Origin: Pseudomonadota bacterium
GTDB lineage: Bacteria; Pseudomonadota; Gammaproteobacteria; Burkholderiales; Sulfuriferulaceae
Direction of reading: 5' to 3'
Length of the DNA: 64,000 nt
Assembly (NCBI GenBank): GCA_021845925.1
Contig: JAJZUW010000003.1
Span: 124,001 to 188,000 of the forward strand
The notes beneath the pieces were generated by a model that was not told the DNA's origin, did not search any database, and saw nothing but the letters and a program-made list of their open reading frames with translations. The position numbers were made by a program, and so were the translations under genes. Each line of letters begins with the position of its first letter. Position 1 is the first letter of the stretch. Below are positions 1 through 64,000 of the stretch, one piece after another.

Positions 1-720
1 CGGAAAGAACTGGAAATGTTGTGGCGTTTTTCGGGTGCGCTGGAAGCGGCACGCGGCAAAACGCCCGACCCGTCGCAGCCGCCACGTGCCGATTACGTCT
101 TCCGGATTGAGAATGAGCGGGTGAGCATCATCGACCGGCAACGCGGCAACCCGGTTGACCGGGTGGTCTCAGAACTCATGATCCGGGTCAATTCGGTCTG
201 GGGAAGCTGGCTGGCCAGTCATGACGTTCCAGCGTTGTACCGGACTCAGCAGAACGGCAAGGTGCGCATGAGCACGCGCCCCGGCCCCCATGTCGGCCTG
301 GGTGTCGAAAACTATGCCTGGTCCAGTTCGCCACTGCGCCGTTATGTTGACCTGGTCAACCAGCGCCAGATTCTGTCATTGCTGGCCGGCGAAGCGCCGT
401 TGTATCCGCCAAGATCAGATATACTTTACGCCGTTCTGCGCGATTTCGAGCTGGCCTATGATGCCTACAATGAATTCCAGCGCCAGATGGAGCGTTTCTG
501 GTGTCTGCAATGGCTGACCCAGGAACAGGCGCAGCGGCTGCAAGGCCAGGTGATCAAGGAAAACCTGGTGCGCATGGAAGGCATGCCGCTGGTTGCCAGA
601 GTATCCGGCATGCCGGAACTGCCACCCGGGACGCGCGTGGATGTCCGGGTCGGCGAGCGGAACATGCTGGAACTGGAAGCGGAGCTGACCTATTGTCCGC
701 CTGATGGTGCGCCGGCCTGA
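1..720 (+). CDS. RNase II/RNase R-family exoribonuclease, C-terminal part (5' truncated by window)
   Basis: The frame is open from base 1 and stops at 718-720, so the N-terminus lies outside the window. The visible 239 residues contain the end of the RNB catalytic domain: the stretch GVENYAWSSSPLRRYVDLVNQR matches the conserved 'Y-x-x-x-(T/S)SP-(I/L)RRY-x-D' signature of RNase II/R. The tail after it is short and beta-rich, and no basic S1-like tail typical of RNase R is evident, so I call the family and not the paralog. Family role (known): processive 3'-5' degradation of RNA in the cytoplasm. The next gene, a TonB-like protein, starts 32 bases downstream on the same strand. Confidence 0.85.
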   Translation, partial: RKELEMLWRFSGALEAARGKTPDPSQPPRADYVFRIENERVSIIDRQRGNPVDRVVSELMIRVNSVWGSWLASHDVPALYRTQQNGKVRMSTRPGPHVGLGVENYAWSSSPLRRYVDLVNQRQILSLLAGEAPLYPPRSDILYAVLRDFELAYDAYNEFQRQMERFWCLQWLTQEQAQRLQGQVIKENLVRMEGMPLVARVSGMPELPPGTRVDVRVGERNMLELEAELTYCPPDGAPA

Positions 721-752
721 GCAGGCCAGCATCCACCACAGGCATTGCATGC

Positions 753-1769
753 GTGATGAACAGGCTGTTCGGGTACATGATGAGTCATGGCAAGACAAAA
801 CGGAAACCGGCATCAACCGGGCAGCAACCTCCGGTGGCTGCCACACCGGCAGCGCTTGCCGTTGCCAGCTGGCCACAGGCCAGCCTGACCGCACGGCTCG
901 CCTGGCTGAAGGGCTGGTCGGGCCTGTTCTGGTTCGCTCTGCTGACTTCCCTGCTGATCCACCTGACACTGCTTGCGCTTGGCGCTGGACTGCCACGGGT
1001 GAATCCGGACAATCTGTTTCGGCCTCCGCTGCAACTGGTGCTGGTCAACAGCAAATCGGTCCGGCCTCCGGACCATGCCGATGCTCTGGCCCAGAACAAT
1101 CTGGATGGTGGAGGCAATACCGACGCGGATCGGCATGCGCAGAGTCCGCTGCCCGCCAGCGCACTGGATGCCCAGCAACAGGATGTCCGCCAGGCAGAAG
1201 AACAGGTTCGCCGGCTGGAAGCGGAAAACCGGCAGCTCATGCTGCAACTCAAAGCCAGACAAGCGATGATGCAGACCACTGCCGGCTCGAGCACCGAAGG
1301 TGTTCCGGACAGCAGCGACAGTGGTCATGCCACAGACGCGCATACCCAGCAGGAAATGGCCCGGCTGGAAGCACGCATTGCCCGCCAGTACATGGCTTAC
1401 GAAAAGCGTCCGCGCAAACTGTTCATTGGCGCCCGCACGCGTGAATATGCCTTTGCCCGCTATGTGGAAGACTGGCGGGTCAAGATCGAACGGATCGGTA
1501 ACCAGCATTACCCGCCTCTGGCGCGTGAAGACAGGATTTTTGGCAAACTGCAGCTGACCGTCTCCATCCGCGCGGACGGGTCGCTGGAAAGCATCGTCAT
1601 CAACAAGTCTTCCGGCTCGCCGTTGCTCGACCAGGCCGCCGTGTCCATCGTCCGGATGTCAGCGCCTTTTTCACCGTTTCCGCAAGACATGCGCAACCGG
1701 GCTGATATCATTGCCATCACACGCACCTGGAGTTTTGAACCGGGCAACCAGCTCAATACCCAGGAATAA
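753..1769 (+). CDS. TonB-family energy transducer-like protein
   Basis: Inner-membrane anchored protein of about 338 residues. It has a basic, proline-containing N-terminus, one membrane span around residues 50-75 (rich in L, F, A), a coiled-coil stretch rich in Q, E and R around 145-175, and a C-terminal TonB-like domain. The C-terminus has the typical pattern 'VKIERIGNQHYPPLAR', 'G-x-L-x-L-x-V-x-I-x-x-DG' and a final 'TWSFEP'. Family role (known): TonB C-terminal domains contact outer-membrane receptors and transmit proton-motive force. No exbB/exbD is adjacent, so partner and substrate are unknown. Start is uncertain: GTG at 753 with ATG codons at 756, 777 and 780, none with a strong ribosome site. 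Confidence 0.75.
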   Translation: MMNRLFGYMMSHGKTKRKPASTGQQPPVAATPAALAVASWPQASLTARLAWLKGWSGLFWFALLTSLLIHLTLLALGAGLPRVNPDNLFRPPLQLVLVNSKSVRPPDHADALAQNNLDGGGNTDADRHAQSPLPASALDAQQQDVRQAEEQVRRLEAENRQLMLQLKARQAMMQTTAGSSTEGVPDSSDSGHATDAHTQQEMARLEARIARQYMAYEKRPRKLFIGARTREYAFARYVEDWRVKIERIGNQHYPPLAREDRIFGKLQLTVSIRADGSLESIVINKSSGSPLLDQAAVSIVRMSAPFSPFPQDMRNRADIIAITRTWSFEPGNQLNTQE

Positions 1770-1816
1770 CCTGCTGGGGAATTCATGTCCGCGTTCGTCG
1801 GTGTATGGCAGGGTTC

Positions 1817-1825
1817 TGTTATAAT
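1817..1825 (+). promoter_or_regulatory. Extended -10 promoter element upstream of fbp
   Basis: TGT followed by a perfect TATAAT (1820-1825) forms an extended -10, 35 bases before the fbp start. No good -35 box is visible at 17 bases spacing, which fits extended -10 promoters. Confidence 0.5.
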
Positions 1826-1860
1826 CAGAGCATTCGAATCGCCACCCGGAGGATAAATCC

Positions 1861-2865
1861 ATGCATCTCGGTATCACGCTGTCGCAATTCCTCGCCGACG
1901 AACAACGCCGCAACGGCTCGGTTCCGGCTGACCTGCAAACACTGCTCAACCAGGTTGCCATCTCATGCAAACTGATTTCCAATGCCGTCAATCAGGGCGC
2001 GCTGGCTGGCGTGATGGGCAATCTGGAATCCGAAAACGTCCAGGGCGAAACCCAGAAGCAGCTGGACGTGATCACCAACGAAATCTTCCTGGAAGTCAAT
2101 GAACAGAGTGGCCAGCTTGCCGGCATGGCTTCCGAGGAAATGGAAGACGTCTACCAGATTCCGAAGCATTGCATCAAAGGCAAGTACCTGCTGGTTTTTG
2201 ACCCGCTGGATGGCTCGTCCAACGTCAATGTCAACATCTCGGTCGGCACGATTTTCTCGGTGCTGCGCCACGAAGGCACAGCCAGCCACCCGGCCGCTGC
2301 CGATTTCCTGCAGCCGGGAACCCGGCAGGTGGCTGCCGGTTATGCCCTGTATGGCTCTTCGACCATGCTGGTTATCACCGTCGGCAGCGGCGTCTTCGGC
2401 TTCACGCTCGATCGCAACATTGGCGAATTCGTGCTGACCAATCCAAACATGACGATTCCGGCGGACACCAAGGAATTTGCCATCAACGCCTCCAACCAGC
2501 GATTCTGGGAAGCCCCGGTTCAGCGTTACGTCGCAGAATGCGTTGCCGGAAAAACCGGTCCGCGTGGTCGCGATTTCAACATGCGCTGGGTTGCATCCAT
2601 GGTTGCCGAAGTGCACCGGATTCTGGTCCGCGGCGGTATCTTCATGTACCCCAAAGACACCAAGGATCCCAGCAAGGCCGGCAAGCTGCGCCTGATGTAC
2701 GAAGCCAATCCGATGAGCTTCATCGTCGAGCAGGCAGGCGGCATGTCCAGCACCGGTCGTCAACGCATTCTCGACATCCAGCCGGAAGGCCTGCACCAGC
2801 GCGTGCCGGTGATTCTGGGTTCCAGAAACGAAGTCGAAGTGGTTGTCGGCTACCACGCCGAATGA
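1861..2865 (+). CDS. fbp: Fructose-1,6-bisphosphatase class I
   Basis: Hydrolyses fructose-1,6-bisphosphate to fructose-6-phosphate in gluconeogenesis. The 334-residue length is normal for class I enzymes. The metal/phosphate-binding signature [20 protein letters not shown] is intact, as are GGIFMYPKD (substrate binding) and [14 protein letters not shown]. The ATG at 1861 has a strong ribosome site (GGAGG, 8 bases upstream). It is preceded by its own extended -10 promoter and appears monocistronic, convergent with tilS; a hairpin lies just after its stop. Confidence 0.95.
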
Positions 2866-2873
2866 CACCCCGC

Positions 2874-2901
2874 GGGACCGGCCGCAGAGTGCGCCGGTCC
2901 C
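2874..2901. terminator. Hairpin between convergent fbp and tilS, possible terminator
   Basis: GGGACCGGC (2874-2882) and GCCGGTCCC (2893-2901) form a perfect 9-bp stem with a 10-base loop, 9 bases after the fbp stop. There is no T-run on either strand, so it may be a transcript-end stabiliser and not an intrinsic terminator. Confidence 0.4.
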
Positions 2902-2981
2902 ATCGGGCAACCTCCGCTCAAATCCCACATGATCACGGCCAGACCCGAATGTGATTCGTGCCGGACCTGATCAGCGATTCC

Positions 2982-4340
2982 TCATCGTTTTTCATCCGCT
3001 GGAATCGTTTCCCAGCGAATCTCGACACCCACCTCGCCTGGCCGGCACTGCCAGTCTGCTGCAATACCCACACCAGGCACACAGACCAGCTGCCCGCCAT
3101 GCCATAACAGCGGCAGACGCCGTCTTTGCCAGGGCGGCATGCCCATCTCCTGCAGCAGGGATTTCAAAGACTTTTCCGGCCTGTTGGCCTGTGGTCGGAA
3201 CATTTCGCCGCCCTTGCGCAAACGCACCTGCAGCACAGGCCCTGATGGCAGGCGCAATCCGCCACCGACACCGAACAGCAGCCGTCCGCCGAGTTCGGGC
3301 AGATCCAGCCTGGCCTGGCCGGTCCATAGCCAGTGTGGAGAGACCGGCAGGGGCGGTGGTGGATCCACCAGCCAGGCGTATTCCCGGTAGCGGTACAGGA
3401 CCATTGACTGGATACGAATGCCAATTTCACGGTCTGCTGCGGCCACCAGCAACTGGCGCAGCATGTCGTCAAGACGAGCAGCCGACGGCAGGGTCAGCCG
3501 GTGGCTGTGCAGAAAATAGCGTAACAGATGCCGTGCGCGCGGCCATGACAGCGCCCGCAGACGAGCCAGGTCCAGACGGTTGCCCTGCACGGTGGTGGCT
3601 GCATCCATCTGGGCCAGTTCAGTCAGCAGCCCATCCGCATCAGCCAGCAGTGCGGCAGAACGGGATAGCGCTTCCCGCCAGCCGGGATAATGCGTTTCAA
3701 TGAGGGGCAACACGTCATGGCGCAAAAAATTGCGCTGGTAACGCGAATCCAGGTTGCTTTCGTCTTCAACCCAGACCAGTTGCTGTTCACGTGCCCATTG
3801 CTCCAGAAACGAGCGCGGGTAATCCAGCAACGGACGCAACAGGATCGGGCCATCGCCCGGCTGCAGTCGTTGCGGCATGCCAGCCAGTCCCTTGACCCCG
3901 GCACCGCGCAGCAATTGCAGCAACACGGTTTCCGCCTGATCATCCTGATGGTGTGCCAGCACGATGCAATCGGCCGCCTGACCGGCAAATACCCGTCTGC
4001 GTTCAGCACGGGCAGCCGCCTCGATTCCGCGCGGATCGGCCGGATCGATCAGAACACGTTCAGCATGAAACGGGATTGCCAGCGCAAGACAAAGTTGCTC
4101 GCAGAACGCTTGCCAGGCATCTGCATGCGGACTCAGACCGTGATTGACGTGGATGACAGACAGCGGGTAAATGTCGCGCAAATCCTGCATGGCGTGCAGC
4201 AGGACGACCGAATCACGACCACCACTCAGCGCCACGCAGAGCCGGGCGCCCGGCGCCACCAGGCTGGCCAGGCGGCTGCGCAGGACTTCAGGCAGCGGCT
4301 GGTGGGGTACGGGGTAGGGCGGTTTCCTTGTAACGGCCAT
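2982..4340 (-). CDS. tilS: tRNA(Ile)-lysidine synthase TilS
   Basis: Converts cytidine-34 of the CAU-anticodon tRNA-Ile to lysidine with ATP and lysine, which prevents methionine misreading. 452 residues, normal for the long proteobacterial form. The PP-loop SGGRDS sits at residues 39-44, followed by [10 protein letters not shown] and [19 protein letters not shown]. The C-terminal TilS_C domain follows ([27 protein letters not shown]). The ATG lies inside the 3' end of accA, giving a 53-base overlap; no good later start exists in the frame, so the overlap is probably real and implies translational coupling with accA. Confidence 0.93.
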
Positions 4341-5277
4341 GACCCATCAAACGCTGGTAGCGGTTTTTCAGCAAGTCTTCCAGGGGTTGCTGGCGCAACT
4401 CGGCCAACGTTTCGCTGAGCGCGGTTTTCATGTTGTGCATCATGGCGGCCGGATCGCGATGCGCGCCACCGGTCGGTTCCGGAATGATGCGGTCGATCAG
4501 GTCGAATGACTTCAGCCGTGCGGCGGTGATGCTCATGGTTTCGGCTGCCGTGGCGGCCATTTCGGCGTTTTTCCACAGAATCGAGGCGCAGCCTTCGGGG
4601 GAAATGACTGAATACGTTGAATATTGCAGCATCAGGGTGCGATCCCCCACACCAATCGCCAGTGCGCCACCGGAACCACCCTCGCCAATCACGGTGGCGA
4701 TGATGGGCGTGCGCAGACCCGACATGACGTAGAGGTTGCGTGCGATGGCCTCCGATTGTCCGCGTTCTTCAGCACCGATACCGGGAAATGCGCCCGGCGT
4801 ATCGATGAATGTCATGACCGGCAAGCCGAACTTTTCGGCCATCTGCATCAGACGCAAGGCCTTGCGGTAACCTTCCGGACGGGGCATGCCGAAATTGCGG
4901 AAGTTGCGCTCCTTGGTGTCGCGCCCCTTCTGGTGGCCAATCACCATCACCGGCTGATCGTTGAAACGGGCCAGCCCGCCGACAATGGCATGATCGTCTG
5001 CAAACGCGCGGTCACCATGCAGCTCTTCGAAATCCTCGAACAGCGCACCAAGATAATCCAGGGTATAAGGACGCTGGGGATGTCGTGCCACCTGGGAGAT
5101 CTGCCAGGGCGTCAGCTTGGCATAGATGTCCTGGGTCAGCTTTTCGCTTTTTTTCTGCAACAGGAGCAGTTCGCGCGAGATATCAACAGCGGAATCGTCC
5201 TGGACGGCACGCAGTTCTTCTATTTTGACTTCCAGCTCGGCGATCGGCTGTTCAAATTCAAGGAAAGTCGTTTTCAT
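4288..5277 (-). CDS. accA: Acetyl-CoA carboxylase carboxyltransferase subunit alpha
   Basis: With AccD it transfers the carboxyl group from carboxybiotin to acetyl-CoA, forming malonyl-CoA, the first committed step of fatty-acid synthesis. 329 residues. The N-terminal coiled segment ([19 protein letters not shown]) precedes the crotonase-fold carboxyltransferase domain with [36 protein letters not shown] and [12 protein letters not shown]. The biotin carrier accB and carboxylase accC lie about 55 kb away in the same window; accD is not here. It is the first gene of a two-gene unit with tilS. Confidence 0.97.
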
Positions 5278-5323
5278 GGTGAATCAGGCCAGGTGAGACA
5301 ACCAGCACCCGCGGTACGGATGA

Positions 5324-5812
5324 TTAATGAACGTGGCCATGTTCGCCATGTGCGTGTCCATGCGAAAGTTCATCCGCAGTCGCCGGCCGCACATCGATAA
5401 CCTGGCATTCAAAGCGCAATGTCTGACCAGCCAGCGGATGATTACCATCGACAACAACCGTGTCTTCGGTCATGTCGGTCACGGTATAGAGCAGATATTC
5501 GTCCGTGCCTTCCGGGGCTCCTTCAAACTGCATGCCGACAACCACTTCCATCGGAAACAGATTGCGTGGTTCAACCCGCACCAGTTCGGCATCGTATTCG
5601 CCAAAGGCATATTCGGGTTCCATGGTCACCTGGACATTGTCACCCACCTGGCGACCTTCCAGCGCTTCTTCAACAGTCGGAAAAATGCCGTCATAACCGC
5701 CATGCAGATAGCTGATGGCTTCTTCGTTGTTGCTGGATTCTTCCAGCACTTCACCGGCAAGATTCTTCAGTTGGTAGGTCAGGGTGACGATGGTATTCTT
5801 GGCAACTTGCAT
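5324..5812 (-). CDS. SlyD-like FKBP-type peptidyl-prolyl cis-trans isomerase
   Basis: 162 residues from the ATG at 5812, chosen because SlyD-family proteins begin 'M-x-V-A-K-N-T-V/I-V-T-L-T-Y'. The FKBP half-domains flank an inserted IF chaperone domain. YLHGGYDGIFPTVEEALEG and EYAFGEY are typical SlyD segments. The tail is His-rich (HGHAHGEHGHVH), like the metal-binding tail of SlyD though shorter. Family role (known): prolyl isomerase, chaperone and nickel-handling protein in the cytoplasm; SlyD helps mature hydrogenases in E. coli, but none is seen here. Divergent from roxA. Confidence 0.88.
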   Translation of the reverse strand: MQVAKNTIVTLTYQLKNLAGEVLEESSNNEEAISYLHGGYDGIFPTVEEALEGRQVGDNVQVTMEPEYAFGEYDAELVRVEPRNLFPMEVVVGMQFEGAPEGTDEYLLYTVTDMTEDTVVVDGNHPLAGQTLRFECQVIDVRPATADELSHGHAHGEHGHVH

Positions 5813-5867
5813 GGTCTGCTCGCTGAATGGGTCAGATAGCGGCATTTTAACGTATTTTCGGGATGTC

Positions 5868-6992
5868 ATGATGCTGGCAGAAAAAGAATTGTTGGGCGGC
5901 CTCACACCGGAACATTTTTTGCGCGAATACTGGCAAAAGAAACCCTTGCTGGTGCGCGGCGCAATTCCGGAATTTCGCGGACTGATCGAACGGGCGGCCC
6001 TGCTGCGGATGACCGGGCAGGAAGACGTCACCTCCCGGCTGGTCCGGCAGACCCAAAACGGCTGGTCGTTGTCGCACGGCCCGTTTCGCCGGCGCGATTT
6101 CCCCCCTCTGCAGGGTGGGCAGCCATGGACGGTTCTGGTTCAGGAACTCAACCACCACCTGCCCGAAGCCGACGCATTGCTGCAACGGTTCGCCTTCCTG
6201 CCACATGCCCGTCTGGATGACCTGATGGTCAGTTATGCCGTACCAGGCGGCGGGGTAGGGCCGCACTTTGATTCATATGACGTTTTTCTGTTACAGGGCC
6301 AGGGGCACCGGCGCTGGCAGATCAGCAGCCAGACCGATCTGGAACTGATGCCCGGCCTGCCGCTGCGCATTCTGAAACATTTTCATGCCGAACAGGAATG
6401 GGTACTGGCGCCGGGCGACATGCTCTATCTGCCGCCGTCCTTTGCCCACCACGGCATTGCGGAAGGCGGAGAGTGCATGACGTATTCGATTGGGTTTCGC
6501 GCACCGACCACCCAGGAAATCGCCACCCAGTTCCTGGTCTACCTGCAGGACCGGCTGGATCTGCCCGGCATCCATGCCGACCCGGATCTGAAACTGCCCG
6601 AACATCCGGGCGAAATTCCGGCCGGCATGATGTCCGGACTGATGGAAATGATCGGACAGATTCGCTGGGATCGCCAGATCATGGCCGATTTCATTGGCCG
6701 TTACCTGACCGAGCCAAAAGCGCATGTGTACTTTGAACCCCCCGAACCAGTGCTGCCGCACGACCAGTTTGCCGGGCAACTTGCCAGCTCGGGCATTCGC
6801 CTTGCACCGGCTTCGCGCCTGCTGTTTCACCAGGCACATTTCTACCTGAACGGCGAGCCGGTCGATCTGCCAGGCCAGTCGGCGTTGCTGACCGAACTGG
6901 CCGACCAGCGGCGGCTCACGCCGCGCAGGCTGAAAGACACGGCGCTGGACTGGCTGTACGACCGCTACGCCGAAGGATTTCTCGTGCTCTGA
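5868..6992 (+). CDS. roxA: JmjC/cupin ribosomal oxygenase, RoxA (YcfD)-like
   Basis: 374 residues. Two adjacent ATGs (5868, 5871) give equivalent starts; the longer frame upstream overlaps slyD and is unlikely. The Fe(II) facial triad is readable: H133-x-D135 in GPHFDSYDVF, and H194 in SFAHHGIAEGG. QGHRRWQI and YSIGFRAP match YcfD. The C-terminal dimerisation/winged-helix part follows (LSDQ-like LTELADQRRLTPRRL). Family role (known): 2-oxoglutarate and Fe(II)-dependent hydroxylation of an arginine of ribosomal protein L16 in E. coli. It is transcribed away from slyD and converges on metF, with only 39 bases between stops. Confidence 0.85.
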   Translation: MMLAEKELLGGLTPEHFLREYWQKKPLLVRGAIPEFRGLIERAALLRMTGQEDVTSRLVRQTQNGWSLSHGPFRRRDFPPLQGGQPWTVLVQELNHHLPEADALLQRFAFLPHARLDDLMVSYAVPGGGVGPHFDSYDVFLLQGQGHRRWQISSQTDLELMPGLPLRILKHFHAEQEWVLAPGDMLYLPPSFAHHGIAEGGECMTYSIGFRAPTTQEIATQFLVYLQDRLDLPGIHADPDLKLPEHPGEIPAGMMSGLMEMIGQIRWDRQIMADFIGRYLTEPKAHVYFEPPEPVLPHDQFAGQLASSGIRLAPASRLLFHQAHFYLNGEPVDLPGQSALLTELADQRRLTPRRLKDTALDWLYDRYAEGFLVL

Positions 6993-7031
6993 CCGGCTGC
7001 TGGCAATCGACCGGCAGGCGCTGGCGACAGA

Positions 7032-7865
7032 TCAGCCCAAACCGAGACGGCGCCAGATTTCCACCGTGGCTGCGGCCTGATTCATGGTATAAATGTGCAG
7101 GCCGGGCGCCCCCTGGTCAAGCAGACGCTGGCACATGGCAGTGACCATGTCGAGGCCAAAGGCACGAATCGATTCGGTGTCGTCCTGATAGCCCTCCAGC
7201 TTCTTGCGGATCCAGCGTGGAATCTCTGCGCCACAGGCATCGGAAAACCGCGCCAGCTGGGCATATTTGCCAATCGGCATGATGCCGGGAATCACCGGAA
7301 TGGCAATGCCAAGCCGCTGGCAGTCATCGACAAACGCAAAATAGGCATCCGCATTGAAAAAATACTGCGTGATGGCCACATCCGCTCCGGCGTCTACCTT
7401 GGTCTTGAAATGCTGCAGGTCCTCCGGCGCACTGCGTGCCTGTGGATGGGTTTCCGGGTACGCAGCCACTTCAATCTCGAACCAGTCGCCAGTTTCCTGC
7501 CGAATGAACGCCACCAGATCGCTGGCATAGCGGAATTCGCCACTGCTGGCCATGCCGGAAGGCAGATCTCCGCGCAGGGCAACGATATGACGAATGCCAT
7601 GCTGACGGTATTCGCCCAGAACATCGCGAATGCTTTGCCGGGTGGCGCCAATGCAGGACAGGTGCGGAGCAGCCGTCAGACCGGCAGCCCGGATATCCAG
7701 CACCGCAGCCAGGGAAGGTTCGCGTGTCGAACCACCGGCACCATAGGTCACCGAAAAAAAGCGTGGCGCAAATGTCGAAAGCTGGCTACGTACTTCGCGC
7801 AGCTTGTCCACGCCTTCCGGGGATTTCGGCGGAAAAAACTCGAAACTGAACAATTTTTCGTGCAT
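7032..7865 (-). CDS. metF: 5,10-methylenetetrahydrofolate reductase
   Basis: Reduces methylene-THF to methyl-THF, the methyl donor for homocysteine to methionine. 277 residues from the ATG at 7865, preceded by a GCGGGGG ribosome site; an upstream TTG (7880) overlapping the ahcY stop is a less likely start. Signatures: FSFEFFPPKSPEG at the N-terminus, FSVTYGAGGSTRE, HLSCIG, ALRGD, and the FAD-binding AAYPETHP. Only 11 bases separate it from ahcY, so the two are cotranscribed and probably share the SAH riboswitch. Together they clear S-adenosylhomocysteine and resupply methyl groups. Confidence 0.95.
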   Translation of the reverse strand: MHEKLFSFEFFPPKSPEGVDKLREVRSQLSTFAPRFFSVTYGAGGSTREPSLAAVLDIRAAGLTAAPHLSCIGATRQSIRDVLGEYRQHGIRHIVALRGDLPSGMASSGEFRYASDLVAFIRQETGDWFEIEVAAYPETHPQARSAPEDLQHFKTKVDAGADVAITQYFFNADAYFAFVDDCQRLGIAIPVIPGIMPIGKYAQLARFSDACGAEIPRWIRKKLEGYQDDTESIRAFGLDMVTAMCQRLLDQGAPGLHIYTMNQAAATVEIWRRLGLG

Positions 7866-7876
7866 GCCGCCCCCGC

Positions 7877-9283
7877 TCAATATCGGTAATGCGCTGGTTT
7901 ATAAGGACCATGCTTGCTGATACCCAGATAGGCCGCCTGCTGGTCGGTCAGTTCAGTCAGATGCACGTTCAGGTTTTTCAGCTGCAACCGGGCCACTTTC
8001 TCATCCAGGTGCTTGGGCAAAGTATAGACACCGACCGGATAATCGCTGGGCCGCGTAAACAGTTCGATCTGTGCCAGTGTCTGGTTGGCAAACGACGAGC
8101 TCATCACATACGACGGATGCCCGGTTGCACAACCAAGATTGACCAGCCGGCCCTTGGCCAGCAGGATGATGCGCTTGCCATCCGGAAAAATCACATGGTC
8201 CACCTGTGGCTTGATTTCTTCCCAGGTGTATTGTTCCAGGGACGCCACATCGATTTCATTGTCAAAGTGACCAATGTTGCAGACGATCGCCTGGTGCTTC
8301 ATGCGCGCCATGTGGTCATGATTGATGACATGATAGTTACCGGTTGCCGTGACAAAAATGTCTGCCTTGTCGGCCGCTTCGTCCATGGTCACCACGCGAT
8401 AACCTTCCATGGCGGCCTGCAGGGCGCAGATCGGATCGATTTCCGTCACCCAGACCTGGGCAGACAGGGCACGCAACGCCTGCGCCGAACCTTTGCCGAC
8501 GTCGCCAAAACCACAGACCACGGCGATCTTGCCGGCAATCATGACATCGGTGGCGCGCTTGATGCCATCGACCAGCGATTCCCTGCAGCCATACAGGTTG
8601 TCGAACTTGGATTTGGTCACCGAATCATTGACATTGATACCCGGAACGCGCAGTTCGCCACGTTCGTGCATCTGGTACAGGCGATGCACACCGGTGGTGG
8701 TTTCTTCCGTCACGCCACGAATATGCTGCAGCCGGCTGGAATACCAGTGCGGCTGTTTTGCCAGCCGGGCCCGGATGGCCGCAAACAGGACGCGCTCCTC
8801 CTCGCTGCCCGGGTTGTCCAGCACTGCCGGGTCCTGTTCGGCGCGCGCGCCCAGATGCAGCAACAGGGTAGCGTCACCACCGTCATCCAGAATCATGTTG
8901 CTGTGTCCGTCATCCGGCCACTCAAAAATGCGGTGGGTATACGTCCAGTAATCTTCCAGCGACTCACCCTTCACCGCAAACACCGGCGTGCCCCGTTCGG
9001 CAATTGCCGCAGCGGCATGATCCTGGGTGGAAAAAATGTTGCAGGAGGCCCAGCGCACCTCGGCTCCCAGAGCCTGCAAGGTTTCGATCAGCACAGCGGT
9101 CTGGATGGTCATGTGCAGGCTGCCGGAAATGCGGGCACCATGCAATGGCCGGGTTGCGGCAAACTCTTCCCGGATGGCCATCAGACCGGGCATTTCGGTT
9201 TCGGCAATATTGATTTCGCGTCGACCCCAGCCAGCCAGGGACATGTCGGCAACCACGTAATCGGATGTGGATTTGGCGTGCAT
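7877..9283 (-). CDS. ahcY: Adenosylhomocysteinase (SAH hydrolase)
   Basis: Splits S-adenosylhomocysteine reversibly into adenosine and homocysteine using bound NAD. 468 residues from the ATG at 9283, which has a clear AAAGGAGA ribosome site; the open frame continues upstream only through the riboswitch leader. Motifs: [35 protein letters not shown], and the NAD-binding [15 protein letters not shown]; the C-terminus ends PAHYRY as in proteobacterial enzymes. It has its own promoter and a SAH riboswitch, so expression should rise when SAH builds up. metF follows in the same transcript. Confidence 0.97.
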
Positions 9284-9313
9284 CACGCTCTCCTTTCTTT
9301 TATCAAGACCAAA

Positions 9314-9381
9314 GAAACGTGAGCGCGGTTGGAAAGGATGCGTTCGAGCCTGGCGGGTCAACCGTCGCAGCGCTCCTCGAA
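9314..9381 (-). promoter_or_regulatory. SAH riboswitch upstream of ahcY
   Basis: Read on the minus strand, the leader contains TTCGAGGAGCGCTGC, then CCAGGCTCGAA, then CCGCGCTCACG, matching the known order of conserved blocks of the S-adenosylhomocysteine riboswitch. Helix P1 is UUCGAG (9381-9376) with CUCGAA (9348-9343). The pseudoknot pairs GAGCGC (near 9374) with GCGCUC (9326-9321). It lies 31 bases before the ahcY ATG. The class is known to switch genes on when SAH is bound. Confidence 0.88.
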
Positions 9382-9391
9382 ACACAAGTGA

Positions 9392-9420
9392 ATTCTAGCC
9401 AGTGATCCGCTTGCGTGCAA
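9392..9420 (-). promoter_or_regulatory. Sigma-70 promoter of ahcY-metF
   Basis: -35 TTGCAC (9420-9415), exactly 17 bases, -10 TAGAAT (9397-9392). Transcription would start near 9385, only a few bases before the first helix of the SAH aptamer, so the leader is essentially all riboswitch. Confidence 0.75.
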
Positions 9421-9483
9421 CCGCCGGACAGGCATTTCCGTCCAGATCGGCCGGCGTGGCCTCCCGACGGCGCAAAAACACCC

Positions 9484-10386
9484 TCATTGCTGTTGTCGTT
9501 CCGACACCAGGCGCGCCAGCGCGATCGAATCGAGTCGTGTCTGCGCGGAATCCGCGCGGGATGTCAGCACCACGGGCACCCCGGCCCCCAGAACCATGCC
9601 GGCAAACCGGGCCCCGGCGAGATATTCCAGCGCCTTGTACAGCACATTGCCGGAAACCAGATCGGGTAGCAGGAGGATATCCGCCCGCCCCGCCACCGGG
9701 CTGCGAATCCCCTTGATGGCAGCTGCTTCGACAGAAATGGCATTGTCAAATGCCAGCGGTCCGTCGACCAGGGCTTTGCCAAAATGGCCACGATCAGCCA
9801 TTTTGGCCAGTGCCGCCGCATCGAGGGTTGAGACAATTGCCGGATTGATGTCTTCGACTGCCGACAGGACTGCCACGGCGGGCTCCTGTTCGCCAAGCGC
9901 ACGCGCCAGCACCAGCGCGTTGTGCAGAATCTCTGCCTTGGTCATCAGATCGGGAGCGATGTTGATGGCGGCATCCGTGATCAGCAACAATCGGGGGTAG
10001 TTGGCCAGTTCGCCAACAAAAACATGCGAGATACGACCGCTGCCATGCAATTCCCGCACGATGGGGTGGAGAAATTCTGCGGTGTGCAGATGCCCCTTGA
10101 TCAGCATGCGTGCACGGCCCTGACGAACTTCCGCCACCGCCAGCTGCGCCGCTTCGGCATCATCGGCTGCTTCGATCACGGGAAGATTGCCACCAGCTGC
10201 ATCGCACAGGGGTGCAATGGTATCGCGGTGTCCGATCAGGACCGGCGCAATCAGTCCTTCGCGCGCAGCCAGCAGGGCTGCCTCGACCACGTGCTGTTCG
10301 GCCGCAGCCACGACAGCTGCAGGCAGTGGCGGCAACGCACGCGCTTGCTGGTGCAGACTGGCAAAATCGCGGACGGCTGCCAGCAC
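9484..10386 (-). CDS. Phosphate acetyl/butyryltransferase-family protein
   Basis: 300 residues matching the PTA_PTB fold: VLIGHRDTIAPLC, LIKGHLHTAEFLHPIVR, HVFVGELANYPRLLLITDAAINIAPDL split across conserved blocks, and VAGRADILLLPDLVSGNVLYKAL near the end. Such enzymes exchange CoA and phosphate on short acyl groups; they also occur beside or fused to enoyl-CoA hydratases. The substrate (acetyl, butyryl or other) cannot be told from sequence. Start is GTG at 10386, 6 bases after the metK stop, without a clear ribosome site, which suggests coupling to metK. Its place between metK and ahcY is unusual, and no ack/buk kinase is adjacent. Confidence 0.8.
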   Translation of the reverse strand: MLAAVRDFASLHQQARALPPLPAAVVAAAEQHVVEAALLAAREGLIAPVLIGHRDTIAPLCDAAGGNLPVIEAADDAEAAQLAVAEVRQGRARMLIKGHLHTAEFLHPIVRELHGSGRISHVFVGELANYPRLLLITDAAINIAPDLMTKAEILHNALVLARALGEQEPAVAVLSAVEDINPAIVSTLDAAALAKMADRGHFGKALVDGPLAFDNAISVEAAAIKGIRSPVAGRADILLLPDLVSGNVLYKALEYLAGARFAGMVLGAGVPVVLTSRADSAQTRLDSIALARLVSERQQQ

Positions 10387-10392
10387 GCCGGA

Positions 10393-11559
10393 TCAGCCCA
10401 GACCGGCGGCTTCGCGCAAAATGGCTGCCTTGTCGGTCATTTCCCACGAAAATTCCGGCTCGTCACGCCCGAAGTGGCCATATGTCGCTGTTCTGGTATA
10501 GATCGGCCGCAACAGGTTGAGCTGCTGGATGATGGCTTTCGGACGCAGGTCAAAATGTTCGCTGACCAGGCGGGTAATGAGTTCGTCAGCCACCCGGCCG
10601 GTGCCAAAGGTATTGACCATCAGCGAAACCGGACGTGCAATGCCGATTGCATAGGCAACCTGCACCAGACAGCGGCTGGCCAGGCCCGCCGCGACAATGT
10701 TTTTGGCCACGTAGCGTCCGGCATAGGCCGCAGAGCGGTCAACCTTGCTCGGATCCTTGCCGGAAAACGCGCCGCCGCCATGCGGGGCCGCACCACCGTA
10801 GGTGTCGACAATGATCTTGCGACCGGTCAGACCGGCATCTCCCATCGGGCCGCCAATCACGAAACGACCGGTCGGATTGACCAGATAGCGGACCTTGTCG
10901 CGCAACAGGGCGGGATCGATGGCCGGTCTGATGACTTCTTCGATGATCGCTTCTTCGATCTGTGCATGGCTGACATCGGGATGGTGCTGCGTGGACAGGA
11001 CCACGGTTTCAATTCCCACCGGACGGCCATCCTGATAGCGCACCGACACCTGCGACTTGGCATCCGGCCGCAGCCAGGGCAGGCGGCCATCGCGGCGCAA
11101 CTGTGCCTGGCGTTCCATCAGACGATGGGCCAGCCAGATGGGCAACGGCATCAGCGCCGGCGTTTCATCGCAGGCGTAACCGAACATCAGCCCCTGGTCA
11201 CCAGCGCCCTGGTCCAGATCCATGCCTTCGCCTTCGTTGACGCCCTGGGCAATGTCTACCGACTGTTTGCCGAACGTCGTCAGCACCGCGCAGGTATGAT
11301 AGTCAAAGCCGATCTCGGAACTGTCATAACCGATCCGTTTAATGGTCTGGCGGGCGACCTGATTGTAGTCCACCGTGGCATGTGTGGTAATTTCGCCGGC
11401 AATCACCACCAGTCCGGTGGTGACCAGAGTTTCGCACGCTACCCTGGCACGGGGATCCTGGGTTAGAATGGCATCCAGCACAGCATCCGATACCTGGTCG
11501 GCAACCTTGTCCGGATGTCCTTCGGACACCGATTCGGACGTGAAAATATAATCCTGCAT
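10393..11559 (-). CDS. metK: S-adenosylmethionine synthase
   Basis: Makes S-adenosylmethionine from methionine and ATP. 388 residues, full length. Motifs: [20 protein letters not shown] (first 30 residues; methionine/ATP site), [16 protein letters not shown] (hexapeptide signature) and [16 protein letters not shown] (P-loop-like signature). First gene of the minus-strand methyl-cycle cluster metK, PTA/PTB-family gene, ahcY, metF. It is divergent from the lipid A acyltransferase-like genes, with 72 bases between proposed starts. Confidence 0.97.
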
Positions 11560-11631
11560 GGCTCGACAAACGCTCTTTCTGTTTCACATGACTTGGCATG
11601 CTATCACAAGATCAGGCGGCTTACGAAACCT

Positions 11632-12519
11632 GTGACCACACTGTTTCTCAAACTTCTTGCCCGTCTGCCGCTGCGTTTCTGGCATGGCCTGGGCGCCATT
11701 CTGGGCAGCGTCACGTTTTGGCGCAACCGGCGTTATGCCGACCGCCTGACCAGTAACCTGCGCCAGAGCGGACTGGCGTCCAGCGAAGCGGAACTGCAGA
11801 AACTGGTGACGCAAAGCGCGCGCGAAATCGGCAAAGGTGCGGCCGAAACCGTACCGGTCTGGTTTCGCGATTACACGGATGTTCTGCAAATGGTGCGGGG
11901 TTGCACCGGATGGCAGCACGTCGAACAGGCCCTGGCCCAGGGCAAGGGCATTCTGGCCATGACTCCGCATCTTGGCTGTTTCGAAATTGTCAGCCTGTAT
12001 TACGCATCCCGGCTTCCCATGACCGTGATGTACCGGCCACCCCGTCAGAAATGGGCAGAAACCATCATGCGGGCCGGTCGGCAACGCGGCAAGGTCGAGC
12101 TGGCCACCGCCGACATGAAAGGCGTCCGTCTCCTGCTGGCCGCCCTGCGCCGCGGTGAAGCTGTCGGCATCCTGCCCGATCAGGTAGCCAGCAAGGGCGA
12201 AGGCGCCTGGGCAGACTTTTTTGGTCGGCCGGCCTACACCCCGACCTTGCCGGTTCGCCTGCACCAGACCACCGGCGCCGTTCCACTGCTGATGTTTGGC
12301 GAACGGCTGGCGGACGGGTCCGGTTACCACGTTCACATCCTGCCACCGGACATCGATCTGTCCGGAGACAAGACCGACGCCGCACGTCGGCTGAATGCTG
12401 CGCTGGAAGACCTGATCCGCCGCTACCCGACCCAGTACCTGTGGAGCTATAACCGCTACAAGTCCCCCGGCGGGTTGACGCCACCAGCCAGACAGCAGGA
12501 CATGGATACTCCGGCATGA
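11632..12519 (+). CDS. LpxL/HtrB-like lysophospholipid (lipid A) acyltransferase, first copy
   Basis: About 295 residues if started at GTG 11632; the frame remains open upstream into metK antisense sequence, but that extension does not resemble the family and would erase the metK promoter region, so I prefer the GTG. The acyltransferase motif is H-x4-E in TPHLGCFEIVSLYY, followed by VMYRPPRQKW and GILPDQVASKGEGAW as in the LpxL/LpxM family. An N-terminal hydrophobic segment (LFLKLLARLPLRFWHGLGAIL) anchors it to the inner membrane. It would transfer a secondary acyl chain from acyl-ACP to a lipid A precursor. It overlaps the second copy by ATGA-type coupling. Confidence 0.82.
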   Translation: MTTLFLKLLARLPLRFWHGLGAILGSVTFWRNRRYADRLTSNLRQSGLASSEAELQKLVTQSAREIGKGAAETVPVWFRDYTDVLQMVRGCTGWQHVEQALAQGKGILAMTPHLGCFEIVSLYYASRLPMTVMYRPPRQKWAETIMRAGRQRGKVELATADMKGVRLLLAALRRGEAVGILPDQVASKGEGAWADFFGRPAYTPTLPVRLHQTTGAVPLLMFGERLADGSGYHVHILPPDIDLSGDKTDAARRLNAALEDLIRRYPTQYLWSYNRYKSPGGLTPPARQQDMDTPA

Positions 12520-13391
12520 TGACCCGCGCGGGACTGATGCTGCTCTGGCTGATCCACTGGTTGCCTTTCGGTATGCAGGTCTGGCTGGGCGAACGACTGG
12601 GAAACCTGCTGTACCTGGTCGCCTTGCCGCGCAGACGGATCGCCGAAACCAACATCCGGCTGTGTTTTCCCGATCTCGACACAGAAGCGGTTACGCGCAT
12701 GGCGCGCGCTCACTTTCGGGCAGTGGCCCGCGCAGCAGTGGAACACGGCCTGCTCTGGTGGGGTTCTGCACAGCGCATCAGCCAGCTGGTGGCCGTCGAA
12801 GGTCGCGAACACTACGATGCAGTGGCCAGCGGCCCGGTCATTCTGCTGTCGCCCCACTTTGTCGGGCTCGACATGGGGGCAATCCGCCTGACCATTGACT
12901 ACCCACCAGCGGTTTCAATCTACAGCCGCCTGCGCAACCCGGTCATCGACCGACTGATGCTGCATGCCCGTTCCCGTTTCAGCAAGACCATCCTGGTGTC
13001 CCGTCATGATGGCGTGCGTCCCTTGCTGAAAGCCATGAAGCAGGGACATCACCTGTTTTATCTACCCGACCAGGACTTTGGTGCCCGCGATGCCCGATTT
13101 GTGCCTTTTTTCGGGATTCCGGCAGCCACCATCACCGCATTGCCCCGACTGGCGGCAATGACCGGCGCCAGGATAGTGCCAGTCATCACCCGCCAGTTGG
13201 CCGGCAGCAAGGGCTATGTGGTACGATTCCTTCCTGCATGGGACAATTTCCCGGGCGCGGATCTGTCGGCTGATCTGTTACGCATGAATGCGTTTATCGA
13301 AACGCAGGTGCGCGAGATGCCGGAACAGTATTTCTGGGTGCACAAACGCTTCAAGACCCGTCCGCCGGGCGAACCATCGTACTATGCCTGA
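12516..13391 (+). CDS. LpxL/HtrB-like lysophospholipid (lipid A) acyltransferase, second copy
   Basis: 291 residues starting at ATG 12516, overlapping the stop of the first copy by 4 bases. The catalytic H-x4-D motif is in LLSPHFVGLDMGAIRL, with IYSRLRNPVIDRLM and FYLPDQDFGARDARFVPFFG following. A single N-terminal hydrophobic segment (LMLLWLIHWLPFGMQVWLG) anchors it. The two copies differ at the catalytic acid (E in the first, D here) and in length of the tail, so they probably act at different acyl positions of lipid A. Upstream of and probably cotranscribed with dapF. Confidence 0.87.
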   Translation: MMTRAGLMLLWLIHWLPFGMQVWLGERLGNLLYLVALPRRRIAETNIRLCFPDLDTEAVTRMARAHFRAVARAAVEHGLLWWGSAQRISQLVAVEGREHYDAVASGPVILLSPHFVGLDMGAIRLTIDYPPAVSIYSRLRNPVIDRLMLHARSRFSKTILVSRHDGVRPLLKAMKQGHHLFYLPDQDFGARDARFVPFFGIPAATITALPRLAAMTGARIVPVITRQLAGSKGYVVRFLPAWDNFPGADLSADLLRMNAFIETQVREMPEQYFWVHKRFKTRPPGEPSYYA

Positions 13392-13404
13392 CCAGGACAA
13401 CAGC

Positions 13405-14241
13405 ATGCTCGAATTCACCAAAATGCACGGCGCCGGCAATGATTTCATGGTGGTTGACGCCATCAGCCAGTCTTTCGCGCCGGATGCAGCACTGATCCGT
13501 CGACTTGCCTGCCGGCATTCAGGCGTCGGTTTCGACCAGCTGTTGCTGGTTGAGCGGCCAGACCGGCCTGATGCCGATTTCCGTTACCGGATCTTCAATG
13601 CCGATGGTCGCGAAGTCCAGCAATGCGGCAATGGCGCCCGCTGTTTCGTGCATTTTGTCCGTGCCCGCGGACTGACCAGCAAAACCACTATTTGTGTTGA
13701 AACCGCTGCGGGTCTCATTTACCCGCAGGTTGCCGAGGACGGCCGGATCAGTGTCAACATGGGTCAACCGCGTTTCCAGCCGGCAGACGTGCCTTTCATT
13801 GCAGACGCAGAATCCCTGCAGTATCCGGTCGAGGCGCTGGATGCGAGCTGGCAGATGGCTGTGCTGTCGATGGGCAATCCGCACGCGGTGCTGCTGGTGG
13901 ATTCGATCGACACTGCTCCCGTTGAATCGCTGGGAGCAGCCCTGCAGCAACATCCCCGTTTCCCGGAACAGGTGAATGTCGGTTTCCTGCAATGCCAGGA
14001 TTCCCATCATGCACGGTTGCGGGTGTATGAACGCGGCGCCGGCGAAACCCTGTCCTGTGGTACCGGAGCCTGTGCTGCCGTGGTTGCCGGTATCCGTCTC
14101 GGCCGTCTGGTTTCCCCGGTGGAAGTCGAGACGCGCGGTGGCCGGCTTCACATCCGCTGGGACCATCAATCCGCGCCCGTCTGGTTGACGGGACCCACTG
14201 CCATTGTATTTGAAGGCCGCATCGATCCAGCATCTTTGTAA
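13405..14241 (+). CDS. dapF: Diaminopimelate epimerase
   Basis: Interconverts LL- and meso-diaminopimelate in the lysine and peptidoglycan pathway. 278 residues from ATG 13405, chosen because the family begins 'M-x-F-T-K-M-H-G-x-G-N-D-F' and an AGGA ribosome site precedes it. Both catalytic cysteines are present: C74 in VQQCGNGARCF and the second in ETLSCGTGACAAVV. The gene starts 13 bases after the acyltransferase stop. It is followed by DUF484 and xerC, an order conserved in many beta- and gammaproteobacteria. Confidence 0.96.
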   Translation: MLEFTKMHGAGNDFMVVDAISQSFAPDAALIRRLACRHSGVGFDQLLLVERPDRPDADFRYRIFNADGREVQQCGNGARCFVHFVRARGLTSKTTICVETAAGLIYPQVAEDGRISVNMGQPRFQPADVPFIADAESLQYPVEALDASWQMAVLSMGNPHAVLLVDSIDTAPVESLGAALQQHPRFPEQVNVGFLQCQDSHHARLRVYERGAGETLSCGTGACAAVVAGIRLGRLVSPVEVETRGGRLHIRWDHQSAPVWLTGPTAIVFEGRIDPASL

Positions 14242-14256
14242 AGGACCCCCTGACCC

Positions 14257-14895
14257 ATGACCCCGGAAGATGTCTCCCGTTATCTGGCCACCCACCCGGA
14301 ATTCTTTGACCAGTTTCCTCACCTGCTGACAGACATGCGTCTGTCACACCCGTTGCAGGGCAGGGCAATCTCAATCACGGAACGGCAAGTCCTCAATCTG
14401 CGGGAAAAAATTGCTCTGCTGGAATCCCGACTGACTGACTTTGTCCAGTTCGGTGAAGAAAATGACCTCACTTCCCAGAGGATGCATGATCTCACCATGG
14501 CACTGATTCCTGCCAGCTCGCCCGACCAGGTGACCGAGCGGCTGTCCCTGCACCTGCAGCGCGAGTTCAACCTGCCCGACCATGCTATCCGTGTGTGGGT
14601 CGAGCGGTCGGATCTGTCGCCGGAAGAACAGGCGGTCATGCAATGGGTTGAACACATGCCGGCACCGCAGTGTGGCGCCACCCTGCACGAACACGCTCTT
14701 TCCTGGCTGCCCAACAGCGCCTCCCTGCACTCGTATGCCGCCATTCCATTGAAGCACGATCGCCTGCTGGGCGTCCTGCTGCTGGGCTCCGGTGATCCAG
14801 TCAAATTCTATCCGGAAATGGGCACGCTTTTTCTGCAACGGCTTGGTGACATTGTTGCCGCCAGCATGGCTCGCTTCCAGGATGTCCGTGAATGA
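14257..14895 (+). CDS. DUF484 family protein (GAF-like), dapF-xerC linked
   Basis: 212 residues. N-terminal MTPEDVSRYLATHPEFFDQFPHLL and ITERQVLNLREKIALLESRL (helical, coiled coil) followed by a GAF-like C-terminal part ending with AAIPLKHDRLLGVLLLGS and FLQRLGDIVAASMARF. This is the typical DUF484 pattern (YigA-like). Function is not established; its constant position between dapF and xerC is known in proteobacteria. It overlaps xerC by 14 bases. Confidence 0.87.
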   Translation: MTPEDVSRYLATHPEFFDQFPHLLTDMRLSHPLQGRAISITERQVLNLREKIALLESRLTDFVQFGEENDLTSQRMHDLTMALIPASSPDQVTERLSLHLQREFNLPDHAIRVWVERSDLSPEEQAVMQWVEHMPAPQCGATLHEHALSWLPNSASLHSYAAIPLKHDRLLGVLLLGSGDPVKFYPEMGTLFLQRLGDIVAASMARFQDVRE

Positions 14896-15769
14896 CGCGC
14901 TGATCCAGAGCTGGCTGGATCACCTCGCCTCCGAGCGTGGTCTGGCCTCCCTGACCGTGCAGCACTACGGTCGTGACCTTTCGCGCCTTGCCAGCGGATT
15001 TCCGGATCGACCGCTCACGGACCTGCAGCATGCAGACATCCGCAACAGCATGGGACGCCTGCACCAGCAAGGATTGTCCGGACGCAGCCTGGCACGCATG
15101 CTGTCGGCCTGGCGCAATTTCTACCAGTTTCTCATCCAGCGTCACCAGCACAGTCTGAATCCGTGCGATGGCCTGCGGCCACCGCGTCATCCGGGCAGCC
15201 TGCCGCACAACCTCACGGTTGACCAGGCCCAGCACCTGCTGGATCGTGCGGATCGCGACAACCCACTGTATCTGCGTGACCAGGCCATGTTCGAATTGCT
15301 GTATTCCTCCGGCCTGCGCCTGTCCGAACTTGCCGCACTGAAGCTGACCCAGCTTGATCTGCGCGAACAGGAATTGCGGGTCACCGGCAAAGGCAACAAA
15401 ACCCGCATTGTGCCGCTTGGCCTGCCTGCGGTGCAGGCATTGCGCGCATGGCTGGCGCTGTTGCCGCCAGACAGTCCTTACGTCTTTCCGGGCCGACAGG
15501 CCAGCCAGCACATCAGTCCACGCACGGTTCAGGTGCGCCTGGCTCTGCGCGCTCGCCAGAGCGGGCTGGAAGAACACGTGCATCCGCACATGCTGCGCCA
15601 TGCCTTTGCCTCCCATCTGCTGCAATCATCCAGCGACCTGCGCGCAGTGCAGGAACTGCTCGGCCACGCCCACATCGGCACCACCCAGATCTATACCCGG
15701 CTGGATTACCAGCATCTGGCCAGGGTTTACGATCAGGCCCATCCGCGCGCACGCCAAAAAAAACGCTGA
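14882..15769 (+). CDS. xerC: Tyrosine site-specific recombinase XerC
   Basis: 295 residues from ATG 14882 (GTG 14888 is an alternative), normal for XerC. Catalytic residues are all readable: R146 (SSGLRLSEL), K170 (TGKGNKTR), H236 and R239 (HMLRHAF), H262 (LGHAHIG), nucleophile Y271 (TQIYTRLD). With XerD at dif it resolves chromosome dimers during division. Its position after dapF-DUF484 supports XerC over XerD. The last codons (QKKR and stop) lie inside the terminator of the convergent rplI operon, so the 3' end is shared with that hairpin. Confidence 0.94.
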   Translation: MSVNDALIQSWLDHLASERGLASLTVQHYGRDLSRLASGFPDRPLTDLQHADIRNSMGRLHQQGLSGRSLARMLSAWRNFYQFLIQRHQHSLNPCDGLRPPRHPGSLPHNLTVDQAQHLLDRADRDNPLYLRDQAMFELLYSSGLRLSELAALKLTQLDLREQELRVTGKGNKTRIVPLGLPAVQALRAWLALLPPDSPYVFPGRQASQHISPRTVQVRLALRARQSGLEEHVHPHMLRHAFASHLLQSSSDLRAVQELLGHAHIGTTQIYTRLDYQHLARVYDQAHPRARQKKR

Positions 15770-15788
15770 GTCCTTGCGGACCCAGCGT
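15756..15788 (-). terminator. Intrinsic terminator of the rpsF-rpsR-rplI operon
   Basis: On the minus strand ACGCTGGGTCC (15788-15778), loop GCAA, GGACTCAGCGT (15773-15763) form an 11-bp stem with one mismatch, followed directly by eight Ts (15763-15756). It starts about 23 bases after the rplI stop and overlaps the last codons of xerC on the other strand. Confidence 0.85.
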
Positions 15789-15811
15789 CTTCTGATTGTG
15801 ACGGAACAGCC

Positions 15812-16258
15812 TTACTCGGGTTGAACCGCGACGGTGATTTCCGAAGTCACATCAGTGTGCAGGGCAATGGTGACCTGGAATTCGCCAATCGACTTGATCG
15901 GGCCTTCCGGCATGCGCACTTCAGCCTTGCTGACCGAAATACCCTGCGAGCTGAGCGCTTCGGCAATGTCAATATTGGTCACCGAACCAAACAGGCGACC
16001 ATCCATGCCGGCTTTTTGTGTCACCACCAGGGTCAGATCGGCCAGCTGGTCGGCACGGGCAAGTGCAGCAGCATGGGCATCAGCCTGGATTTTTTCCAGT
16101 TCGGCCCGGCGCTCTTCAAAATGCTTCAGGTTGGCCGCAGTTGCACGCTTGGCTTTCCCTTGCGGAATCAGATAATTACGCGCGTATCCGTCCTTGACCT
16201 TGACCACATCGCCCAGGCTGCCGAGATTGACCACTTTTTCCATCAGAATGACTTGCAT
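15812..16258 (-). CDS. rplI: 50S ribosomal protein L9
   Basis: 148 residues, the usual length. The N-terminal domain [19 protein letters not shown] with [17 protein letters not shown] is the L9 signature. A long connecting helix ([20 protein letters not shown]) and the C-terminal rRNA-binding domain ([16 protein letters not shown]) follow. A GAGGAGA ribosome site precedes the ATG. Last gene of rpsF-rpsR-rplI, 10 bases after rpsR, ended by a strong terminator. Confidence 0.97.
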
Positions 16259-16268
16259 GGCGGTCTCC

Positions 16269-16538
16269 TCAATGCAGATCGGTGTATGGCATCAGCGCCA
16301 GAAAACGGGCACGCTTGATGGCCGTGGACAGCTGGCGCTGGAAACGGGTCTTGGTTCCCGTGATGCGAGCCGGGATGATCTTGCCGTTTTCGGCAATGAA
16401 ATCTTTCAGCAGTTCGACATCCTTGTAATCGACCCAGCTGATGTTTTCTACCGTAAAACGGCAGAACTTGCGGCGTTTGAACAACTGACGGGAGTTATCC
16501 CGACGCTTGGTGTTCTTGGTGTTGACTGGACGTGGCAT
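16269..16538 (-). CDS. rpsR: 30S ribosomal protein S18
   Basis: 89 residues from ATG 16538, which has an AGGAG ribosome site. The frame is open further upstream but the extension ([12 protein letters not shown]...) does not belong to S18. Core: [31 protein letters not shown] and [23 protein letters not shown]18 dimerises with S6 on the 30S platform. It follows rpsF after 90 bases with no priB between them. Confidence 0.96.
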
Positions 16539-16628
16539 CCTTGCACTCCTGGAATCCGGTTGGGGTGACGTCTGCATGACGCGCACCACAACCCATAAAC
16601 ATTAATGGTGATGTCTGACAGCTCTTGC

Positions 16629-17006
16629 TCAGGCAGCGTCGGTGGTTTCGGCCGGACGGGCATCCTGTTGCAGCAGGGAACGCGCCTTTTCTTCCTTCAT
16701 CATCGGCGAAGGGGCGACAACGGCTTCATCCATGCGAATGGTCAGATGACGCAGCACGGCATCGTTGAACTTGAAGCCGTGTTCGAGCTCGTCCAGGGTT
16801 TCCTGGCCACATTCGATGTTCATCAGAACATAATGGGCTTTGTGAATTTTCTGGATCGGGTAGGCCATCTGGCGACGCCCCCAGTCTTCCAGACGATGGA
16901 TCTTGCCACCCTGGTTGGTGATGAGGGTGCGATAGCGCTCGACCATGGCCGGGACCTGCTCGCTCTGGTCAGGATGCACAATGAAAACGATTTCGTAATG
17001 ACGCAT
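16629..17006 (-). CDS. rpsF: 30S ribosomal protein S6
   Basis: 125 residues from ATG 17006 (AAGGAG ribosome site; a GTG two codons upstream is too close to it). Core: [37 protein letters not shown]. The C-terminal tail ends acidic and alanine-rich (PAETTDAA). It heads the operon and has its own promoter and a structured leader of about 90 bases. Confidence 0.96.
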
Positions 17007-17033
17007 GAACACTCCTTGTGGATAACGCCCCCC

Positions 17034-17061
17034 GTCGCGTCACGTCCGGGACGTCAGCGAC
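17034..17061 (-). promoter_or_regulatory. rpsF leader hairpin, candidate S6:S18 autoregulatory element
   Basis: On the minus strand GTCGC...GCGAC close a hairpin whose upper stem ACGTC/GACGT carries the apical trinucleotide CCG, just ahead of the rpsF ribosome site. An alternative 7-bp stem GTCCGGG/CCCGGAC overlaps it, so two folds compete. Many bacteria carry an rpsF leader bound by the S6:S18 dimer and marked by a conserved CCG; assignment here is inference. Confidence 0.4.
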
Positions 17062-17096
17062 CCGGACCAGAACGGTGGAGCAAGGGAAAGCCGATG

Positions 17097-17125
17097 ATTG
17101 TAAACGACGTCGAGGAAAAACGCAA
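17097..17125 (-). promoter_or_regulatory. Sigma-70 promoter of rpsF-rpsR-rplI
   Basis: -35 TTGCGT (17125-17120), 17 bases, -10 TACAAT (17102-17097). Start of transcription would be near 17090, giving a leader of about 84 bases before rpsF. Confidence 0.72.
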
Positions 17126-17184
17126 GGATCATTGCCGTCGGCGCGGCAATGGAAACTCCCGCCCGCAACAGACTGGCAGGAAAG

Positions 17185-17715
17185 TCAGAACACCATGAAG
17201 GACAGGCCAGCCACCGCAGCTCCCAGCACGGCGCCAGCAATGACGTCTGTCGGGTAGTGCAGGCCAAGCACCAGACGCGATGCGGCAACCGCCACCGTGA
17301 ACGGTACAAGCAACAGCGCCAGGGCGGGGTAGTAATAGGTGGCAACCAGGGTAAATGTCACCGCGTGCAGGGTGTGGCCAGACGGAAAACTGAACCGGTC
17401 CAGCGGCGCTGTCAGGCAGTGAATGCTACCGAACTGCTGGTGTGGCCGCGGGCGCAGGGTTTTCATTTTGAGCCACTTGTAAATCAGGGTCGCCGACAAG
17501 CCGGCAATCAGCATCTGCAGCACCACCGGCAAAGCTTCCGGGCCACGGACCAGGTAGAGCGCAACCATCAGGACATACCAGAACACACCATCACCCAGAC
17601 GGCTGATGCGACGAAACAGCCGCAGTACCGCCGGACGACGACCCGCCCGGTTGAACCGTTGGGTCAGGCCGGCCTCATACTCGGCCATCCATTGCCAGCT
17701 CAGCTTCTCCATCAT
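17185..17715 (-). CDS. PAP2-family membrane phosphatase
   Basis: 176 residues from ATG 17715 (adjacent ATG at 17712), with an AAGGAAG ribosome site. The three phosphatase motifs are present: K-x6-RP as KMKTLRPRP (84-91), PSGH (111-114) and SR-x5-H-x3-D as SRLVLGLHYPTD (146-157). Several hydrophobic spans surround them, so it is an inner-membrane enzyme with the active site probably facing the periplasm. Likely substrates are phosphatidate, phosphatidylglycerophosphate or undecaprenyl pyrophosphate; sequence alone does not decide. It overlaps the preceding glycosyltransferase gene by 41 bases, which hints at a shared lipid-modifying role. Confidence 0.85.
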   Translation of the reverse strand: MMEKLSWQWMAEYEAGLTQRFNRAGRRPAVLRLFRRISRLGDGVFWYVLMVALYLVRGPEALPVVLQMLIAGLSATLIYKWLKMKTLRPRPHQQFGSIHCLTAPLDRFSFPSGHTLHAVTFTLVATYYYPALALLLVPFTVAVAASRLVLGLHYPTDVIAGAVLGAAVAGLSFMVF

Positions 17716-18898
17716 TGTCTTCCTTGTCAATAATGCTGTGCAGCACGCGTTCGAAGCGGTCATGCACGGTCTTCCATGATACGGTCATTGCCACCCGGTG
17801 TGCATTTCCGCCAACCTGGCGTACCAGTTGCGGATTGCCGGCCAGTTCACAGGCGGCTGCAATATACTGTTCAGCGTCATTGAACGGAGCCAGCATACCA
17901 TTTTCACCGTGCCGGATCAGCGCTTCTGCTGCAGCATAACGGTAAGCCACAACGGCCAGACCGCTTGCCATGGCTTCGGTGGTGACATTGCCGAATGTTT
18001 CGGTCAGGCTCGGAAACAGGAACACGTCTGCCGAAGCATAATGGGCTGCCAGATCGGTACCGCTGCGCATGCCGCAAAACACGGCATCCGGATACTGCAT
18101 CTGCAACACGTGGCGATCAGGTCCATCCCCAACCATCACCAGCCGGATATCCGGATGAATCTTGCGCATGGCCACAAACGACCTGAACACCAGGGACAGG
18201 TTCTTTTCTGGTGCAATCCGTCCGACATAGGCCACCACCAGAGTATCCGGACCAGCCCCCCAGCTGCGACGCAGCGATTCATCACGGCGCGCCGGATTGA
18301 ACAGCACCGTATCCACACCACGGGACACCACTTCCAGGTTCCGGTAACCATGTGCCTGCAGTTCGTGGCGCATGCTCTCGGTTGGCACCAGTGTCACACA
18401 CGCCTTGTTGTGAAACTTGCGCAGGTAAGCCAGAATCGGCGCTTTCAGCCAGCCCGCTCCATAATGCTTGCTGTAACTGTGAAAATTGGTATGAAAATCG
18501 GTACTGACCGGCAACCGAAGTTTCTGGGCAGCAGCCAGTGCCGACCAGCCCAGAGGCCCTTCCGTGGCAATGTGGACCAGATCCGGACGCCGGGTCTGCC
18601 AGAGACGAACCAGCCCTGTCTTGGCCGGCAACCCCAGCTTCAATCCTGCGTAACGGGGAATCGGCACACCGATTTTCAGCACCTCCTCCAGTTGCTCGTT
18701 ACGGGTTGCCCGGTCTGCAGCATTCTGCCGCGGACGGATCAGCTGGATCTGATGCCCGCGATCCAGAAGGTCTGACACCTGGCGTCCCAAGGTCATGGCC
18801 ACACCATTGACTTCCGGCGGATAAGTCTCCGTAACCAGCGCGATGCGCAACGGTTGCGGGCGAGGGGCAAAAATCTGCAGGAGGAAATCATCATTCAT
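17675..18898 (-). CDS. GT4-family glycosyltransferase (glycolipid type, first copy)
   Basis: 407 residues from ATG 18898. GT-B fold: N-terminal RIALVTETYPPEVNGVAMTLGR, with H-I-A-T-E-G-P-L-G at the domain core. The C-terminal nucleotide-sugar domain has YVGRIAPEKNLSLVFRSF, MVGDGPDRHVL and the E-x7-E region TETFGNVTTEAMASGLAVVA. The N-terminal 'TETYPPEVNGVA' form is common to diacylglycerol and mannosyl transferases of the GT4 group. Acceptor and sugar are unknown. It has no O-antigen or capsule neighbours; the overlapping PAP2 gene points to a membrane lipid role. Divergent from priA. Confidence 0.82.
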   Translation of the reverse strand: MNDDFLLQIFAPRPQPLRIALVTETYPPEVNGVAMTLGRQVSDLLDRGHQIQLIRPRQNAADRATRNEQLEEVLKIGVPIPRYAGLKLGLPAKTGLVRLWQTRRPDLVHIATEGPLGWSALAAAQKLRLPVSTDFHTNFHSYSKHYGAGWLKAPILAYLRKFHNKACVTLVPTESMRHELQAHGYRNLEVVSRGVDTVLFNPARRDESLRRSWGAGPDTLVVAYVGRIAPEKNLSLVFRSFVAMRKIHPDIRLVMVGDGPDRHVLQMQYPDAVFCGMRSGTDLAAHYASADVFLFPSLTETFGNVTTEAMASGLAVVAYRYAAAEALIRHGENGMLAPFNDAEQYIAAACELAGNPQLVRQVGGNAHRVAMTVSWKTVHDRFERVLHSIIDKEDNDGEAELAMDGRV

Positions 18899-19101
18899 CG
18901 CTGCATTGTGCCGCCAGGGCAAGGCACTTTCGTGAATTCTTTTTGAAACTTTGATGACAAAATCCCTGCGAAATCAACCTGGAAAGATGCTGGCGGTCCG
19001 GCTTTGATCCCGCCGTGGCAACTGCGCGCCCGAGTTCGGGTAAACTAGGGAACTTCTGATCAAGTCCTGCACGAATCACGTTGCAGGGACTCGCCAACGC
19101 C

Positions 19102-21087
19102 ATGCCAGCTTCCATTGCCATCATCGCCCTCAACGTTCCTTTGCCGGAGGCCTTCGATTATCTTGCCGCTTCGCTTGATGATTCGGACATCGGCTGCCGG
19201 GTTCTGGTTCCTTTTGGCAGCAAACAAAGGGTAGGGGTGCTGATTGGCCTGCGGGACAGCTCTCGCCTGCCCGACGGGCAGCTGCGACCGGTCATCGAAA
19301 AACTGGATGACAGCCCGATTCTCGACCGGAGCACGATCGAACTGCTGCTGTTTGCCAGCCGATACTACCAGCAACCGCCGGGGCAGTTCATTTTTGCCGC
19401 CCTGCCCAATCTGCTGCGACTGGCGCGCAAGCCTGGCCAGCCGCGCAGACAGCGCAGTTCGCCGGATAGCGCCGGATCGCCGCCAGTCATCCTGAATGAG
19501 GAACAACTGGCGGTCACCAACCGTATCGTCGCACTGGCCGGGCAGTTTCACCCCATTCTCCTGCATGGCGTGACCGGTAGTGGCAAAACCGAAATCTATC
19601 TCCAGCTGATCGACCGGGTGCTCGCTGCCGGTGGCCAGGTGCTGATGCTGGTACCGGAAATCCGCCTGACACCGCAACTGCACAACCGGCTGGCGGGGCG
19701 CTTTGCCGACCAGCGTATTGCGATCCTGCACAGCGACATCAGCCCGGCCCGGCGGATGCATGACTGGCTGGCTGCCGGCCGGGGAGACATCCCAATCGTT
19801 CTGGGCACGCGGCTGGCCGTGTTCACGCCCATGCCGCGGTTACAGCTGATCATCGTCGATGAAGAACACGATGCATCTTTTCAGCAACAGGATGGCCTGC
19901 GCTATTCGGCGCGCGATCTTGCCGTGGTGCGCGCCAGCAGGACGCCCTGCCCAGTCGTCCTGGGTTCCGCCACACCTTCGCTGGAAAGCTGGTTCAATGC
20001 CGGACAGGGCAAATACCTGCTGCTGTCGCTGACCAGACGTGCGGCCGACAACGCCAGACTGCCCGACATCAGCCTGATCGACATGCGCGGCCTGCCCACA
20101 GGGCAGGGCATCAGCCCGCCGCTGCGCGAAGCCTTGCGGCAGAACCTGCAGCGCGGCGAACAGAGCCTGCTGTTCATCAACCGGCGCGGATTTGCGCCAG
20201 CCCTGTACTGCCAGGACTGCAACTGGGTTGCCGGCTGCTCGCGCTGCAGCAGCAAACTGGTTCTGCACCGCCAGCGCCAGGAATTGCGCTGCCATCATTG
20301 CGGATTGTCGCGCCCGGTGCCGCAATCCTGTCCGGAATGCAGGCATGACCAGCTGTTCCCGGCCGGCGCCGGCACCCAGCGCATCGAACAGTTGCTGGAA
20401 CAGCTGTTTCCGCAAGCCCGTCTGCTGCGCATTGACAGTGACACAGCGGCCAGCCCGAAACAGTGGCAGGCGATGCGCGAGGCCATTCTGGCCCGGCAGG
20501 CCGACATCCTGATTGGCACCCAGCTGGTCAGCAAGGGACATGACTTTCCGCACCTGACGCTGGTTGGCGTGCTGGCTGCCGATGATGCCCTCTACAGCAG
20601 CGACTTTCGCGCAGACGAGCGCCTGTTTGCCCAGCTGCTGCAGGTCAGCGGAAGGGCCGGGCGGGCCGACCGCCCGGGCCAGGTCCTGATCCAGACCGCC
20701 TGGCCGCAACACCCGCTATTCCAGTCCCTGTGCCGGCACGATTATCCGGGATATGCAGCAAGCATGCTTGATCAGCGCAAGGTGGGGGGGTTTCCGCCAT
20801 TTCGCCATCTGGTTGCCCTGCGGGCCGATGCGCCCACGCTGGAAGAAGCGCTTGGTTTTCTGCAACAGGCGCGGGCGCTGGCCCCGGCCGCCGCAGATAT
20901 CGACCTGTTTGATCCGGTCGCCGAAACCCTGGTGCGAAAGGGCAACCGCGAACGGGCTTTGCTGATTGCCCAGGCAGCCTCGCGCCCCCTGCTGCAAGCC
21001 TGGCTGGGCGACTGGCTGGACCGCGTTGCCGGCCTTCAGCCGGGCAAAGTCCGCTGGCGGACCGATGTTGACGCACAACAGGTCTGA
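19102..21087 (+). CDS. priA: Primosomal replication helicase PriA
   Basis: 661 residues from ATG 19102; a TTG at 19081 is a weaker start. Role: loads the replisome at repaired forks by recognising D-loop and fork DNA and unwinding with ATP. Motifs: Walker A HGVTGSGKTEIYLQ, DEEHDASFQQQ (DEEH box), GSATPSLES, the two-zinc cysteine set (YCQDC, GCSRC, CHHCG, CPEC) and helicase motifs GTQLVSKGHDFP and VSGRAGRADRPG. Full length. Its usual partner gene priB is absent from the rpsF-rpsR position in this window. Confidence 0.96.
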   Translation: MPASIAIIALNVPLPEAFDYLAASLDDSDIGCRVLVPFGSKQRVGVLIGLRDSSRLPDGQLRPVIEKLDDSPILDRSTIELLLFASRYYQQPPGQFIFAALPNLLRLARKPGQPRRQRSSPDSAGSPPVILNEEQLAVTNRIVALAGQFHPILLHGVTGSGKTEIYLQLIDRVLAAGGQVLMLVPEIRLTPQLHNRLAGRFADQRIAILHSDISPARRMHDWLAAGRGDIPIVLGTRLAVFTPMPRLQLIIVDEEHDASFQQQDGLRYSARDLAVVRASRTPCPVVLGSATPSLESWFNAGQGKYLLLSLTRRAADNARLPDISLIDMRGLPTGQGISPPLREALRQNLQRGEQSLLFINRRGFAPALYCQDCNWVAGCSRCSSKLVLHRQRQELRCHHCGLSRPVPQSCPECRHDQLFPAGAGTQRIEQLLEQLFPQARLLRIDSDTAASPKQWQAMREAILARQADILIGTQLVSKGHDFPHLTLVGVLAADDALYSSDFRADERLFAQLLQVSGRAGRADRPGQVLIQTAWPQHPLFQSLCRHDYPGYAASMLDQRKVGGFPPFRHLVALRADAPTLEEALGFLQQARALAPAAADIDLFDPVAETLVRKGNRERALLIAQAASRPLLQAWLGDWLDRVAGLQPGKVRWRTDVDAQQV

Positions 21088-21105
21088 ACAGCAACCGTCT
21101 GGCTT

Positions 21106-21134
21106 TTGTCGTTACGCGCAGCCTTGGCTATAAT
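21106..21134 (+). promoter_or_regulatory. Sigma-70 promoter of argS
   Basis: -35 TTGTCG (21106-21111), 17 bases, perfect -10 TATAAT (21129-21134), between priA and argS. Transcription would start near 21141, giving a leader of about 24 bases. Confidence 0.65.
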
Positions 21135-21164
21135 GGCTACATTTTTCAGACTTGGTGAATCGTT

Positions 21165-22904
21165 TTGACCGCATACACTGATATCGAATCGCACCTGTCG
21201 GCCCTGCTTGGCTACGCCCTGCGCGAGGCGGTTCCCGAAGCCGGTGCTGTCACGGTCGACATCGAGCGTCCGCGGGAAGCAAGCCATGGCGACTATGCCT
21301 GCAGCATTGCCATGAAACTCTCGCGCAGCCTGCGTTGCAATCCGCGCCAGCTTGCCCAGAAAATCCTCGCCGCCCTGCCGCCATCGCCCATGATCGCCCG
21401 CAGCGAGATTGCCGGCGCCGGTTTCATCAACCTCCACCTGCATCCGCTGGCCTGGCAACAACTGGTGCCGCATATTCTTGCCCTGGGTGAGCAGTACGGT
21501 CACCATGACAGCGGTGGTGGACAATCTGTACTGGTGGAATTCGTATCGGCCAACCCGACCGGTCCGCTCCACGTCGGTCACGGTCGCGGGGCCGCCTACG
21601 GCGCCAGCCTGTCCAACCTGCTTGCGATTTCAGGCTTCCGGGTATTCCGCGAATACTATGTCAATGATGCCGGTCGCCAGATGGACATCCTGGCGCTGTC
21701 CACGTGGCTGCGCTATCTGGAACACTGCGGCGAACCGTCGGTTTTTCCCGCCAATGCCTACCAGGGCGATTATGTGCGCCAGATGGCGCAGGCCATCCAT
21801 CTCCAGCACGGCGATCGTTACCGGCACAGCAGCCAGGCCCTGCTCGAACACGCTCCAGCGTATGCCGATGCGCCGGATGGTCATCTCGATCACCTCATCG
21901 TGGCGGCCAAGCAGACCCTGGGCGACAACTACAGTTACTTCCACCGTTTTGCGCTCAACGAGCAGCTGGCCGACTGCCGGCAGGATCTGCATGAATTCGG
22001 CGTCAGCTTCGATGAATGGTTTTCCGAACAGTCCCTGTATGACAACGGTACTGTCCAGCGGACACTGGATGTGCTGGAAGCCAATGGCCAGCTTTACGAG
22101 CAGGATGGCGCACGCTGGTTTCGTTCGACCCGTTACGGCGATGAAAAGGACCGCGTGGTCCAGCGCGAAAATGGTCTTTTCACCTATTTCGCATCCGATA
22201 TCGCCTATCACCTCAACAAGCTTGAACGTGGATTCGACTGGCTGATCGACATCTGGGGTGCCGACCACCATGGCTACATTCCGCGCGTGAAAGGCGCCAT
22301 GGAAGCCATGGGCCGCAATCCCGACCAGCTGACCATTGCCCTGGTGCAGTTCGCCGTGCTGTACCGCAACGGTCAGAAGGCCGCCATGTCGACACGTTCC
22401 GGAGAATTCGTCACCCTGCGTGAATTGCGCCAGGAAGTGGGCAATGATGCGGCGCGCTTTTTCTATGTGCTGCGCAAGTCCGACCAGCATCTCGACTTTG
22501 ATCTGGATCTGGCAAAGTCGCGCAGCAACGACAATCCGGTGTATTACATCCAGTACGCGCACGCCCGGATATGCCGGGTTCTCGAACAGTGGGGCGGCGA
22601 CCCGACCAGCCTGGACGAAGCAGACATCAGCCAGCTGACCAGCCCGAGCGAACTCGACCTGCTCAGGCAACTGGCAGGGTACCCGGCCACCATCCGTACC
22701 GCGGCCCGGGAACTCTCTCCCCACCTGGTTGCCTATGCACTGAAAGATATCGCCGCCGCACTGCATGCCTATTACAATGCCGAACAGTTCCTGATCGAGG
22801 ATACTAGCCTGCGTGATGCGCGCCTTGCACTGATCCAGGCCACCCGGGTCGTCCTGCGCAATGGACTTACCCTGCTTGGCATTTCCTGCCCAGAGCAGAT
22901 GTAG
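21165..22904 (+). CDS. argS: Arginyl-tRNA synthetase
   Basis: Charges tRNA-Arg. 579 residues. N-terminal Arg_N domain, then FVSANPTGPLHVGHGRGAAYG containing the HIGH-type HVGH. The KMSKS loop is relaxed to AAMSTRSGEFVTL, as in many ArgS enzymes. The DALR anticodon-binding domain with YYIQYAHARI and YYNAEQFL ends the protein. Start is TTG at 21165: an in-frame stop lies three codons upstream and no ATG/GTG is available, so a rare start codon may limit expression. Confidence 0.95.
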   Translation: MTAYTDIESHLSALLGYALREAVPEAGAVTVDIERPREASHGDYACSIAMKLSRSLRCNPRQLAQKILAALPPSPMIARSEIAGAGFINLHLHPLAWQQLVPHILALGEQYGHHDSGGGQSVLVEFVSANPTGPLHVGHGRGAAYGASLSNLLAISGFRVFREYYVNDAGRQMDILALSTWLRYLEHCGEPSVFPANAYQGDYVRQMAQAIHLQHGDRYRHSSQALLEHAPAYADAPDGHLDHLIVAAKQTLGDNYSYFHRFALNEQLADCRQDLHEFGVSFDEWFSEQSLYDNGTVQRTLDVLEANGQLYEQDGARWFRSTRYGDEKDRVVQRENGLFTYFASDIAYHLNKLERGFDWLIDIWGADHHGYIPRVKGAMEAMGRNPDQLTIALVQFAVLYRNGQKAAMSTRSGEFVTLRELRQEVGNDAARFFYVLRKSDQHLDFDLDLAKSRSNDNPVYYIQYAHARICRVLEQWGGDPTSLDEADISQLTSPSELDLLRQLAGYPATIRTAARELSPHLVAYALKDIAAALHAYYNAEQFLIEDTSLRDARLALIQATRVVLRNGLTLLGISCPEQM

Positions 22905-22912
22905 GAGCAAAC

Positions 22913-23539
22913 ATGAATCGAGCACAACGCGGCAATTCTGGCGAAAGCCGCAAGTCTGGCGGCGGAGGCATCTGGTCGGGCATCCTGATCGGCTTTCTTG
23001 CCGGACTGGCAGGCGCCGCGGCTGTTGCAGTCTGGGTCAGTCACAACAATCCGTTTTTCAGCCAGTCGGATGGTTCGCCTGCCGCCACCAGCGCGCCAGC
23101 AGGGCAAACCGGGTCAGCAGGTCAAACTGCGCCAGCCTCCGCATCTGCCGGTGCAAGCAACATTGTCGATCCGGCCAGTCGCGCCGCTCCGGTCGACAGC
23201 CACTACGATTTCTACCATATCCTGCCCGGCCAGTCCGCCGGCACGACAACGGGTGCCAGTACGCCACCGCCCGCACCGGCCAGTATCTGGCTGCAGGTTG
23301 GTGCATTTTCCGGTAGCACCGAAGCCGACGACCTGAAAGCAAGGCTGGCCCTGATGGGTTACGAAGCCAGCATCCAGACGGTGGAATCGCCCGACAAGGG
23401 CACCGTCTACCGGGTCAGGCTTGGCCCTTATGCCAGTACAGATGCGGCGCACCAGGTGCAGTCGGAGCTGGCAAAAAACCAGATTCAGGTTTCTGTCGTC
23501 AATGCGCATCCGCCCGCTGCGCCTGCCTCCAACCCCTGA
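22913..23539 (+). CDS. SPOR-domain cell-division protein (FtsN-like)
   Basis: 208 residues with AGGAG ribosome site, 8 bases after argS. Short cytoplasmic N-terminus, one glycine/alanine-rich membrane span at about 20-42 (GILIGFLAGLAGAAAVAVWV), a low-complexity periplasmic linker (S, A, P, Q, G), and a C-terminal SPOR domain at about 122-195 (IWLQVGAFSGSTEADDLKARL, YRVRLGPYASTDAA). SPOR domains bind denuded peptidoglycan at the septum. The argS-SPOR-dsbA order is frequent in betaproteobacteria. Confidence 0.87.
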   Translation: MNRAQRGNSGESRKSGGGGIWSGILIGFLAGLAGAAAVAVWVSHNNPFFSQSDGSPAATSAPAGQTGSAGQTAPASASAGASNIVDPASRAAPVDSHYDFYHILPGQSAGTTTGASTPPPAPASIWLQVGAFSGSTEADDLKARLALMGYEASIQTVESPDKGTVYRVRLGPYASTDAAHQVQSELAKNQIQVSVVNAHPPAAPASNP

Positions 23540-23552
23540 CCGGAGTCTTGCC

Positions 23553-24191
23553 ATGCTGAACCGCCGTTCCTTTCTTCTGGCCAGTCTGCTGGCCTTGTCC
23601 GTGCATCGACTGGCCCTGTCCGACCCACTGGCCGGCCGGGATTACCAGACACTGGCCGCTTCCATTGGCACAGACAGTGCGCCCGGCAAAATTGAAGTTG
23701 CAGAATTTTTCTGGTACCGCTGCCCGCACTGTTTTGAACTTGAGCCGGCACTCAACAGCTGGATCAAGACTCTGCCGGGCGACGTCGCCATCCGGCGCAT
23801 TCCGGCCGTCCTCAACAACGACTGGGCGGTGCAGGCACGTGTCTGGTACGCCTTGCGGGAAATGGGTGTTGCAGACAAATACCACGATGCCTTTTTCAAC
23901 GCCATTCACCTGGATGGCCTGGATGCGACGTCGGAAATCAACATTTTCGACTGGGCCGGACGGGTCGGCATGAACCGGACAGCATTTGCCAATGCCTACA
24001 ATTCGTTTGCCGTACAGACCCGGGTCATGCAGGCAGCCCAGCTGACGCGCGATGCACAAATTACTGGCGTGCCCAGTTTTGTCGTCGATGGTCGCTTTGT
24101 CACGTCCGTGTCGATGACCGGGAGCGAAAAGGCCTTGTTTGCCACGCTCAATGCGCTGATTGACAAGGTGCGCAAGGAACATCGCCGCTGA
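23553..24191 (+). CDS. dsbA: Thiol:disulfide interchange protein DsbA
   Basis: 212 residues from ATG 23553. Signal peptide of about 23 residues with an RR before the hydrophobic core (MLNRRSFLLASLLALSV...). Active site C57-P-H-C60 in FFWYRCPHCFELEP and cis-proline loop TGVPSFVVDGRFVT. It oxidises cysteine pairs in exported proteins. 13 bases after the SPOR gene; probably the end of the argS transcript. The reducing-side partner dsbD lies about 38 kb away in this window. Confidence 0.94.
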   Translation: MLNRRSFLLASLLALSVHRLALSDPLAGRDYQTLAASIGTDSAPGKIEVAEFFWYRCPHCFELEPALNSWIKTLPGDVAIRRIPAVLNNDWAVQARVWYALREMGVADKYHDAFFNAIHLDGLDATSEINIFDWAGRVGMNRTAFANAYNSFAVQTRVMQAAQLTRDAQITGVPSFVVDGRFVTSVSMTGSEKALFATLNALIDKVRKEHRR

Positions 24192-24286
24192 TCTGGCAAA
24201 AACAGACCAGGATTGGGTCCGGTTGTCATACGTGCGTCACCTGATTTTGTTACAAATCCAATACAGTTTACTTACCGGATTTCCGC

Positions 24287-25471
24287 ATGAATGTCCTGAT
24301 GGTGTCAGACGTCTACTTCCCCCGTGTCAACGGGGTTTCGACTTCCATCATGACCTTGCGCCGGGAGCTGAAAAACGCCGGTCACCAGGTCACGCTGATT
24401 GCACCGGCTTACGGACAGAATGAAGCTTCCGAACCGGACATCATCCGCATTCCTGGTCGCAAAGTGGTGATGGACCCGGAAGACCGGCTGATGTCTGCCA
24501 GTGATTTACGCCAGCTGTCCACGACCCTGGCTAACCAGACATTCGACCTGGTGCATATCCACACCCCATTCATTGCCCATTACACCGGTATCCGGCTGGC
24601 GCGCGAAATGGGCATTCCCTGCGTGGAAACCTATCACACCTTTTTTGAAGAATACCTCTACCACTATGTGCCGTTCCTGCCGCGCGCCCTGATGCGGTAT
24701 ACCGCGCGACATTTTTCACGCCGGCAGTGCCAGGATATCGATGGACTGATCCTGCCTTCGGTGGCCATGCAGGAAGCCCTGCAGCGGTACGGCGTGACCA
24801 CGTTCAGCGAAATCATCCCCACCGGCATCGAACTGGCTGATTTCAGCAGCTGCAGTGGTAGCCATTTTCGCCAGAGCCACGGCATCGATGCCGACCGGCC
24901 AGTAGTGGTTTACGTGGGGCGTGTTGCCTTCGAAAAGAATATCGAATTTCTGCTGATGATGCTGTCCCAGCTGCGCCATTCATTGCCGGATGTGCTGCTG
25001 GTGATCGCTGGTGAAGGTCCTGCCGAACGCAAACTGAAGCGGCTCACCGAAGCGCTCAACCTGTCAGAACAGGTGTTGTTTGTCGGCTATCTGGAACGCT
25101 CCACTGAACTGCCATCCTGCTATTGCGCCGGAGATGCCTTCGTGTTTGCCTCGCGCACCGAAACCCAGGGTCTGGTGCTGCTGGAAGCCATGGCGCTTGG
25201 CGTGCCGGTGGTTTCGACTGCCATCATGGGCACGCGCGACATTCTCAATGCAGAACGGGGATGCCGCATTGCACCGGATGATCCAGTCCAGTTTGCCGAA
25301 ACACTGCACCGGGTACTAACCAACCGTGAACTGCGGCAACGCTTGTCTGACGAAGCACGCGAATATGCGCTGACCTGGAGCGCGCCAGAGATGGTACAAC
25401 GCATGATGCGGTTCTATGAAACCATCATCCAGAGGACTCACGGTCAGGCGACTGCCGATAACGGACGGTAA
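24287..25471 (+). CDS. GT4-family glycosyltransferase (second copy)
   Basis: 394 residues. N-terminal MNVLMVSDVYFPRVNGVSTS, a variant of the first copy's start, followed by HIHTPFIAHYTGIRLAR and a YHTFFEEYLYHYVPF segment. The C-terminal domain has YVGRVAFEKNIEFLLMML, VIAGEGPAERKL and the E-x7-E region SRTETQGLVLLEAMALGVPVV. The YHTFFEEY and H-H-P patterns are typical of diacylglycerol glucosyl/mannosyl transferases; exact sugar unknown. The last 47 bases overlap the 3' end of the histidine kinase gene on the opposite strand. Confidence 0.85.
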   Translation: MNVLMVSDVYFPRVNGVSTSIMTLRRELKNAGHQVTLIAPAYGQNEASEPDIIRIPGRKVVMDPEDRLMSASDLRQLSTTLANQTFDLVHIHTPFIAHYTGIRLAREMGIPCVETYHTFFEEYLYHYVPFLPRALMRYTARHFSRRQCQDIDGLILPSVAMQEALQRYGVTTFSEIIPTGIELADFSSCSGSHFRQSHGIDADRPVVVYVGRVAFEKNIEFLLMMLSQLRHSLPDVLLVIAGEGPAERKLKRLTEALNLSEQVLFVGYLERSTELPSCYCAGDAFVFASRTETQGLVLLEAMALGVPVVSTAIMGTRDILNAERGCRIAPDDPVQFAETLHRVLTNRELRQRLSDEAREYALTWSAPEMVQRMMRFYETIIQRTHGQATADNGR

Positions 25472-26732
25472 TACCGGATGCGGGGCTGTTATCCAGGATC
25501 ACAACCGTTCCCCCCAGTCGGTCTGCAGCTTCACGGACAATGGCCAACCCCAGGCCACTGCCTTCGGTTTCCTGTCCAGCCAGCCTGAAGAATGGTCGAA
25601 ACGCCGACTCGCGCTGATCAGCCGGAATTCCGGAACCTTCGTCCGCCACATCAACAACAAGATCATCGCCTTCCATGGCGATACGAACCCGCACCTGTCC
25701 AGCCTGGCGGTTGTACTTGATCGCATTTTCAAGCAAATTATGCACAACCAGCCGGAAGGTGGCGACATCAATCCGTTCAACAGGATCGGCATCCAGTTGC
25801 AATTCCAGTTCGATCTGTCGCGACTCTGCCAGCGGCAACACACTGGCAATCACTTCCCTGACCAGGTCACTGACCAGGATTCTCTCCGGTTCCAGTCCCT
25901 GCAACTGCAGGCGCGCCAGATCAAGCAACTGGGTTGTCAGTCGCCGCAATCTTTCAATACCGATTTTCAGCATCGCCACACGTTGTTGCATCAACGGCAG
26001 AGAACCAGCACGTTCGACATTTTCCACCTGTAACGACAATGCTGTCAGCGGCGTGCGCAGTTCGTGGGACGCATCGGCAATAAACCGTTTCTGATGCAGC
26101 ACAACATGGTTGACCCGGACCATCATGCGATTGACAGCCTCGACCAGCGGCAAAATTTCGTCCGGCACCTGCTCAACCGGCAGTTCCTCCAGACAATCGG
26201 CCGACTGCTGATCAATCCGGTGCGACAAGGTCCGCACTGCTGCCAGTTCGCGCCGGACAATATGCACGATCAGCCACAGCAGCACCGGCAAGAAGAGCAA
26301 CCAGGGAACCAGTGTCCACCAGGCGTTTTCCAGAGCGGCCTCATTCCGGCTTTGCGTCGATTGCACGATCAGCACCATCTGTCCGCCCGGACGGGAATGA
26401 CGAACATATACACGTCCCTTATCGCCATCGGCCATGGTCAGGGTATGAAATCCCTCGGTGAGATGCTTTGGAACCCATACGGGCAATGTCCGCCCTGCTT
26501 CCGGCAGGACACGAATACGCGCATCTGTATCCTCCTCCGACCCAACCAGAGCCGAACGATCGGCCAGCTTGCCCAGCAGCGCCACCTGGCGCAGATTGTC
26601 GTCCTGGAACTCTTGGGCTTCGGAATAGGCAAACCAGAATGCGGCCACCGTTGCCAGCAACCCAACGCCCAGCACAGTCAGGGTCAAGGCTGCCAGCAGC
26701 CGGGTTTGTACCGAACGTCCAGATTTGCGCAT
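25425..26732 (-). CDS. Sensor histidine kinase (QseC/PmrB type)
   Basis: 435 residues. Membrane span 1 at about 12-35, a periplasmic loop of about 105 residues, span 2 at about 139-160, then a linker (no canonical HAMP seen clearly). The dimerisation box is HQKRFIADASHELRTPLTALS with phosphoacceptor H223. The ATPase domain has the N-box VVHNLLENAIKYN, G1 DEGSGIP and G2 GSGLGLAIVREAADRLGG. The ATG directly abuts the stop of the response regulator gene. The ligand is unknown; the adjacent PepSY protein suggests a QseBC-like arrangement. Confidence 0.92.
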   Translation of the reverse strand: MRKSGRSVQTRLLAALTLTVLGVGLLATVAAFWFAYSEAQEFQDDNLRQVALLGKLADRSALVGSEEDTDARIRVLPEAGRTLPVWVPKHLTEGFHTLTMADGDKGRVYVRHSRPGGQMVLIVQSTQSRNEAALENAWWTLVPWLLFLPVLLWLIVHIVRRELAAVRTLSHRIDQQSADCLEELPVEQVPDEILPLVEAVNRMMVRVNHVVLHQKRFIADASHELRTPLTALSLQVENVERAGSLPLMQQRVAMLKIGIERLRRLTTQLLDLARLQLQGLEPERILVSDLVREVIASVLPLAESRQIELELQLDADPVERIDVATFRLVVHNLLENAIKYNRQAGQVRVRIAMEGDDLVVDVADEGSGIPADQRESAFRPFFRLAGQETEGSGLGLAIVREAADRLGGTVVILDNSPASGITVRYRQSPDRESSG

Positions 26733-27413
26733 TCAGCCGCCTATATCGCCGGATGCCGACTTTTCAACATACCATCCCGCGCCACGCACATTGCGAATCA
26801 GCTCTGCGCCAAGTTTTTTGCGCAAGGCATGAATCAGGAAATCCACCATGTTACTTTCAATTTCCTCACCCCAGCCATAAATGCTGCTTTCCAGCTGCCC
26901 GCGCGAAAAAATCCGGCCAGGTGCTTGCAGCAAAGTCTGTAACAATGCAAATTCACGCGCAGACAGGATAAAATGCCCCTGTGCCGATCGTGCCTCATGA
27001 CTGGCCGGATCCAGGCTGAGTCTACCATTGTCAAGGATAGGCAAAGCCTGACCATTCTTGCGCCGCATCACAGCTCGCAGCCGGGCCATCAGTTCATCGA
27101 TCTCAAACGGTTTGACAACGTAGTCATCCGCCCCGAGATCAAGGCCACGAATGCGATCGGGGGTATTATCCCGCGCAGTCACAATGATCACCGGCACCGC
27201 GTTGCCGGACTTGCGCAACTGTTGCAGTAGCTCGCAACCATCACCATCAGCCAGTCCGAGATCCAGCAGTACGGCATCATGTTCGGCTGCCTGCAATGCC
27301 AGGCGTGCAGCGCGCAGATCACGCACCCAGTCAACGGCCCAAGCGGCATCCCGTAATGCCTGCGAAGCAGCTTCGCCAATCATGACGTCATCTTCAATCA
27401 GCAACAATCGCAT
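26733..27413 (-). CDS. OmpR-family response regulator (QseB/PmrA type)
   Basis: 226 residues from ATG 27413, where the family start MRLLLIEDD lies; the open frame upstream is unused. Receiver domain: acidic pair at E7/D8/D9, phosphoacceptor D51 in AVLLDLGLADGDG, switch residues IIVTARD and K in DYVVKPFE. C-terminal winged helix with LSAREFALLQTLLQAPGRIF and VDFLIHALRKKLG. It precedes the kinase gene without a gap. A PepSY protein gene lies 107 bases upstream on the same strand. Confidence 0.93.
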   Translation of the reverse strand: MRLLLIEDDVMIGEAASQALRDAAWAVDWVRDLRAARLALQAAEHDAVLLDLGLADGDGCELLQQLRKSGNAVPVIIVTARDNTPDRIRGLDLGADDYVVKPFEIDELMARLRAVMRRKNGQALPILDNGRLSLDPASHEARSAQGHFILSAREFALLQTLLQAPGRIFSRGQLESSIYGWGEEIESNMVDFLIHALRKKLGAELIRNVRGAGWYVEKSASGDIGG

Positions 27414-27520
27414 GCCGGATTCCTGCCATTGGCACAACAATATCAAGTTCATCCAGATGTAGCTGGGCAGCGCATAACGGTCTGCCCAAACCACAAGCCA
27501 GACGAATACAGATCAACCGG

Positions 27521-27829
27521 TCAATCCATCTCTTCTGATTCTGGCCGATTTTCCAGCACTTTTCCGGTCTTGGCATCCACACCCACTTCCTGTTTGTCAC
27601 CATGCGACACAATGTCGAAAGAATAGCGCAATCCGCTACCGCCTTTTTCATATTCGAGCTCTTCATCCGTGATCTTGCCTGGATGCGCCTTCAGTGCAAT
27701 TGTGCGCGCCTGCTCAATACGAATTGCCGCCTTGCTGGCATATTGGTCACCAGTATAGGCGAAACTTACCTGAGTGACTGCCAACAGCAATCCAGCCAAA
27801 CCTACCTTCACCATCATTGTGCGTTGCAT
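27521..27829 (-). CDS. Small secreted PepSY-domain protein
   Basis: 102 residues with an N-terminal signal peptide (VGLAGLLLAVTQVSFA, cleavage after about residue 24) and a PepSY-like body: SKAAIRIEQARTIALKAHPG, then SFDIVSHGDKQEVGVDAKTGKVLE. AGGAAA ribosome site before ATG 27829. PepSY domains often accompany QseBC-like two-component pairs and may be periplasmic modulators; here the gene leads the RR-HK genes on the same strand. Role inferred only from position. Confidence 0.8.
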   Translation of the reverse strand: MQRTMMVKVGLAGLLLAVTQVSFAYTGDQYASKAAIRIEQARTIALKAHPGKITDEELEYEKGGSGLRYSFDIVSHGDKQEVGVDAKTGKVLENRPESEEMD

Positions 27830-27869
27830 TTCGGTTTCCTTGCATGATTATCAATTCCTGGCAACCACT

Positions 27870-27897
27870 ATGACTGCCCGGTGAACACCACTATACT
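27870..27897 (+). promoter_or_regulatory. Possible promoter of gluQRS
   Basis: A good -10 TATACT (27892-27897) with a weak -35 ATGACT (27870-27875) at 16 bases, in the divergent region between the PepSY gene and gluQRS. Confidence 0.4.
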
Positions 27898-27939
27898 GAA
27901 GCAGAATTAGACCTGAATGAGTGTTCTGACCGCACTGCC

Positions 27940-28833
27940 ATGACTCTGACAATCGGCCGGTTTGCGCCTTCTCCCACCGGACCGTTGCATCCGGGTTCCC
28001 TGGTCGCGGCGCTGGGTAGTTTTCTGTCAGCTCGTTCACGCAATGGGCGATGGCTGGTGCGCATGGAAGATGTCGATACCTCCCGCTGTCGCGCGGAACA
28101 CGCCTCTACCATCCTGCACCAGCTGGAACAACTTGGATTTGTCTGGGATGGCCCGATAATCTGGCAATCCCGTCGCCAGCAAGCCTATCTGGCAGCCATC
28201 GAACAGCTGCACAATCAGGTCTATGTCTGCACCTGCACCCGCAAACTGCTGGAGGCGCAAGGGAACACAGAACACTATCCAGGCATCTGCCGTGAGCGCT
28301 CACTCGCAAAAAATGGCCATTACAGCCTGCGGGTCAAGGTACCGAACGCTGAGATCTGCATGACAGACCGCCTGCTTGGTCGCCAGTGTCTTGATCTGGC
28401 CAGTCATGGCGGTGATTTCGTGATCCGGCGTGCGGACGGCATTTTTGCCTACCAGCTGGCTGTGGTGGTGGATGATGCGGCCAGCGGGGTGACTGAAGTC
28501 GTCCGCGGCGCCGACCTGCTCGATTCCACCTTTCGCCAGCGCCATCTGCAAACCTTGCTGGGCTATCCATCGCCAGAATACCTGCATCTGCCCCTGGTGG
28601 TGGATCAGCGAGGCCAGAAGCTGTCCAAACAGCAGAAGGCGGAGCCCATCGATATCCGCCAGCCACTGCCAGCCTTGCAGCTGGCCCTGGCCCGGCTGGG
28701 CCAGCCGGTCAATCCCGACATTGACAGCCTTGCCGGGTTCTGGGCATGGGCACAGGCCAGCTGGGACGAAACGAAGATTCCGCGCAATCCACAGACTTGC
28801 GGCAAGCCAGCATCCGACTCTGGCCAGGATTGA
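27940..28833 (+). CDS. gluQRS: Glutamyl-Q tRNA(Asp) synthetase
   Basis: A truncated GluRS paralog that attaches glutamate to the queuosine base of tRNA-Asp. 297 residues with no anticodon-binding domain, as expected for the family. Motifs: FAPSPTGPLHPGSLVAALGS (HPGS at 17-20), KMSKS-like KLSKQ (227-231) and the zinc site CTC (97-99), Y113 and C117 in HYPGICRER. No clear ribosome site precedes ATG 27940. It converges on mpl with 22 bases between stops. Confidence 0.94.
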   Translation: MTLTIGRFAPSPTGPLHPGSLVAALGSFLSARSRNGRWLVRMEDVDTSRCRAEHASTILHQLEQLGFVWDGPIIWQSRRQQAYLAAIEQLHNQVYVCTCTRKLLEAQGNTEHYPGICRERSLAKNGHYSLRVKVPNAEICMTDRLLGRQCLDLASHGGDFVIRRADGIFAYQLAVVVDDAASGVTEVVRGADLLDSTFRQRHLQTLLGYPSPEYLHLPLVVDQRGQKLSKQQKAEPIDIRQPLPALQLALARLGQPVNPDIDSLAGFWAWAQASWDETKIPRNPQTCGKPASDSGQD

Positions 28834-28855
28834 CCGGAATCGCTTGCAAGGCAGA

Positions 28856-30238
28856 TCACGCCGACCGGTCGGACGGTTGAATCTGACCGACTGCCGGCTC
28901 CTGCAATCGCAAGGCATCCAGCAAACGCTGGTGAATGCCGCCAAATCCGCCATTACTCATGACCAGAATATGATCGCCAGGCCGGGCCGCGGTCACAATG
29001 CCCTGTATCAGTCGATCCAGCTGATCGTTCACGTGCAGCTTTGTTCCCAGCAGCGCCAGGGCATCTGCCACGTCCCAGCCGATGCCACCGGAATAACAGA
29101 ACACCAGATCCGCGGCGTTGAGACTGGCCGGCAAGGCCTCTTTCATGGCGCCCAGCTTCATGGTGTTGGATCTTGGTTCGAGAACGGCCAGAATGCGGGC
29201 CTGGCCAACCTTGTGCCGCAAACCGGCCAGCGTGGTGGAAATGGCTGTTGGATGATGGGCAAAATCATCGTAAACCGTCACACCATGTGCGACGCCTCGT
29301 TGTTCCATCCGCCGTTTGACCCCGGCAAAAGTGGCCAGTGCAGAACAACCTTCTGCCAGCGGCACCCCGGCATGACGGGCTGCCAGCAACGCTGCCATCG
29401 CATTGGCCACATTGTGGCGTCCGATCATCTGCCAGCTCACCTGTCCCTGCAGGACCTGCCCCTCGTAAAGATCAAATACGGACTCTCCTGCACCGGCATG
29501 CCAGCCCTGATCCACATCCGTCCACAATACCGGTGTCCAGCATCCGCGATCGATCACCCGCTGCAGATTGGGTTCCTGATGCGCAACAATCAGGCCATTG
29601 CCAGGTATGGTCCGTACCAGATGATGAAACTGGGTTTCGATGGCAGCCAGATCTGCAAAAATGTCCGCATGATCGTATTCCAGATTGTTCAGGATCGCTG
29701 TTCTGGGACGGTAATGCACAAACTTTGAACGCTTGTCAAAAAACGCCGTGTCATATTCATCGGCTTCAATCACAAAGAACGGACTGTCTGTCAGACGCGC
29801 GGACACGGCAAAATTGCCCGGAATCCCGCCGATCAGAAAGCCGGGATTCAGCCCGGCATGTTCCAGAATCCACGCCAACATGGCAGATGTGCTGGTTTTT
29901 CCGTGCGTTCCGGCAACAGCAAGCACCCACTTTTTAGCCAGCACGTGCTCGGACAGCCATTGCGGCCCGGAAACATAAGGCAAATTCTGGTCGAGAATCG
30001 CTTCCATCAGGGGATTGCCACGTTTGACCACATTGCCGATCACGTACAGGTCTGGTGTCAGTGCCAGCTGTCCGGCGTCGTAACCTTCAATCAGCTCGAT
30101 GCCCAAGGTGCGCAGCTGATCTGACATCGGTGGATAGACCTGACTGTCACATCCGGTGACCCGATGACCGGCAGTGCGCGCAATGGCGGCAATACCGCCC
30201 ATGAACGTACCGCAGATGCCAAGAATGTGAATATGCAT
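28856..30238 (-). CDS. mpl: UDP-N-acetylmuramate:L-Ala-gamma-D-Glu-meso-DAP ligase (peptidoglycan recycling)
   Basis: 460 residues from ATG 30238 (MHIHILGICGTFMGGIAAIA, the family start). ATP loop GTHGKTSTSAMLAWI. The domain order is that of Mur ligases, with a shorter N-terminus than MurC, and IEADEYDTAFFDKRSKF, YDDFAHHPTA, LEPRSNTMKLG typical of Mpl. It reattaches recycled tripeptide to UDP-MurNAc. 4 bases after the small unknown gene, so the two are cotranscribed. Confidence 0.94.
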   Translation of the reverse strand: MHIHILGICGTFMGGIAAIARTAGHRVTGCDSQVYPPMSDQLRTLGIELIEGYDAGQLALTPDLYVIGNVVKRGNPLMEAILDQNLPYVSGPQWLSEHVLAKKWVLAVAGTHGKTSTSAMLAWILEHAGLNPGFLIGGIPGNFAVSARLTDSPFFVIEADEYDTAFFDKRSKFVHYRPRTAILNNLEYDHADIFADLAAIETQFHHLVRTIPGNGLIVAHQEPNLQRVIDRGCWTPVLWTDVDQGWHAGAGESVFDLYEGQVLQGQVSWQMIGRHNVANAMAALLAARHAGVPLAEGCSALATFAGVKRRMEQRGVAHGVTVYDDFAHHPTAISTTLAGLRHKVGQARILAVLEPRSNTMKLGAMKEALPASLNAADLVFCYSGGIGWDVADALALLGTKLHVNDQLDRLIQGIVTAARPGDHILVMSNGGFGGIHQRLLDALRLQEPAVGQIQPSDRSA

Positions 30239-30242
30239 GCGA

Positions 30243-30671
30243 TCAGTTTCCGCCTTCACCCAACGTGCCTTTGGCCAGGTCAATCAGGATATTGTTGTAG
30301 GGCATGACACTGGCGACCGCCAGCAAAAACAGCTCGATGAATTCCGCACGTTCTTTGGCTGGCAGGCTGCTGTCGCGGTTGAAAGTGCCAAACATCGCAT
30401 CGTGAAAAGAGGCGATGTAAAGAATCTTCTTTTTCAGCGTGTCCACATCTGCGATACCAAAGCTGACGGGCTGCTGCAGGACTGGTTCATTCAAGCGCTG
30501 ACGGATGGTATCGTGCAATTCATCCAGATACTCTGCCGCACTGGCGCGGCCATGTTCATCCTGCAGTGTGAACGGCATGCTCAGCTGTTGCCCGGCGCGG
30601 GTTTTCAGCACGACCAGTTTGTGAATCGGTTCTGTGGCCGGGGCAACCCCTGGCGGAAGAATGATGCTCAT
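30243..30671 (-). CDS. Conserved-looking hypothetical protein upstream of mpl
   Basis: 142 residues; I do not recognise the family. No signal peptide or membrane span is apparent. It starts MSIILPPGVAPATEPIHKL, contains EYLDELHDTIRQRLNEPVLQ and VDTLKKKILYIASFHD, and ends ILIDLAKGTLGEGGN; mainly alpha-helical by composition. A strong GGGAGG ribosome site precedes ATG 30671, and the stop is 4 bases before mpl, so it is a real gene and is probably translated with mpl. A role in wall recycling would be a guess from position only. Confidence 0.7.
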   Translation of the reverse strand: MSIILPPGVAPATEPIHKLVVLKTRAGQQLSMPFTLQDEHGRASAAEYLDELHDTIRQRLNEPVLQQPVSFGIADVDTLKKKILYIASFHDAMFGTFNRDSSLPAKERAEFIELFLLAVASVMPYNNILIDLAKGTLGEGGN

Positions 30672-30711
30672 GATACCTCCCGGATTTCAACAATAGGCGC
30701 CTGATATGGCA

Positions 30712-31659
30712 TCAGGCCAGAATGACCAGCCAGGCTGGCAAGGTCAACTGGAACAGAATGGTGGTCCAGGCAATGATCAGGGCGGTCAGCTCGACATCCA
30801 GACTGTAGCGGTCTGCCAGGCTCAGCGCCATCAGCATGGTGGGAACACCGCTTTCCAGAACGGCCGCTGCCTGCGCAGGATGTAGCGTGCCATACCACTG
30901 GCGTGCAATCAACCAGATCAAACCCGGCAGGATCACCAGTTTCCACAGGATGATAAAGCCCGCCTCGCGTCGGGGCACCAGTTGACCCCACGGAATGGAC
31001 AATCCGAGCATCAACAACATCACTGGCACTGCCGGCTGGCCAATAAAGTGTGCGGCATGTACCAGTTTGTCCAGCGGCCAGCCTGTGTGTGCCAGCAGTA
31101 TACCAGCTGCAAAGGCCCACACTGGCGGTAGTTTCAGCCAGTTGATCACCGGATGTCCTGGATCACGTACTTTTCCGCCAATGTGAGTGGCCACCCACAC
31201 GCCTGCCGCCCACAGCATGGGAGTGGATGCGCCCATGTCTGCAAAAACAGCATATTGTCCGCCGGCTTCGCCATCAATGAAATGCAGTACTGGATAGCCC
31301 ATGAACAGCACGTTGCCAAACATGCCCGACAGCATCAGCGCCGCGCGAGTGGTCGAAGGCATGTGTGTGCGCTGGCCAAACCAGCCGGTCAGAACATGCA
31401 GCATTCCCCAGGACAGAAAAATGCTGATCATCATCAGCAGGGGCACTGACAGCAGTTCGGCGTCAAAGTGCGCGGTTGCCGCCGAGGCAAACAGCAGGGC
31501 GGGGGCAAACAGATTGATCACGACGGTGCTGATGTGCCGGCGCACCGACATCACACCATCTATACCCAGGTAGCGTCGCCACCAGCCGCCGGCTGCAATC
31601 AGCAACGCTACTGGCAGCATGACCTCCAGCATCAGATCCCGGTAAACCACTTGCGGCAT
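30712..31659 (-). CDS. AEC-family (auxin efflux carrier-like) permease
   Basis: 315 residues and about ten hydrophobic spans. AEC features: N-terminal MLEVMLPVALLIAAGGWWRR, INLFAPALLFAS, FGNVLFMGYPVLHF, and the second repeat with MLLMLGLSIPWGQL and ALSLADRYSLD near the end. Family members export small acids such as malate or malonate; substrate not determinable here. AAGGAAT ribosome site before ATG 31659. 40 bases before the unknown gene that precedes mpl. Confidence 0.82.
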   Translation of the reverse strand: MPQVVYRDLMLEVMLPVALLIAAGGWWRRYLGIDGVMSVRRHISTVVINLFAPALLFASAATAHFDAELLSVPLLMMISIFLSWGMLHVLTGWFGQRTHMPSTTRAALMLSGMFGNVLFMGYPVLHFIDGEAGGQYAVFADMGASTPMLWAAGVWVATHIGGKVRDPGHPVINWLKLPPVWAFAAGILLAHTGWPLDKLVHAAHFIGQPAVPVMLLMLGLSIPWGQLVPRREAGFIILWKLVILPGLIWLIARQWYGTLHPAQAAAVLESGVPTMLMALSLADRYSLDVELTALIIAWTTILFQLTLPAWLVILA

Positions 31660-31738
31660 GTTTTATTCCTTGCGCAAAACCATTCGACCCCATCATTCCG
31701 GTGCAACCGTTTCGTCCAGTGGACGCCCGTTCTGATGA

Positions 31739-31767
31739 TTGACAGGGAAGAATGTCGATTCTATCAT
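31739..31767 (+). promoter_or_regulatory. Sigma-70 promoter of nrtR-nadA-lnt
   Basis: Perfect -35 TTGACA (31739-31744), 17 bases, -10 TATCAT (31762-31767). Transcription would start near 31774, inside the palindrome described next. Confidence 0.75.
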
Positions 31768-31771
31768 TCAG

Positions 31772-31786
31772 GTGTATTTTTTACAC
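31772..31786. promoter_or_regulatory. Candidate NrtR operator (GTGTA-N5-TACAC)
   Basis: A 15-bp palindrome, GTGTA TTTTT TACAC, overlaps the expected transcription start and ends 8 bases before the nrtR ATG. The position would block transcription when occupied and imply autoregulation. Assignment to NrtR is inferred from the adjacent gene; I cannot confirm the consensus for this lineage. Confidence 0.55.
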
Positions 31787-31794
31787 TTTTTGCC

Positions 31795-32463
31795 ATGACT
31801 TTCTGTTATGACTATGCTCGTCCGGCGGTTACCACTGACATTGCAGTGTTTACCATCCAGGACCAACGCCTGGCCGTGCTGCTGATCCAGCGCGGCGGAG
31901 AGCCTTTTGCCGGTCACTGGGCGTTGCCAGGCGGGTTTGTCGAAGCAGATGAGACACTGGAAGCCTGCGCATTGCGTGAACTGGCGGAAGAAACCGGTAT
32001 TCAGGGTGTCTGGCTTGAGCAACTGTATACGTTTGGCAATCCGGAGCGCGATCCGCGTGACCGCGTGATCAGCGTTGCTTATTTCGCCCTGGTGCCAATG
32101 GCGTCCCTGAATCCGCGTGCTGGCTCCGATGCGCAGGATGCGCGCTGGTTTTTCATTGATGACCTGCCTGAACTTGCCTTTGACCACCGCGACATTCTTG
32201 ACCTGGCACAGCACCGGTTGCGCGCCAAGCTCGATTATTCCACGGTTGCTTTCAGTTTCATGAATGAAACCTTTACCTTGGGCGAATTACAGACAGTCTA
32301 TGAAATTGTGCGCGGCGAAACCCTCGACAAACGCAATTTCCGCAAATTTGTCAAATCTCTCAATCTGGTCGAAGACGCGGGTGCCACCCGTCGCAACGGA
32401 ACGCATAAACCTGCGCGACTGTATCGCCTGATTCAACCCGGCCATCTCCATTACATCCGATGA
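31795..32463 (+). CDS. NrtR-type Nudix transcriptional regulator of NAD synthesis
   Basis: 222 residues from ATG 31795. An N-terminal Nudix domain (residues about 10-140) is followed by a winged-helix DNA-binding domain (about 145-222: [50 protein letters not shown]), the NrtR architecture. The Nudix box is complete: G47-x5-E53-x7-R61-E62-L-x-E65-E66-x-G68-I69. Known NrtR proteins repress NAD genes and sense ADP-ribose. nadA begins 10 bases downstream, which strongly supports the assignment. No ribosome site precedes the ATG, so the start may depend on the short leader. An upstream ATG at 31735 precedes the promoter and is rejected. Confidence 0.88.
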
Positions 32464-32473
32464 TGAGGCGCCC

Positions 32474-33508
32474 ATGAACGCCATACCAGCCATTCCGTTG
32501 ATAACCGCACCGCCGATGATCGAGGAGACCCTGTCCTCCGATGAGCGCGTTCTGCTCATCAATCGCATCCGGAATCTTCTGCAACAGCAGAACGCCGTTC
32601 TGATCGCGCATTATTATACCTCCGCCGATTTGCAGGAACTGGCCGAGGAAACGGGAGGATGTGTTTCCGATTCACTGGAAATGGCCCGTTTTGGTCATGC
32701 GCATGCCGCGCAAACCTTGGTCGTGGCCGGCGTTCGTTTCATGGGCGAAACCGCCAAACTGCTGAATCCGGAAAAGCGGGTGCTGATGCCCGACCTGCAT
32801 GCCGAATGCTCGCTGGATCTGTCCTGTCCGGCAGACAGCTTCAGTGCGTTCTGCGATGCCCACCCCGAACGGGAAGTGGTTGTTTATGCCAATACATCCG
32901 CCGCAGTCAAGGCACGTGCGGACTGGGTGGTCACATCCGGAATGGCCGTCTCACTGATCCGGCATCTGCATGAGCAAGGCAAGTCCATTCTGTGGGCTCC
33001 TGACCGCCATCTGGGTGATTATGTCCGTTCGGTAACCGGTGCAGACATGCTGCTCTGGCAGGGCGGATGCGTGGTGCACGAAGCTTTTCGTGCCGATGCC
33101 CTGCAAGCCCTGAAGGCCGAGCATCCAGAGGCGGCGGTGCTGGTCCACCCTGAATCTCCTGCAGCAGTCATTGCCATGGCCGATGTGGTCGGCTCGACAA
33201 CCCAACTGATTCATGCTGTTAAATCACTTCCGAATCATACGTTTATCGTTGCAACCGACAATGGCATCTTTCACAAGATGCGTCAGGCTGCGCCCGACCG
33301 CACCCTGATCGAAGCACCAACTGCTGGTGTCGGCGCGACTTGTCGCAGTTGTGCCCATTGCCCCTGGATGGCCATGAACGGTCTGCGTAACCTGGCTCAA
33401 GTTCTCGAAACCGGTCAAAACGAAATTGTCGTTGACCCGATTCACATTCAACCGGCCGCGCGCGCGATCCAGCGTCTGCTGGATTTTTCTGCCGCACAGC
33501 GCCGATGA
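32474..33508 (+). CDS. nadA: Quinolinate synthase NadA
   Basis: Condenses iminoaspartate with dihydroxyacetone phosphate to quinolinate, the NAD precursor; carries an oxygen-sensitive [4Fe-4S] cluster. 344 residues. Cluster ligands C112 (AECSLDLSC), C199 (GGCVVHEAF) and C296 ([10 protein letters not shown]) are present. Substrate motifs [13 protein letters not shown] and [15 protein letters not shown] are intact. GAGG ribosome site. nadB and nadC are not in the window. Predicted to be under NrtR control, and coupled to lnt by an ATGA overlap. Confidence 0.96.
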
Positions 33509-35001
33509 AATCCGGCCAGTCAGCAGATATTCACGCACACAGCTCCCTGTCACCCATCCGCCAGTATCTGGCCGGATTGGCTGCGCTGTGCTGTGGCGCC
33601 ACAAGCCCGTTGGGATTTTCGCCTTATCACTGGTATGGCCTGTCAATTCTGGCCGTTTCGCTGTTGTTCTGGCTGTGGCGGGTCGATCCAGTCCATGCTG
33701 GCCGGCATGGCTGGCTGTTTGGTGTTGGCTGGTTTGCCAGCGGAACGTCCTGGCTGTATGTCACCATGCATGATTATGGCCACTTGTCGGCCTGGCTATC
33801 GGTTCTACTGATTGCCGTTTTTGCCGCGTATCTCGCCTTGTTTCACGGACTCACCGGCTGGCTTTCCTGTCGTTTCAAACGCACAACCCCTCTGCAACTG
33901 GCCGCCCTGTGGACGCTGACCGAATGGGTACGCAGTTGGCTGTTTACCGGCTTTCCCTGGCTGATGCTCGGCTATAGCCAGGTGCCACAGTCGCCTCTGG
34001 CTGGCTTTGCACCGGTTGGCGGCATTCTGGCAGTCACTTTTGTGACCGCTCTGACAGCAGCCTGGCTGTCCAGACCTGGTTTGCGTTCTGCTGGTTTTGT
34101 GCTGCTGTTGGTTGCGTCTGGTTATCTGGCCGCCCAGATTGCCTGGACACAGCCGGCATCCGCCCCAGTCAGCGTTTCTCTCCTGCAGGGGAATATCGAC
34201 GAAGGGCAGAAGTGGCGCAGTGATGCTCTGGAATTGACACTGATCCGTTATGCACGCATGGCACAAGCCAGCCAGGCCCGATTGATTGTACTGCCTGAAA
34301 CCGCAATTCCGGTTTTTTCAGATGAAATTCCCCAGTTGTATCTGGACGATCTGTCGGCCAAGGCCAAACTTCGCGGCGGCGACGTGCTGTACGGCATTCC
34401 GGAAAACCATGATGGTGTCTATTTCAACAGTCTGATGAGTACCGGAAGCAGTCCTGCCCAGATTTACCGCAAGGTTCATCTGGTTCCGTTTGGAGAATTT
34501 GTTCCCATGCATCGGCTGATCGGCAAGCTGCTGGATATTCTGGCCTTGCCGATGTCCGACTTTTCCAGCGGCGCACCAGACCAGCCGCCGCTGCAGGTTG
34601 CCGGCCAGCAGATCGGCGCGGACATCTGCTACGAAGATGCGTTTGGCAATGAAATCCGACATGCCTTGCCGGCCGCCAGCATGTTGGTCAATGTCACCAA
34701 CGATGGCTGGTTTGGCCCGGGCAATGCGCCCTGGCAGCACCTGCAGATGTCGCAGGCCCGCGCCATGGAAACCGGACGTTACATGCTGCGCGCCACCAAT
34801 ACTGGCGTGACCGCCATTATCAACACCCATGGGCAACTAGTGGCCCATCTGCCCATTTTTACCCAGGGCACGCTGAACGGGTACGCGCGAAGTTATCGCG
34901 GAGCAACCCCGTACGTGCGCTTTGGCGATGCGCCTATTCTGCTGCTGGCCGGCCTGGTGCTGATAGCCGGGGTGATTGGGTCACGGCGTGCGCCGGGCTG
35001 A
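33505..35001 (+). CDS. lnt: Apolipoprotein N-acyltransferase
   Basis: Adds the third acyl chain to the N-terminal cysteine of lipoproteins in the inner membrane. 498 residues: N-terminal part with about six to seven hydrophobic spans ([28 protein letters not shown] and others), then a periplasmic nitrilase domain with the E265 (LPETAIPVF), K323 ([14 protein letters not shown]), C375 (DICYEDAFG) triad. Ends with one more span. Overlaps the nadA stop (ATGA). Its 3' end is only 5 bases from the convergent gyrB stop. Confidence 0.94.
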
Positions 35002-35006
35002 ACGAA

Positions 35007-37406
<2,400 letters not shown>

Positions 37407-37434
37407 TCAATCAGGGGAAGGGGTGCCGGGAAAA

Positions 37435-37450
37435 TGTTTCACGTGAAACA
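37435..37450. promoter_or_regulatory. parS centromere site 1
   Basis: TGTTTCACGTGAAACA, an exact match to the 16-bp chromosomal parS consensus, within an 18-bp perfect palindrome. It lies between gyrB and dnaN, about 1.3 kb from the DnaA boxes. ParB encoded in this window should bind and spread here. Confidence 0.93.
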
Positions 37451-37520
37451 TCATCAGAATGCACAATGCCAGCTTGGCAGGCCATCCGTAACCATACACA
37501 TCACAGTGGCCTGTTGTCTG

Positions 37521-38627
37521 TCAGATGCGCATTGGCATTATAACGTACTTGTAACCAGGATCATCCGGGATTGTCATCAGCATACTGCTGTTGGCATCGC
37601 CAAAATGACATTCCACCACATCGCTGTCCAGCTGATTCAATGCATCCAGCAGGTACGACACATTAAAACCGATATCAAGGGCATCGCCACGGTATTCCAC
37701 CTCAATCTCTTCTTGTGCTTCTTCCTGCTCGTTGTTGTTGCAGATAACTTTCATTTCATTCAACGACAGAACAAGCCGAACACCACGGAATTTTTCATTG
37801 GACAGGATGGCAGCACGTTGCAATGACTGTTGCATGGTGATCCGGTTGATGGCCAGCAAATTCTGATGGGTGGTCGGAATCACCCGGTGATAGTCGGGGA
37901 ACTTGCCGTCGATCACTTTTGAAATCAGTTCCACTTGGCCGATGTCAAAGCCGATCTGGTTGTCATACAGATGAATTCGAACCGGATCGTCTTCACTGGC
38001 CAGCATCTTGATCAGTTCATTGACTGTTTTACGTGGAATGATGACTTCCTTGTGCTGGAAATTCTGTGGCACAGCCATCGTTGCCAGGCACAACCGATGC
38101 CCATCGGTGGCAACCACGGTGATTTGCTGGTTTTCCAGCACCAGCAACATGCCATTCAGGTAGTAACGGATATCCTGCTGCGCCATGGCGTAGTGCACGC
38201 GCAGAATCAATTTACGCAGATTGGCTTGCGACAGTTCAAAAGACGACTCTGCCTGTTCCGGCGGTTTGATCACCGGAAAATCTTCAGCAGGCAATGTCTG
38301 CAGACTGAAGCGACTCTTTTGTGCGCGGATCTGCAGCTGATGATCGACCGATTCAAGCTTGAGACTGGCTTCGCTGGTCAATGCCCGGCAGATATCCAGA
38401 ATTTTGCGGGCAGAAACGGTAACGGCAAAATCCTGCCCAGGCTGGTTTTTGGCAACGTTGACCCGAATCTGGATTTCCATGTCGGAAGCCAGTATCGATA
38501 GCACGTCATCTTTCTGTTCGATGAGGACATTGGACAGAATGGGCAGGGTATGCCGTTTTTCGACAATGCCACTGACTGTCTGCAAGGGTTGCAGCAGTAC
38601 ATCTCGTGATATCTCTAGTAATACCAT
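37521..38627 (-). CDS. dnaN: DNA polymerase III beta subunit (sliding clamp)
   Basis: 368 residues, three clamp repeats: N-terminal MVLLEISRDVLLQPLQTVSGIVEKRHTLPIL (split here to its recognisable pieces: SGIVEKRHTLPILSN), middle FELSQANLRKLILRVHYAMAQQD region and HRLCLATM, C-terminal YLLDALNQLDSD and YKYVIMPMRI end. Works as a dimer ring that tethers Pol III to DNA. Sits between dnaA and gyrB in the usual order. Confidence 0.97.
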   Translation of the reverse strand: MVLLEISRDVLLQPLQTVSGIVEKRHTLPILSNVLIEQKDDVLSILASDMEIQIRVNVAKNQPGQDFAVTVSARKILDICRALTSEASLKLESVDHQLQIRAQKSRFSLQTLPAEDFPVIKPPEQAESSFELSQANLRKLILRVHYAMAQQDIRYYLNGMLLVLENQQITVVATDGHRLCLATMAVPQNFQHKEVIIPRKTVNELIKMLASEDDPVRIHLYDNQIGFDIGQVELISKVIDGKFPDYHRVIPTTHQNLLAINRITMQQSLQRAAILSNEKFRGVRLVLSLNEMKVICNNNEQEEAQEEIEVEYRGDALDIGFNVSYLLDALNQLDSDVVECHFGDANSSMLMTIPDDPGYKYVIMPMRI

Positions 38628-38751
38628 ATTTGTATAACCTTAATAATTAAGTCAGGTACAAAACTGTTGAAAATGAGAATTTCATGTTTTTAATCAGCAA
38701 CATGAATCAAATTTCCAGTCGGTATGAATCCTGTTTTCCCTGTTGGGGAAT

Positions 38752-38760
38752 TGTGGATAA
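38752..38760 (-). promoter_or_regulatory. DnaA box 1
   Basis: TGTGGATAA, the exact reverse complement of TTATCCACA, in the dnaA-dnaN intergenic region; paired in inverted orientation with box 2, with 27 bases between them. Confidence 0.8.
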
Positions 38761-38787
38761 TTTTTTCGGTTTCAGGTTCACAGCTGG

Positions 38788-38796
38788 TTATCCACA
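38788..38796 (+). promoter_or_regulatory. DnaA box 2
   Basis: TTATCCACA, exact consensus, followed within 16 bases by the dnaA stop region. It faces box 1. Confidence 0.8.
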
Positions 38797-38812
38797 ATGT
38801 GTCTCGTTTTTT

Positions 38813-40153
38813 TCAACCGGTCAGCACTTGCAGCAGCAAGGCATATTGCCGATGAAAGGTCTGGTCTTCTTCTTTCAGCATGTTGACCTGACGGCAGGCA
38901 TGCAGGACGGTGGTGTGATCACGTCCGCCAAATGCCTGGCCAATTTCAGGCAGACTCATGTTGGTCAGTTCCTTGGTCAGTGACATGGCCATCTGTCTGG
39001 GACGAACCAGGGCACGTGTACGTCGCTTGGAATGCAGATCAACCAGTTTGATCTTGTAAAAGTCGCAAACCGTCTTCTGGATGTTTTCAATGGAAATTTG
39101 CCGGCTTTGTACTGCCAGCAGATCTTTCAGTGCTTCCTTGCAGGTTTCCAGACTGATCGATTTTCCGGAAAACCTGGTATAAGCCACCACACGTTTCAGG
39201 GCGCCTTCCAGTTCACGCACGTTGGATCGGATCTGTTTGGCAATGAAAAATGCCGTGTTTTCATCGAGTGCAATATTTTCCATACTGGCCTTCTTGAGCA
39301 GGATGGCCACCCGCATTTCCAGTTCCGGTGGATCGATGGAAACGGTCAATCCCCAGCTGAAACGCGATTTAAGCCGGTCTTCCATGTCGGCGATTTCCTT
39401 CGGATAGGTATCGCAGGTGATGACCAGTTGCTTTTGCCCTTCGATCAGGGCATTGAATGCATAGAAAAATTCTTCCTGGGTGCGGTTTTTGCCGCTGAAA
39501 AACTGGATATCGTCGATCAGCAGAATATCCAGTGAATGGTAATGCCGTTTGAATTCATCGAATGTCTTGTGCTGATAAGCCTTTACCACATCCGAAACAT
39601 AATTTTCAGCGTGAATGTAGCTGATTCTGGCTTCGGGATTGAGCTGGTGGACGTGGTTGCCGATTGCCTGGATGAGGTGGGTCTTGCCAAGACCGACACC
39701 GCCATAGATGAACAGCGGATTGTACGATTTACCAGGATTGTCTGCCACGGCACAGGCCGCTGCACGCGCCAGCTGGTTGGCCTTGCCGGTAACCAGGGTA
39801 TCAAACGTGAATTGCGGGTTTAATCGGTGGGCAGCGGTCTTGCGCACAACCACTGGCAATACCGGATCAACCGGCTCCGGCGCCTCCGCCTTTGGCGGAG
39901 ACGTGGTCTGCCTGGCAGATACGCCGAGACGAATGGCTGTGGCGGTGCCGAAATACGCTTCGGCCAGTTCTTCGATACGTCCGAGAAACTTGTCCTTGAC
40001 CCAATCCAGCACGAACCGGTTGGGCGCAAGCAGGACAAATGACTCGTCTTCGGTTTCAAGACGAAGTGGTTTGATCCACGTATTGAATTGCTGTGCCGGT
40101 AGTTCGTGCGCCAGTTTGGCCAGTGAATCCTGCCAAAATTCGTTGACTGTCAT
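38813..40153 (-). CDS. dnaA: Chromosomal replication initiator DnaA
   Basis: 446 residues from ATG 40153 ([18 protein letters not shown], the family start). Domain I at about 1-85, a proline/alanine-rich linker, AAA+ domain with [17 protein letters not shown] (Walker A) and [10 protein letters not shown] (Walker B), and domain IV with the DNA-recognition helix [18 protein letters not shown]. Opens the origin and acts as a transcription factor. It is transcribed toward dnaN and gyrB. The ribosome site is weak, so translation may be low. Confidence 0.97.
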
Positions 40154-40348
40154 GTAGCTACTGGTTGAGTTGAGTTTAAGCGAACATCCACATCCGGCAT
40201 TGTTTCTGTCGAACGACCTCTGACCGGTCGATCGCAACGCCTGATGTGCGATTTGGTCATGGCGACAGTTTAAACCTGTGCAACAGGTCTTGCTAGCCGC
40301 CAGAACGGAAATTTTATACTGGAAACCCTAAAAATATATTACAATCCG

Positions 40349-40366
40349 GCTTCTGCAAACAGAAGC
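40349..40366. repeat. Inverted repeat just upstream of the rpmH -10
   Basis: GCTTCTG CAAA CAGAAGC: a perfect 7-bp inverted repeat with a 4-base centre, 8 bases before the rpmH -10 box. If it stays in the DNA form it would sit across the -35 position and could be an operator; if transcribed from an upstream start, a small hairpin. Confidence 0.45.
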
Positions 40367-40371
40367 ATGCA

Positions 40372-40380
40372 TGTTATAAT
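40372..40380 (+). promoter_or_regulatory. Extended -10 promoter of rpmH
   Basis: TGT followed by a perfect TATAAT (40375-40380), 27 bases before the rpmH ATG. The expected -35 position is occupied by an inverted repeat and not a consensus box. Confidence 0.6.
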
Positions 40381-40407
40381 CCGCCGTTTTCACGAGAGAA
40401 TATTGTC

Positions 40408-40554
40408 ATGAAACGTACTTACCAACCTTCCGTTGTTCGTCGTAAGCGTACGCACGGTTTTCTGGTCCGCATGCGTACGAAGGGTGGCCGTGCTGTGATC
40501 AATGCCCGTCGTGCCAAGGGTCGTGTCCGTTTGTCCGTTGGCGAGTCCCGCTGA
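40408..40554 (+). CDS. rpmH: 50S ribosomal protein L34
   Basis: 48 residues: [18 protein letters not shown], then [20 protein letters not shown]. Very basic and characteristic. Many betaproteobacterial L34 proteins have about 44 residues; this one ends with a slightly longer tail (VRLSVGESR). It heads rpmH-rnpA-yidD-yidC-mnmE and its stop is 13 bases before rnpA. Confidence 0.96.
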
Positions 40555-40567
40555 TCCCTGCTGTCGC

Positions 40568-40927
40568 ATGACAGCAGGAAATGGTTTTCCGCGTCATGTG
40601 AGACTGCTGAAGCCAGCCGAATTTTCATTTGTATTTTCACGCCGGTGCAGCAAGCGTGGTGATTTCGTACAGGTTTATGTCCGGTCAGCCAGTCTTGCGC
40701 ATGCCCGCCTGGGTCTGGTGGTAGCCAGACGCGATGTGGCCAGGTCAGTTGACAGAAATTATGCCAGACGCATTATCCGGGAATCCTTTCGTCAGCAATT
40801 AACCGTGTTGCCGCCTCTGGATTATGTCGTACGCGTTTTGCGGGTTGTTCGACCGGAAGATGCCGCAGTCATGCGCGCAGAACTGGCGCGGTTTCTGACA
40901 CGTCCAAAATCATGTCCCGAATTGTGA
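40568..40927 (+). CDS. rnpA: Ribonuclease P protein component
   Basis: 119 residues from ATG 40568; a longer frame begins inside rpmH and is not used. Protein cofactor of RNase P, which trims tRNA 5' leaders. Features: [17 protein letters not shown] at the start, the basic RNR-type motif as [18 protein letters not shown], and hydrophobic LDYVVRVLR. It overlaps yidD by 16 bases. Confidence 0.93.
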
Positions 40928-41121
40928 TTTTACTGGTCAGAATTTACCAGTATACTGTGAGCCCATTGTTGGGGCCGAGATGCCGCTTTTCGCCAACCTG
41001 TTCCCAGTACGCCATTGAGGCCCTGACCAGGCATGGCTTCTGGCGTGGCAGCTGGCTGGCAGTCCGCCGCATAGGCCGCTGTCACCCGCGCCATCCGGGC
41101 GGCTATGACCCTGTACCCTGA
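40912..41121 (+). CDS. yidD: Membrane protein insertion efficiency factor YidD
   Basis: 69 residues. Signature [23 protein letters not shown] with three cysteine-rich turns (RCRFSPTC), then [24 protein letters not shown]. An amphipathic N-terminal helix ([11 protein letters not shown]) lies along the inner membrane. Assists YidC-dependent insertion. Overlaps rnpA and precedes yidC by 24 bases. Confidence 0.95.
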
Positions 41122-41145
41122 ATTTTACCGCCCAGACTGACCGAC

Positions 41146-42789
41146 ATGGATTTCCAGCGCCTGATACTTTTTGTTATCTTCACGTTTTCATCCTTCCAGT
41201 TGTGGAATGCCTGGCAGCGGTATAACCATCCCGAACAGTTTCCGGTAGCGGCCCAGGTATCCGGCGAAACCGCCAGTGTTCCTCAGGCACCGCACAACTT
41301 GAGCGCCAGCACAGCCGGATCACCGGCCGGTGCACTGAGCTTTCCGGTTGGCCAGCAAGCCGTTGTCAACACCGATGAACTGCATGCGGTCATCGATGCT
41401 GATGGAGGTGACCTGCGTCAGCTGGACATGGTGCATTATGTCGATCCGGCGGACAAGAAGCAGATGTTCCACATTCTGCAGCAACAACCGGATCACCTGT
41501 TTGTTGCCCAGTCCGGCCTGATTGGTACCGGTTTGCCCAACCACAAGGCGGTTTTTCACCTGCAAGCTGGCCAGTACGATCTGAAACCAGGTCAGGATAC
41601 ACTGACGGTTCCCCTGCAATGGACCAGTCCGGACGGCCAGCTGACGGTCACCAAACAGTTTGTCTTTCACCGTGGCAGCTATCTGATAGACGTGAACTGG
41701 CAGATCAGTAATCATGGCCAGACCAGTATTCCGGTGGATGCCTATTACCAGTTCGTGCGGGACGGAAAAAAGCCAGAAACCGCATCCCGCATGATTCATA
41801 CCTTTACCGGTCCTGCGCTGTATACCACCAGCAGCAAGTTCGTCAAAATCGATTTCCACAAACTGGACAAGAACGAAGCCGAGTTCCCGCATCAGGCAGA
41901 CAATGGCTGGATGGCCATGGTGCAGCACCATTTTGTCTCGGTCTGGTTGCCAGCCAATGGAAAACAGAGGGAGTTTTTTGCGCGTGCTCTGGGTGAAGGC
42001 CTGTACAGTGCAGGCTTGATCCTGCCACAAGGACAGCTGGCTGCCGGCAAGGAAATGCAGTTTTCCATGCCCCTGTATGTCGGTCCGCAGATCCAATCGG
42101 TGTTGACCGCCCTGGCTCCTGGACTGGATTACGTGATTGACTACGGCTGGCTGACACCGATTGCCGTTCCGATTTTCTGGTTGCTGCAGCATATTCATGC
42201 GCTGGTCGGTAACTGGGGGTGGGCTATCGTCATTCTGACCATCAGCATCAAATTGCTGTTTTTCCCGTTATCGGCCAAAAGTTACCGTTCCATGGCCCAG
42301 ATGCGGGGTCTGTCGCCCAAACTGCAAAAACTGAAAGAGCAGTTTGGCGATGATCGCGAAAAGCTTCATCTGGCCATGATGGACCTGTACAAGACAGAAA
42401 AAGTGAATCCACTGGGCGGTTGTTTGCCAACGCTGGTGCAGATTCCGGTGTTCATCGCCCTGTACTGGACGTTGGTTGGCAGTGTCGAAATGCGGCAGGC
42501 ACCTTTCATTGGCTGGATTCATGATCTGTCAGCACCGGATCCGTTCTATGTGCTGCCCATCATCATGGGACTGACCATGATCCTGCAGACCAGACTTAAT
42601 CCAACGCCGCCCGATCCGATGCAGGCCAAGGTGATGATGATCATGCCGGTTGTCTTCAGTGTGTTTTTCCTGTTTTTCCCTGCCGGACTGGTGTTGTACT
42701 GGGTGGTCAACAACCTGATGTCGATTGGTCAGCAATGGGTAATCACCCGTCGTTTCGAGGCCGCCAAAGGTGCGTCCAGAGCGGGGTGA
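41146..42789 (+). CDS. yidC: Membrane protein insertase YidC
   Basis: 547 residues. N-terminal anchor span (LILFVIFTFSSFQLW), a large periplasmic beta-domain (about 60-345; DADGGDLRQLDMVHY, KQFVFHRGSYLIDVNWQISN), then the conserved five-span core beginning HALVGNWGWAIVILTI and containing YRSMAQMRGLSPKLQKLKEQ, NPLGGCLPTLVQIPVFIALY and a C-terminal FLFFPAGLVLYWVVNNLMS. Inserts membrane proteins alone or with SecYEG. Its last 20 bases overlap mnmE. Confidence 0.96.
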   Translation: MDFQRLILFVIFTFSSFQLWNAWQRYNHPEQFPVAAQVSGETASVPQAPHNLSASTAGSPAGALSFPVGQQAVVNTDELHAVIDADGGDLRQLDMVHYVDPADKKQMFHILQQQPDHLFVAQSGLIGTGLPNHKAVFHLQAGQYDLKPGQDTLTVPLQWTSPDGQLTVTKQFVFHRGSYLIDVNWQISNHGQTSIPVDAYYQFVRDGKKPETASRMIHTFTGPALYTTSSKFVKIDFHKLDKNEAEFPHQADNGWMAMVQHHFVSVWLPANGKQREFFARALGEGLYSAGLILPQGQLAAGKEMQFSMPLYVGPQIQSVLTALAPGLDYVIDYGWLTPIAVPIFWLLQHIHALVGNWGWAIVILTISIKLLFFPLSAKSYRSMAQMRGLSPKLQKLKEQFGDDREKLHLAMMDLYKTEKVNPLGGCLPTLVQIPVFIALYWTLVGSVEMRQAPFIGWIHDLSAPDPFYVLPIIMGLTMILQTRLNPTPPDPMQAKVMMIMPVVFSVFFLFFPAGLVLYWVVNNLMSIGQQWVITRRFEAAKGASRAG

Positions 42790-44110
42790 TGCCGATACCA
42801 TTGCCGCCATTGCCACACCACCTGGTCAGGGTGGCATCGGCGTTATCCGCATATCCGGTCAATCGCTGACTGCATTCACGCAAGCCTGGTTTGATCGGAC
42901 ATTGCCAGCCCGACAGGCTGTCCTGTTGCCATTTCATGATGGCGAGGGAAATCTGCTTGACGAAGGGCTGGCCATCTATTTTCCGGCGCCGCACTCATAC
43001 ACCGGCGAAGATGTTCTCGAGCTTCATGCGCACGGTAATCCGCTGATTCTGGCGGCACTGCTGCGCCGGTGTCATTTGCTGGGTGCCCGCACAGCCGAGC
43101 CGGGCGAGTTTACCCTGCGCGCCTATTTGAATGAAAAAATCGATCTGGCTCAGGCAGAAAGCGTGGCGGACCTGATCTCGGCCAACAGTGAAATGGCTGC
43201 GCGCAGCGCGATGCAGACATTGCATGGCGAATTTTCAAAACGGATTCACAGTCTGGTGGATACGTTGATCGAGTTGCGGGCCCAGATAGAAGCGATGCTC
43301 GATTTTCCGGAAGAAGCCATTGATTTTATGGCAAACCTGAAAATCATGGCCAGAATTGACCGGTTGCGGCAGGAGTTGCAGTCCATCCGACGACTGTCGG
43401 GCCAAGGTAAAATTCTGCGCGATGGCATGCGTGTGGTACTGATTGGTCAACCCAACGTCGGCAAATCCAGTTTGCTCAACCGTCTTGCTGGTGATGAGCT
43501 GGCCATTGTTTCCGATCAGGCCGGAACCACCCGGGATACGGTACGAGAAACCCTGGTTCTGCGCGGTGTACCGGTACAGGTCATCGATACGGCAGGATTG
43601 CGCGAAACTTCCGATACGATAGAGCAGCAGGGTATCCAGCGAACATGGGCGGCAATCGATCAGGCAAACGCCGGATTGCTGCTGGTGGATGCTCAGCATG
43701 GTCTGACCGCACATGAACAGCAGATCATTGCCAGGTTGCCAGAACGGTTACCGCTGCTGACAGTACACAACAAAGCTGACTTGATGCCTGTCTGGCCGGA
43801 AGCAACAGGTGCGGATGTGTATGTGTCGGCCAAAACCGGCGAAGGTCTGGATTTGCTGCAGGACCGACTGCTGGCGATGGCTGGCTGGCAAGGCGCCGAA
43901 TCCAGCCAGTTCATGGCGCGCGAACGGCATCTGCACGCGCTGGACCTGGCTGATACCTGTCTGGCAGAAGCCCGCCAGCAGGAAGATTATCTCGAATTGC
44001 TGGCAGAAAACCTGCGCCATGCGCAGGAATCGCTAAACCGGATTACCGGCGATTTTTCTGCCGATGATCTGCTGGGTGAAATTTTTTCCCGCTTTTGCAT
44101 TGGCAAGTAA
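42770..44110 (+). CDS. mnmE: tRNA modification GTPase MnmE
   Basis: 446 residues. With MnmG it installs the 5-carboxymethylaminomethyl group on U34 of some tRNAs. N-terminal folate-binding domain (TIAAIATPPGQGGIGVIRISG, YTGEDVLELHAHGNP). G domain: GQPNVGKSSLLNRLAG, DQAGTTRDTV, DTAGLRE, NKAD. Invariant C-terminal CIGK. Start is GTG 42770 inside yidC; no ATG is suitably placed. Its partner mnmG is about 1.7 kb downstream. Confidence 0.95.
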   Translation: MRPERGDADTIAAIATPPGQGGIGVIRISGQSLTAFTQAWFDRTLPARQAVLLPFHDGEGNLLDEGLAIYFPAPHSYTGEDVLELHAHGNPLILAALLRRCHLLGARTAEPGEFTLRAYLNEKIDLAQAESVADLISANSEMAARSAMQTLHGEFSKRIHSLVDTLIELRAQIEAMLDFPEEAIDFMANLKIMARIDRLRQELQSIRRLSGQGKILRDGMRVVLIGQPNVGKSSLLNRLAGDELAIVSDQAGTTRDTVRETLVLRGVPVQVIDTAGLRETSDTIEQQGIQRTWAAIDQANAGLLLVDAQHGLTAHEQQIIARLPERLPLLTVHNKADLMPVWPEATGADVYVSAKTGEGLDLLQDRLLAMAGWQGAESSQFMARERHLHALDLADTCLAEARQQEDYLELLAENLRHAQESLNRITGDFSADDLLGEIFSRFCIGK

Positions 44111-44250
44111 CGGCACGGCGCAGAGCGGCACATGTTTTGCCACCAGATTACCCAATCCGGGCTGTCCACAGTCAGAACCGCTCACCGTCGCACCAAACCT
44201 GCATGGGGTAAACACTATATTGGCTGGCGCAACTGGCCATCAACGGCCGG

Positions 44251-45534
44251 TCAGTCGTGCTGATCGTCTGTATGTGCTTGATCCGGAACAAAATGCAGCA
44301 CCGCGCTGTTGATGCAATAGCGTTTTCCGGTCGGCGGTGGACCATCGTCAAACACATGGCCAAGATGGATGCCTGAACTGGCACTGATGACTTCCACCCG
44401 ATGCATGCCATGACTGTCATCGTTGCGCATCAGCAATGCGCCCGGAACCGGCTGGAAGAAACTGGGCCAGCCTGAACGACTGTTGAATTTGGCGTCGCTG
44501 CGGAACAAGGCCTGTCCTGTGACCGGGTCGACATAAGTACCTGGCGCGTGGTTATCCAGCAGAGAGCCGGTGAATGGCCGTTCGGTACCCTGATGGTAAG
44601 CGATGGCCTGCTGTTCCGGTGTCAGGGTCTCATGACCAAGCCAGGACCAGAAGCGGTCTGCGACGCCATCATAACCAGTATACCGGCTGACTTCCTTGCC
44701 TTGTCTGAACAGAACAATGGTCGGGGTGGCCCAGACAGACTGGCTCATGTGCCAGCCAGTCGGAGCCTGGCCAGACAAGGTGGTGCGGATGGGGACGGGC
44801 GAGCGCCAGTGGTCCAGAATGTCCTGGTGAAACCGCTTGCAGAACGGGCAGTCTTCACCTTCATATACCACCAGCTGGACCGGTGCCAGTGCGGCACCAG
44901 ATAAAGGTGAATGCCCGCTGGTCGACCCGGCTGGCTGGTGGGCATCTGGATATGCCACGCCTGTGCCACCCAGACCACAGTAGCCTTGCGGGTGTTTGAG
45001 CAGATAGTCCTGGTGATAGCTTTCTGCCGGCCAGAAATGCTTCAGTGGCGCAATTTCGGTGGTGATCCGGCCGTAACCGGCCTGACTCAAGGCCGATTGA
45101 TAGACAGCCAGACTGTGTTGGATGACGGGCAGCTGATCCGGACTGGTGTAATAAATCGCGCTGCGATAGTTGGCGCCGATGTCATTGCCCTGCCGGTTGC
45201 CCTGGGTGGGATCGTGATTTTGCCAGAACGCCGCCAGCAGGCGTTCCAGCGGGAGCTTGTGGCTATCCCAGACGACTTCAACCACTTCCGCGTGCACCGG
45301 CTGGGTGCTGGCCCGATGGGCTTCAGCCAGGACAGACTCGTAATGGGGGTGATCACTGGTGCCGCCGGCATAGCCAACTTCGGTCTTCAGGACGCCGGGA
45401 AGTGCTGCCAGCCGTTTCTGGGCGCCCCAGAAGCAACCCATGCCAAAGACAATGGTGGAAGGGGTGTTTGTGGTTTCGGCAAGAGAAGACATGCTAAAAC
45501 AAAGTCCGATGACAAGAAGTAACCATTGTTTCAT
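44251..45534 (-). CDS. msrAB: Periplasmic MsrA-thioredoxin-MsrB methionine sulfoxide reductase fusion
   Basis: 427 residues. Signal peptide at 1-19 (LLLVIGLCFSMSSLA). MsrA domain about 27-195 with catalytic C34 in FGMGCFWGAQ and YCGLGGTGVAYPDAH. A thioredoxin-like domain about 218-300 with C229-P-F-C232 and the cis-Pro stretch WATPTIVLFRQG. MsrB domain about 305-418 with catalytic C407 in RYCINSAVLHF. The MsrB lacks the zinc CxxC pairs, and the usual resolving cysteine of the GCGWPSF region is replaced (NSRSGWPSF). It repairs both sulfoxide epimers in the periplasm. Neisseria PilB has Trx first; here Trx sits in the middle. It may be recharged by DsbD, also in this window. Confidence 0.9.
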   Translation of the reverse strand: MKQWLLLVIGLCFSMSSLAETTNTPSTIVFGMGCFWGAQKRLAALPGVLKTEVGYAGGTSDHPHYESVLAEAHRASTQPVHAEVVEVVWDSHKLPLERLLAAFWQNHDPTQGNRQGNDIGANYRSAIYYTSPDQLPVIQHSLAVYQSALSQAGYGRITTEIAPLKHFWPAESYHQDYLLKHPQGYCGLGGTGVAYPDAHQPAGSTSGHSPLSGAALAPVQLVVYEGEDCPFCKRFHQDILDHWRSPVPIRTTLSGQAPTGWHMSQSVWATPTIVLFRQGKEVSRYTGYDGVADRFWSWLGHETLTPEQQAIAYHQGTERPFTGSLLDNHAPGTYVDPVTGQALFRSDAKFNSRSGWPSFFQPVPGALLMRNDDSHGMHRVEVISASSGIHLGHVFDDGPPPTGKRYCINSAVLHFVPDQAHTDDQHD

Positions 45535-45639
45535 GATTTGTCGCCTTTCGCATCCGGGGTGTTGCGGGTCATGACCGGTCTCCTGTGCCGCATTCGGTTT
45601 GCTGCGCTGAAAATCGGGTGATAGTACAAAGTATCCGGC

Positions 45640-45655
45640 TGTTTCACGTGAAACA
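45640..45655. promoter_or_regulatory. parS centromere site 2
   Basis: TGTTTCACGTGAAACA, identical to site 1, in the intergenic space between msrAB and mnmG, about 6.9 kb on the other side of the DnaA boxes. It lies about 2.7 kb upstream of parA. Confidence 0.93.
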
Positions 45656-45712
45656 CCATGCTGCCAGCCGGAGCATGCCGAAGCCAGATTTTCGGAAGTT
45701 TGTCTGCCAGTT

Positions 45713-45721
45713 TGCTATAAT
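45713..45721 (+). promoter_or_regulatory. Extended -10 promoter of mnmG-rsmG-parAB
   Basis: TGC followed by a perfect TATAAT (45716-45721), 47 bases before the mnmG ATG. No consensus -35. It lies 58 bases downstream of parS site 2. Confidence 0.6.
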
Positions 45722-45768
45722 GTCCGGTTCATGGCGGGTTGGACATGGCTGGATCGAAGGAGTTCGGC

Positions 45769-47664
45769 ATGACAATGGAAACACGGTTTGATGTGATAGT
45801 GGTTGGTGGTGGGCATGCCGGAACGGAGGCTGCGCTGGCTGCCGCCCGCATGGGCGTGCGCACGCTGCTGCTTACCCACAATCTGGAAACTCTCGGCCAG
45901 ATGTCGTGCAATCCGTCCATTGGCGGGATTGGCAAAGGCCATCTGGTGCGCGAAATCGATGCCATGGGTGGCGCCATGGCGCTGGCCACCGATCACGCAG
46001 GCATCCAGTTTCGGACATTGAACCTGTCCAAGGGGGCTGCCGTGCGGGCAACGCGAGCGCAGGCGGACCGGGTTCTTTATCGCCAGGCGATTCGGAGCAT
46101 GCTGGAAAATCAGCCGAATCTGTGGTTGTTCCAGCAATCGGTGGAAGATCTGCTGGTGCAGGGCGACCGCGTCACAGGCGTCCGCACACAACTCGGGCTG
46201 ACGTTTCAGGCCAGCCAGATCGTGTTGACAGCAGGCACCTTTCTGGCCGGGCTGATTCATGTCGGGCTGTCCAATCATGTGGGTGGCAGGGCTGGCGAGC
46301 CGGCAGCTACCCGGTTGTCGGAGCGGTTGCGTGAATTGCAGCTGCCGGCAGGACGGCTGAAAACAGGAACCCCACCACGCATCGATGGCCGCAGTATTGA
46401 TTATTCTGTCATGCAGCGCCAGCCCGGTGATGAGCCAGAACCTGTCTTTTCGTTCATGGGGCGTCGGGACATGCATCCCCGCCAGTTGCCCTGCTGGATT
46501 ACCCACACCAGTGAAGTGACGCATGACATCATTCGGCAGGGACTCGACCGTTCGCCGCTCTACACTGGCAAGATACACGGGGTCGGGCCGCGCTACTGTC
46601 CATCCATTGAAGACAAGATCATGCGGTTTGCCGACAAGCCGACCCACCAGATCTTCATCGAGCCGGAAGGCCTGCAAACGCACGAGGTCTATCCGAATGG
46701 AATTTCGACCAGCCTGCCGTTCGATGTCCAGGTTGCCTTGGTGCATTCGATTCCCGGACTTGAAAACGCGCATCTGCTGCGTCCGGGATATGCCATCGAA
46801 TACGACTACTTCGATCCGCGCGCACTAAGACGCAGCCTGGAAACTCGTGCGCTGCATGGTCTGTATTTTGCCGGCCAGATCAATGGCACCACTGGATATG
46901 AAGAGGCGGCAGCCCAGGGCCTGCTGGCCGGCATCAACGCCGGACTGGCGGCCAGACAGCTGGACGCCTGGACACCAGGCCGGGAAGATGGCTACCTGGG
47001 GGTGATGGTTGACGACTTGACGACGCTGGGCGTCACCGAACCGTATCGCATGTTCACCAGCCGCGCGGAATTCCGCCTGATGCTGCGTGAAGACAATGCC
47101 GACATGCGGCTGACCGAAACCGGGCGTCGCCTTGGCGTTGTCGACGATGCCCGCTGGGACGCATTCAACCGCAAGCGCGACCTGATTGCCAGCGAGACAG
47201 CGCGCCTGCGCCAGATCCGGGTGCATCCGGAAACGTTTCCGCAAGCCGATGCAATGCGCGTGCTTGGTCAACCCATTGAACGGGAATACAGTTTCCTCGA
47301 TCTGTTGCGCCGGCCACAGGTCAGCTATGCCGCACTGATGAGTCTGCCACAGGCTGGGAGTGGCGTGGATGATCCGGCAGTGGCGGAACAGATCGAGATC
47401 AGCGCCAGGTATCAAGGCTATATCGACCGCCAGCAGAGTGACGTGGCGCGTAACCGCGCCCAGGAAGAACAGCTCCTGCCGCAGGATATCGATTACACAA
47501 GCATTCAGGGGTTGTCCATCGAAGTGCGCCAGAAACTAGACCGGCATCGCCCGGAGACGCTGGGTCAGGCAGCCAGGATTTCCGGCGTGACGCCAGCGGC
47601 GATTTCTGTCCTGCGCGTTCATCTGAAACGAACCGGTGGCCCGGGAACGGGAGCGGCCGCCTGA
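45769..47664 (+). CDS. mnmG: tRNA U34 carboxymethylaminomethyl-modifying enzyme MnmG (GidA)
   Basis: 631 residues from ATG 45769, which has an AAGGAG ribosome site; the frame is open upstream (TTG 45739, ATG 45745) but the family start [23 protein letters not shown] lies just after 45769. FAD-binding dinucleotide fold, [22 protein letters not shown], and [27 protein letters not shown]-dependent partner of MnmE. First gene of the operon with rsmG and parAB. Confidence 0.97.
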
Positions 47665-48294
47665 ATGGATCTGCACACCGGCCTGGATGAAGGTCTGGCA
47701 CAGCTTGGCTTGCCAGCCGCGGCGACAGCGCGACAAAACTGGCTGGCCTATCTGGATTTGCTGGCTCGCTGGAATCGGGTGCATAACCTGACTGCCATCC
47801 GCGAGCCGGAAAGAATGCTAACCCACCATCTGCTGGACAGTCTGGCGGTGATGCCGCTAGTAACGGCAAACCGCCTGCTGGATGTCGGCAGCGGCGGGGG
47901 GTTGCCGGGAATACCGCTGGCCATCGGTCAGCCGGACATGCAGGTTACGCTGGTGGACAGTAACCAGAAGAAGGTCAGTTTTTTGCGCCAGGTGGTTGCC
48001 GAACTGAAACTGGCCAATGTGACGGTAGTGGCAGGCCGGGTAGAGCAGTTGCCGGACAACATCCGCTATGACGGTATCATTTCGCGGGCTTTTGCCGAAA
48101 CAGCAGTATTTTTGCGTCTGACGAGACATTTGCTGGCGCCGGGTGGACGCTGGTATGTCATGAAAGGCGTGTATCCTGAAACCGAGTTGCAGGCATTGCC
48201 ATCATGGGCCGGATTGCTGTCCGGTCAGGAACTTCAGGTTCCCGGGCTGGATGCCCGGCGTCATCTGCTGATCGTGGGAGACAGGGAAGCATGA
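47665..48294 (+). CDS. rsmG: 16S rRNA (guanine527-N7)-methyltransferase RsmG
   Basis: 209 residues, ATG directly after the mnmG stop. SAM-binding motif LLDVGSGGGLPGIPLAI with the preceding WNRVHNLTAIREPERMLTHHLLDSLA. YDGIISRAFA is the motif IV region. Methylates G527 in 16S rRNA; loss confers low-level streptomycin resistance in several bacteria (known). Overlaps parA by ATGA. Confidence 0.96.
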   Translation: MDLHTGLDEGLAQLGLPAAATARQNWLAYLDLLARWNRVHNLTAIREPERMLTHHLLDSLAVMPLVTANRLLDVGSGGGLPGIPLAIGQPDMQVTLVDSNQKKVSFLRQVVAELKLANVTVVAGRVEQLPDNIRYDGIISRAFAETAVFLRLTRHLLAPGGRWYVMKGVYPETELQALPSWAGLLSGQELQVPGLDARRHLLIVGDREA

Positions 48295-49058
48295 AAACAT
48301 TCGCCATCACCAACCAGAAAGGCGGTGTCGGCAAAACGACGACAGCAGTCAATCTGGCAGCCAGCCTCGCGGCCTCCGGCCAGCGCGTGCTGCTGGTCGA
48401 CCTGGATCCGCAGGGGAATGCCACCATGGGCTGCGGGATCAACAAGCGCGAGCTGGACTGCAGTGTGTACCATGTGTTGCTGGAAATCAAAACGGTGACC
48501 GAAACGGTTCGGCGCAGCGAAAGCGGCCGTTTTGACGTGCTGCCGGCCAATCGGGATCTGGCTGGCGCCGAAGTCGAGCTGGTGGATGTGGCAGACCGGG
48601 AAATTCGCCTGCGCCGCGCACTGGAGCAGCTTGCCGACCGCTACGATTATGCGTTGATCGACTGCCCGCCCGCGCTGAACCTGCTGGCGGTCAACGCACT
48701 GACGGCCGCCGGTCTGGTCATGATTCCCATGCAATGCGAATACTACGCACTGGAAGGGGTGTCTGATCTGGTCAATACCATCCGGCGTATCCGCGCGCAT
48801 CTGAATCCAGGGCTGGAAATTCATGGCTTGCTGCGCACCATGTACAATTCCGGCAGTACGTTGGCCCAACAGGTGTCCGATCAGCTGAAGAGCCATTTCG
48901 ACAAAAAGGTTTACGACACGATCATTCCAAGAAACGTCCGGCTTGCCGAAGCCCCCAGCTATGGTCAGCCGGTGCTGATGTATGATCCTTCGTCCAAGGG
49001 CGCCCAGGCATACCGGGCGCTGGCTGAAGAAATTCTGGCCCGACAGCAGGCCGGTTGA
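48291..49058 (+). CDS. parA: Chromosome partitioning ATPase ParA (Soj)
   Basis: 255 residues from ATG 48291. Deviant Walker A TNQKGGVGKTTTAVNLAASLA, then LLVDLDPQGNATMGCGI and ALIDCPPALNLLAVNAL. Nonspecific DNA-bound ATPase that moves ParB-parS complexes. Its start overlaps the rsmG stop (ATGA), and parB begins 59 bases after its stop. Confidence 0.96.
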   Translation: MKTFAITNQKGGVGKTTTAVNLAASLAASGQRVLLVDLDPQGNATMGCGINKRELDCSVYHVLLEIKTVTETVRRSESGRFDVLPANRDLAGAEVELVDVADREIRLRRALEQLADRYDYALIDCPPALNLLAVNALTAAGLVMIPMQCEYYALEGVSDLVNTIRRIRAHLNPGLEIHGLLRTMYNSGSTLAQQVSDQLKSHFDKKVYDTIIPRNVRLAEAPSYGQPVLMYDPSSKGAQAYRALAEEILARQQAG

Positions 49059-49117
49059 ATTAATCGACGGCCGGCCAAACGGAAGCGGGTCGCCGTCATG
49101 CAAGTGGAGAAGTGCGA

Positions 49118-49957
49118 ATGAAGAAGGCCAGGGGACTCGGGCGTGGTCTGGATGCGTTGCTTGACAGTGACCAGCCCGCCGGTGAAGGAGAATTGCAAAC
49201 CGTAGCCATCTCGCGGCTCAAGCCTGGCAAATATCAGCCGCGCACTCGCATGGACCCGGAAAGCCTGCAGGCACTGGCGGATTCCATCCGTGCCCAGGGG
49301 CTGATGCAACCCGTCATTGTGCGCGATGCGGGCGATGGTCAGTTGGAAATCATTGCCGGCGAACGTCGTTGGCGCGCCTCAGCCCTGGCCGGACTGGAGC
49401 AGATTCCGGTTCTGGTCCGGCAAGTGGCTGACGAAGCGGCGCTGGCCATGGCGCTGATCGAAAACATCCAGCGGGAAAACCTGAATCCGCTGGAAGAAGC
49501 CACCGGAATCCAGCGACTGATCGATGAATTCGGCATGACGCACCAGCTGGCGGCAGACGCCGTCGGCCGGTCGCGCAGTGCAGTCTCCAATCTGCTTCGT
49601 CTGCTGAACCTCAACCGGACGGTCCAGGACATGGTGATGGACGCGGTGATTGACATGGGCCATGCGAGAGCGCTGCTGGGTCTGCCGGAGCACCTGCAGG
49701 TGATGGCGGCCAATCATGTGGCGGATCACGGACTGAATGTGCGCGAAACCGAAAAGTGGGTGGCCAGGCTGCTGGCGGAACCTGTAAAGCCGAAACAGCC
49801 CGTCGAGGAAGACCGAGATGTGCTGAACCTGACGGAACGTCTGTCGGACCGGTTGGGTGCCAGGGTCAAAATCCAGAACCGGAAAAACGGTTCTGGCAAG
49901 CTGGTGATCGAATACAACGACCTTTCCGAGCTGGACAGCATAATCAACAGGTTGTGA
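49118..49957 (+). CDS. parB: Chromosome partitioning protein ParB (Spo0J)
   Basis: 279 residues from ATG 49118 (GTG 49112 is an alternative). N-terminal ParA-stimulating GRGLDALLDS. CTP-binding/spreading box KPGKYQPRTRMD and IIAGERRWRASALAG; helix-turn-helix with MTHQLAADAVGRSRSAVSNLLRLL and AVIDMGHARALLG; C-terminal dimerisation with KLVIEYNDLSELDSIINRL. Binds the two parS sites in this window. Confidence 0.96.
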   Translation: MKKARGLGRGLDALLDSDQPAGEGELQTVAISRLKPGKYQPRTRMDPESLQALADSIRAQGLMQPVIVRDAGDGQLEIIAGERRWRASALAGLEQIPVLVRQVADEAALAMALIENIQRENLNPLEEATGIQRLIDEFGMTHQLAADAVGRSRSAVSNLLRLLNLNRTVQDMVMDAVIDMGHARALLGLPEHLQVMAANHVADHGLNVRETEKWVARLLAEPVKPKQPVEEDRDVLNLTERLSDRLGARVKIQNRKNGSGKLVIEYNDLSELDSIINRL

Positions 49958-49997
49958 GGGATGCTGAAAATTTCCTGATAGAATGCCGGATTAAATG

Positions 49998-50027
49998 TTG
50001 CAAAAAGACAACGTTATCATGTATCAT
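49998..50027 (+). promoter_or_regulatory. Candidate promoter of the atp operon
   Basis: -35 TTGCAA (49998-50003), 18 bases, -10 TATCAT (50022-50027). A second TATCAT lies at 50015-50020. It sits in the 110-base gap between parB and atpI. Confidence 0.5.
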
Positions 50028-50067
50028 CTCGCCGTTTGTCTGCTCACGACCATGGTCGAGGGTCTGC

Positions 50068-51347
<1,280 letters not shown>

Positions 51348-51415
51348 TCAGTAGGCCATCGGCCACGGCAGGTTTTGCGGTAATTTGTTTTTTGATTTTT
51401 AACGAGGAGCAGTAA
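51348..51415 (+). promoter_or_regulatory. U-rich translational enhancer and ribosome site of atpE
   Basis: The 68-base gap before atpE ends with a T-rich run (TTTGTTTTTTGATTTTTAAC) and ACGAGGAG. In E. coli, a U-rich element before atpE raises translation to supply the many c subunits; the same logic is likely here. Confidence 0.5.
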
Positions 51416-51655
<240 letters not shown>

Positions 51656-51689
51656 GCAACGCAAAATCAACCGCGAGAGAGGTTCCAGC

Positions 51690-52160
51690 ATGAATATCAA
51701 TGCGACCCTGATCGGCCAGTCCATCACGTTCTTCCTGTTTGTCTGGTTTTGCATGAAGTTTATCTGGCCGCCGATCGTGCAAGCGCTCGACGCCCGCAAG
51801 AAACAGATTGCTGACGGACTGGCTGCAGGCGAACGTGGCCGCCAGGAGCTTGAACTGGCGACACGCCGCGCGACTTCCGATCTGCACGAAGCCAAGCAGA
51901 AAGCCAGCGAAATCATCGCTCAGGCCGAAAAGCGCAGCTCGCAGATCGTGGATGAAGCCAAGGACACCGCACGGGCAGAAGCCGACCGGATCATTGCAGC
52001 CGCTCAGGCAAGCGTAGCGCAGGAAGTCGTCCGTGCTCGCGAAGCCCTGCGTGTGCATGTGGCAGAACTGGCAGTCGCTGGTGCAGAACGTATTCTGCGC
52101 CGTGAAGTCGATGCCAAGGTTCATGCCGATCTGTTAACCGCCATCCAGAATGAGCTTTGA
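51690..52160 (+). CDS. atpF: ATP synthase Fo subunit b
   Basis: 156 residues. One N-terminal span (SITFFLFVWFCMKFIW) followed by a long charged alpha-helical stalk (DARKKQIADGLAAGERGRQE, AKQKASEIIAQAEKRSSQI). Forms the peripheral stalk dimer that ties Fo to the F1 delta subunit. GAGAGG ribosome site. Confidence 0.96.
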   Translation: MNINATLIGQSITFFLFVWFCMKFIWPPIVQALDARKKQIADGLAAGERGRQELELATRRATSDLHEAKQKASEIIAQAEKRSSQIVDEAKDTARAEADRIIAAAQASVAQEVVRAREALRVHVAELAVAGAERILRREVDAKVHADLLTAIQNEL

Positions 52161-52162
52161 TC

Positions 52163-52699
52163 ATGGCCGAAATTGCAACTGTAGCGCGACCGTACGCAGA
52201 AGCCGTTTTTCAACTGGCCAGGCAGGCAGGTGCGCTGGACACATGGTCCGACGCACTGGCCCTTGCTGCCAGCGTGGCCGCCGATGACGAAATGAAGCGT
52301 CTGGCCGATGACCCTGCGTTTGGCAAGGAACGATTCACCGAGTTGTTCCTGTCAGTCTGTGCAGACCGGATCAGCGCGGAGGCAGGCAACTTCATCCGCC
52401 TGCTGGTCGATAACGGCCGGATCGCCATTCTGCCTGAAGTCGCACTCCAGTATGAAACACTCAAGGCTGCCGCCACGGGTGAGAAGGATGCTGTCGTCAC
52501 CAGCGCATGGCCGATGACTGACACACAGACCCAGGAATTGGCAAGCAGCCTGCAAAAGAAATTCGGCTGCAAAGTGAATGTGACCGTAGAAGTGGATCCC
52601 GGCCTGATTGGTGGCGTGATCATCACCGTTGGTGATGAAGTATACGACGCTTCGGTTCGCGGCAAACTTCAGGAAATGGCCTACACACTGAACCGTTAA
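52163..52699 (+). CDS. atpH: ATP synthase F1 subunit delta
   Basis: 178 residues from ATG 52163. MAEIATVARPYAEAVFQLA is the family start. The C-terminal part has VDPGLIGGVIITVGDEVYDASVRGKL (split here as conserved 'GG-x-x-x-x-x-GD-x-x-D-x-S'). Links the b dimer to the alpha subunits. 2 bases after atpF. Confidence 0.95.
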   Translation: MAEIATVARPYAEAVFQLARQAGALDTWSDALALAASVAADDEMKRLADDPAFGKERFTELFLSVCADRISAEAGNFIRLLVDNGRIAILPEVALQYETLKAAATGEKDAVVTSAWPMTDTQTQELASSLQKKFGCKVNVTVEVDPGLIGGVIITVGDEVYDASVRGKLQEMAYTLNR

Positions 52700-52721
52700 A
52701 GAATCCATTTAGGAGCAATCA

Positions 52722-54263
<1,542 letters not shown>

Positions 54264-54280
54264 TACGGAACTGGTGAATC

Positions 54281-55144
54281 ATGGCATCCGGCAAAGAGAT
54301 ACGAACCAAGATCAAGAGCGTGGAAAACACGCGCAAGATCACGCGCGCCATGGAGATGGTTGCAGCTGCGAAAATGCGCAAGGCACAGGATCGCATGCGT
54401 GCAGCGCGCCCCTACGCTGAAAAGATTGCCCGCGTTGCTGCTCACATGTCGATGGCAAGCCCCGAGTACAAGCATCCGTTTGTTCTGAAGCGGGAGCAGG
54501 TCAAGCGGGTGGGTCTGATCGTGGTGACAACAGACAAGGGCTTGTGCGGCGGTCTCAATACCAATGCGCTGCGTCTGGCAGTCAATCTGATGAAAAAGTG
54601 GGAAACCGCATCGGTTGGCGTGGATGTCACGGCGATCGGCAACAAGGGCATGGGCTTCATGCAGCGCATGGGTGCCAGCCTGGTGTCTCATGTGGTCGCG
54701 CTGGGTGATACGCCACACGTCGATCGTCTGATCGGCCCGGTCAAGGTGATGCTGGATGCATATGTCGCCGGCAAGATTGACGAGCTGCATCTGGTATACA
54801 GCCGTTTCGTCAACACCATGAAACAGGAAGCCACTTCGACCCAATTGCTGCCGCTGGCCGGTGAATCGACTCCCGAACTGGAACATCACTGGGATTACAT
54901 TTACGAACCGGAAGCCCGCACGGTGATCGACGATCTGCTGGTGCGTTATGTCGAGGCGCTGATCTACCAGGCTGTTGCCGAAAACATGGCTTGCGAACAA
55001 AGTGCCCGGATGGTGGCCATGAAGGCGGCATCCGATAACGCAAAGAACGTGATTGGTGAACTGAAACTGGTGTACAACAAAACCCGCCAGGCCGCCATTA
55101 CCAAGGAACTTTCGGAAATCGTAGCCGGTGCTGCGGCCGTTTGA
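54281..55144 (+). CDS. atpG: ATP synthase F1 subunit gamma
   Basis: 287 residues. N-terminal coiled shaft [20 protein letters not shown] and [19 protein letters not shown]. The central Rossmann-like part contains [16 protein letters not shown]-terminal helix [20 protein letters not shown] with [17 protein letters not shown]. Rotary shaft of the motor. 17 bases after atpA. Confidence 0.97.
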
Positions 55145-55153
55145 GCAATTTAG

Positions 55154-56551
<1,398 letters not shown>

Positions 56552-56560
56552 TGCCTGAAT

Positions 56561-56580
56561 CCCGGAGCATGCGCTCCGGG
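56561..56580 (+). terminator. Intercistronic hairpin between atpD and atpC
   Basis: CCCGGAGC (56561-56568), loop ATGC, GCTCCGGG (56573-56580): a perfect 8-bp stem followed by TTTG. Too few Ts for a full terminator; it may reduce read-through into atpC or protect the 3' end of atpD mRNA. Confidence 0.5.
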
Positions 56581-56606
56581 TTTGCCAGTAAACAGGAATA
56601 ACGAGT

Positions 56607-57029
56607 ATGTCCATGACATTGCATGTCGATATTGTGAGTGCCGAAGCGTCGTTGTATTCCGGGGTTGCGGAGTATGTCATTGCGCCTGCGGAAATGGGCG
56701 AAGTCGGCATTTATCCGCGGCACACCCAGATGCTGACCCGTCTGAAGCCAGGATCAGTCCGTATCAAACGTCCGGATGTAGCGGAAGAAGAACTGATCTA
56801 CGTGTCTGGCGGAATGCTGGAAGTTCAGCCGCACGTGATCACGATTCTGTCGGATACAGCAATCCGTGGGCATGATCTGGATGAACAGAAAGCCATCGAA
56901 GCACGCCGGCGCGCCGAAGAAGCCGTTAAAAACCGCAGTTCCGAAATGGATTATGCCAAGGCACAGGCCGAACTCGCTGAAGCCATCGCTCAGTTGGCTG
57001 CCATCAATCGGTTGCGCGGCAAGCACTGA
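56607..57029 (+). CDS. atpC: ATP synthase F1 subunit epsilon
   Basis: 140 residues. N-terminal beta sandwich ([48 protein letters not shown]) and C-terminal two-helix regulatory domain ([34 protein letters not shown]). Couples gamma rotation to the c ring and can inhibit hydrolysis. Last gene of the operon, 55 bases after atpD, ended by a strong terminator. Confidence 0.95.
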
Positions 57030-57057
57030 TTCAGCAGACATTCTGCAGCAGTATAAG

Positions 57058-57086
57058 AAACCGGAGCGCGTCTCCGGTTTTTTTTT
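57058..57086 (+). terminator. Intrinsic terminator of the atp operon, shared with the convergent gene
   Basis: AAACCGGAG (57058-57066), loop CGCGT, CTCCGGTTT (57072-57080), with a run of nine Ts (57078-57086). The T-run also contains the stop codon (TAA, minus strand) of the convergent DUF3426 gene, and its transcript meets the same stem, so the element probably works for both. Confidence 0.9.
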
Positions 57087-58161
57087 AGCCGGGAATCAGC
57101 AGCAACTTGAAGTTGCTTACCGCCAGCGTACCAACATTCAGGTAGAGATCGCCAGGGATTTCAACACCGGTGGGCAGCACCGGCAGACGATGCTGCAGAT
57201 ATTGAGCAGGTGCGAAATTGCGTTGAACCAGAAGGTTATCCTGCGCGTCGGTCAGTATCAGTGAAACAGGCGGTACCGGAAGCGGCAGGGGAGAATCGGA
57301 TTGCATCGTGAAATGAACATGCAGAATGTGCGGCTGCTCCGGAACCATGGCCAGGTCTGTACTGACCAGGCGCAAGCCGTCCAGATTGCCGGCTGGATCT
57401 GTCAGCAGACAGCTGGCGTGCGCACAAACCCGGGTGGAGAATGACAACAGCAGGGGAAACCTTGCAAGCAAGGTATAGCGACCCAGCCATGCCAGCTGGG
57501 CCATCAGCAGTACGGCAAGCACCGCAGCCAGAACAATCTGACGCACGGGATGGGTTGAAGTCGCTTTGGTGACCAGCGCAGGCGTATCAACTGGCACAGT
57601 CTGGTGTTCATCCGTAGGGTTCGGGGCCAGCTCCATCACCGGCGTGACAGCCGGATCACTGGCGGGAGCGCCAGGGTCGTGATCCGCGTGTTCTGTCCCT
57701 AACGCAGACAGCAAGGAATGTGCAGGCTGATCTTGCCCAGACTGAGCAGCAATCGGTGATGCGGAAGATTCGACAGAAGAATTGGCAACGCTTGGCGGGT
57801 CAGCCGTCAGGTATTGCGACTCTGTAGCGGATGGTTGCTCCGGATGAGCATCTGGCTCTGATTTAGCGATGGTTACGCCAACACCAGCGGTGTGTTCGTT
57901 ATTTTCGGCGTTGCTGGCAAGATCGACCGTATCAAATTCAAGGGAAAAGTCTTCCAGATCAGACAGCGTCACGGGTTCGTGATCAGGAATGACAGTTTCA
58001 TCTGGTTGCTTTGGCAGCGTCAGATCGGGCACATGGTGATCAATCGCATTGAACACCATGCCGCAAACGCCACACTTTGCCGCACCATCACTGGCAGCCA
58101 GGGCACGCGCATCAATGCGGAAAATGGTTTCGCAGATCGGGCATCGGGTCAGGAAGCTCAT
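57085..58161 (-). CDS. Zinc-ribbon, DUF3426-type membrane protein
   Basis: 358 residues from ATG 58161, which overlaps the prmA stop (ATGA). N-terminal zinc ribbon: FLTRCPICETIFRI and KCGVCGMVFNAI (MJ0042-like, two CxxC pairs). A long acidic, low-complexity middle part (about 60-205; many P, D, E, S, T), one membrane span at about 212-233 (IVLAAVLAVLLMAQLAWLG) and a C-terminal DUF3426 periplasmic domain with LRLVSTDLAM-like strands. Function unknown; the accB-accC-prmA-DUF3426 order is known in betaproteobacteria. The acidic linker has the base composition of a poorly constrained segment. Confidence 0.78.
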   Translation of the reverse strand: MSFLTRCPICETIFRIDARALAASDGAAKCGVCGMVFNAIDHHVPDLTLPKQPDETVIPDHEPVTLSDLEDFSLEFDTVDLASNAENNEHTAGVGVTIAKSEPDAHPEQPSATESQYLTADPPSVANSSVESSASPIAAQSGQDQPAHSLLSALGTEHADHDPGAPASDPAVTPVMELAPNPTDEHQTVPVDTPALVTKATSTHPVRQIVLAAVLAVLLMAQLAWLGRYTLLARFPLLLSFSTRVCAHASCLLTDPAGNLDGLRLVSTDLAMVPEQPHILHVHFTMQSDSPLPLPVPPVSLILTDAQDNLLVQRNFAPAQYLQHRLPVLPTGVEIPGDLYLNVGTLAVSNFKLLLIPG

Positions 58162-59048
58162 GCCCGGCGCTGACCGGACAGGCATGCCCAGTCATCCAGA
58201 AAACGGGGTTCGGCGAAATCAAACCATTCGGCGTAGGTTTGGGTGATCAGTTCGACCTGACTGCGCAAAATGCCTGACAACACCAGATCACCACCGGCAC
58301 GGCACCGGCTGGCCAGCAAGGGAGCCAGTGACAGTAGCGGATTGGTCAGGATGTTGGCGATGACCAGATCATGACCATTGGTCGCTTCCTGTCCGGGGAG
58401 AACGCAGTTCACATCAACCTGATTGTTACTGGCGTTTTCGCGTGCGGTTGTCACCGCCTGTGGGTCGAGGTCAACACCGGTGACACGGGCGGCACCCAGT
58501 TTTGCAGCAGCAATGGCCAGAATGCCCGAGCCGCAGCCGTAGTCGAGCACAGAACGATCTCGCGGCGGATGCATGCACAACCATTCCAGGCACAGCCGGG
58601 TGGTTGGGTGGGATCCGGTACCGAAGGCAAGGCCGGGATCGAGCCGGATGACCGGCAGAGTATCGTCAGGCAACGCATGCCATGACGGAACGATCCACAG
58701 ACAGTTGCCCAGAGGAATCGGATCGAACTCGGCCTGGGTCGCACGGACCCAGTCCTGATCATCCACTGTCGCGAGGCGGTGCGCGGGAAATATGAGGCCG
58801 GTCGCTTCAGACAGTCGGGAGAGAAAATCGGCAATGTCCGTGTGTTCGTTCAGCAGGGCCACGACACGATTGTCCTGCCAGAGCATGAATTCGGCAGAAC
58901 CAGGCTCGCCAAAAATGGGCCGTTCCAGCTCGGAATCGGCCTGGGCGTCCTCGATGCTGACCGACAGTGCGCCTAAAGCCATCAATGCGTCTGACAGGTC
59001 ATCTGCATCGTCAGATGATGCCGGCAAGGTCAGTGATAGCCAGGACAT
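58158..59048 (-). CDS. prmA: Ribosomal protein L11 methyltransferase
   Basis: 296 residues. N-terminal substrate-binding domain (MSWLSLTLPASSDDADDLS) and SAM domain with DYGCGSGILAIAAAKLGAARV, VDLDPQAVTTARENA, and NILTNPLLSLAPLLASR. Trimethylates L11. Starts 3 bases after the accC stop, so accB-accC-prmA-DUF3426 reads as one operon. Confidence 0.95.
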   Translation of the reverse strand: MSWLSLTLPASSDDADDLSDALMALGALSVSIEDAQADSELERPIFGEPGSAEFMLWQDNRVVALLNEHTDIADFLSRLSEATGLIFPAHRLATVDDQDWVRATQAEFDPIPLGNCLWIVPSWHALPDDTLPVIRLDPGLAFGTGSHPTTRLCLEWLCMHPPRDRSVLDYGCGSGILAIAAAKLGAARVTGVDLDPQAVTTARENASNNQVDVNCVLPGQEATNGHDLVIANILTNPLLSLAPLLASRCRAGGDLVLSGILRSQVELITQTYAEWFDFAEPRFLDDWACLSGQRRA

Positions 59049-59051
59049 GGG

Positions 59052-60404
59052 TCAGTTTCCGCCTGGCTTGGTCAGCTTGTGCTCCAGGTAATGGATACTG
59101 GTGCCGCCGGCCAGCACATTCTGGTCTGCCAGCAGATCCTGGTGGAGCGGAATGTTGGTGTTGACGCCCTCGACAACCATCTCCATCAATGCTGTGCGCA
59201 TGCGGGCAATCGCCTGTTCGCGGGTGGAACCATGCGCAAGCAGCTTGCCGATCATGGAGTCGTAGTAGGGCGGCACGACATAATTCTGGTAAACGTGCGA
59301 GTCAACACGAATACCAGGCCCGCCAGGCGCATGATAGGCCGTGATGCGACCAGGCGATGGAACAAATGTATACGGGTGTTCGGCATTGATCCGGCATTCG
59401 ATGGCATGACCGCGGAACTGGATCTCATCCTGAGTGAATGCCAGCGGCAGACCAGCAGCAATACGGATCTGTTCCTGAATCAGATCGACACCAGTGATCA
59501 GTTCTGTCACGGGATGCTCAACCTGGATGCGGGTATTCATCTCGATAAAGAAGAACTCGCCATCCTCGTACAAAAATTCAAAAGTACCCGCACCGCGGTA
59601 ACCAATCTGGCGGCAGGCTTCGGCGCAGCGGTTACCGATTTCATCGCGCAATTGGCGTGACAACCCGGGAGCTGGCGCTTCTTCCATGATCTTCTGGTGC
59701 CGGCGTTGCATGGAGCAGTCGCGTTCGCCAAGATGAACTGCGTGACCATGCTGGTCTGCCAGTATCTGGATTTCGATGTGGCGCGGCTTCTGGAGATAAC
59801 GCTCCATATAGACCACAGGATTGCCGAATGCGGTCTGGGCTTCGGCACGGGTCATTGCAACAGCATTGAGCAGCGCGCCTTCGGTGTGGACAACCCGCAT
59901 GCCGCGTCCGCCACCGCCACCGGCAGCCTTGATGATGACCGGATAACCCACGCGTTCGGCAATGGCACGGATCTGGTCCGGATCTTCCGGCAGCGCGCCA
60001 TCTGAGCCGGGCACACAGGGAACACCGGCGGCTTTCATGGCATCTTTGGCCGAAACCTTGTCGCCCATCAGGCGGATAGTATCCGGTCTGGGGCCGATAA
60101 AGACAAATCCGGAGGATTCGACCCGCTCGGCAAAATCGGCATTTTCGGACAGGAATCCGTAGCCAGGATGAATGGCTTCGGCATCGGTCAGTTCGGCTGC
60201 ACTGATAATGGCTGGAACATTGAGGTAGCTTTGCGCAGACGCTGCCGGGCCAATACAGACCGATTCATCGGCCAGTTTGACATATTTGGCATCGGCGTCC
60301 GCTTCAGAGTGGACTGCAACCGTACGGATGCCCAACTCACGACAACCACGCTGGATGCGCAGGGCAATCTCGCCGCGATTGGCGATCAGGATTTTTTCAA
60401 ACAT
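59052..60404 (-). CDS. accC: Acetyl-CoA carboxylase, biotin carboxylase subunit
   Basis: 450 residues. [25 protein letters not shown] is the family start (first 20 given as [20 protein letters not shown]). ATP-grasp domain: [33 protein letters not shown] (carboxylate/bicarbonate site), [16 protein letters not shown]. Carboxylates the biotin on AccB using ATP and bicarbonate. 20 bases after accB. Confidence 0.97.
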
Positions 60405-60424
60405 GGCGCTTCCGTGTGCAGTAA

Positions 60425-60865
60425 TCAGCCGATAATGAACAACGGTTCGCCGTATTCTACCGGCTGTCCGTTTTCAACCAGAATCGCCTTGACGATACCG
60501 GTGTGGTCGGATTCGATTTCGTTGAGCAGCTTCATGGCTTCGATGATGCACAGGGTATCGCCAGCCGAAACGGCCTTGCCCACCTCGACAAACGGCTTGG
60601 CTTCGGGATTGGGTGCGCGATAGAAGGTGCCGACCATCGGCGATTTCACCACGTGGCCATCAATCACCGGTTCGGCAGCCGGCGCAACGGCGGCAGGCGC
60701 AGCAACCAGTGGTGCGGCAGCAGGTGCAGGTGCGTAAACTGGCGCCGGCATGCTGGCGAAGCCACGGGAAATGCGGACTTTTTCTTCACCTTCGGTGATT
60801 TCAAGTTCGGCAATGCCGGACTCTTCAACGAGGTCGATCAGCTTTTTGAGTTTGCGAAGATCCAT
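60425..60865 (-). CDS. accB: Acetyl-CoA carboxylase biotin carboxyl carrier protein
   Basis: 146 residues from ATG 60865 ([20 protein letters not shown]). N-terminal domain, an alanine/proline linker ([20 protein letters not shown]), and the biotinyl domain with [11 protein letters not shown] and the biotinylation lysine K112 in [12 protein letters not shown]. Hinge for the biotin arm between AccC and the AccA/AccD transferase. 4 bases after aroQ, so part of an aroQ-accB-accC transcript. Confidence 0.96.
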
Positions 60866-60869
60866 GGAA

Positions 60870-61343
60870 TCAGGCCTTATGGGTATGTTTTGAATGGATA
60901 TGGGAGAGTGCGAGGCGATAACCGTCAGCACCGCATCCGCTGATGACTGCTTCCGCGATACCACTCAGCCAGGAATGGTGGCGGAATGCTTCGCGGCGGT
61001 AAATGTTGGACAGATGGACTTCGATGAACGGGATGGCAACCGCAGACAGTGCATCCCGCAAGGCGATGCTGGTGTGCGTCCAGGCAGCCGGATTGATGAT
61101 GATGTAATCCATCTCGCCATACGCATCGTGAATGCGGCCAATCATGTCAGCCTCATTGTTCGTCTGGAAAAAGGTCAGGCGACAGCCCAGGTGATCTGCC
61201 TGCAGCACCAGGGACTGTTCGATCTGCGCAAGGGTTGTCGAGCCATACACGGATGGTTCGCGAACGCCGAGCATGTTCAGGTTTGGTCCGTTGAGAACCA
61301 GAACGCGCAAACCGGATAACGGGGGTTGGGCTGAATCGCTCAT
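60870..61343 (-). CDS. aroQ: 3-dehydroquinate dehydratase, type II
   Basis: 157 residues from ATG 61343. [20 protein letters not shown] with YG following is the type II start region; later [35 protein letters not shown] (catalytic H nearby) and [17 protein letters not shown]. Dehydrates 3-dehydroquinate in the shikimate pathway. First gene of the aroQ-accB-accC-prmA-DUF3426 unit; aroQ-accB linkage is also seen in other bacteria. Confidence 0.95.
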
Positions 61344-61498
61344 AGGCGCCAGTTTGCCCAAAATTGCCTGCAATGTCCAGTTAAACAGATTGGAAAAAGC
61401 AGGGAATTACTGCAAGATTACTGTCACAAGTGGCAAGATGGCAGCAAATTACCAGGTGTTGGGAACGGGGTGCGCGACAGAACGGTGCATGGCGCGCA

Positions 61499-63337
61499 TC
61501 AGGCTCCGGTCGCCCTTGCCAGGAAGTCGAGCAACACGGCTGGCGGTTGCAATCCAACCAGCGGAGAACCCAGTGCATGCCCGGTGGAATCCAGACGCAG
61601 CATGACTGGCGGGCCAAAAACGGCATACCGCTTGCGCAGCTGTTCTTCTTCGGCTGAATTGCTGGTCAGATCGGCGCGCAGCAGGCGGAAGCCGGACAGT
61701 GCCTTTTCAACTTGCGGATCTTTTAGCGTGGTATCGTCCATTTCACGACAGGAAACGCACCAGTCGGCATAAAAATCCAGCAAGGTGGGGCGGGTGTCTG
61801 GCAGACTCAGTTGCTGCTGCAGTTCCGTTTCGCTATGCACAACGGTGAAGCGGGGCTCCTGCGAGCCAGCGACACTGGCAGTCGCGTTGGTGCTGGCCAG
61901 GGCGGCCAGTGGTTCGGTCAGTGACCTGGCACCTGACAGCGCGCCGACCAGCAACGAAATGCCCAGCACCAGCAGGATCAGTGCAAAGCCTTTCCACAAC
62001 CGCTGCCAGCCCGAGGCATTTGCCGGCAGCGGATCGATGGCTTGCCAGGCCACGCCGGACAGAATCAGCAGGGCGGACCAGAGCAGCATCCGGATCTCGG
62101 CCGGCAGCAGCGGGCTGATCAGCCAGATGGCCATACCCAGCATCAGCACGCCAAACAACTGGCGAATGCCATTCATCCAGGCGCCGGCGCGCGGCAGAAT
62201 GGCGCCGGACGTCAGACCAATCAGCAACAGCGGTGCGCCCATGCCGAGCGCCAGAAAAAACAGGGCACTGCCACCCAGCCAGAGGTCGCCGGTACGTGCG
62301 ATCCAGGCCAGGGCGGCAGCCAGGGGCGGCGCGACGCATGGGCCGACAATCAATGCCGACAGCGCACCCATGGCAAACGTGCCGAGCAGATGGCCGCCCT
62401 GGAACCGGTTGCTGAGTACGGTGAACCGGGTTTGCAGGCTGGCCGGCAACTGGAATTCGTACAGGCCGAACATCGACAGCGAGAACACGACAAACAGCAG
62501 GGAAACCACGCCGAGTACCAGCGGACTTTGCAAACTGTTGGACAGCAGGGTGCCGGACAACGCTGCAGCCATGCCGGCCAGTGTGTAGGTGATTGCCATG
62601 CCGGCAACGTAAGCCACGGACAACATGAACGAGCCCAGACGGGAATGCTGGTTCTGGCCCACAATGATGCCGGAGAGAATGGGAATCATCGGAAATACGC
62701 AGGGGGTCAGGGATAGCAGCAGACCGGCGCTGAAGAAGGCAGCCAGGACCGTCAGCAGGGAACCGCTGCCGAGTATGCCAGCAATGCCGGTGGCGGAGCC
62801 TGGTTGGGTCGTGCTGGCGGATACTGGTGTTGCGGTAGGTGCAGCTGGTGCCGTTGGTGCTTGGGCGGTTGCGGTTGCGGCTGCGGTTGCGGTTGCGGTT
62901 GCGGCTGCGGCTGCGGTTGCGGCTGCGGCTGTGTCTGCAAACTGGCTATGATAATGAATCGGGGCATAGCAGATGCCTTGTTCGGAACAGCCTTGCGCCG
63001 TGACATCCAGCGTCACCGGCTGGTTGCCCTGACGGGTAAACGGCAGCACCACCGACAACTGGTGGTGAAAAATGGTCTCGCGACCCAGCACCGGATCGTC
63101 ACGCAGCTCGCCGGGGGGAATCACCGGTGTGCCGGCAGTGGCGCCATGCAGCGTGAATTGCAGCTTGTCGCGGTACAGATAGCATTTGTCGGCGATTTTC
63201 CAGGACACTTCAATATGACTGGCGTCAGTCATGTGTGCCGAATAGACGAATGCCTGAGCCGGATCAAGAAAACTGTCGGCCAGTGCTGGCTGGTGCCAGA
63301 ACAGGACAAGCAGGCAGAAAAGTCGCCAGATGCGCAT
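61499..63337 (-). CDS. dsbD: Thiol:disulfide interchange protein DsbD
   Basis: 612 residues. Signal peptide of about 20 residues, periplasmic alpha domain about 21-133 with the C117/C123 pair (GCSEQGICYAP), a low-complexity Ala/Thr linker (134-180), about eight membrane spans with C213 (LTPCVFPMIP) and C334 (VGPCVAPPL), and a C-terminal periplasmic thioredoxin domain with C527-V-S-C530. It passes electrons from cytoplasmic thioredoxin to periplasmic targets such as DsbC, CcmG and possibly MsrAB. The linker is coded by a 6-bp tandem repeat. Confidence 0.95.
   Translation of the reverse strand: MRIWRLFCLLVLFWHQPALADSFLDPAQAFVYSAHMTDASHIEVSWKIADKCYLYRDKLQFTLHGATAGTPVIPPGELRDDPVLGRETIFHHQLSVVLPFTRQGNQPVTLDVTAQGCSEQGICYAPIHYHSQFADTAAAATAAAAATATATAAATATAQAPTAPAAPTATPVSASTTQPGSATGIAGILGSGSLLTVLAAFFSAGLLLSLTPCVFPMIPILSGIIVGQNQHSRLGSFMLSVAYVAGMAITYTLAGMAAALSGTLLSNSLQSPLVLGVVSLLFVVFSLSMFGLYEFQLPASLQTRFTVLSNRFQGGHLLGTFAMGALSALIVGPCVAPPLAAALAWIARTGDLWLGGSALFFLALGMGAPLLLIGLTSGAILPRAGAWMNGIRQLFGVLMLGMAIWLISPLLPAEIRMLLWSALLILSGVAWQAIDPLPANASGWQRLWKGFALILLVLGISLLVGALSGARSLTEPLAALASTNATASVAGSQEPRFTVVHSETELQQQLSLPDTRPTLLDFYADWCVSCREMDDTTLKDPQVEKALSGFRLLRADLTSNSAEEEQLRKRYAVFGPPVMLRLDSTGHALGSPLVGLQPPAVLLDFLARATGA
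62865..62930. repeat. Hexanucleotide tandem repeat (GCGGTT/GCGGCT, 11 units) inside dsbD
   Basis: Eleven contiguous 6-bp units, alternating GCGGTT and GCGGCT without interruption. On the coding strand they encode Ala-Thr/Ala-Ala dipeptides (residues about 136-157 of DsbD). Unit length is a multiple of three, so slippage changes linker length without frameshift. Confidence 0.85.
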
Positions 63338-63396
63338 GCGGAAATCTCCAGAAACCGTTGTGATGGCAGACGGTGGTCAGGGCCATAAAATTCCCT

Positions 63397-63402
63397 ATTA
63401 TA
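63397..63402 (-). promoter_or_regulatory. Possible -10 element of dsbD
   Basis: A perfect TATAAT on the minus strand (63402-63397), 60 bases before the dsbD ATG. No matching -35 was found, so this is tentative. Confidence 0.35.
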
Positions 63403-63540
63403 GATGCTTCGGCACGACAAAGATTCTCTCATCCCGTCGGGCCGTCGTCGTGATTGTGCAGGATTTGATCAGGGGGTGCCTGAAAGGTTCGCGACATCCG
63501 CTCCGGCTGGCGCAGACTCCCGAAGCGGATGCGTACGGGC

Positions 63541-63546
63541 TATAAT
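63541..63546 (+). promoter_or_regulatory. Possible -10 element of glmU
   Basis: A perfect TATAAT 33 bases before the glmU ATG. The expected -35 position does not match consensus. It lies in the 241-base dsbD-glmU divergent gap, in which I see nothing else. Confidence 0.4.
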
Positions 63547-63578
63547 AGGGCGCGCGAACACCATAACAAGGATCTGTC

Positions 63579-64000
63579 ATGAGCAATGCTCCGGATGTCA
63601 TCATTCTGGCCGCCGGCAAGGGGACCCGCATGCATTCGGTACAACCGAAGGTCATGCACCAGATCGCCGGCAAACCGATGCTGCAGTATGTGCTCGAGAC
63701 CGCTGCCGATCTGGATGCCACAACCATTTCGGTGGTGTATGGCCATGGTGGAGAACATGTTCCGCAGGCGTTTGCCGGCTGGGATGTCCGCTGGGTACGG
63801 CAGGACGAGCAGCTGGGGACAGGTCACGCAGCCCTGCAGGCCTTGCCGCATATTGGTGGTGACGGGGTGACGCTGGTGCTGTATGGCGATGTTCCCCTGC
63901 TGCAGGTCGAAACCCTGCGGCGACTGGTGACGCTGAGTCAGGGCGACCGTCTGGCAATTCTGACCCTGATGCTGGATGAGCCGGCCGGATATGGACGGAT
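63579..64000 (+). CDS. glmU: Bifunctional UDP-GlcNAc pyrophosphorylase/GlcN-1-P acetyltransferase, N-terminal part (cut by window end)
   Basis: The frame opens at ATG 63579 (AAGGAT upstream) and runs off the window after about 140 codons. My translation starts MSNAPDVIILAAGKGTRMHS, then QPKVMHQIAGKPMLQYVLE, and later QLGTGHAALQALP and LYGDVPLL. These are the uridyltransferase motifs of GlmU (LAAGxGTRM, P-K, GTGHA, YGDVPL). It makes UDP-GlcNAc for peptidoglycan and LPS; the acetyltransferase half lies outside the window. Confidence 0.94.
   Translation, partial: MSNAPDVIILAAGKGTRMHSVQPKVMHQIAGKPMLQYVLETAADLDATTISVVYGHGGEHVPQAFAGWDVRWVRQDEQLGTGHAALQALPHIGGDGVTLVLYGDVPLLQVETLRRLVTLSQGDRLAILTLMLDEPAGYGR

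Follow-up and report, generated by a model that had tools for sequence, protein, structure and literature searches.

Locus and domain layout of the fusion protein

Within the window, by which we mean the entire 64,000-nucleotide stretch that was analyzed, a gene on the minus strand encodes MsrA, a thioredoxin-like (Trx) domain, and MsrB in a single chain. The coding part spans 44254–45534 (427 aa), and the stop codon occupies 44251–44253. The open reading frame reported in an earlier note on this DNA is real and its coordinates are right, with the addition that it lies on the minus strand, which that note left unstated. The gene sits, in the opposite orientation, between two neighbors that we take from their ORFs to be mnmE and mnmG. 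The features are as follows (window coordinates).

44251..45534, minus strand: whole MsrA-Trx-MsrB gene with a probable export signal, 427 aa
45478..45534, minus strand: probable Sec signal peptide, residues 1–19, MKQWLLLVIGLCFSMSSLA/ET (read by eye)
44977..45456, minus strand: MsrA domain, residues 27–186 (Pfam PMSR, E 1.1e-52)
45433..45435, minus strand: C34, MsrA catalytic cysteine, in GCFWG (sequence and alignment)
44977..44979, minus strand: C186, resolving-type cysteine of MsrA, in GYCGLGG, missing from the earlier note (alignment)
44635..44886, minus strand: SoxS-like thioredoxin domain, about residues 217–300 (Pfam, sequence and fold comparison)
44839..44850, minus strand: C229-P-F-C232 redox pair (sequence and alignment)
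44722..44724, minus strand: P271, cis-proline position, in ATPT (alignment)
44284..44625, minus strand: MsrB domain, residues 304–417, one-cysteine and zinc-free (Pfam SelR, E 2.1e-41)
44569..44571, minus strand: T322, a position that is Cys in a Xanthomonas campestris MsrB and in those family members whose thioredoxin is broken (alignment)
44473..44475, minus strand: S354 in SRSGWPSF, the usual position of the MsrB resolving cysteine (alignment)
44314..44316, minus strand: C407, MsrB catalytic cysteine, in RYCIN (sequence and alignment)
61499..63337, minus strand: DsbD, proposed as the electron donor; contains DsbD_N, transmembrane, and thioredoxin-like domains (domain matches)

The order that the earlier note had read from the letters, MsrA (C34), thioredoxin-like (C229/C232), and MsrB (C407), is borne out by Pfam and by the residue positions. 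The first domain scores 178.7 bits against 23.7 with PF01625 and 164 against 108.1 with TIGR00401, and it carries both C34 and C186. The last domain scores 141 bits against 24.9 with PF01641 and 143.5 against 113.05 with TIGR00357, and it has the catalytic RxCxN cysteine, C407. The protein falls short of two models of fused proteins, namely PRK05550, an MsrB/A bifunctional protein with the domain order reversed (292.5 bits; cut-off 330), and PRK14018, the PilB type, whose domain order also differs (238.1 bits; cut-off 522).

The cysteines of the protein are C34, C186, C229, C232, and C407, plus C12 inside the signal. In the first 22 full-length sequences of the family, own included, exactly the five (34, 186, 229, 232, 407) are invariant, with no sixth, which excludes a chance assembly of the architecture. 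In the larger family set described below, the C186 position is Cys in all 127 sequences that cover the column, the CxxC is kept in 131 of 134, and the cis-Pro is kept in all but one of those 131. The resolving role of C186 and the cis-proline role of P271 are assigned by analogy with other MsrAs and thioredoxins, respectively. The MsrB domain was said in the earlier note to lack the usual resolving cysteine and the zinc CxxC pairs, and this is correct: S354 stands where the usual cysteine would precede GWPSF, and the cysteines of the two zinc pairs are absent. Cys354, which corresponds to "Cys63" of other MsrBs, occurs in 0 of the 134 family sequences.

The middle domain matches Thioredoxin_2 over residues 221–296 (E 6.9e-7, 30 bits with a cut-off of 27). 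With a profile of 15 members, the best solved-structure match by sequence was 3d4t (E 1.9e-6, over nearly the whole domain). A fold comparison, which was a second look at 999 chains and not a search, listed as the top thioredoxin folds 3dml (Z 13.2, rmsd 1.6 over 88 residues) and 3d4t (Z 13.1, rmsd 1.8 over 89 residues), both of them SoxS of Paracoccus pantotrophus according to their entry titles, with E. coli thioredoxin variants below them (Z 10.8 and lower). With its thioredoxin fold, CxxC, and cis-Pro, and with SoxS nearest in both sequence and fold, the domain is best described as SoxS-like; SoxS itself, however, is a stand-alone periplasmic thiol-disulfide oxidoreductase that acts on SoxYZ in sulfur oxidation, according to PMC10451225. 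Thioredoxin_2 was matched by 15 of 15 middle domains and Redoxin or AhpC-TSA by none at E 0.01, which, by sequence, sets the middle domain apart from the TlpA type. In a predicted structure of the protein (mean pLDDT 73.7), the thioredoxin part is among the better regions; distances between the domains are not readable from the model because its pTM is 0.45.

Distribution of the architecture and known systems

We collected 134 distinct family sequences (own included), of which 124 are MsrA-Trx-MsrB, 7 are Trx-MsrB, and 3 are MsrA-MsrB with a decayed middle domain. This set takes in the window protein (L001) and L267, a Trx-MsrB contig-edge fragment of G727 (with L264), and a second copy in G1158 lies outside it. 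When named genomes were scanned, 14 of the best 80 loci proved to be full-length with the same order, in Methylophilus, Achromatium, Lysobacteraceae, Halothiobacillus, Rhodocyclaceae, Nitrosospira, Nitrosomonas, Gallionellaceae, Piscirickettsiaceae, and others. Among near genomes, 8 of 41 (own included) carry MsrA-Trx-MsrB. Full-length matches were found in 3/398 genomes of the phylum sample, 6/369 of the class sample, and 22/399 of the order sample (one more is split over two contigs); the order of G482 yielded 37/62 (one frameshifted, and the middle domain decayed in three further), and the family of G610 yielded 51/125 (one cut at a contig end). Each count takes in the own genome wherever it was sampled. 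Therefore, few of the genomes overall have the architecture, and in some families it is common. Nothing in a plasmid collection matched at E 1e-60, and a phage collection gave 35 records, all below 60% identity, one of which spans 97% of the query at 36.9%. In one genome (G1151), the MsrA-Trx-MsrB gene L312 is present as two overlapping frames, owing to a frameshift or a sequencing error. In same-genus genomes that have no fusion (G001, G007, G008, G011–G014, G017), separate MsrA and MsrB matches are found instead.

The order was described in the earlier note as unlike that of Neisseria PilB (Trx-MsrA-MsrB), and the Pfam order agrees. The MsrB of PilB keeps its resolving Cys, and the usual cysteine is likewise present in the PilB-type protein L094. 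This gene (778–2478 in G026), from the same order as the window's genome, encodes Redoxin, MsrA, and an MsrB with GCGWPSF, and Pfam places a Redoxin/AhpC-TSA domain at its N-terminus (Redoxin E 2.4e-9). PilB (PRK14018) resembles the window protein in joining three activities in one chain, in being periplasmic, and in having DsbD as the donor, the latter two being presumed for the window protein. On the other hand, according to PMC6210582, the PilB thioredoxin is N-terminal with a TlpA fold, whereas that of the window protein is in the middle and SoxS-like. The same paper reports that intramolecular reduction by the PilB thioredoxin is efficient for the MsrB domain only and that this thioredoxin is itself reduced by nDsbD in vitro. 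The MsrAB fusions of Helicobacter, Treponema, and Streptococcus (7e43, 5fa9, 3e0m) also have MsrA followed by MsrB in one chain, but they have no intervening thioredoxin domain, and their MsrB has a Cys in GCGWPSF.

The 134 family sequences rule out that the order is unique to the window protein, as does a 2018 review (PMC6211008), which names the order MSRA-Trx-MSRB for archaea, draws a parallel with bacterial MSRAB, MSRBA, and Trx-MSRAB, and raises the idea of a thiol relay. The archaeal proteins are likened to ours by the name of their domain order, not by sequence. As to whether the order is common and characterized, which the earlier note had left to be checked, it occurs often in certain families and has been published for archaea, and a search of the open-access literature (subscription papers lay mostly outside its scope) turned up no biochemical work on it. 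What is new is the trade-off between Cys322 and the thioredoxin, the three-domain order being already known by name in archaea.

Thioredoxin integrity, position 322, and export

Could the embedded thioredoxin serve as the resolving cysteine that its MsrB lacks? The CxxC and the cis-Pro are both intact in 130 of the 134 family sequences; 127 of these lack a second cysteine in MsrB, and the 3 with Cys322 (L106, L271, L272) make up a divergent clade. On the other hand, Cys322 is present in 4/4 members with a broken thioredoxin. In three of them (L237, L313, L314), both CxxC cysteines are lost while the middle domain is still present, and in the fourth (L089) the cis-Pro is lost. The L089 gene (1423–2673) keeps the CxxC, and its cis-Pro region is rewritten in one open frame, with extra cysteines at 261, 276, and 322. 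Position 322 aligns with a Cys of the X. campestris MsrB 3hcj, presumably the resolving "Cys31" of that protein, a name for which our literature search found no paper. The X. campestris enzyme (3hci, 3hcj) also lacks the usual resolving Cys (GTGWPSF); unlike the window protein, it stands alone and has zinc-type Cys pairs. According to PMC7475093, the resolving cysteine of this enzyme comes after its N-terminal helices in the chain.

The association of Cys322 with a broken thioredoxin gives a Fisher p of 2.7e-6 when related rows are treated as independent. In a tree of 89 rows (the first 90 family sequences minus L267, with later-added sequences outside), the broken forms represent two separate changes, both within an 86-row clade in which no intact member has Cys322; with just two independent events, a tree-based sign test cannot reach significance (p 0.5). 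L089 is nearest to the window protein (88/86, not starred), and L237, L313, and L314 group as a starred clade whose branch is long, adjoined mostly by members from the window's order. Both placements are unsure because the branches are long. The comparative pattern lends real but limited support to the thioredoxin as the resolver of a one-cysteine MsrB.

The protein was called secreted in the earlier note, and an export signal is indeed likely from its N-terminus. A hydrophobic N-terminal segment was found in 110 of 123 evaluable full-length family sequences, and four more were just under the threshold (1.38–1.59); the hydropathy rule behind these figures is crude and unbenchmarked, is not a trained predictor, and left 4 rows without the searched motif unscored. 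By the same rule, just 2 of 68 MsrA-only relatives have such a segment (rows of at least 200 bits that hold the motif; the 140 fused rows of this scoring include repeats). Among the close MsrA-only relatives (L016, L017, L318–L325, L402), it is present in 1 of 11, L402 only; the GYC cysteine is kept in 8/8 of L318–L325.

Nine full-length sequences clearly fail the hydropathy rule. Six of them (L086, L087, L259, L300, L397, L400), some of which may be misread starts, still have the CxxC and lack Cys322, so an apparent loss of export is not enough by itself to bring in Cys322. The other three are L237, L313, and L314, which have lost both the export-type start and the CxxC and carry Cys322. This pattern would fit a relocation to the cytoplasm, which contains free thioredoxin; if the cytosolic thioredoxin took over, the export-type start would be expected to be lost. 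In L089, the N-terminus still resembles a signal peptide.

Furthermore, six split proteins with Trx-MsrB and no MsrA occur at three tree positions, all with the CxxC and, by eye, with export-type or lipoprotein-type N-termini. The converse form, MsrA-Trx without MsrB, is seen in L275 (1552–2544, minus strand), which has a CPYC motif, is divergent, resembles the divergent clade, and lies outside the tree. On balance, the thioredoxin appears to travel with MsrB more often than with MsrA.

How common is a one-cysteine MsrB outside the family? A class-wide alignment took in 110 of 124 SelR rows, leaving out the window's own row and 13 that were weakest or partial; one of the 110 is a family member (L237), and the comparison set is the other 109. 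The usual resolving position (354) is Cys in 16 of the 109 and something else in 93, and Cys322 occurs in 2. All four zinc cysteines are present in 85, and among the 24 without them the catalytic Cys is the sole Cys of the aligned domain in 19. These counts (93/109 and 19/24) rule out that the missing resolving and zinc cysteines are informative in themselves. The 19 one-cysteine MsrBs comprise eleven ORFs of 150–217 residues and eight MsrA-MsrB fusions (L187, L190, L193, L194, L199, L200, L201, L207); several of the fusions start with export-type sequences by eye. Our in-house domain profiles miss TlpA-type thioredoxins (L094 appears in them as MsrA-MsrB), and for this reason the eight long fusions were checked with Pfam, which gave no thioredoxin domain for any of the eight. 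A fused thioredoxin is, therefore, not indispensable to an exported one-cysteine MsrB. The MsrA of three of these fusions (L187, L194, L200) has a CFWC motif, and the other five have the same Cys spacing.

Proposed mechanism and alternatives

We propose that the window protein is a self-contained periplasmic methionine sulfoxide repair enzyme in which the embedded thioredoxin reduces MsrA, resolves MsrB, and is recharged by DsbD, a reading to which we assign a probability of roughly 0.58. MsrA would reduce S-sulfoxides via C34, and the resulting sulfenic acid would be resolved by its own C186 to give a C34-C186 disulfide, which C229/C232 of the SoxS-like thioredoxin would then reduce. MsrB would reduce R-sulfoxides via C407 and, with no resolving cysteine of its own, would have its sulfenic acid attacked by C229; the transient C229-C407 disulfide would be opened by C232. 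Finally, DsbD would pass electrons from the cytoplasm to the C229-C232 disulfide and so reduce it. We infer every chemical step, the order of the disulfides, the periplasmic location, and the role of DsbD as the donor from what the sequences offer, namely the architecture, the conserved cysteines, the co-occurrence of Cys322 with thioredoxin damage, the likely export signal in most fused forms, and a DsbD in the genome.

This scheme departs from the earlier note, in which the thioredoxin was to act directly as the resolving partner of both active sites. For MsrB, the comparative pattern fits; for MsrA, the proposal was too strong because MsrA keeps its own C186, which rules out the thioredoxin as its strict resolving cysteine. 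It is tentatively suggested, at close to even odds, that the thioredoxin acts as a built-in resolving cysteine of MsrB and that this dependence is reversible, such that when the thioredoxin decays, an MsrB Cys at the Xanthomonas position takes over. As part of this reading, the decay in one lineage would accompany an apparent loss of export.

The trade-off between the thioredoxin and Cys322 could also be a coincidence of chance or ancestry, with Cys322 being ancestral and kept or regained for other reasons. The small number of independent events, just two, leaves room for this, as does the divergent trio (L106, L271, L272), which may be an outgroup and combines Cys322 with an intact thioredoxin. 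However, both broken lineages fall within the 86-row clade whose intact members lack Cys322, and this cysteine is rare elsewhere (2/109), and we consider such a coincidence unlikely. A slightly less probable alternative is that the embedded thioredoxin serves MsrA only, by reducing C34-C186, while the one-cysteine MsrB receives its electrons from other thiols of the periplasm or from Dsb proteins. The commonness of one-cysteine domains among zinc-free MsrBs (19/24, including the eight thioredoxin-free fusions) and the existence of an MsrA-Trx protein without MsrB (L275) agree with it, but the six split proteins keep the thioredoxin with MsrB and not with MsrA, 10 of the 11 close MsrA-only relatives have no hydrophobic N-terminus (the exception is L402), and the extra cysteine of all four broken-thioredoxin members is in MsrB. 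Lastly, the middle domain might be mainly a disulfide isomerase or a structural spacer and not an electron donor. There are weak matches to DsbG, PedC/BrcD, and TrbB models (the DsbG and PedC/BrcD matches of the window domain are far under the cut-offs), but SoxS is the best thioredoxin-fold match, and with a CxxC in 131/134 sequences and a cis-Pro in nearly all of these, we regard this role as very improbable.

If the preferred reading, in which the thioredoxin both reduces MsrA and resolves MsrB, is right, the family provides a second route, besides PilB, by which an exported repair enzyme is given its own reductant. The recharging of one-cysteine MsrBs is incompletely understood, particularly outside the cytoplasm, and the intact, split, broken with an extra cysteine, and apparently relocated forms make a natural series for the role of a fused thioredoxin.

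The sole SelR match and the sole PMSR match of the 2.34-Mb genome (99.94% complete) are both in the window protein. A full DsbD gene lies in the same window, 16 kb from the fusion gene, and has the only DsbD_TM match in the genome; it is plausible that DsbD is the electron donor of the embedded thioredoxin. In this DsbD, a long Ala/Thr-rich stretch links the N-terminal part to the membrane part, ADTAAAATAAAAATATATAAATATAQAPTAPAAPT (window 62834–62938, minus strand).
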